Virus record (IMG/VR): IMGVR_UViG_3300027865_000039
Coordinates: 1-27,201 of that record
Length of the DNA stretch: 27,201 bases
From: a virus
Direction: 5' to 3' (one strand)
Below the pieces are notes generated by a model, which had not been told where the DNA came from, ran no database searches, and was given only the letters and a program-made list of their open reading frames with translations. Numbering within the stretch: position 1 is the stretch's first letter; each line of letters starts with the position of its first letter. Shown piece after piece: positions 1-27,201 of the stretch. The position numbers were made by a program, and so were the translations under genes.

Positions 1-1
1 A

Positions 2-211
2 GAGGGATGTGGATGGGGAGAGGGAAGTGGATGGGGAAGTGACTGGGGAAATGGATGGGGAAGTGGAGATGGAGATGGATGTGGAGCTGGATGGGGAGAT
101 GGATGTGGAGCTGGATGGGGAGATGGAGATGGAAGTGGATGGGGAGAGGGAAGTGGATGGGGAAATGGATGTGGAGATGGGAGTGGAGAGGGATGGGGAT
201 TGGGAGGATAG
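2..211 (+). CDS. Gly-X repeat protein, 3' end only
   Basis: The 5' end is cut off by the window edge. In this frame almost every second codon is GGA (Gly), and the codons between give Trp, Ser, Asp, Glu, Cys, Ala or Asn, for example GWGDGCGAGWGDGDG, ending in TAG. Glycine-alternating proteins of this kind are familiar as hypothetical proteins in many tailed phages; no function is known to me. The neighbouring frame (9-218, Asp/Glu/Met/Val-rich, stop TGA overlapping the next ATG) is also open, so the frame is not certain. I prefer this one because the invariant Gly codon gives a regular protein repeat. The tract is much richer in G than the following genes. It ends four bases before the amidase start, and its last bases supply the amidase Shine-Dalgarno sequence GGGAGG. 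Confidence 0.5.
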   Translation, partial: EGCGWGEGSGWGSDWGNGWGSGDGDGCGAGWGDGCGAGWGDGDGSGWGEGSGWGNGCGDGSGEGWGLGG

Positions 212-214
212 AAT

Positions 215-733
215 ATGAATAAATTAATTGATTTAATAATGAATTTAATTGATAAATATCGTAATGTCGATAAAAGTATCAATATACCGATAATTAAACG
301 GGAAATTAAATGCATAATTATTCACCATTCTTTGAGTGATGACACAAAAACCCGTAATTGGGATGCCATAAGAGAATATCATATACATGAAAACGGGTGG
401 AGTGATATCGGCTATCATTATGGAGTAGAACAAATAAATGATGATGTACGAATCATGATTGGAAGACCATTAGATGTAATGGGGGCGCATATATTAGGAT
501 TAAATCACAAAAGCATCGGAATTTGTTTGGTTGGTAATTATGACAAGAAAGCACCCAGTAAAGAAAAATGGACTAGATTATTGAGTCTAGTGCGTAAATT
601 ACAATATAGATTTGACATCTTATCTACACATGTGTTTGGTCATGGAGAAGCACAGAAAATGTTAAATGCAAGTCATGTTAAAAGTTGTCCAGGGATCAAA
701 TTTAATATGAGGAAATTTAGGAGGGAATTATGA
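215..733 (+). CDS. N-acetylmuramoyl-L-alanine amidase (Amidase_2/PGRP family endolysin)
   Basis: This 172-aa protein probably cuts the bond between N-acetylmuramic acid and L-alanine in peptidoglycan, releasing phage at the end of infection. The Amidase_2 fold is recognisable throughout: IIIHHS (residues 34-39) carries the first zinc ligand, GYHYGV (66-71) and IGICLVGNY (101-109) are typical core strands, and GHGE (142-145) followed by SCPG (157-160) gives the His143 and Cys158 ligands. The distance from His143 to Cys158 is longer than in T7 lysozyme, but such insertions occur in the family. It has no signal peptide, so it should need a holin. The ATG has GGGAGG upstream at good spacing. It lies on the strand opposite to the structural operon. 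Confidence 0.92.
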   Translation: MNKLIDLIMNLIDKYRNVDKSINIPIIKREIKCIIIHHSLSDDTKTRNWDAIREYHIHENGWSDIGYHYGVEQINDDVRIMIGRPLDVMGAHILGLNHKSIGICLVGNYDKKAPSKEKWTRLLSLVRKLQYRFDILSTHVFGHGEAQKMLNASHVKSCPGIKFNMRKFRREL

Positions 734-755
734 CATTCATTAAGGGGGTAATAGT

Positions 756-1190
756 ATGCACCAATGGGGCGATGTAGATTCACAGGGCAGGGATATTTGT
801 GAGCGAGTAGCAATTAGCGCAGAGTATGTTGGAGAGTTTATTAGTAAATGGGGTAGATTTAGTTGTGTGCAATCAAAAGAAAAGTTTGGTACTGCTAGAG
901 TGTATTGTTATCCAGGGTGGGATAGTTTGTACAGTTTGATTTGGCCCCGCCGGATGTGGATATATAAATGGTGGCCTTACGGAATGGATTTAAGTATATT
1001 TAGAATTTTAAGCCCCATTATTACTTTTATTAGCTGGCCATATCGGAAATGGATATATAGATTGGCTTACAAGAGAGCCGTATATAAAGACCCCGATCTA
1101 ATGGTGGAAATTATGTTTACAGCTGATTTTGATGAATTGTTAGAGGGTATCCATGGGTATAAACATTCAGATTATTGGGGGAAAGCATGA
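756..1190 (+). CDS. Unknown phage protein, aromatic-rich, 144 aa
   Basis: I do not recognise a function. The protein is rich in Trp, Tyr and Arg. The stretch EKFGTARVYCYPGW resembles a KFGTLR-type motif I have seen in small phage and plasmid hypothetical proteins. Residues of about 48-105 are aromatic and basic (WPRRMWIYKWWP, WPYRKWIYRLAYKRA); they may contact membrane or nucleic acid, which is inference only. The C-terminal part is acidic (DFDELLEGIHGY). The start has the purine-rich Shine-Dalgarno AAGGGGG. Its TGA overlaps the ATG of the next gene as ATGA, so the two are probably translated together in the amidase transcript. Confidence 0.8.
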   Translation: MHQWGDVDSQGRDICERVAISAEYVGEFISKWGRFSCVQSKEKFGTARVYCYPGWDSLYSLIWPRRMWIYKWWPYGMDLSIFRILSPIITFISWPYRKWIYRLAYKRAVYKDPDLMVEIMFTADFDELLEGIHGYKHSDYWGKA

Positions 1191-1495
1191 CAAACAAGGA
1201 ATTAGTAGATGAGGTGGCTAGATTAAGAGACATGGTATTAACAGGGCCCTTAAAAGAAGAATTTTTAGCAATACAACGAGAACTAACACACTTCCGTGAG
1301 TATAAATTGTTATTGGAAGAGCCGGCTCTTCAAGCAGAAGTAATGTTATTAACACAGAAGTATGAATTACTTCGAGAGTGGTATTTAAATACTCTGGATC
1401 ACTATGATGGATTAATAAATAGGAAAGATATGCAAGTTAGATTAGAAAAAGACCTTAACATTGCTTTACAACTTAAGGTATTGGAGGAGATATAA
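1187..1495 (+). CDS. Small coiled-coil protein, 102 aa, unknown
   Basis: This is a highly charged, almost fully helical protein with Leu/Glu/Lys heptad-like spacing (VDEVARLRDMV, FLAIQRELTHFREYKLLLEE, LRLEKDLNIALQLK-type pattern). No catalytic motif is seen. A TTG start at 1175 would also be open, but ATG at 1187 is preferred: it overlaps the upstream TGA (ATGA) and has GGGGGA just before it. The 3' end is TAATG, with the next ATG sharing a base with the stop, so translation is probably coupled through the whole group 756-1977. Confidence 0.75.
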   Translation: MTNKELVDEVARLRDMVLTGPLKEEFLAIQRELTHFREYKLLLEEPALQAEVMLLTQKYELLREWYLNTLDHYDGLINRKDMQVRLEKDLNIALQLKVLEEI

Positions 1496-1977
1496 TGCCT
1501 AGTTCTGCTTTGCCGCCAGGCTATAAATTAGGGTCAGACAATCAAAGTTGGCTGATGAAAGTGAAAAAGACGTGTCAAATATGGCTAGCGGCTGGACCAA
1601 GGGTACCAAGTGGGTTTTTTAAATGGAGAGACCTACCTCTAACAGTCTTTGCAGCTAGAGGTAAAGGGACATGGAGATTAGAGAATACTGACGGAACGGA
1701 CACTGACGTAGAAGGCTGTTGTAAAGTTAAATGGCTTCAAACAGACCCTGATTTTTATTTATCTCGTATCCAGCCCTGGTGCCGTTGGCATATAGCCCTA
1801 CAATGGCCGTTATATCTTCAATTTCATTGGATCTATAGTCAGAAAAACGTAGTCAAATATCTGACGTATCAAAGTGAATTTGGGATTTGCAAACTGCTAA
1901 CATTGGGGATAGGATTTAAGAGGGATAGTGATAAGGTCTACTGGGTTACTTGCAATTTGGGCGGGAATTTTGAATAA
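1495..1977 (+). CDS. Unknown phage protein, 160 aa
   Basis: No function is recognised. The sequence has several Trp residues and a conserved-looking core, PWCRWHIALQWPLYLQFHW, followed by a C-terminal part that reads like a compact beta-rich domain. Short phage proteins with an RWHxALQWPL-type motif seem familiar as hypotheticals. The ATG shares one base with the upstream TAA (TAATG) and has GGAGGAG at normal distance. The stop ends one base before the stop of the minus-strand gene 1979-2173, so the two transcription units converge here without a visible terminator. Confidence 0.8.
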   Translation: MPSSALPPGYKLGSDNQSWLMKVKKTCQIWLAAGPRVPSGFFKWRDLPLTVFAARGKGTWRLENTDGTDTDVEGCCKVKWLQTDPDFYLSRIQPWCRWHIALQWPLYLQFHWIYSQKNVVKYLTYQSEFGICKLLTLGIGFKRDSDKVYWVTCNLGGNFE

Positions 1978-1978
1978 A

Positions 1979-2173
1979 CTATTTAGATTTGCATTGTGCA
2001 CAATCACAAGACTTGGCACAATCAGAATCTAATTTAGAGGAAGGACTAGCAACTCCGGGATAGAAGGTATGCGTTGCTTTACAATCATCACAATGAAAAG
2101 AGTGAATCTCTTCTATAGTGTCACGTCCTAAGAAGAGATGAGAAACTACTGGGCAATAAAAGTTTTGATACAT
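1979..2173 (-). CDS. Cys-rich mini-protein, possible zinc binder, 64 aa
   Basis: The C-terminal half carries HCDDC, then a cluster of four Cys (CAKSCDCAQC) close to the stop, a pattern compatible with metal binding. The start is uncertain: ATG at 2173 overlaps the upstream gene by 28 bases, ATG at 2215 by more, and neither has a good Shine-Dalgarno sequence. It would be the last gene of the late operon. It is kept because the Cys/His spacing looks selected and because the space is otherwise empty on both strands. Confidence 0.45.
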   Translation of the reverse strand: MYQNFYCPVVSHLFLGRDTIEEIHSFHCDDCKATHTFYPGVASPSSKLDSDCAKSCDCAQCKSK

Positions 2174-2367
2174 AAAATTATAAGAGTAAAGATAGCACTT
2201 CCAATCAGTCCCCATATTGTGGCTACTTTTTTGCCTACAGCAGTATGTGAATGAAACGCTACAACAAGAGTTTTAACTTCATTACGTAATTCTTTAATAT
2301 CTGTTTGATTAACTCTGTGGTGTTCTTTTTGTAGATCGTATAACATTTTTTCAAAAGCTTCAGACAT
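2146..2367 (-). CDS. XhlA-like small membrane protein, holin or lysis accessory candidate
   Basis: The 73-aa product has a charged helical N-terminal half (KMLYDLQKEHHRVNQTDIKELRNEV) and one strong C-terminal membrane segment of about residues 48-70 (ATIWGLIGSAIFTLIILCI). Coiled coil plus C-terminal anchor is the plan of XhlA-type phage membrane proteins, which work with a holin and an amidase; the assignment rests on architecture only. The ATG has GGAG six bases upstream, provided by the same 11-bp element that serves the opposite gene at 2379. It lies 147 bases after the last big virion gene. Confidence 0.7.
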   Translation of the reverse strand: MSEAFEKMLYDLQKEHHRVNQTDIKELRNEVKTLVVAFHSHTAVGKKVATIWGLIGSAIFTLIILCIKTFIAQ

Positions 2368-2378
2368 AGGAGACTCCG
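2368..2378. promoter_or_regulatory. Double-sided Shine-Dalgarno element between two divergent starts
   Basis: The 11 bases AGGAGACTCCG separate two divergent ATG codons. Read rightward they give AGGAG, six bases, then ATG at 2379. Read leftward they give CGGAG, six bases, then ATG at 2367. Each strand therefore has a full ribosome binding site, and neither transcript can carry its own site without including the start region of the other gene. Confidence 0.7.
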
Positions 2379-2534
2379 ATGCTACAATTAATAATTGGTA
2401 TTTGTATAGTACTAGCTTTTTCTATTTTATTTATCTCTTCATGGGAAGACTTTAGGATGTTTCTTTCTTTTCTGCTTTTAGTCGGAATGTTACTCGGAAT
2501 AACTATTTTGTTGCTTATTGCCGTAATTTTCTAG
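2379..2534 (+). CDS. Two-span membrane mini-protein, 51 aa, holin candidate
   Basis: This short gene fills the gap between two minus-strand genes. The protein has two hydrophobic spans of about residues 2-20 and 28-51 (LQLIIGICIVLAFSILFIS and LLLVGMLLGITILLLIAVIF) joined by the charged turn SWEDFR. Size and layout fit small class II holins, but many phage membrane proteins look like this. The Shine-Dalgarno AGGAG is six bases from the ATG. Its last 20 bases overlap, tail to tail, the end of the minus-strand gene 2515-3657. Being on the same strand as the amidase supports a lysis role by inference. Confidence 0.65.
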   Translation: MLQLIIGICIVLAFSILFISSWEDFRMFLSFLLLVGMLLGITILLLIAVIF

Positions 2535-3657
2535 CTTCTTGTAAAGCGGCTGTTCCCACGCCTGCTGTAACACCAGCGGCTCCTTTAGCTCCTAATCCCA
2601 GGGTTACGCCAGTAGCTTGTTTCACTATTGTTGGAGTAAAAGCACTGGCTACAGACGTTTTAGGCTTAAAAATTAGGCCAAGAAGAGAAAAATCACTTCC
2701 ACCCTTAACGGCTCTTACTGCGTCTTTAGCAGCATCAAAAGCTTTAGTAATTCCAGGAACCTGTTTTTCAAGTGTTTTTTCTATTGTTTTTAGAGCAGTA
2801 ATAAATTCGTCCGCAGCCTCTTCGCCTCCTTCTTGTATCACTCGTTTTAGTGCGTTTCTATAAGTTATTAATTGTCTTCCTGACATAGCAACTTTACTCT
2901 GAACCCCTACAGTTGCTTCTACAGCTAATTTAGCTCTGCCAGGTGGACTAGCACTCAACTGCAATAGACGCTTAGATTCTGAAGCGATCTCGCCTTGTTT
3001 TGCTATTTTTTTCAGTCTATTTAGTGTCTTAAAGTCCTTCTTTCTGACACTTTTAAAAATTAATGATGGTTTTTTTATAGTAGCTGTTAAAGGGCCTGTT
3101 ACTGTAAATCCAGTCAGTACTTTAGTAAATATTGCGCCACTGGCTCCTAAAATTGCCTCCGCAGCTCTTTTTTTCGCAACACCTTTTAAATCTATTCCTT
3201 TTAATGTATTCACTGCTTCAGTAAAAGCAGGTAGTGCTTTAGTAGGATTAAATTGAGCTGCTAATCCTGATTTAGCAAAAGATGTCAATATTTCAGTTGC
3301 TTTTTGTGGGTTATCTGCCATGTCAGCCAAAGTTCCGCCGGCCATGGCGCCTATTCCGGCACCTACGGGGCTAGCTAATTCACCAATTGCTGCTGCTCCC
3401 CCAGTAAGTACACCTCTTCGCACAGGTGAAGGCAACTGTTTAATCCTCTCAGCCACAGCAAAAGGTCCTAATGAGGCTTGTGCTAATTGTGGAATATTGG
3501 GTGACTGTACATTTAGTTGCTGTGATTTTACTGGTTGTTTAGAAGCCAGTTGAGAGGCTATTTTATCTACTTCAACAGAAATCTGATTATTAGAGAATCC
3601 TTCAGGGACCTCCATTTCAACTGTCTTCCCCTCTATCTCAACTTCAATAATTTTCAT
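2515..3657 (-). CDS. Putative internal virion (ejection-type) protein, 380 aa
   Basis: No homologue is recognised with confidence. The N-terminus (MKIIEVEIEGKTVEMEVPEG) forms a short beta-like region. After it come Ala/Gly-rich hydrophobic stretches (VLTGGAAAIGELASPVGAGIGAMAGG, about residues 83-108) and a helical, basic middle. The C-terminus is again Ala/Gly-rich (GATLGLGAKGAAGVTAGVG-like). Glycine-zipper-like segments together with long helices are common in podovirus ejection proteins, which leave the head and cross the cell envelope; position after the tail genes fits. ATG at 3657 is preferred over the upstream GTG at 3672 because it forms TAATG with the previous stop and has GGAG upstream. 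Confidence 0.8.
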   Translation of the reverse strand: MKIIEVEIEGKTVEMEVPEGFSNNQISVEVDKIASQLASKQPVKSQQLNVQSPNIPQLAQASLGPFAVAERIKQLPSPVRRGVLTGGAAAIGELASPVGAGIGAMAGGTLADMADNPQKATEILTSFAKSGLAAQFNPTKALPAFTEAVNTLKGIDLKGVAKKRAAEAILGASGAIFTKVLTGFTVTGPLTATIKKPSLIFKSVRKKDFKTLNRLKKIAKQGEIASESKRLLQLSASPPGRAKLAVEATVGVQSKVAMSGRQLITYRNALKRVIQEGGEEAADEFITALKTIEKTLEKQVPGITKAFDAAKDAVRAVKGGSDFSLLGLIFKPKTSVASAFTPTIVKQATGVTLGLGAKGAAGVTAGVGTAALQEARKLRQ

Positions 3658-4694
3658 TATTTCACTCTCCACTTAACACCACTAGTCGAAGTATTCCAAT
3701 CACCTTTAGCTGCGTTAATACGTTCAACTAATGCGGCGCCAATTAACATTTTATCAACTGCTTTTTTATTTAATTCTGGGTATTGTTCTATAATAGAACC
3801 ACCAAACATATCAGTATAATCTTTCATATTTGCAAGGCCTGCTTTCTCCATTACTTCGGCTGCTTTAATAATCTGACTTCTATTATGGGTAGTGAGTTTA
3901 CCTGTTTTAATGTATGTCTCTAGTAACTGTTTTCCTTGCTGAAGGAGTTGTTTACTCTCTTTACCTTCTTTTTGTTCCACGACTGAAATATTACCAGCAT
4001 CACCGAATGCTCGGGCCAATTGAAGCCCTATTTTTTGATCAAACACCCAATTTTTTGCTTTCATTAAAGTAACAATCTTTATAGCACTCTCAGCACTCTT
4101 AAATTCAGCTCTAAATGCAGACTCAGATTTGATCTGATCTAATTTCCGAGAAACCTCCGTTCTAGTCTTGCTAGGAAGTGTCTTTAGCTCAGTGACAGTC
4201 CCTTTTTTAAACTTAGGTGTTGGTGGTGCTGCTGTGGATGTTTTAGCTAATACTTTACCAGATACTGGATCAATACTCAAAACATTTCCTTCTGAATCCG
4301 TGACAGTTTTTACTGTAGAGGTACGCAGCGCTCCTTTAAGTTCTTCTTTTGGAATCACTCTTCCGCTATAGTCAGTAAATTCTTGTGTTAATTCATTTAA
4401 AATTAACGACTTTCGTTGCCCAGTAGGCATAATTACTTCAATTTGTTGAATATCTCTACCACTCAATTTGCTAAGGTCTTTCTTGCCTTTACGCATTTCA
4501 GCTAAAACCATGGAATCTTCCGCTATTTTTTGTCCTGTTTGTACGGCATCTAGAATGGCACCAAATCTCTCCGAACGTTCTTTACGTTTTTGTAGTCTCG
4601 CATTTTCCTCAATAATAGCTTTGTTTTGTTGGAGCCTAGCAATTCCAGTTAGATCTCCTTGCGGTTGTGGTCTGAAATCAGGTATATTAGCCAT
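3657..4694 (-). CDS. Putative internal virion (ejection-type) protein, 345 aa
   Basis: No known domain is recognised. The protein is mostly helical and charged. It starts with a helical Gln/Arg/Lys-rich region (IARLQQNKAIIEENARLQKRKERSERF, about 18-44), then has a small beta-looking insert (IEVIMPTGQRKSLILNE) and a longer helical C-terminal half with KQLLQQGKQLLETYIKTGK. It ends with W-x-V near the stop (GVKWRVK). Place in the operon and composition suggest one of a set of proteins carried in the virion and ejected with the DNA; this is inference. The start ATG has GGAG upstream and lies two bases after the previous stop. It is coupled to the next gene by TAATG. Confidence 0.78.
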   Translation of the reverse strand: MANIPDFRPQPQGDLTGIARLQQNKAIIEENARLQKRKERSERFGAILDAVQTGQKIAEDSMVLAEMRKGKKDLSKLSGRDIQQIEVIMPTGQRKSLILNELTQEFTDYSGRVIPKEELKGALRTSTVKTVTDSEGNVLSIDPVSGKVLAKTSTAAPPTPKFKKGTVTELKTLPSKTRTEVSRKLDQIKSESAFRAEFKSAESAIKIVTLMKAKNWVFDQKIGLQLARAFGDAGNISVVEQKEGKESKQLLQQGKQLLETYIKTGKLTTHNRSQIIKAAEVMEKAGLANMKDYTDMFGGSIIEQYPELNKKAVDKMLIGAALVERINAAKGDWNTSTSGVKWRVK

Positions 4695-4696
4695 TA

Positions 4697-5782
4697 TTAA
4701 ACTCCATACAAATTTGGGTTTTTCTTAAGATCTCGTCTTTGTACCGCTTGTTGACCTAAATTTCCCGCCATGCTCATTGCTGCACCACTTGCTCCAGGCA
4801 TTAATGTGCCAATGCTTTGTACAATATTCATGGCTTTTTCGCTCTTACTTTTGCCTCCGCCCCCTGTATTTGGTTGTGTTAATTGAGCAATTTGTAGTTG
4901 TTGTTGAAAATTGGCAGCTTGATCAGCCATTCCAAATTGACGTTGCATTGCAGCCTGTTGAAAAGCACGTTGGTCAGATCCTACGTCCAATTGACCTTGA
5001 ATAGCCAGGTCACGGTCTGAAATACCAACTCTACCTAATTCAAATTGTGTCTGTCCAGCAAGTAAACCTCGTTGTCTGGCCAATTCTGCTGGAAAAGCAG
5101 ATGTAGTTAATTGACCAGAAGCCTGTAGTCGTTCCTGCATTCCAGGAATATCCGTTTGAAATTGTCGTTGTTCGTTTTCAACTAATAGGTCGCTTAGATC
5201 TCTTAGGCGATCTGCTCGCCCTTTTTCGGCCGTCTCTTGTTCAATAACTGCCTGCCCCTTTTCTCTAATTCCTTCACGTTCAATCTCAAATTGATCAGAA
5301 CCAATAGGAGTATCAGAAGGAATATCTTCAATAATCTTTTTTCTTTCATCTCCCGTTACATCGGGAGGTAAAAGATGCTCTCTTACTTCTTCCTCATATT
5401 TTGGGCCTAAATCAGGTTTTAGTGTGCGATTGTCGGCATCTAAAGCAAATCCAACATCACGTAATGTTTGACCTTCATTGATATTTCTAGCTGCATTAGC
5501 TCGGTTACTTCCCTGCCCTGATAATGCACGTACTTGTTGAACAAAATAATCTGTTAAAGGAGTGGCGATATTTAAAAATTGTTCCACTGTAATATCGCCT
5601 TTCTCTAACAATCCACGAAATTCTATTAATTTTTTCTTAGCCCTTCGTGCGCGCCATCCACTATGTCCTTCTCCTCCCGTATTAAACTTAGTCTCCACCC
5701 ACATTTCACTTTCAATTTGTTTAGGCTTATAAAAATTCCAGTCCGGTGGATTCTTTGTAGTTGAATTCTTTTTAACTGCCAT
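4697..5782 (-). CDS. Putative internal virion protein, Gln-rich, 361 aa
   Basis: Function not recognised. The N-terminal third is basic with WRARRAKKKLIEFRGLLEKGDITVEQFL (about 43-70). The middle is acidic (KYEEEVREHLLPPDVTGDERKKIIED). From about residue 190 the protein is helical and very rich in Gln, Ala and Met (GMQERLQASGQL, QRAFQQAAMQRQFGMADQAANFQQQLQIAQL). The end is Ala/Gly-rich (GTLMPGASGAAMSMAGNLGQQAVQRR). Such Gln-rich helical regions occur in phage virion proteins injected with DNA. It has a strong Shine-Dalgarno (AGGAGG) and is the first of three similar-sized unknown genes that follow the fibre and acetyltransferase genes. Confidence 0.78.
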   Translation of the reverse strand: MAVKKNSTTKNPPDWNFYKPKQIESEMWVETKFNTGGEGHSGWRARRAKKKLIEFRGLLEKGDITVEQFLNIATPLTDYFVQQVRALSGQGSNRANAARNINEGQTLRDVGFALDADNRTLKPDLGPKYEEEVREHLLPPDVTGDERKKIIEDIPSDTPIGSDQFEIEREGIREKGQAVIEQETAEKGRADRLRDLSDLLVENEQRQFQTDIPGMQERLQASGQLTTSAFPAELARQRGLLAGQTQFELGRVGISDRDLAIQGQLDVGSDQRAFQQAAMQRQFGMADQAANFQQQLQIAQLTQPNTGGGGKSKSEKAMNIVQSIGTLMPGASGAAMSMAGNLGQQAVQRRDLKKNPNLYGV

Positions 5783-5790
5783 CGTTCCTC

Positions 5791-6294
5791 CTAAATATCC
5801 TCTTTAATTAATGCTGCGTATTGATGGTATTGTTTACCCATTAATCTACAATAAGCAGGTGTATTTTTTCTTGAAGTAACTAACACTATGTGTTTTACAC
5901 CAATGATTTTAGCTCGTTCTGTAATTACTCTCCAAACTTCTTTTCTAAAAAAACTATTCCATCCTCTATGTTCTTTACATACATACACTTGGTTAACCCA
6001 ATAAGTGAGTTTATTATCGATGTCATAAACAAATGAGGCCAACATAAACCCACCCAAAGATTTATCCGCATTACTTATAATCCAAAAATCACTACAACCG
6101 TCTTTATCTTCTATTGCATTAAGAATAGCACGTAGAGTTTGAACAATAAAACCCTGTTCATCTACACCCAGTGTATCTTGTTCGGATTCAAAATAACTTT
6201 GTTTTATTAATTGTTTTAAATTATCTATATCAAAATTTAACGTAGACACCTTTTTTAGTAAATATAGTTTAGGTCCAGTCATAGTCGTATCCAT
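5791..6294 (-). CDS. GNAT-family acetyltransferase-like protein, 167 aa
   Basis: The order of elements fits the GCN5-related N-acetyltransferase fold: an N-terminal strand-helix part, FWIISNADKSLGGFMLASFVYD (strands 2-3), YWVNQVYVCKEHRGWNSFFRKEVW (motif A), KHIVLVTSRKNTPAYCRLMGK (motif B). The acetyl-CoA loop, usually Q/R-x-x-G-x-G/A, is degenerate here (HRGWNSF). GNAT-like proteins are found among phage tail genes; the substrate is unknown, perhaps a virion protein or a glycan. A TTG at 6321 is open, but ATG at 6294 makes TAATG with the fibre gene stop and is preferred; ATG at 6282 is also possible. Confidence 0.72.
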   Translation of the reverse strand: MDTTMTGPKLYLLKKVSTLNFDIDNLKQLIKQSYFESEQDTLGVDEQGFIVQTLRAILNAIEDKDGCSDFWIISNADKSLGGFMLASFVYDIDNKLTYWVNQVYVCKEHRGWNSFFRKEVWRVITERAKIIGVKHIVLVTSRKNTPAYCRLMGKQYHQYAALIKEDI

Positions 6295-8213
6295 TAATTT
6301 GCTAATGTGCCAGAAAACCAAGAAATAAGAGCGCTAGCAGTGCCGCCTGCAATATCAACTATTTTTGTAATTCCACTTACACTTATGGTGACATCTGCTG
6401 TATCATTAGCATCCATGTCGGTTAATACAGCAATTGCCATTGATTTATTATCAACTGTATGGGCCCCTGTATCATGAAAATAATGTGTATAATTTCGGTT
6501 AGATGTTGTAATTCGTACCCAACAATTTGTAGATCCACCCATTGTTTGAAAATAAATATTAGTGTTTAAATGGTATTTACCGGTTGCTGGGGCGACAAAC
6601 TGGTTACTCCCAAAATTACTCCCTACATCAAAAGTCTCTGTATCAAATACTACAGGCCCATACGCCGTCCCATCTCCCGTAACATTTGCAATATCTACAT
6701 CAACATGCACAAGAAAAGCAGGTTGTTTAGGCTTAGTAACAGACCCATTTGCATCAATAGCTAACCCAGCGGCTCCGGCTGTAGATAGCTGTAAAACATC
6801 ACTGCCAGGCAATGTCATACCTGAATTAGGATCTACGCTACTTGTATATTCTGGGGCCAAGGCTGATCCAGCTTTGTTAAAAAATCTACCATTATTTACT
6901 GTAAAGCCACCAGAGGAAATGTCAAATACATTTGTGCCTCCAGCCATAAAAGCAAATTTGTCTGCGCTAATCCAATCTAGTCCGGTATTAGGATCATCAA
7001 CAAATCCGTAACTAACATTGGCGGCTGTTCCTGCCGCAGCTAAAATAGTACTTGAAAATGTTTTAATACCAGCTATGGTTTCATTACCGGCATCATTAAC
7101 TTTAGCATCTAATTGTGTTTGAATAGCTGCGGTTACGCCCGTTAAATACCCTACTTCTGTCGCTGTGGCCAGAGTAACAGCACCTGATTTTAATTCACCT
7201 TGAAAATAAATGTCTTTCCAATCATGCGTGGCGTCTCCTAAATTATCTACATTGTCAGAGTCAGAAAGTAAACTTGTATTAATTGCCACAGAAGCAAGAT
7301 TGTCAAGTGCTAATGTAGCACCACCAGCCCCTGTAATAGATACCCAAGATAATACACCACTACCATTATTCTGTAATAATTCACTCGCACCGCTTTGTGC
7401 TGCCGGTAATGTCAAGCTATAGGAGGTGGCTATAGCCGCCGGTGCAGCTAATGTAATAGAATCTGTTCCGGCCCCTGTTTCTTGTAATATCAGCCCGGTT
7501 TTAAGTATGAGATTTTTCCACGGGACCGCGCTTGTTCCTAAATCATCGGTATTAGCGGTATCAGAAACAATATTACCTCCGGAAATGAGGCCCCCGGTAC
7601 CTGTGATTGAACCGGTTGTCGTTAAATTATCATTATCAAAAGAAATGGTTCCAGTAGAATCAGATATGACGTTAGCGTTTAAATTAAGCGTATCAACATC
7701 TAAGCTGCCTGTAGTGATTAATCCAGTAGTGGTTAAATTCTCGTCAACAAAACTAATTGTTCCCAATGAATCAGTAATGCTGCCTGTTGCTACCGTCAGG
7801 TTTCCTGTAGTTAACGAGGTAGCATTGATAGTACCGACCCCTGTAAAATTAGTCGCGCCAAATGCTATCGAACCATCCGTGTCATCTATAGAGCCGTCTG
7901 AAACTGTTAATGTACCTGTGGTGAAAGACGTAGCCGTTAATATTCCTGTAGTAGTAAGATTCTCATCTCCAAAACTAATTGCGCCTGTGTCACTTAAAAT
8001 AGTGGCAGCATCAATGGAAATATTATCAACAATTATTTTCCCAAATGTTCCGATGCCGGTAGTAGTTATCGCTACCGCACTTAAGTCTAAAAGAGACGAC
8101 GTTAAATTAATTGGAGCAAAATAAGTGGTTATATCATCAAAACTTTCTCTAGTATGATCACTACTCGCAAAACCACCAGGTGGAAAAACGTAACTAAGTG
8201 AGAGAATAGCCAA
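6294..8213 (-). CDS. Long tail fibre with C-terminal C1q-like domain, 639 aa
   Basis: This is the likely main receptor-binding fibre. Residues of about 70-205 hold four related repeats ending in ISFGDENLTTTG, IAFGATNFTGVG, ISFVDENLTTTG and ISFDNDNLTTTG, which read as a beta-structured, trimer-forming shaft. A motif familiar from other phage fibres, GYLTGVTAAIQTQLDAKV, is at 355-372. Residues of about 498-639 form a C1q/TNF-like jelly roll (FLVHVDVDIANVTGDGTAYG, FVAPATGKYHLNTNIYF, VRITTSNRNYTHYFHDTG, MDANDTADVTISVSG, SALISWFSGTLAN). The same domain ends the shorter gene 8479-9297. The start is TTG, with GAGGAG upstream; no ATG gives a better start. Confidence 0.88.
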   Translation of the reverse strand: MAILSLSYVFPPGGFASSDHTRESFDDITTYFAPINLTSSLLDLSAVAITTTGIGTFGKIIVDNISIDAATILSDTGAISFGDENLTTTGILTATSFTTGTLTVSDGSIDDTDGSIAFGATNFTGVGTINATSLTTGNLTVATGSITDSLGTISFVDENLTTTGLITTGSLDVDTLNLNANVISDSTGTISFDNDNLTTTGSITGTGGLISGGNIVSDTANTDDLGTSAVPWKNLILKTGLILQETGAGTDSITLAAPAAIATSYSLTLPAAQSGASELLQNNGSGVLSWVSITGAGGATLALDNLASVAINTSLLSDSDNVDNLGDATHDWKDIYFQGELKSGAVTLATATEVGYLTGVTAAIQTQLDAKVNDAGNETIAGIKTFSSTILAAAGTAANVSYGFVDDPNTGLDWISADKFAFMAGGTNVFDISSGGFTVNNGRFFNKAGSALAPEYTSSVDPNSGMTLPGSDVLQLSTAGAAGLAIDANGSVTKPKQPAFLVHVDVDIANVTGDGTAYGPVVFDTETFDVGSNFGSNQFVAPATGKYHLNTNIYFQTMGGSTNCWVRITTSNRNYTHYFHDTGAHTVDNKSMAIAVLTDMDANDTADVTISVSGITKIVDIAGGTASALISWFSGTLAN

Positions 8214-8215
8214 AA

Positions 8216-8467
8216 CTAATCTCCTCTGGCGACTCTATTTTTATAACCGGCCCGACTAAAATGTTGTGCAACAAGAGCATCGTCTGTAACGGGCATAGAC
8301 GCCGCATTCTCTTTTCGAAGGAGCTCAATTTCTGCTTTAGCAGTTCTTTTTTTACAATTAGATACTTTCCCCTTTACTGCAAGTTGAATCCATAGATTGA
8401 CATCTAATAAATCATTTTCAAGTATTTGTTGTTCTTTATCTGTAATTTCTACTATATATTGAGGCAT
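8216..8467 (-). CDS. Small tail-associated protein, 83 aa, unknown
   Basis: The protein begins MPQYIVEITDKEQQILEND and continues as a helical, basic domain (NLWIQLAVKGKVSNCKKRTAKAEIELLRKEN). Small phage proteins with an N-terminal YxxxITDxEQxxLE pattern followed by a WI...A(V)K...R/K segment occur next to fibre genes in many podoviruses; I know no proven function. It sits between the two C1q-fibre genes, which suggests a link to fibre assembly or attachment, by inference. The Shine-Dalgarno AAAGGAG is well placed. Confidence 0.75.
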   Translation of the reverse strand: MPQYIVEITDKEQQILENDLLDVNLWIQLAVKGKVSNCKKRTAKAEIELLRKENAASMPVTDDALVAQHFSRAGYKNRVARGD

Positions 8468-8478
8468 TTATTTCTCCT

Positions 8479-9297
8479 TTAATTAATTAATGATCCAGAA
8501 AACCAGCCGTTAATTACTGCACTTGTTCCACCTGCAACATCAACTGTTTTTGTACCTGTTCCATCCGAAACAAAGATAACAATAGATGCGGTATCATTAG
8601 CGTCCATATTAGCAAGCACAGAAAGAGCAAAAGAACGGTTTTCAACTACATGCCCCCCAGTATCATGACTAAGGATGGCATAGTTATGGTTTGAGGTGCT
8701 AATTGATACTCTTAAAGTATTAAAACCATTAATGGTTAATAAATAGCTACTCGTGCTTAGCATGTATTTTCCATCTACTGGGGCAGTAAAGGTACTTGTC
8801 CCTAACGCCATATCCGCATTTAAATCATAGTCTTCAGTGTCATAAATAACCGTATAAGAAGTACCATCACCTGTAACATTACTCAATTCCGTATCCAGCC
8901 ACACCAGAAAACTAGATTGTAATGGCTGAGTAACGATCCCAGCAGAAGTTACTTTCAACCAAGTGCCTGTTCCTATAGCTGTAGTTCCGCCTTTAAAAGT
9001 ATTATCATCCCCATCATCAACACCTAAAATAAATTGAGGTGTCCCGCTTAATTCAAAAGAAAGTACGGGATCCCCATCTGTAGCTGTATTATTAATAGAG
9101 ACTTCTGTAGTAGCAGCAGAACTAGAAATATCTACTGGATTAGCAACAGTATTGGTCACTTTCATATTTAGCCATTTGTCTGTGCCATTATCTCTATTAT
9201 TTAACCACGTAGACACATCACTAAAATTGGTGTTTACCTGAGCTGATTCAATGAGGGTATTTGCTGTAAATGAATTTGTAATAGATAAATTCGCCAT
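8479..9297 (-). CDS. Short tail fibre or spike with C-terminal C1q-like domain, 272 aa
   Basis: Residues of about 128-272 form a C1q-like jelly roll with the same order of motifs as the long fibre: FLVWLDTELSNVTGDGTSY, FTAPVDGKYMLSTSSYLL, VSISTSNHNYAILSHDTGGH, ANMDANDTASIVIFVSDG and a closing INGWFSGSLIN. The N-terminal 127 residues are short and different (SITNSFTANTLIESAQVNTNFSDVSTWL), with a region that probably joins the tail. The pair suggests duplication of the receptor-binding tip, followed by change in the shaft. The start ATG has AAGGAG. Confidence 0.85.
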   Translation of the reverse strand: MANLSITNSFTANTLIESAQVNTNFSDVSTWLNNRDNGTDKWLNMKVTNTVANPVDISSSAATTEVSINNTATDGDPVLSFELSGTPQFILGVDDGDDNTFKGGTTAIGTGTWLKVTSAGIVTQPLQSSFLVWLDTELSNVTGDGTSYTVIYDTEDYDLNADMALGTSTFTAPVDGKYMLSTSSYLLTINGFNTLRVSISTSNHNYAILSHDTGGHVVENRSFALSVLANMDANDTASIVIFVSDGTGTKTVDVAGGTSAVINGWFSGSLIN

Positions 9298-9309
9298 AAC
9301 TTTGTCTCC

Positions 9310-10848
9310 TTAACTCGCTTTAAAATGTTTGATGCTGGTTTGTTTGCCAAAAATTGAGTACCGATTTAAATTATATAGAACAGCATCTTTTCCAGATAAA
9401 GCTATTTGAAATACATTTCCTCTACCTAGAATAAAATTAGGCTTGATTAAATCAGAAAAACCTCCCCAAATACCTGTATCCCAAAGTGCTCCATCCCACG
9501 TACTTCCGTCTTCTTGAATACTAAAGCTAAGTTCATTCGCATCAGCAACAAAATCATAACCATATTTTAATGTCATGTTTCCTGAGCTCTGTGTTTTATA
9601 TGTTACATTAAAACGTGTTACATGTGTTATTTGTTGTAAACTATCATTCGTAAGCCAATCTGACCGAGAAAACCAACTAACATTTGTATCGCTGTTGGAT
9701 GCATCTGCATAAGTATTCGCGACATCCATTTTATATATTTTGCCAACATATCCCCCCATATACATGACATTGACCCCTGTCTGGGCAATAACATTTCCTT
9801 CAAATCCAGTTGAATAAGTAAGCCAACATTTATTTTTTAAGTCCCAGACGATGGCGTAGTTGTTAGTAGAAGAGGTCGTATTTGAGCATAACCAAATAAT
9901 ATGATCATAATCGTCTCCTCTATGTCTAATTCCTTGAATATATTCTAATCTAGATGAATTTAATCCATCCCAAATGTTATCTATATTGCTTAACGAAGGG
10001 ACATTACGATCATCTAAAATAACACTTCCATCAGTAACCACCATACGTCCGTGAGGAGTAATAAAATAACATAAACCATCAGCAACCACAAAAGCGTGTT
10101 TACCTGCACATCCAACATCAGGAAATAAAGGAAAAATTGAGAAAGGATTGGCTCTCCCGACTAATTGATGTGTGGAATTGTTTTTAAATAATAACAACAC
10201 ATTACTGCTAATTGGGGCTGCTGCTATTAGATTTTCGCCATCCTTCTTTTGAACAGAAGCATTACCTGATCCGGCACCACTCCAATCTTCAGGGTCCAAC
10301 ACTACAGACCAATAGATGGTGGATGGGTTAGTGCTGTCCGATAAAATCCATGCCCGGTTATTCCAAGCTAATCCAGTCTTACCTGATGGCGGGGATCCGC
10401 CGAGAACAGCTGCATTTCCAGTTCCCGACCACTTAAAAGGAGCATCTGGAGCCCCACCAACTCCAATAACTAAATCATTAAAATTAAATAAAGACCACTG
10501 ATTGTTAACACCCGCAGTAATGGTAATGGCTCCGGTAACATCATCCATAGTGCCATCTAACGAATCTGATTTGAAAAATTTTGCTCCTGCAACTGCAACA
10601 AGCCATTCATTGGCAGATGTATCCTTAAAAAATTTTAACCCAGTAATGCTCGTAGTGGCATCTATCATGACAGACGAATTAAACTCAGTATTGCCTCTAC
10701 GGTTTCTAAATCCCGATCCAGAAGGTTTTATGACTATATTATCGGAGTCTAAAAACTCATTTATTTTTAGGGTCGTGGGATTTTTAACACTGGCGTTACC
10801 GCCACTAAAGTCTCTAAAAAATGTTTCAACTGATTGCTGTATCGCCAT
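9310..10848 (-). CDS. P22 gp10-like tail hub or stabilisation protein (beta-propeller)
   Basis: This 512-aa protein is a good candidate for the tail-closing hub. It begins with the common virion opening QSVETFFRDFSGGNASVKNP and then shows many short beta repeats with Gly and Trp (NEWLVAVAGAKFF, NDLVIGVGGAPDAPFKWSG, KTGLAWNNRAWILSDS, NAIVWDLKNKCWLTYS-like), the pattern of a propeller. In P22, gp10 seals the portal-gp4 channel and holds the tailspikes. The size is close to P22 gp10 (472 aa). The gene follows the adaptor gene and precedes the fibres, as expected. ATG has GAGGAGTAG upstream, two bases after the adaptor stop. Confidence 0.82.
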   Translation of the reverse strand: MAIQQSVETFFRDFSGGNASVKNPTTLKINEFLDSDNIVIKPSGSGFRNRRGNTEFNSSVMIDATTSITGLKFFKDTSANEWLVAVAGAKFFKSDSLDGTMDDVTGAITITAGVNNQWSLFNFNDLVIGVGGAPDAPFKWSGTGNAAVLGGSPPSGKTGLAWNNRAWILSDSTNPSTIYWSVVLDPEDWSGAGSGNASVQKKDGENLIAAAPISSNVLLLFKNNSTHQLVGRANPFSIFPLFPDVGCAGKHAFVVADGLCYFITPHGRMVVTDGSVILDDRNVPSLSNIDNIWDGLNSSRLEYIQGIRHRGDDYDHIIWLCSNTTSSTNNYAIVWDLKNKCWLTYSTGFEGNVIAQTGVNVMYMGGYVGKIYKMDVANTYADASNSDTNVSWFSRSDWLTNDSLQQITHVTRFNVTYKTQSSGNMTLKYGYDFVADANELSFSIQEDGSTWDGALWDTGIWGGFSDLIKPNFILGRGNVFQIALSGKDAVLYNLNRYSIFGKQTSIKHFKAS

Positions 10849-10850
10849 AC

Positions 10851-11756
10851 CTACTCCTCAATTGGAAAATTAAATGGAAGTCTATTAGTTCTTGGGGTAA
10901 ATAGCTGTGCTTTATCCCAGGGTAATTTTTTCGTTACATTATCGGGGGATGGATTAGCGGCTGCTTTCATGTCTCTTAAAAAAGAGTTCCGAATACCCGC
11001 AGCTTGATTTATTCGTGTGTCATCTAAAAACATATATCCATATTTAGATAAAACATCAAAGATTAGTACAGGTCTAAATTGACTGGGAATTAAAGGTTCA
11101 TCAGCATCAGCAGATAGGTCACTTACTTTTTGATAGTACCTAATATCTACATTAATTTCATCTGAAGGAGTGGGGTGCAATACCATACGATAGTTCTGAC
11201 TAGAATCTTGCCCAATAATTAAATAAGCTTTAGGGCCTGCTACTGAAGTAGGGTCAGGAAAATGCATGTCAAAAAATCGAGTGTCAATTGCCTTTAATTT
11301 AATATTATTGACTGATTGACGAACACTCATTATATGATCGACATCTGAAGGTAAACTATAATATACCTTTCTAAGTGTATAAGTAGCAACAGTATCGGTT
11401 GTACCTAAAAAATTATCTGCTAAAACTGCTGCGGTCGCTCCAGCAGTATGTGAGGTAATATCGTACCAATTATCATCTCCACTAAATTGAATACGCCAAT
11501 CTGTAGCCACTGATACTGCCGGACCACTGGAAAATGTAATAGCAGTAGAAGCATTTGTTACATCTACAGTTCCTGCAACAATTTCTACGCTAGTTTGAAC
11601 GACGTCATTTTTTACTAGCCAAGGCCATAAATCCATACTAGAAATAGATTTATAGGATTCATTAATCCAAGCCTTTATTTTTGTGCTAAAATTAGAATCA
11701 TTATCTGGCAATCCTAACATTTCAGCTACTCTAGCAATGATGTCTGAAAAATCCAT
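10851..11756 (-). CDS. P22 gp4-like head-to-tail adaptor, 301 aa
   Basis: The N-terminal helices (DFSDIIARVAEMLGLPDNDSNFSTKIKAWINESYKSI with WPWLVKN) are the usual opening of phage adaptor proteins that bind beneath the portal. A beta-rich insert at about 50-135 (VDVTNASTAITFSSG, YTLRKVYYSLPSDVDHIMSVRQ) follows, then DIRYYQKVSDLSADADEPLIPSQFRPVLIFDVLSKYG, a well-conserved element of these adaptors. It is longer than P22 gp4 (166 aa) because of the insert. It is preceded by an untranslated stem-loop (11777-11815) and a GGAGAT ribosome site. Confidence 0.82.
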   Translation of the reverse strand: MDFSDIIARVAEMLGLPDNDSNFSTKIKAWINESYKSISSMDLWPWLVKNDVVQTSVEIVAGTVDVTNASTAITFSSGPAVSVATDWRIQFSGDDNWYDITSHTAGATAAVLADNFLGTTDTVATYTLRKVYYSLPSDVDHIMSVRQSVNNIKLKAIDTRFFDMHFPDPTSVAGPKAYLIIGQDSSQNYRMVLHPTPSDEINVDIRYYQKVSDLSADADEPLIPSQFRPVLIFDVLSKYGYMFLDDTRINQAAGIRNSFLRDMKAAANPSPDNVTKKLPWDKAQLFTPRTNRLPFNFPIEE

Positions 11757-11776
11757 AATATCTCCTGTGTAACTAG

Positions 11777-11815
11777 ACAGTAGAGAGGCAATAGCTGATA
11801 TTACCCCTCTACTGT
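11777..11815 (-). other. Intergenic stem-loop before the adaptor gene
   Basis: ACAGTAGAGAGG at 11777-11788 pairs with CCCCTCTACTGT at 11804-11815: nine perfect pairs, one mismatch, then two pairs, with a 15-base loop. No T-run follows on the minus strand, so it does not look like a simple intrinsic terminator; RNA processing, mRNA protection or attenuation are possible. It lies between the last gene of the glycan cassette and the adaptor. Confidence 0.6.
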
Positions 11816-11825
11816 AGTTAATAAA

Positions 11826-12401
11826 CTATTGTTGTTGTTGGTACTCTTTCACAGCCCTGGCTTTCGCAGCATTTTGTTGCAGTTTCTTACGGCCTTCAGG
11901 ACTTAGCGAACGTTTCTTTTTGGCCGATGGTAAAATCACGGGTGCGCCAGCCTCGACCGAAGGTTTCTCTTCGGAAGGGGGAGATGAGACTGGCAAGACC
12001 ACCCGCGGAATTTGTGTATCACTGACTGGAGGAGCAGATGGAGTTCCAGGCATTGAACTATATGGAATTGCTTTTGGAATTATTTCGCTTCTAGGTAATA
12101 TACGTTCAACATACGCAATAATTGCTTTGTATAGTCCCATAGACTCACTGTTTCTAGCTTCAAAAAGAAAAAAATCATTTTTAGTTTGATCCATCGTAAT
12201 TTTTTCTTTTGGAACTTCAATATCTAATTTTCCTACTTTTAACTCTCCTGTGAAATCTCCTTCACGGTCAAGTTTAGGTATTTTTTCTTTTACTGTTCTG
12301 TATATGAATTCTTTAGGTAGATTTTCAACAATCAAAACAAAATCCCCATTTCCTCCATAACACACTTTTAATTTTACTTCTGGCAGTATATCAGGTAACA
12401 T
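11826..12401 (-). CDS. Unknown 191-aa protein with proline-rich linker and basic tail
   Basis: Residues 1-105 look like a small mixed alpha/beta domain (VKLKVCYGGNGDFVLIVENLPKEF, KNDFFLFEARNSESMGLYKAIIAYVE). A Pro/Ser-rich linker follows (about 113-160), then a basic tail, KKKRSLSPEGRKKLQQNAAKARAVKEYQQQQ. SPEGRKKLxxNAAKAR is like the short basic repeats seen in some nucleic-acid-binding proteins; the DNA-binding idea is inference. It is transcribed after the glycosyltransferases and may belong to their cassette or be a small virion protein. Shine-Dalgarno GGGAGG is present. Confidence 0.72.
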   Translation of the reverse strand: MLPDILPEVKLKVCYGGNGDFVLIVENLPKEFIYRTVKEKIPKLDREGDFTGELKVGKLDIEVPKEKITMDQTKNDFFLFEARNSESMGLYKAIIAYVERILPRSEIIPKAIPYSSMPGTPSAPPVSDTQIPRVVLPVSSPPSEEKPSVEAGAPVILPSAKKKRSLSPEGRKKLQQNAAKARAVKEYQQQQ

Positions 12402-12417
12402 TAATAACCTCCCCGTA

Positions 12418-13131
12418 TTATTTTATTGCTTCTAACTGAATATTTTTTTCTGTTACTTTTTCGTAACAATCTTCTTTATACACAACCTTAGGTTCACCTA
12501 TATGCCCTAAATGAGGAACTGGATCGGCCCATAACTTATAGCCCTTCTTTTTGGCATTTACAAAGAAGTAAAAATCTTCTGAGCATTTCCCTGGCAAAAA
12601 AAGAAACCAAGGATATTCAGTAGATTCAAAGACATTACGGTGAATCAAAGCACAACCAAATCCTGCTGTATTTACTAAAAAAGGTTCTTTTGCTCCGGGC
12701 CCAGGCAAGGCAAATGTACCTATGTATTCATTGGAATCATATTCATCATGATTTATGTATTTAACATCTTTATTTGATTCCAATTTAGGATCTCTAACCC
12801 AACAGACTGGAAAATGCTTATCTCCGCGCTGGTAATAAATACCTGTAACCATTTTAGCTTCTTTTTCTCTAGCTGTCTTAAGTAGTTGAACAATAACATC
12901 TTTAGGAAAAACCATGTCTGCATCCATCCAAAAAGCCCACTCACTATCTGTTTTTAAAAATTCTTTTGTTAACATATTCCTGGCTTTTTCTATTAAAGTA
13001 CGCTCAGTTACTCCAATAAAATCAATGTCCACCCCATGTTTAGATGCATATCCTACTAATGCTAAAGCACTCTGAAAAGTTAATGGAGAAACAGATTCAC
13101 TAATTGGACATAATAGACTTACTTTTTCCAT
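12418..13131 (-). CDS. GT-A fold glycosyltransferase-like protein, 237 aa
   Basis: The protein resembles phage and bacterial family-2-like glycosyltransferases. TLIEKARNMLTKEFLKTDSEWAFWMDADMVFP (45-76) holds the DxD metal/nucleotide-sugar motif as Asp70-Ala-Asp72. Later signatures are NTAGFGCALIHRNVFE (154-169) and SEDFYFFVNAKKKGYKLWADP with HLGHIG, which are the usual acceptor and second acidic/histidine elements. It should act in the cytoplasm on an activated sugar; the acceptor could be a virion protein or a host glycan. The ribosome site is weak (AAGAAG). The start overlaps the end of the Cys mini-gene by 13 bases. Confidence 0.85.
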   Translation of the reverse strand: MEKVSLLCPISESVSPLTFQSALALVGYASKHGVDIDFIGVTERTLIEKARNMLTKEFLKTDSEWAFWMDADMVFPKDVIVQLLKTAREKEAKMVTGIYYQRGDKHFPVCWVRDPKLESNKDVKYINHDEYDSNEYIGTFALPGPGAKEPFLVNTAGFGCALIHRNVFESTEYPWFLFLPGKCSEDFYFFVNAKKKGYKLWADPVPHLGHIGEPKVVYKEDCYEKVTEKNIQLEAIK

Positions 13132-13319
13132 GAGTATTCTTCTTTAAGTGCTTTTATTAAATAGGAAGGATGCCACAAAATAAACCAATACAATTGAAAT
13201 GTAGTAAGCGTTGTTTCTGTCATTCTTCTAGAACTACAAGTACAGCAACTTCTAGCTAATATCCTCTCTTTTTCGTCTACTTTTCCACAGTAATAACACC
13301 GAATGAAACTAATTAACAT
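13119..13319 (-). CDS. Cys-rich mini-protein, 66 aa, putative zinc binder
   Basis: The N-terminal half reads RCYYCGKVDEKERILARSCC followed by TC, that is C8-x2-C11 and C25-C26-x-C28, the spacing of a small zinc knuckle. The C-terminal half is aromatic (FQLYWFILWHPSYLIKALKEEY). No enzymatic motif is present. It sits between the methyltransferase and the GT-A gene and overlaps both by about a dozen bases, so it is translated as part of the cassette. The ATG has GGGGAG upstream. It may be a partner of the transferases, which is speculation. Confidence 0.7.
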   Translation of the reverse strand: MLISFIRCYYCGKVDEKERILARSCCTCSSRRMTETTLTTFQLYWFILWHPSYLIKALKEEYSWKK

Positions 13320-13995
13320 TTGACTTCTCCCCTTCTGGCTTTAATTTAACAAACACAAAGCCTTGTTCACTCACTACATTACGTAAATGATTTGCCATCC
13401 ACATTTGAATAATATCAGGTAAAATAGCAATCCACCAAAAATGGGCCATCTTAAAAAATTGATATTTATTTAATACATCTTTAATAGGGCCTAGTTTTTG
13501 TAATTCTAATTGTTCCCATGCATTTGCAAAGTTTCTGCGTGTCCCTCGAATTCCGGCAAATGAGCAAATATTAAGTGTATTTACATGGTCTCTATATCCA
13601 AGTTGGCTAGAGCAACCATCTCCCGGAATCCACACTTCTATTGTACCACCCACTTTTATAATTCTAGCTAACTCCTTAAAACATTCCCACCAATTAGGTA
13701 AATGCTCTAAAATATGATTGGCAATAATCAAGTCAAATTCATTGTCTTTAAATGGCAATGGCATTTTATTTAAATCATGCACAACATTGACTCCCGGCAC
13801 TTTAAAAGCATCAATATTTACTACATTTGGAGAAGGATACACGGTATTACCACAACCTAAATTAAGAACCCTCCTACCTATAAAACCTTCTTCTTTGGGG
13901 TACTTAAAATATGTGATTGTTCCACCTCTCCCAGGATGTTCCAAAGTAAAACGTACGTCTCTATATTTTTGTAATAAGTTTTTGTAAATTTTCAT
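13309..13995 (-). CDS. Class I SAM-dependent methyltransferase (Methyltransf_11-like), 228 aa
   Basis: Motif I is VLNLGCGN (43-50), the acidic end of strand 2 is NID (60-62), and post-motif elements are HDLNKMPLPFKDNEFDLIIANHILEHLP (73-100) and VGGTIEVWIP (115-124). This is the classical SAM-binding fold of small-molecule, sugar or protein methyltransferases; nothing points to DNA methylation (no DPPY or PC motif). Position between two glycosyltransferase genes suggests methylation of a sugar or of a glycosylated product. The start overlaps the GT4 gene by 35 bases and has GGGAGG at six bases. Confidence 0.87.
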   Translation of the reverse strand: MKIYKNLLQKYRDVRFTLEHPGRGGTITYFKYPKEEGFIGRRVLNLGCGNTVYPSPNVVNIDAFKVPGVNVVHDLNKMPLPFKDNEFDLIIANHILEHLPNWWECFKELARIIKVGGTIEVWIPGDGCSSQLGYRDHVNTLNICSFAGIRGTRRNFANAWEQLELQKLGPIKDVLNKYQFFKMAHFWWIAILPDIIQMWMANHLRNVVSEQGFVFVKLKPEGEKSNVN

Positions 13996-15019
13996 CCCAC
14001 GCCTCCCCGACTTGGTCCCATGATAACACCTCTTTGGGTGCGTTATCTGAAATATGTTTGTGTAATTTATCGTCTTCGCATAATTTAATCACTGATCCGA
14101 CGTATTCTTTTACCCACCAAAATAAATCATGTGGAGATTGTGGTGTAATAATACCAGTTTGTCCCTGTTTAATGAACTCTGGCGCACTTCCAATATTTGA
14201 AGATACTACAGGCAAACCACATGCCTGCGCCTGTAAAGTTAAATTGGAGCAGATCTCAGGGTATGAATTTGGCATTAATAAAATCCATGCTTCTCGCATT
14301 TTATCGGCTAATATATGTGGCGGAATAGGCTGTTGTACTGACACATCAAGGCTTTCCATCTCATTTAAAAATGCTTTTTGTATTTTACTGTCCTCTAATC
14401 CATGTAAATTTTGGCTGCTATAAATTGTAAATGTAGGACTTAAAAACTTGCGTTTCATATTAGTCCATGTGTCATAAATAGGAGTAAAACCTTTAATTAG
14501 AGCTGAGGCCATCATTAATCTATGTTTTACTCTGTCCTCATATTTTCCTGGATAAAATAACTTCTTATCTACTCCATTAGGAATAATTACAAATTTATAT
14601 TCTGGAATAGTGTAAAAAGAAGCGTAAGATTGTTTACAATACTCTGATAAAGCAATGATTTTATCTACATGTTTATAGGAACTATCACCAAGATATCTAA
14701 AATCTACAATATCATGTAACCACCAAACAACCTTAGCACCTATTTCATGTGAATAAGACACCAGAGGAGAAGTAACTCCATTTCTGTTTAAAATAGTAAC
14801 GTCCCATTTTGGTATATCTAGGCGCTTTTCAATGGGATGATAATGCACACCATTAGTAGTTTCAATTTTAGGGTAACTACTCGCTACCCACACCTCATGC
14901 CCTTTAGAAGCCATATATTGAGGTATGATTGTTAAACTATTTAAAATTCCGCCTGTAGCTTTAGTATTTTTTCTATCCGGACTAAATCCCGGTGTCGAAT
15001 CTATAAAGACTAGTCTCAT
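13961..15019 (-). CDS. GT4-type (GT-B fold) glycosyltransferase, 352 aa
   Basis: A two-domain retaining glycosyltransferase. The N-terminal domain has the glycine-rich loop KATGGILNSL and VWWLHDIVDF; IIALSEYCKQSY and VIIPNGVDKKLFYP mark the hinge region; and the donor domain has LIKGFTPI and PNSYPEICSNLTLQAQACGLPVVSSNIGSAPEFI. In the E-x7-E donor motif the first Glu is Glu255, but the second position is Gln263. The protein should transfer a sugar from a nucleotide donor. It is the first gene of the cassette after the capsid group, behind a stem-loop (15050-15079). The start ATG has GGGGAGAT. Confidence 0.9.
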   Translation of the reverse strand: MRLVFIDSTPGFSPDRKNTKATGGILNSLTIIPQYMASKGHEVWVASSYPKIETTNGVHYHPIEKRLDIPKWDVTILNRNGVTSPLVSYSHEIGAKVVWWLHDIVDFRYLGDSSYKHVDKIIALSEYCKQSYASFYTIPEYKFVIIPNGVDKKLFYPGKYEDRVKHRLMMASALIKGFTPIYDTWTNMKRKFLSPTFTIYSSQNLHGLEDSKIQKAFLNEMESLDVSVQQPIPPHILADKMREAWILLMPNSYPEICSNLTLQAQACGLPVVSSNIGSAPEFIKQGQTGIITPQSPHDLFWWVKEYVGSVIKLCEDDKLHKHISDNAPKEVLSWDQVGEAWDENLQKLITKI

Positions 15020-15049
15020 CTCTATCTCCCCTAATTACGACTCAATATC

Positions 15050-15079
15050 TGGCCCCCGCCCCATTAAGGACAGGGGCCA
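15050..15079 (-). other. GC-rich stem-loop between capsid genes and glycan cassette
   Basis: TGGCCCC at 15050-15056 is a perfect inverted match to GGGGCCA at 15073-15079, with a 16-base loop. It sits in a 79-base gap after the decoration-like gene. On the minus strand it is not followed by a T-run, so it may cut transcription only partly or protect the capsid message. Five T follow on the plus-strand side, after a short gap. Confidence 0.55.
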
Positions 15080-15098
15080 AATACGTTTTTAGATTTGT

Positions 15099-15578
15099 TT
15101 ACAGCGCCCTAATGAACGCTTTGCAATTACCTGTGGTTGTTGATCCAGCCGCAGCTGAAGCAATCGTTTCCATAGCAAGCACGTACTTATCATTAACAGG
15201 GCTTAACAATAATTCCGTAGAACTACCTCCAGATAACACTGTACCATAAGCCAAATACGCAGCTCCGGCAACACCAACAAGACGGTTACCAGGAGTAACT
15301 GAGAATGTGGAACTAACAGCTAATGTAACAACACTAGCGCGATACCCGTAGACTTGAACCATACCATAAGCATCGTCGGCTAATGACGCATCATTAATTC
15401 CGGCGAATAGGTTAGTTCCGTGAGCTGTTGCGATCATTTGACTAACTGCATTTCCATCTGAGACTGCATCTGTTTCAAAATACACAGGAAGATTCGCGGC
15501 GAGCGTAGCTCCTGAAGTATTTCGGCAGATGATAAACACTTTTTCGGCATCTGTTCGATTTATTTGCTTAAACAACAT
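15099..15578 (-). CDS. Head decoration-like structural protein, 159 aa
   Basis: The sequence is beta-rich and low in charge, with many Ala, Gly, Thr and Val (VFIICRNTSGATLAANLPVYFE, FAGINDASLADDAYGMVQVYGYRASVV, FSVTPGNRLVGVAGAAYLAYG). Proteins of this make-up after the capsid gene are often capsid cement or decoration proteins; the element FAGIxxxxLADxxYGMVQVYGYR looks familiar from marine and gut phages. The assignment rests on position and composition. The ATG has GGAGGAC upstream. Confidence 0.7.
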   Translation of the reverse strand: MLFKQINRTDAEKVFIICRNTSGATLAANLPVYFETDAVSDGNAVSQMIATAHGTNLFAGINDASLADDAYGMVQVYGYRASVVTLAVSSTFSVTPGNRLVGVAGAAYLAYGTVLSGGSSTELLLSPVNDKYVLAMETIASAAAGSTTTGNCKAFIRAL

Positions 15579-15589
15579 TTTTGTGTCCT

Positions 15590-15688
15590 CCGTTTTTTCA
15601 CTGACGTTAAATAACGTCCGAATACTCAGCTATTATTTAACCGTTGATTCACTGACGAAGGACTCCCCAACCTTCCGTTTTTTGACTG
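15590..15688. repeat. Duplicated leader segment with two hairpins in a 116-bp gap
   Basis: The block CCGTTTTTTCACTG at 15590-15603 recurs as CCGTTTTTTGACTG at 15675-15688 (13 of 14 bases), and TTCACTGACG occurs at 15597-15606 and 15648-15657. Read on the minus strand, both copies are CAGT(C/G)AAAAAACGG followed by a Shine-Dalgarno-like GGAGG or GGAAGG, but only the copy at 15590 leads to a gene. A perfect inverted repeat GACGTTA-AA-TAACGTC is at 15603-15618. On the plus strand a 5-bp hairpin (15657-15675) is followed by six T. Confidence 0.55.
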
Positions 15689-15694
15689 TCTAGG

Positions 15695-15928
15695 TTATGC
15701 TACAATAATTATTGCTATATCAGGTGTATTTGCTACTGTCACAGTAAATGTATTGCTGCTATAAGTAACAGACAATGCATCAGCCGTAGTTTCATTAACA
15801 CCTATCCAAGCCCTAACAAGTCCTTTATAAGTAATTGTATCGCCTGTAACTGCACTGGCTAGTCGAAGTATTTTAACAACACTTTGACCTCCATCAGGGT
15901 AAGTAGCATCAGTTCTAAGTGAAGCCAT
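15695..15928 (-). CDS. Small beta-rich structural protein, 77 aa
   Basis: A short protein with Thr/Val/Ala-rich, low-charge sequence (VKILRLASAVTGDTITYKGLVRAW, YSSNTFTVTVANTPDIAIIIVA). No domain is recognised. It lies directly after the capsid gene and before the decoration-like protein, so a role on the capsid surface or in the head is likely by position. It has the strongest type of ribosome site in the window (AAAGGAGG), which fits a high-copy virion component. Confidence 0.7.
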   Translation of the reverse strand: MASLRTDATYPDGGQSVVKILRLASAVTGDTITYKGLVRAWIGVNETTADALSVTYSSNTFTVTVANTPDIAIIIVA

Positions 15929-15941
15929 ATTGCTACCTCCT

Positions 15942-16901
15942 TTACGCAGTAATTGCGGTAATTTTACCTAATTTTCGACGATTGGTAGTAACAAGTTCCA
16001 TAGCAGCTAGCAACTGAGCAACTTTAGCATCTTGATCTGAAGGTTTAACCCATTCAGACAACGTGAAGTTGGTATCAGAACTAACCACTAATTCCAAAAC
16101 ATTGGAATTTAAGAAATACATCACACCTGATGTTGCATCGTTGTCAAAGATGACAGGAGCCGATTTAAACATCAAATTTTGGAATGAAGCATTGCCTTGT
16201 CCAAAAGATTGATACCTCTGTTGTGCTACTAAGCTTCCTTCATAATAACCATGAATATCAGAAGTGGTAACGATCATGTCTGTCATTGGCCCAGGAATAA
16301 CTGCTAGAGCATTCCAAAGAGTCAGCATGTCATCCCGACCTTGCGCAGCGAAACTCCCACCCGAATTAGAATCAGCCTGCCAATACGAATAAGTAGTGGA
16401 GTTGATGTCTTGAATAGTAGAAGTAGCGTCAATTAGCGTAACAAGAGTCTGAATGCTATTAGTGGCCTGAGTAGCTGCATATAAATCGGCAGCAATCAGA
16501 TCTCGAAGAGATCGATCAGCGCCATCTAATTTGGATTGAACCAAACTAAACATAGCATCTTTGCCCGTATTCTGAATACGGTCTTCACGCCCACTAACAG
16601 AAATAGAAGCAGCATACTGCTTCCACTTCGCTTGTGATGTCGTTAATTCATCTTGCGGTGTAGTATTGATAAGATCAAAAGCCGCATAAGCAGCAGCAGT
16701 TGAATTTGCAGCAGTTCGAAGATACGTTAAAATTGACGCACCTCCTGATTGCATCTTAACACGTCCTTTTCCGAGTAACCAGTTTAATGTAGGAATCTCA
16801 CTAAATATACCGTCCTTAATATTCCCCATACGAGCGGAATTGGTGGTTGTTAGCAAAGATGTTACATTAGCTGGTCCATATGTAAATGTAGTATCAGCCA
16901 T
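15942..16901 (-). CDS. Major capsid protein, HK97 fold, 319 aa
   Basis: The protein has the look of HK97-fold capsid subunits: an N-terminal helical arm (IKDGIFSEIPTLNWLLGKGRVK), the beta-rich E-loop zone (GGASILTYLRTAANSTAAAY), a spine-helix region with SGREDRIQNTGKDAMFSLVQSKLDGADRSLRDLIAADLY (about 102-140), and a domain with PMTDMIVTTSDIHGYYEGSLVAQQRYQSFG and APVIFDNDATSGVMYFLNSNVLEL, typical of phage capsid and encapsulin-like A-domain ends. It follows the scaffold gene and precedes two small head proteins. Shine-Dalgarno AAAGGAG. Length is at the short end for the family. Confidence 0.87.
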   Translation of the reverse strand: MADTTFTYGPANVTSLLTTTNSARMGNIKDGIFSEIPTLNWLLGKGRVKMQSGGASILTYLRTAANSTAAAYAAFDLINTTPQDELTTSQAKWKQYAASISVSGREDRIQNTGKDAMFSLVQSKLDGADRSLRDLIAADLYAATQATNSIQTLVTLIDATSTIQDINSTTYSYWQADSNSGGSFAAQGRDDMLTLWNALAVIPGPMTDMIVTTSDIHGYYEGSLVAQQRYQSFGQGNASFQNLMFKSAPVIFDNDATSGVMYFLNSNVLELVVSSDTNFTLSEWVKPSDQDAKVAQLLAAMELVTTNRRKLGKITAITA

Positions 16902-16929
16902 TTTGTTCTCCTTTAAGGGTTAAAGAAGA

Positions 16930-17754
16930 CTATTTCTGTCTTACTTTAACTATTTTGTTTTTCTCTCCCCTTAAAGACAATTCTGTTGCCGCCGGCAAAA
17001 CATCAGATTGTTTATCTACCCATACAACATTAGATTCATTAGAGATTGAAGGACCAAATGATGTAGCATTGGCTTTCTCTGCAACTCTAGATTGAGATTG
17101 TTTAATTTGCTCATTCTTAACGTTGTGGATAATCTTTTCTGCTTTTTCGTAGGCTTTAGCCACAGAATCACCGGCATTGAGAAAAGGTTCGATTAAACCT
17201 TTATCATCATAATCCCAAAAATTAGGGTTTAAATCAGCAAACATAGAAATTTCATTTGTTTTTGAAACTCTATTTAACTGCTTTTCTAATCCCGTTATTT
17301 TTTGCATATATGCGTTTTCTCTTTCCTGGATATATTGTTTTGTGTCGGGGTCAACAGTATCAGTTACTTCAGAATCTTGTGGTGTACCTTGATTTTGTTG
17401 CCCATTGTAATACTGAACAAACTGATTCCAAACAGGAGAGTTTTTAACTTGCTCATATTCAGAAGCCATTTTCAATTTGTCTACGTGTTCTTCATCTTTA
17501 CGTGTTTGATAACGTCTAGCTGCAACTGCGTATTTATATATCTCAGGATGCTCATCTTTCAACTTTTCATAATTACCATCAAACTCATACGATTTTTCCG
17601 GTTCTAGTTTTGATTCGGGGGCCTTTTCTGCCGATCCTTGGTTTTCTGTTGGTTGATTGGGTGTTGTCTGTTGTGTCTGGTCTACTGGCTGCACGTTTTC
17701 TGAGGGCGTTGTAACCGATTCAGAAGGTGTCTGCTGTGTGTTTGCTTCCTCCAT
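16930..17754 (-). CDS. Capsid scaffolding protein, 274 aa
   Basis: The first 55 residues are a disordered Gln/Thr/Pro/Glu-rich tract (TQQTPSESVTTPSENVQPVDQ). The rest is strongly helical and charged, with coiled-coil-like pieces (YKYAVAARRYQTRKDEEHVDKLKMASEYEQVK, IQERENAYMQKITGLEKQLNRVSK). The C-terminus is basic (LRGEKNKIVKVRQK), as expected for the end that binds the capsid shell in P22-like scaffolds. Position immediately before the major capsid gene supports the call. ATG has AAGGAG upstream. Confidence 0.85.
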   Translation of the reverse strand: MEEANTQQTPSESVTTPSENVQPVDQTQQTTPNQPTENQGSAEKAPESKLEPEKSYEFDGNYEKLKDEHPEIYKYAVAARRYQTRKDEEHVDKLKMASEYEQVKNSPVWNQFVQYYNGQQNQGTPQDSEVTDTVDPDTKQYIQERENAYMQKITGLEKQLNRVSKTNEISMFADLNPNFWDYDDKGLIEPFLNAGDSVAKAYEKAEKIIHNVKNEQIKQSQSRVAEKANATSFGPSISNESNVVWVDKQSDVLPAATELSLRGEKNKIVKVRQK

Positions 17755-17768
17755 TTCACTAACTCCTT

Positions 17769-17793
17769 AGCGGGGGCGTCGGACCGATCCGCT
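17769..17793 (-). other. GC-rich hairpin upstream of the scaffold gene
   Basis: AGCGG at 17769-17773 pairs with CCGCT at 17789-17793, and part of the inner sequence (GGTCCGAC) can also fold. It lies just upstream of the scaffold ribosome site AAGGAG. Possible roles are partial termination or control of scaffold to capsid ratio; there is no direct evidence. Confidence 0.35.
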
Positions 17794-17801
17794 GTTTAAG
17801 A

Positions 17802-18041
17802 TTAGGAAGGACTAGGCGAAATCTTTAAGTCCTCTCCCTGACTATTCGTTGGTAATATGCCTCTATCCGAGGCAAAGTCTATAATTTGAATTGTAGTGCC
17901 TGTGCCATCGATTTGATGAATTGAGTAACGTACTGTACCATCTCCAATCTCCCCAATCTTTTTATTCAATACTTGGGGTATATGAACTAGGTTACGCGGT
18001 TTTTGAGACAGTTTACCTAATATTTCACCAAAATCTGACAT
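17802..18041 (-). CDS. Small virion or assembly protein, 79 aa, unknown
   Basis: No function is recognised. Residues 1-25 are helical and basic (MSDFGEILGKLSQKPRNLVHIPQV), the middle is beta-like (DGTVRYSIHQIDGTGTTIQIIDF), and the C-terminus is a short acidic-polar tail. It is inside the head gene group, between an equally small protein and the scaffold. ATG has AGGAGC upstream. Confidence 0.65.
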   Translation of the reverse strand: MSDFGEILGKLSQKPRNLVHIPQVLNKKIGEIGDGTVRYSIHQIDGTGTTIQIIDFASDRGILPTNSQGEDLKISPSPS

Positions 18042-18050
18042 AATAAGCTC

Positions 18051-18233
18051 CTATATAGATGTAATTTGTATGATAGACCGTATTTGATTTCCTTTTATAA
18101 CGGTCATTACTTCTGCACTGCAATTGTGTTCTTTTAATACAGCTTGGATAGCGACACTACAGTTGTCTTCTCTAAGTTTTTGTGCCTGTAATTCTAATTC
18201 TGTTTTTGGTTTTTGAATTACTTGTTCTGTCAT
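18051..18233 (-). CDS. Small unknown protein, 60 aa
   Basis: The N-terminal half is helical and charged (KPKTELELQAQKLREDNCSVAIQAVLKEHNC), and the C-terminus could form two strands (AEVMTVIKGNQIRSIIQITSI). Two Cys in VAIQAVLKEHNCSAEV-type context do not form a metal motif. It is preceded by the ribosome site GGGGATAAC and lies between the LamG protein and the 79-aa gene in the head group. Confidence 0.6.
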   Translation of the reverse strand: MTEQVIQKPKTELELQAQKLREDNCSVAIQAVLKEHNCSAEVMTVIKGNQIRSIIQITSI

Positions 18234-18242
18234 GTTATCCCC

Positions 18243-19370
18243 CTAGGGTGTTAATATTTCTCTTATTGGTGGATCAAAGTTTACAGTTAATTGTTTTAAA
18301 TTTGATCTTAAAATATTGGTACCAGAAAATTCTGTTTTAAATTGCATATACTGTCCAGTAACTCCTGAATCATTTCCAGAAGTTGTTATTGTGGTGTAAC
18401 TAGCTGCGTCTAATTCAGTAATACTATTTGCTGCTCTAGCTTTAATTATTAAGTCTGTTCCAGTAGGGGTAGTTGTATCCCAGGTTACTTCTCCCCAATC
18501 TAAATCTCTATATGTGGAATTATACTGGTTACTAACCCAATTACCTGAGGTATAATATAAGATTTCTGTGCCAATTCCAGAATTATATCTATTAGTAATA
18601 TCAGATTGAGTCATCTCTGTATCGTAAATAACTGTCTCATCTATTTTACCAGCCAAAAAGAAAGTACCATTAGATGTCATTCCAAGATAACAGGTAGCTG
18701 CCGTAAGTGTAGTTCCGGTTAAACTATCATAAAGTACAGTTGGAGTTTCTAATACAGAATTTATGTACATTTTTGTTCCAGCTGCTGTTGATGAACCATC
18801 ATAAGTAACGACAACATAATACCAATTACTATCAACTAATGTAGTTGATCCTCGTATTTCAAGTGCATTGGAATAGTAGACATTAGCTAACCGAAAGTCT
18901 AATTTTCCAGCAGTAGTAATATACCAACTCCAGCCTTGATTTCCTATAAATCTGGCAGCAAGAAAAGGAGAAGAAGCTATATTAGTAGGATAAACCCACA
19001 TACCAATACTAAATGGTTGTGTTCGTTCAAAATTAGCTATGTCTCCTAAACTGATACGATTATTAATTCCGTCTAATTGGATGGCATTATTCAGTTTACC
19101 CGTAACCCACGTAGGCAGTGGGGCACCTTGAAGAGTGCCATCTCTACCATTAGAAGAGCTATCAGTAACAGTTGTTCCAGAAGATTCATTTAAGTGATAC
19201 CAAGCATAAGGATCTGCTGTTTTTAATTGTAGTAAAGCACTATCACCAGTACCATTTACTTCTATTTCAGAATCTAAAGTGCCTTTATTAAAATCTGTGT
19301 CCGTATCCCATATTAATTGATTAAAAGAACGTGTAACAACGCCAATTCCTGGGCCAAGAGATATACTCAT
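18243..19370 (-). CDS. LamG/concanavalin-like domain virion protein, 375 aa
   Basis: Residues of about 54-255 show a LamG-type jelly roll: YAWYHLNESSGTTVTDSSSNGRDG, GKLNNAIQLDGINNRISLG, FSIGMWVYPTN, GWSWYITTAGKLDFRL, NWYYVVVTYDGSSTAAGTKMYIN, and FFLAGKIDETVIYDTEMTQSDI. This is the typical order for LamG_3-like sugar- or protein-binding domains on surface proteins. A second beta-rich region follows (WGEVTWDTTTPTGTDLIIKARAA, YMQFKTEFSGTN), resembling a modified jelly roll. It may be a head-surface or tail adhesin. TAATG links it to the upstream 90-aa gene. Confidence 0.83.
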   Translation of the reverse strand: MSISLGPGIGVVTRSFNQLIWDTDTDFNKGTLDSEIEVNGTGDSALLQLKTADPYAWYHLNESSGTTVTDSSSNGRDGTLQGAPLPTWVTGKLNNAIQLDGINNRISLGDIANFERTQPFSIGMWVYPTNIASSPFLAARFIGNQGWSWYITTAGKLDFRLANVYYSNALEIRGSTTLVDSNWYYVVVTYDGSSTAAGTKMYINSVLETPTVLYDSLTGTTLTAATCYLGMTSNGTFFLAGKIDETVIYDTEMTQSDITNRYNSGIGTEILYYTSGNWVSNQYNSTYRDLDWGEVTWDTTTPTGTDLIIKARAANSITELDAASYTTITTSGNDSGVTGQYMQFKTEFSGTNILRSNLKQLTVNFDPPIREILTP

Positions 19371-19642
19371 TATTCACCCCACTCCCAAAATCTCACATCA
19401 TTAGTACTAGAAAAAGCAATTCCATACACATCACCTTTCCACCCATCAGGTATACCCAATCCCCATTGCGCAGACGCTTTAAGACGAACGCCTGTAGTAG
19501 TTGTAATAGTATCATCAGGGCCTAGAGCTATTGGAGCGACTGTATTATTATCTATAATTAATCCTCTTCTCTTAGAGTTAGCACCAACAATTAATGTCGG
19601 GGTAGTGGTAACAATAATAGCCCCAAAAGATGTATTAGCCAA
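19370..19642 (-). CDS. Small beta-rich virion protein, 90 aa
   Basis: The protein reads as a compact beta sandwich: PTLIVGANSKRRGLIIDNNTVAPIALG, TTTTGVRLKASAQWGLGIPDGWKGDVYGIAFSSTNDVRFWEWG. This pattern (N-K-x-R-x-x-I-I-x-N, later G-V-x-L, then VYGI and a final E-W) resembles small phage virion proteins and, loosely, the C-terminal part of gene 23458-23838. The start is TTG at 19642, which overlaps the stop of the zinc-ribbon gene by eight bases and has AAGGA upstream. It precedes the LamG gene with TAATG. Confidence 0.7.
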   Translation of the reverse strand: MANTSFGAIIVTTTPTLIVGANSKRRGLIIDNNTVAPIALGPDDTITTTTGVRLKASAQWGLGIPDGWKGDVYGIAFSSTNDVRFWEWGE

Positions 19643-19979
19643 GTGAATAATCCTTTTTCACGGTGTCATTTCTAGCTCCATGAATACGTTCAGCGCTATC
19701 AGCCTGCTTAATTTGTAGTCGTTTCATAATAGCTGCTTTCTCTCCTGGGCTAGAATAGGGAACTTCTTGTTTAGTCACTGGATCATATATATTAGGATCT
19801 GTGGTCAATCCTTTACCACAATCTCCTTTATAAATATCGTCGTATTGTTTCGGACGTGACATTATGCTGCATTGATCACATTCTTCTGATTGATCAGTCC
19901 CCGATTCGTTTATTCGCATTTTCCAATGAGACCAATTAACAGAACCACAATTATTGCACTTATCCTTGTTTAGTTGCAT
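19635..19979 (-). CDS. Zinc-ribbon mini-protein, 114 aa
   Basis: Residues 8-11 form CNNC (KCNNCGS) and residues of about 34-37 form CDQC (EECDQCS), giving a four-Cys zinc ribbon at the N-terminus; the rest is polar (DPVTKQEVPYSSPGEKAAIMKRLQIKQADSAERI). A longer version starting at 20123 would overlap the portal gene by 137 bases and would have the ribbon in the middle; ATG at 19979 is preferred because it follows the portal stop by seven bases and has AGGGG upstream. Role unknown; the position between portal and head proteins suggests a virion or assembly factor. Confidence 0.72.
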   Translation of the reverse strand: MQLNKDKCNNCGSVNWSHWKMRINESGTDQSEECDQCSIMSRPKQYDDIYKGDCGKGLTTDPNIYDPVTKQEVPYSSPGEKAAIMKRLQIKQADSAERIHGARNDTVKKDYSLG

Positions 19980-19986
19980 GTGTTCT

Positions 19987-21936
19987 CTACCCCTTTGGTT
20001 TATTCTTGGTAACAGCTTGTTTCTCTTTTGCCAGAAAGTCCAACGTAGCTTTGCGTCTATTTGTATCTGCCTCTTGCTGTTTAATATCGGCTTCTTTATT
20101 ACGTGTAGTTTCTCGTTCAGCATTTAGTTGAGTCTTTGCCGCATCTTGTGCTGCCGTAAACTGTGAATCTTGTGTCTGTTGTTCTGCGGCCGCTTCCTGT
20201 TGAGCTTGCCGCGTTTGAATTTCTTGTTCAATAGCTTGATTAAGTTCAGGCATTCCAAGTTGATCAAAAAACATACGGGCAATCTCACCTAAGAGTGTAG
20301 GTGCTTCAGCTTGAATGGCCATCTGTCCAGCCATTTGTAAAGCTTGCATCTTAGCCTCTTGATCCATAGGAACGGTAGAACCAGCTTGTATCTCTATGTC
20401 AAATTCTTCTTTTCCAGTGTCTCCTAAGTCTTGTTTGGTGGCTGTGAATCCTTTTAATTGACCACCAACAATATTAGTGATATTATCTGGGGCATTGGCC
20501 GATGGCCGAGACACAATGGACTGAGCTATCTCTTGTGGGACTTTTCCTGTGACGCGGACATAATAAGGCACATCTGCAAACTCTGCTTGTAAAGACAGGG
20601 TATTGCTAAACATGTCTTCTAAAAAATCTTCGAATAAGTCTAATCTCTCAGCACGCCTATTTTTAGCTCCTCTATCTAACAAAGCTAGTTCTTGAAATGT
20701 GCGTGTTGAGGTTGCTTCAGTAGCACCTCGTTCAGTTGCAGCTTGCCCACTTGTATTCAATATGTTTTCTTTGCGTATTGCGCGAAGAGGGTAGACATCA
20801 TTTAAGACGTTTAAAAATGGTAGTGTGGTGAGTTTATCTTGCCCCACTTGCCTAAATTTTAGTATTGCGCCTGTAGTACCTGCTTCATAATCAGCTTTAG
20901 ATTCTGATAAGATATCATTATCATCTCCAACAGCAATCTGTCTATTTCCTTTTTTAACATGATCATCAATAGTATGATCCACCTTCATTAATTCAATCAA
21001 TTGATCATGCCAAGTGAAAATATCAGGAATACCATAAGGTTCATCATTAATTGGATTAGGCACAAAATAAGAATAAGGGAATCCCCTCATCATCTTATAG
21101 GGCCAAGATTTCTCTAATAAATATTTATCTATACCGGGAGCAATGTATTTGACTGTTTTTGTTGCTATATCCCAAATCTCATACATTCGTACAAAGTGCA
21201 CATTACTATTTTTAATAAAATTAGCTTTTTTAGTTTGCCTATTATTAAAATCAGAAGAGGGTATACCAGCTGTACTCAATAAGTGTTGTTCAGTTGCATT
21301 TTGTTGCTCTTGGGTTTGTTTCTCTAGTTCGTCTAAATGTTTAAAATTCTTTTTCTTTTTAAGTTCTTCAAGAGGAACAAACAATTCTTGCGCTATCCAT
21401 CTACTATCAAATGGCGCATTAATGGAATCAGGATTAAATGACATCTGATCCCATGGGATTCGATAGAGAAAAAAGTCCTCTTTTGTTATAGTTTGAAGTT
21501 GATTCCCTTCTTTATCTGCTGTAGTATCAAAATCCGCTGTATACCCCACTTTACCCCAACCGTGTCCAACTAACAAACTATCTAAGAGAACCTTTTTAAT
21601 CTCGTTTTTAACTTTCTTTCTACGTATAATGTCATTTAATGACAATTCACGAATATGGGCTTGTTCAATTGTAGCTCGTTTTAACGGATTAACTTCTATA
21701 TGTGGGTCTCTTAAATATAATGAAGAAATTTCTGTTTTAGTCCAAGAGTGCACTAAATTATAAGGAGTTATCTCTTCTGGTAAAACTCCTTCCCAAATAC
21801 ATTTATATTCTTGGGTAAACTTGTCCCATTGATATTTGCTTCTATAATCATCCCGCACTCTCTCAGCAACGGAGATATTGTTAAACCACATTCTAACATC
21901 TTCTGATTCTGTTTGTTTTTTAGTTTTCTTAGGCAT
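19987..21936 (-). CDS. Portal protein, P22 gp1-like, 649 aa
   Basis: This forms the ring at one head vertex through which DNA enters and leaves. Diagnostic stretches include the N-terminal helical clip region (FNNISVAERVRDDYRSKYQWDKFTQEYKCIW), SLLVGHGWGKVGYTADFD, YRIPWDQMSFNPDSIN (the strand pair typical of portal wings), PFSYFVPNPINDEPYGIPDIF (NDEPYG is a common portal signature), and QELALLDRGAKNRRAERLDLFEDFLEDMF. The C-terminal 100 residues are a Gln/Ala-rich coiled region (EQEIQTRQAQQEAAAEQQTQ), possibly the barrel. P22 portal is 725 aa, so this is somewhat shorter. It starts one base after the terminase stop. Confidence 0.92.
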   Translation of the reverse strand: MPKKTKKQTESEDVRMWFNNISVAERVRDDYRSKYQWDKFTQEYKCIWEGVLPEEITPYNLVHSWTKTEISSLYLRDPHIEVNPLKRATIEQAHIRELSLNDIIRRKKVKNEIKKVLLDSLLVGHGWGKVGYTADFDTTADKEGNQLQTITKEDFFLYRIPWDQMSFNPDSINAPFDSRWIAQELFVPLEELKKKKNFKHLDELEKQTQEQQNATEQHLLSTAGIPSSDFNNRQTKKANFIKNSNVHFVRMYEIWDIATKTVKYIAPGIDKYLLEKSWPYKMMRGFPYSYFVPNPINDEPYGIPDIFTWHDQLIELMKVDHTIDDHVKKGNRQIAVGDDNDILSESKADYEAGTTGAILKFRQVGQDKLTTLPFLNVLNDVYPLRAIRKENILNTSGQAATERGATEATSTRTFQELALLDRGAKNRRAERLDLFEDFLEDMFSNTLSLQAEFADVPYYVRVTGKVPQEIAQSIVSRPSANAPDNITNIVGGQLKGFTATKQDLGDTGKEEFDIEIQAGSTVPMDQEAKMQALQMAGQMAIQAEAPTLLGEIARMFFDQLGMPELNQAIEQEIQTRQAQQEAAAEQQTQDSQFTAAQDAAKTQLNAERETTRNKEADIKQQEADTNRRKATLDFLAKEKQAVTKNKPKG

Positions 21937-21937
21937 A

Positions 21938-23440
21938 TTAGATCCAGTTCCTCCGCTTAATTACTGAGCTAAATTTTTTCTGATCCTTAGTACGTGTATC
22001 GGGCAGTTTGTTTTTCACCCACCAGTCCCAACTATAATGAGGAATCTTCTTCCGATTAACAATTTTACCCGAAGGCGTTCGCCAATATTTTAGTTGTTGC
22101 GATAACGCATCTATTATATCATCATGTGTTGTTCTAGGAAACTGAATGAGCTGTGCTTCTAAATGACTTAAACCACGTCGATGTAAAATACGTCCATTCG
22201 CATAATGAGGTATTAATCCTCTAATACGCATCGCTTTTGTCTCTCGAGTAACTTGTGTTACCTCTTCTACTACAAAATATTGGCTTTGTTTTGCCATTTC
22301 CGATCTTAGCACATCTAGTAACACTATTTGAGCAGATTGTGTTTCGATTAATACCTTCTTAATATTGTAAAGCCTAACTAATTCCATTATTCTTTTGACT
22401 AAATCATTGGAATTAACTTTCTTTTGTTCTGCCTCTAAAATATATGTTACATTCTTTTCTGTTGTTTTAGTGACCACTAAGCCGCTGTAGTCACTGGTTT
22501 CTTTTAATCTAAAAGCCGGATCTACAGAAAGGAGGCCTGAGATATTATGTAATTCATTTTGCAAATCAGTGGTCATATCAAAATGTTGAATCCAGGGACG
22601 CTTAAATTCAATAGACGAGTCACTGATAGGATTATTCATAAATTGACAATTGAATTCGTAGGGACCAAGCATTTCTAATTGAGATTCTAAACATATCTTA
22701 TCCTGCCATTTTGGATCCGATCTATCTTTACACACCATATTAGGAAAGAGTATTTTTTCGTTGGTGTCTGTTGCGGGTCGTAAAAACACATTAAAATCCT
22801 GGTGTTCCAGAAGATCCCCATATAAATCTGATACAGCCCATCTAGTACCAATTGTAATGATGGGCGTTCTTGGAGACAAATTGAGACAATCCTTAAAAAA
22901 GTCCTTTACTTTCTGTATCTGATCAGAAGTACCTATATTGCCTCGTTCTACAAGGTCGTCATTAACAATAAGATCATAATGACCTCCTGTAACATTGGTA
23001 GTTAAACTAGCAATTGATAGTGTGGGTTCTTTTACTGTGGCCTTATTTCTCTGTGCAATGGTAAACTGATCAATAGTCCATCTCGTGTCTTTATTACAAA
23101 ACTCACCAAAGAGTTCTTTTAGGGCACTTCCGTGCTTCAAATAATTTTGTATTTGATGCATCATCTCTTCGCAACGCTTAAGAGTGGCATTTGTGAGTAA
23201 AATACAGATGTTTGGCTTAACCAGCATTTGCTGTATTACATATCCTACAGAAACAAGACTAGACTTTAAATGATGTCGTGGAATTAGAATCAGCTTTCTA
23301 TTCCCTTTTTGCTTAAGAAATATTGCTAACTCATCATGAAGCCCGTCTTGCCAATCTTTCATCCCTAAGACATCTTTACAAAGGAATTTAAGGTCTTTCT
23401 TACACTTCTCACGTAATACAATGATACGTGGATCTTTCAA
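21938..23440 (-). CDS. terL: Terminase large subunit (ATPase and nuclease), 500 aa
   Basis: The DNA packaging motor. The ATPase has a Walker A-like PRHHLKSS (54-61), Walker B YDLIVNDD (155-162) and the coupling motif TIGTRWA (196-202). The RNase H-like nuclease domain has its first acidic residue in LLSVDPAF (Asp307), the second in VLIETQS (Glu366), and the C-terminal DD in THDDIIDAL (Asp440/Asp441, Asp444). HHLKS in place of GxGKS is a variant Walker A seen in several phage terminases. The start is TTG with AGGGGG upstream. Portal follows at once, which is the standard order. Complete length for the family. Confidence 0.94.
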   Translation of the reverse strand: MKDPRIIVLREKCKKDLKFLCKDVLGMKDWQDGLHDELAIFLKQKGNRKLILIPRHHLKSSLVSVGYVIQQMLVKPNICILLTNATLKRCEEMMHQIQNYLKHGSALKELFGEFCNKDTRWTIDQFTIAQRNKATVKEPTLSIASLTTNVTGGHYDLIVNDDLVERGNIGTSDQIQKVKDFFKDCLNLSPRTPIITIGTRWAVSDLYGDLLEHQDFNVFLRPATDTNEKILFPNMVCKDRSDPKWQDKICLESQLEMLGPYEFNCQFMNNPISDSSIEFKRPWIQHFDMTTDLQNELHNISGLLSVDPAFRLKETSDYSGLVVTKTTEKNVTYILEAEQKKVNSNDLVKRIMELVRLYNIKKVLIETQSAQIVLLDVLRSEMAKQSQYFVVEEVTQVTRETKAMRIRGLIPHYANGRILHRRGLSHLEAQLIQFPRTTHDDIIDALSQQLKYWRTPSGKIVNRKKIPHYSWDWWVKNKLPDTRTKDQKKFSSVIKRRNWI

Positions 23441-23457
23441 ACAGTCCCCCTATCAAT

Positions 23458-23838
23458 CTATTGTTTTATTTCAATTACATCTAAATCAATAGTGCCATCT
23501 GAAGCGTTAGCTTCTCCCAAGCCATAAAGAGTAAAATTAGAGCCGAGAGGCAAAGTGATGGAATCAGTGCTCTCATTGAGTTTAAACCCCGTAAGAACCG
23601 TAACACCAGAATGAGTGCCAATAAACACATCATATGTAGCATCTGCATTTTTGATGACGATCTTAGTGCGGCCCACTAAATCAGTAGATCCAGTATAAAT
23701 AGCAGTAGCAGTATTTGTACTTACCCCCACACTATTGACCAGCATGACACTAGCAGGAGTTTCAATTTCAGTTGATGCTCCCCAAAGTATACTTAAACCC
23801 AAAAGTACACCGAACGTTAAACATGTCTTTTTAAACAT
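23458..23838 (-). CDS. Signal-peptide-bearing beta protein, 126 aa
   Basis: The N-terminus is a clear Sec-type signal: MFKK, hydrophobic TCLTFGVLLGLSILW, then GAS as a likely cleavage site at about residue 20. The mature part is beta-rich (AIYTGSTDLVGRTKIVIKNADATYDVFIG, VTVLTGFKLNESTDSITLPLG, FTLYGLGEANASDGTIDLDVIEI). The mature domain resembles small virion proteins, including loosely the 90-aa gene 19370-19642, yet the signal would send it out of the cytoplasm. It is located just upstream of the terminase. ATG has AAGGAG upstream. Function unknown. Confidence 0.75.
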   Translation of the reverse strand: MFKKTCLTFGVLLGLSILWGASTEIETPASVMLVNSVGVSTNTATAIYTGSTDLVGRTKIVIKNADATYDVFIGTHSGVTVLTGFKLNESTDSITLPLGSNFTLYGLGEANASDGTIDLDVIEIKQ

Positions 23839-23850
23839 CTTTTTATCTCC

Positions 23851-24045
23851 TTATTTTCTTTTGTCTAAATACTTATCTGTAACTGTTCCCCCACCAATCA
23901 GGGCGGAAACCATTAAAGTGCAGAATATCCAGTTATCTGAACTTATAATGGATCTATATAGAAATAGCGTAGAAACTATAAAAAGCCATAAGCCATAAGC
24001 CACCTTACGTGACTCTAAAAATAGCAAAAGCTTTAAGATCTTCAT
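23851..24045 (-). CDS. Two-span membrane protein, holin-like, 64 aa
   Basis: Two hydrophobic spans, YGLWLFIVSTLFLYRSI (about 17-33) and WIFCTLMVSALIGGGTV (about 39-55), are separated by a short SSDN turn, with a charged N-terminus (MKILKLLLFLESRKV) and a basic tail (DKYLDKRK). This is a size and layout used by class II holins, but similar small membrane proteins stand near terminase genes in phages with no proven lysis role. TAATG couples it to the upstream 62-aa gene. Confidence 0.68.
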   Translation of the reverse strand: MKILKLLLFLESRKVAYGLWLFIVSTLFLYRSIISSDNWIFCTLMVSALIGGGTVTDKYLDKRK

Positions 24046-24233
24046 TATTTATCTCCCCATTCACATCTATGCTTAAATTTTGATTCATCTTGGAAAAGTT
24101 CGAGTAACTCTAGACTTATTGCTCTTATGTCCTGTTGAATGCCTTTTTGAGTACAGGTGTTAACAAATTCTCTTATAGCTAGTTCAATACGGTCTTCTAA
24201 AAATAGAGGCTGTTGATGTAGTCTCTTATTCAT
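24045..24233 (-). CDS. Small helical protein, 62 aa, unknown
   Basis: Mostly helical (LFLEDRIELAIREFVNTCTQKGIQQDIRAISLELLELFQDE), with a single CEW near the C-terminus. No domain is recognised. The ribosome site is weak, and the gene starts 11 bases after the preceding 50-aa gene, so translation is probably helped by upstream ribosomes. Its stop forms TAATG with the membrane gene that follows. Confidence 0.6.
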   Translation of the reverse strand: MNKRLHQQPLFLEDRIELAIREFVNTCTQKGIQQDIRAISLELLELFQDESKFKHRCEWGDK

Positions 24234-24244
24234 TAAAAATCACT

Positions 24245-24397
24245 TTATTTTCCCTTAATTGTAGTTATTTTAAAAATTTTTCCTGATTTCAATGTAAAGG
24301 TCATATACCTGAATTTAGTCTCTTTGTATTGCTCATCTATCGAAATAACATCTTTGCTATTGATTATGAGCATTCTTATGATGTCAAGATCAGTCAT
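24245..24397 (-). CDS. Small protein, 50 aa, unknown
   Basis: A short gene with a very good ribosome site, GGAGAGG, four bases from the ATG. The product MTDLDIIRMLIINSKDVISI continues with DEQYKETKFRYMTFTLKSGK and a short Ile/Thr/Lys-rich end. A strand-turn-strand C-terminal part is plausible. No domain or function is recognised; it is kept because of its ribosome site and because it fits exactly between the tRNA and the next gene. Confidence 0.6.
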   Translation of the reverse strand: MTDLDIIRMLIINSKDVISIDEQYKETKFRYMTFTLKSGKIFKITTIKGK

Positions 24398-24446
24398 TAC
24401 CTCTCCTTTTAAAAATTTGCAATTTGCAAACTACCTATTTAAATTA

Positions 24447-24518
24447 TAGCGCCGAGTGGAATCGAACCACCTTTCTCGAGGTTATGAGCCTCGCGAGCCG
24501 CCAATGCTCTACAGCGCA
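24447..24518 (-). tRNA. tRNA-Met (CAU), initiator-like
   Basis: A complete 72-nt cloverleaf: acceptor TGCGCTG/CGGCGCT (first pair T·T mismatched, other six paired with one G·T), D-stem GAGC/GCTC with loop ATTGGCG, anticodon stem CGAGG/CCTCG with loop CTCATAA (anticodon CAT at + 24484-24486), variable AGAAA, T-stem GGTGG/CCACT and T-loop TTCGATT; discriminator A, no encoded CCA. The D-stem A11:U24 and the open 1:72 position are initiator features, and the anticodon stem keeps two of the three G:C pairs next to the loop (A29:U41, G30:C40, G31:C39). Elongator Met or lysidine tRNA-Ile are the alternatives. Confidence 0.88.
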
Positions 24519-24599
24519 GAAAACCTAATAATGCTGAGGTCCATCGCCTTGATGTGCTCTTGCTCCGATGAAACAGCATCTCTAAAATAACCAAATTAC

Positions 24600-24749
24600 T
24601 CATTCATAACTCTGGGTTATATGGCTCCCAAGAAAAGGACAAGGGTTTTCTTGCACAGCTGGATAAGAAATAACTGAGGGCTGTTGTTCTAATTGTTTTA
24701 AACGCTTTTCCAGTTCTTTTATCTTCTTTTCTAATTCTGCTTTAGTCAT
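24600..24749 (-). CDS. Coiled-coil mini-protein, 49 aa
   Basis: The first 23 residues form a continuous amphipathic helix (TKAELEKKIKELEKRLKQL), followed by a short polar tail with a single Cys (QENPCPFLGSH). Very small Lys/Glu coiled-coil proteins like this are common in phages and are usually of unknown role. The ATG has AGAGGA six bases upstream. It lies just before the tRNA in the late operon. Confidence 0.65.
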   Translation of the reverse strand: MTKAELEKKIKELEKRLKQLEQQPSVISYPAVQENPCPFLGSHITQSYE

Positions 24750-24868
24750 AGATCCTCTTTTTATTTTTAATAAATAGCGTGAGTTACTATATAATAATAC
24801 AAGGGTGGGTATGGGGATTCGTCCCTGAAAAGTACAAAATAACGTTCCTTTTTTTCAACATATGACAA

Positions 24869-24897
24869 GTCGAAAAGTCTTTGTGAATGTCGAAAAG
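24869..24897. repeat. Direct repeat GTCGAAAAG, two copies, 20-bp period
   Basis: GTCGAAAAG occurs at 24869-24877 and 24889-24897, exactly 20 bp apart, that is about two helix turns. It lies in the 152-bp gap between the Cys-rich gene and the coiled-coil mini-gene. Such spacing suits a protein-binding site on one face of DNA. A 5-bp hairpin with a TTCG loop is at about 24815-24828 in the same gap. Nothing else is seen there. Confidence 0.35.
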
Positions 24898-24901
24898 GGC
24901 C

Positions 24902-25120
24902 TTATTTATCCCCTTCCTTACAACAATCAAAATGATCTTTACACCCCCATTCATTACATTCCTCATCGGTGCATAACTGTCCAGCGCATCGATGTGCATC
25001 ATGACTATCAATGAGTGCCCCACATTCACAACACGTAAAATAATCCCAATAAACATAGTCATCATTAGAATGTGAATGAGATAAACAAGATAAACAAGAC
25101 GTACTACTCTTCTTTTTCAC
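24902..25120 (-). CDS. Cys/His-rich protein, putative multi-zinc binder, 72 aa
   Basis: Eleven Cys in 72 residues: CLSC (9-12), CCECG (30-34), then HRCAGQLCTDEECNEWGCKDHFDCC (43-67), with several His. The spacing suggests two or three small zinc sites, RING-like in density but not matching a family I can name. The start is uncertain: GTG at 25120 has GGTGA upstream and a 17-base overlap with the terminase small subunit candidate; ATG at 25156 is further inside that gene without a ribosome site. It may act as a small regulator or interaction protein. Confidence 0.6.
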   Translation of the reverse strand: MKKKSSTSCLSCLSHSHSNDDYVYWDYFTCCECGALIDSHDAHRCAGQLCTDEECNEWGCKDHFDCCKEGDK

Positions 25121-25625
25121 GGATGTCACCAATAGACTGTTCAATATCCATAACATTCAATAGGTCACTAAGCTTGTTGCTGTCCTTCTTCTGCTCTTGC
25201 CCTTGTCTTGGTGCATACTCTTCAGGATAGTTCTTGCGTAACCATGCAATTCGATCTATAAAACCGTTGTCTTTTTTACCGCGATTAAACATAACACCTT
25301 CTAGTTCATGTTTCATTGCACGCTGCACCAAATCAAAATCTTCTCTAAATTGCTTATCTCTACCCATATGCAAGTAAAAAACTCTTGAATGAAAACCAAC
25401 AGCTTTCATTGAGCCTGTGATACTTCCAGTCTTCTCATAAGAATCTAGAAAACGTATCTTAGCATCATTGTCAAAGCCTGTAAGATTATAGTTCTTTAGA
25501 GGTGAAAGATACCTGTCTCCCTCCTCCTTCTTACCTAGACTACCACCCGTCATTGTCATTAGCTGTTTCCTCTTGCTCTTCTTGCGCTTCTGGTCCCGGT
25601 ACACCGCTAGGTTGTCTTGGATCAT
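25104..25625 (-). CDS. Terminase small subunit candidate, HTH protein, 173 aa
   Basis: A helix-turn-helix region is at about 54-90 (DAKIRFLDSYEKTGSITGSMKAVGFHSRVFYLHMGRD), in which TGSITGSMKAVGFHSRVFYLHM fits the usual GxxxxAcxaaGvsrxxxYxHr layout, followed by FREDFDLVQRAMKHELEGVMFNRG and IDRIAWLRKNYPEEYAPR, a C-terminal element often seen as LLKxxxPExYRxR in small terminases. The N-terminus is basic (RDQKRKKSKRKQL). It should bind the packaging site and help the large subunit. Between it and terL lie six small genes and a tRNA. TAATG joins it to the 73-aa gene before. Confidence 0.72.
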   Translation of the reverse strand: MIQDNLAVYRDQKRKKSKRKQLMTMTGGSLGKKEEGDRYLSPLKNYNLTGFDNDAKIRFLDSYEKTGSITGSMKAVGFHSRVFYLHMGRDKQFREDFDLVQRAMKHELEGVMFNRGKKDNGFIDRIAWLRKNYPEEYAPRQGQEQKKDSNKLSDLLNVMDIEQSIGDIREKEE

Positions 25626-25846
25626 TAATTACATGGCACACTATATTCCACCTCTACATCCAAGAATAACATATCATTCTTAAATCCAGTGTCCTTATAC
25701 AACCTCTCCACCCTAACATTAGGCTTAGGCATTTGGAATGCTCCTATCCAAGGCATAATTACTTGATCAGTTTCCGCTTGATCGTAATAATCATAGTCCT
25801 CCGTTTCCTCATTACTACATGATCCTGTATCCCAATAGTTTTCCAT
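25625..25846 (-). CDS. Unknown acidic protein, first gene of late operon, 73 aa
   Basis: The N-terminal 30 residues are acidic and tyrosine-rich (NEETEDYDYYDQAETDQ), the rest reads as a small beta domain (MPWIGAFQMPKPNVRVERLY, NDMLFLDVEVEYSVPCN). No family is recognised. ATG at 25846 has AGAGGA at five bases; the longer frame from a TTG at 25954 has no ribosome site and is rejected. TAATG with the terminase small subunit candidate indicates coupling. Confidence 0.6.
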   Translation of the reverse strand: MENYWDTGSCSNEETEDYDYYDQAETDQVIMPWIGAFQMPKPNVRVERLYKDTGFKNDMLFLDVEVEYSVPCN

Positions 25847-26378
25847 GTGGTCCTCTGATTCCCTGATTGTTTGTAAGCTTATAACGAGTCTAGACAGTTT
25901 TTCTACTTTCTTTGTATCCTGGGACCATATAAATACAAGGTCTTTTAGATACAAAAGTTAGTAGATAGATATATGATAAGTAGTTTGAACAAGTGAGAGT
26001 CCCACGTAACGTAACCCCAAGTGAAGTGTAGGGGGAGTCGAATAAGTTTCTTGTCTCTCTTGCCTCTATCATTTATTCTGGTTGTTACTTGTCCCAGTCG
26101 TGGGTTATGAGAAAGTAGTCAAAGCATAGCGCCCACTCTTTTTTTAACTCCCTGTCGTTAGAGTCAAACGATTGTTAACTTGGTTTATTACTGCTTAGCC
26201 TCAATGTTAACCTGAAAAGAGGTGCAAATTTAAAATGAGAGGAAATACCAGTGTCTTAAATAATGAGTTTATTTTGAGATTGAGAACATGTACCCCTCCA
26301 TCTCTAGCTAGGATTTACTATATTTAAGCACTACAATGCTTGGTTACAAATATTTCTTTTTGCAATACGTGAAACTAC

Positions 26379-26408
26379 TTGACAGTCAACACATATATTT
26401 TTCATAAT
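26379..26408 (+). promoter_or_regulatory. Sigma70-like promoter with a TTGACAGTCAA inverted -35
   Basis: TTGACA at 26379-26384, an 18-bp spacer, then CATAAT at 26403-26408 (five of six matches). The -35 box is part of the inverted repeat TTGACAGTCAA (26379-26389), which places TTGACT on the other strand, with a weak TATTGC downstream on that side. It may therefore be a promoter, an operator, or two promoters back to back. Confidence 0.5.
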
Positions 26409-26425
26409 CTACTTATATTTTATTA

Positions 26426-26494
26426 CATAGTTTATAGTTTATGGTTGATACTAAACTATGGTGGCTTAGTATACTAACACATATTTAAGTATAC
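26426..26494. repeat. Inverted and direct repeats, operator-like
   Basis: CATAGTTTA at 26426-26434 and TAAACTATG at 26452-26460 are a perfect 9-bp inverted pair. TTAGTATACTAA at 26466-26477 is a perfect 12-bp palindrome. AGTATAC at 26468-26474 recurs at 26488-26494, 20 bp away, and ATACTAA at 26449-26455 recurs at 26471-26477. The group lies between the two rightward promoters, as expected for sites of a phage repressor or activator. Confidence 0.5.
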
Positions 26495-26528
26495 ATTGTC
26501 TAGGGTCTTAAAGAAAAGAAAATAACCC

Positions 26529-26557
26529 TTGACAACTACCCAAATATCTGTTATATG
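26529..26557 (+). promoter_or_regulatory. Sigma70-like promoter for the right-end genes
   Basis: A consensus -35 TTGACA (26529-26534), exactly 17 bp, and -10 TATATG (26552-26557). The predicted start of transcription is near 26564, giving a leader of about 30 bases before the first ATG at 26594. This is the best promoter in the window and faces the plus-strand genes. Confidence 0.65.
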
Positions 26558-26593
26558 TGGAGAGAAGCAAATTGAATAACAGGAGGCTGAGAC

Positions 26594-26653
26594 ATGAAAC
26601 TAATTGATCTAATAGCCGACTTGATATTAAAAATGGGCGGTGCAAGCATATGA
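26594..26653 (+). CDS. 19-codon leader ORF with strong Shine-Dalgarno
   Basis: AGGAGG lies eight bases before this ATG, the best ribosome site in the region. The peptide is MKLIDLIADLILKMGGASI, an amphipathic helix. Its TGA overlaps the ATG of the next gene (ATGA at 26650-26653), and that gene has no ribosome site of its own, so the leader probably delivers ribosomes to it. The peptide may also act by itself; this is open. Confidence 0.5.
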   Translation: MKLIDLIADLILKMGGASI

Positions 26654-26820
26654 CACATGACACTAACGGACTAGGTTTCACCGAACTGACATATCTAAGC
26701 ATTCACTACCCAGGTATCTATGAGATAGTGGATAAAGCCCTTGACAACAACCCACAGGAAGGGTTACAATTAGCGAGAAAGGCCATAGAAGCCATTAGAT
26801 TTGAGTTAGTGGGGAAATAA
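26650..26820 (+). CDS. Small protein, 56 aa, unknown
   Basis: The product begins MTHDTNGLGFTELTYLSIHY and continues with PGIYEIVDKALDNNPQEGLQ, then a helical end (LARKAIEAIRFELVGK). A mainly helical mini-domain is likely. No family is recognised. The start is given by the ATGA overlap with the leader ORF, since only a weak GGGCGG lies upstream. It is in the same transcript as the Imm-5-like gene that follows. Confidence 0.55.
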   Translation: MTHDTNGLGFTELTYLSIHYPGIYEIVDKALDNNPQEGLQLARKAIEAIRFELVGK

Positions 26821-26844
26821 AGGCGATAAAAAAGGAGATAAAAA

Positions 26845-27201
26845 ATGAAAATAACACTAAAAGACTTAAATAAGTGGCACGCTTGTTTCGAAGGTATTGA
26901 ATGGTTCGAGAACCAAAAGAACATAGAATTGATTCCTGTACTTAGAAAATTACTTAAAGAAGACCACTTTGATTGGGCAAATTGGCTAATAGTACGATAC
27001 ATGACTTATAAACAGTGTGTCTCTTATGCGGTTTATGCGACTGAACAAGTCATTGATATTTACGAAAAGAAATACCCAAATGACAAAAGACCGCGAAACG
27101 CAATAGAGGTGGCAAGAAAATGTATTAATGGCCCCTCTATTAAAAATAAAAACGCCGCCTACGCCCACGCCGCCTCCTCCGCCGCCTACGTCTCCGCCTC
27201 C
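26845..27201 (+). CDS. Imm-5-like domain protein with Ala-rich repeats, 5' part only
   Basis: The 119 codons present run to the window edge without a stop. The N-terminal part, LNKWHACFEGIEWFENQKN, fits the A-C-x-E-G-I-E-W-F-E opening known from phage and bacterial proteins of the Imm-5-like putative immunity family, and IYEKKYPNDKRPRNAIEVARKC matches the family's Y-E-K-K-Y-P-x-D-x-R-P-R-x-A-I-E-A element. After NKNAAYAHAASSAAYVSAS an alanine-rich repeat begins, as in relatives. The repeat uses only C-ending codons (GCC, TCC, TAC), unlike the rest of the gene. ATG has AAGGAG. The function in phages is not known. Confidence 0.8.
   Translation, partial: MKITLKDLNKWHACFEGIEWFENQKNIELIPVLRKLLKEDHFDWANWLIVRYMTYKQCVSYAVYATEQVIDIYEKKYPNDKRPRNAIEVARKCINGPSIKNKNAAYAHAASSAAYVSAS

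Follow-up and report, generated by a model that had tools for sequence, protein, structure and literature searches.

The 27,201-base stretch of viral DNA analysed here (hereafter the window) carries one tRNA gene, which sequence and covariance comparisons confirmed to be of the initiator class (tRNA-fMet). We consider it probable, at roughly three chances in four, that this gene provides a tailed phage with a functional initiator tRNA, that is, an extra supply in late infection that would be charged and formylated by the host.

Sequence, fold and identity elements

By ARAGORN, the window has a single tRNA, a minus-strand tRNA-Met(CAT) at 24447-24518, in line with an earlier sequence-only reading of one tRNA with a CAT anticodon in the loop CTCATAA. 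The match to RF00005 extended over the full length and reached 52.4 bits, for a gathering score of 29.

24447..24518, minus strand: initiator-class tRNA-Met(CAU), 72 nt, no encoded CCA (ARAGORN, Rfam, initiator covariance model)
24482..24488, minus strand: anticodon loop CUCAUAA, positions 32-38 (sequence)

Read 5' to 3', the gene runs TGCGCTG TA GAGC ATTGGCG GCTC G CGAGG CTCATAA CCTCG AGAAA GGTGG TTCGATT CCACT CGGCGCT A. The exact cloverleaf was also the minimum-energy fold, with all stems fully paired and 1:72 alone open. As the sequence-only reading had listed, we found U1·U72 at the open position, A11:U24 in the D-stem GAGC/GCTC, and A29:U41, G30:C40 and G31:C39 in the anticodon stem, that is, two of the three G:C pairs expected at 29-31:39-41, with A:U at 29:41. 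That reading had missed G2:C71, C3:G70, G4:C69 and A73, which are present too. The published determinants of the formyltransferase are an unpaired 1-72, the minor elements A73, G2-C71, C3-G70 and G4-C69, and a further element, R11:Y24 (PMC9976931); all those tested occur in the window tRNA.

The D-loop and variable loop, in turn, are unusually divergent. In the tertiary core, U15/A48 replaces the usual G15/C48 and G21 replaces A21, and the variable loop is AGAAA as compared with the usual AGGTC. Among 284 initiator-class tRNAs, the window tRNA was the sole case of G21 and the only one with an AGAAA variable loop. U15 and A48 have changed jointly, and the same combination was seen in another viral tRNA (L072).

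Initiator, elongator Met or tRNA-Ile2

We built three covariance models on cellular sequences, using 23 initiators for the first, 18 tRNAs of elongator Met type for the second and 18 of Ile2 type for the third. The window tRNA scored 68.6 bits with the initiator model, 57.1 with the elongator Met model and 50.6 with the Ile2 model, which put the initiator model ahead by 11.5 and 18.0 bits, respectively. The initiator-type identity proposed earlier was thereby borne out, neither competing model giving the better score. The E. coli controls scored, with the initiator, elongator and Ile2 models, 102.9/74.3/62.6 for metZ, 54.9/84.3/84.1 for metT and metU, and 36.9/81.9/94.4 for ileX. An independent positional log-odds scorer, which was correct in leave-one-out trials for 75/75 initiators, 29/29 Ile2 and 21/26 Met, gave 66.9, 53.2 and 32.2 bits for initiator, elongator Met and Ile2. 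The positional margin over elongator Met was 13.7 bits, compared with a leave-one-out minimum of 20.7 for cellular initiators. A margin of 11.5 to 13.7 bits over elongator Met is real but small, and the initiator-model score of the window tRNA was the lowest among the initiator-class genes compared. Given the divergence of the D-loop and variable loop, the margin rests on the D-stem, 1:72 and the anticodon stem. With the D-stem removed, the positional scores for initiator and elongator Met tied (51.4 vs 51.2).

This tie, together with A9 and an elongator-like T-arm, speaks for an elongator tRNA-Met. However, the paired 1:72 and Y11:R24 of the elongator pattern are absent, A11:U24, U1·U72 and G31:C39 are initiator features, and the covariance score was 11.5 bits worse; we rejected elongator identity on these models and features as highly improbable. 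Even less credible is a tRNA-Ile2 whose lysidine-modified CAU would read AUA: the CAU anticodon is common to both, but the Ile2 model was 18.0 bits worse and the window tRNA has none of A26, A31:U39 and the GGGCCY-type acceptor of the Ile2 pattern. It was rejected on the same two grounds. Chance was a poor explanation for the initiator features as well, since R11:Y24 (29/386) and unpaired 1:72 (5/386) coincided in 0/386 distinct non-CAT tRNAs, which were by-catch of the fetched loci and unselected for either feature. Pattern matching was used to collect the initiator reference set, so its D-stem and 30-31 frequencies are partly circular; this does not apply to the non-CAT and E. coli controls.

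Departures from E. coli tRNA-fMet and their cellular precedents

The window tRNA shares with E. coli tRNA-fMet (metZWV/metY) the CAU anticodon, the CUCAUAA loop, A11:U24 with an identical GAGC/GCTC D-stem, the unpaired 1:72, G2:C71/C3:G70/G4:C69, A73, G26, A44, G30:C40 and G31:C39. In contrast, it has U1·U72 and not C1·A72, and A29:U41 and not G29:C41; it differs further by C5:G68, U6·G67, A9, a 7-nt D-loop with U15/G21, the AGAAA variable loop and the lack of an encoded CCA.

Both departures at 1:72 and 29:41 are natural, each with a cellular precedent. At least 119 genome contigs had the A29:U41 initiator pattern; most were from Planctomycetota, and there were also some from Peribacteria, Omnitrophota, WOR-3, Binatia and other groups. 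The pattern made up 15 of 36 initiator matches in a sample from the phylum of an Omnitrophota genome (G001), and was rare in a sample from the phylum of a Ruminococcaceae MAG (G110), with three cases among the matches listed. Cellular initiators with U1·U72 came from WOR-3 (L111, L150, L185), Latescibacterota (L154) and Omnitrophota (L349-L351), and 14 of 116 viral initiators among the matches listed had it too. The initiator of WOR-3 genomes combines U1·U72 and A29:U41. Like the window tRNA, the initiators of Planctomycetota, Omnitrophota and WOR-3 join A29:U41 to G30:C40/G31:C39; unlike it, they are cellular and have a regular core (AGGTC variable loop, A21) and a CGCGGGG-type acceptor. Because initiators of several bacterial phyla normally carry A29:U41, the lack of a third G:C pair hardly counts against the window tRNA. 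Judged from these sequences, a strict 3GC stem does not appear to be a necessary criterion for a bacterial initiator tRNA.

Two further observations concern cellular genes. In many Planctomycetota (L077-L195), A29:U41 is seemingly the usual initiator form, an exception to the textbook rule of three G:C pairs. An Anaerolineales MAG (G111; L159, L429) has two initiator tRNAs, one with three G:C pairs and another, possibly phage-derived, that combines A29:U41 with an AGCGCGG acceptor.

Gene neighbourhood and origin of the tRNA

Small ORFs surround the tRNA, which has a putative terS on one side and terL on the other and shares its coding strand with the structural genes:

25104..25625, minus strand: putative terminase small subunit (weak; phrog_4044, E 7e-5; homologue adjoins terL in the relative L427), upstream flank of the tRNA block
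24600..24749, minus strand: small ORF, 49 aa (predicted), preceding the tRNA in the direction of transcription
24245..24397, minus strand: small ORF, 50 aa (predicted), just downstream of the tRNA, with Shine-Dalgarno-like AGGAGAGG before its start
21938..23440, minus strand: terminase large subunit (phrog_38, E 1e-80), downstream flank, TTG start with AGGGGG Shine-Dalgarno (start context)

A promoter and terminator scan returned no minus-strand site and no excess over shuffles. With no predicted minus-strand terminator separating the putative terS from terL, co-transcription of the tRNA with this block is possible.

L427, a relative with a 45% identical capsid protein, has a short terS-terL gap, and no tRNA was found in its whole 39-kb contig, that gap included. 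The window tRNA is therefore probably a local acquisition. Closer terL relatives were sought and none was found. The host was not assignable, the window coming from a virus record that has no accompanying host assembly and the best terL and capsid matches being below 35% identity and to phages of many hosts, and the tRNA could have come from any of several phyla. Scan matches of the 16-mer GAGCATTGGCGGCTCG, in 23 viral contigs of which none had a tRNA, were dismissed as chance.

The absence of the tRNA from L427, its lowest initiator-model score and its atypical G21, U15 and A46-A48 might together suggest a decaying or non-functional copy, that is, a captured host tRNA-fMet carried as a passenger or left from a former integration site, its core drifting. 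Yet every stem pair is intact except the diagnostic 1:72, all identity elements are kept, U15 and A48 changed together as in the viral tRNA L072, and no integrase was seen among the window proteins examined. We judge decay to be unlikely, and retain the reading of a functional initiator.

Other peculiarities were noticed in the window and its relatives. In the closest relative, whose capsid protein is 78% identical, an insert of ~650 bp (L426:4004-4651) breaks the major capsid gene after residue 82; this insert holds a 174-aa LAGLIDADG-type ORF (4089-4613) and had no Rfam intron match at the gathering threshold. In L003, terL is split near residue 218 by ~930 bp (928-1859) whose ORFs are all small and fall in no known family, and this insert likewise gave no Rfam intron match. 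In L002 (5708-8827), terL pieces lie in opposite orientations on a single contig, which probably reflects either faulty assembly or a rearrangement. The window itself has a degenerate purine-rich tandem repeat of period 12-48 at its left contig end (1-199) and, separating the head genes from the tail genes, two glycosyltransferases and one methyltransferase (12418-15019).

TTG starts

The sequence-only reading had linked the tRNA to TTG starts of terL, the long fibre and a 90-aa gene, the last two being:

6294..8213, minus strand: 639-aa fibre-like gene, TTG start with GAGGAG Shine-Dalgarno (start context)
19370..19642, minus strand: 90-aa gene, TTG start (L002 and L003 homologues start with ATG at the aligned place)

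The starts themselves stood, as all three are credible by their Shine-Dalgarno sequences, whereas two further TTG calls (176 aa and 106 aa) look like wrong starts. The link to the tRNA did not. Host initiators also carry a CAU anticodon; hence TTG starts do not require the phage tRNA. Non-AUG starts numbered three or four in ~30 window genes, which does not exceed the 18% published as a mean for bacteria (82% AUG, 14% GUG, 4% UUG; PMC11497404). In the relatives, terL starts with GTG in L003 and apparently also in the tRNA-less L427, and the 90-aa gene starts with ATG in both L002 and L003. On these counts and relatives we rejected the link.

Proposed function

Building on the observed sequence class, fold, position and natural precedents at 1:72 and 29:41, we infer the following course from transcription onward. 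The tRNA would be transcribed as part of the minus-strand gene block that separates the putative terS from terL and excised by host RNase P and 3' nucleases, and the host CCA-adding enzyme would supply the missing CCA. It would then be charged by host MetRS via CAU and A73, and formylated by the host formyltransferase through the open U1·U72 with G2:C71, C3:G70 and G4:C69. The open 1:72 pair would exclude it from elongation, and IF2 together with the G30:C40/G31:C39 stem would deliver it to the P site. The phage would thereby gain a larger or protected pool of initiator tRNA while structural genes are made.

The usual explanations for phage tRNAs are codon supply and nuclease evasion. Along the second line, the phage might keep a working initiator to replace or outlast a host tRNA-fMet hit by initiator-targeting toxins (VapC/MvpT-type nucleases, AtaT-type acetylases), resisting them via changes in the stem, D-loop or variable loop rather than by extra supply alone. 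The window tRNA does differ from the initiators of cells at 15, 21 and 46-48, its 29:41 pair is not the textbook one, and single-tRNA loci were the commonest (110 of 171 viral initiator loci, counted on partial loci), which fits a specific need. In addition, host toxins against initiator tRNA are published and phage tRNAs have been proposed to evade tRNA nucleases (PMC10264068). However, the CUCAUAA anticodon loop, the region cut by VapC, is unchanged relative to host initiators, phages of a VapC-LT2 host are reported mostly to lack a tRNA-fMet gene of their own, as if avoiding it (PMC10264068), and no defence or TA gene was recognised in the general annotation of the window. We regard this role as conceivable but doubtful, and favour extra supply.

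Initiator tRNAs in other phages

The general initiator pattern gave at least 120 matches in viral contigs, and the A29:U41 form alone gave 50. A tRNA-fMet is already annotated in the records of Mycobacterium phage ScoobyDoobyDoo and Caulobacter phage CcrBL9, while initiator-class tRNAs of Gordonia phage GodonK, CBB and others are labelled tRNA-Met; that of Xanthomonas phage Elanor (L360:1501-1573), directly downstream of terL, is unannotated. An E. coli tRNA-fMet query matched 346 phage records, some of them possibly not initiators. Since named phages and many viral contigs carry an initiator tRNA, the kind is already known: phage initiator tRNAs are common and the window gene is an ordinary member of a little-studied group. 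This means that, beyond VapC hosts, phages often carry a starter tRNA. The genes of ScoobyDoobyDoo, CcrBL9, GodonK, Elanor and Pseudanabaena phage Pan5 are initiator-class like the window gene and mostly lack G29:C41; several, in contrast to the single tRNA of the 27-kb window contig, belong to multi-tRNA clusters of large phages.

In a search that put no constraint on 29:41, the 116 viral initiators among the matches listed had A:U in 52 cases, G:C in 33 and U:A in 29, and after clustering to 72 the counts were 30, 17 and 23; this sample is unmatched to hosts. G29:C41 was also lacking in 9 of 14 initiator-class tRNAs from named phages, class being judged here by the D-stem. A9 occurred in 59/109 viral initiators vs 4/113 cellular ones; in the window tRNA it is thus elongator-like by cellular standards and typical of viral initiators. 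The frequent lack of the canonical G29:C41 in viral initiators appears to be a wider and possibly new pattern, a lead rather than a result. It could carry functional meaning, because 16S G1338 contacts pair 29:41 and a changed stem at 30:40 lowers start-codon discrimination (PMC11497404). Tentatively, viral initiators as a class, A:U or U:A making up about three quarters of the 72 clusters, may have relaxed 3GC at 29:41 adaptively, either through an altered G1338 contact and start-codon stringency or through evasion of initiator-targeting host toxins, with the window tRNA as one example; we would not bet on it. If the loss of G29:C41 were adaptive, it would have a direct bearing on initiator selection by the ribosome.

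Codon usage by itself does not readily account for a tRNA whose sole targets are start codons, and phages with this single tRNA therefore offer a clean test of why phages keep tRNAs. Incidentally, the initiator-class tRNA of Pan5 (L359:1495-1566) shares sequence with a CDS that is labelled omega transcriptional repressor, an annotation that may therefore be wrong.
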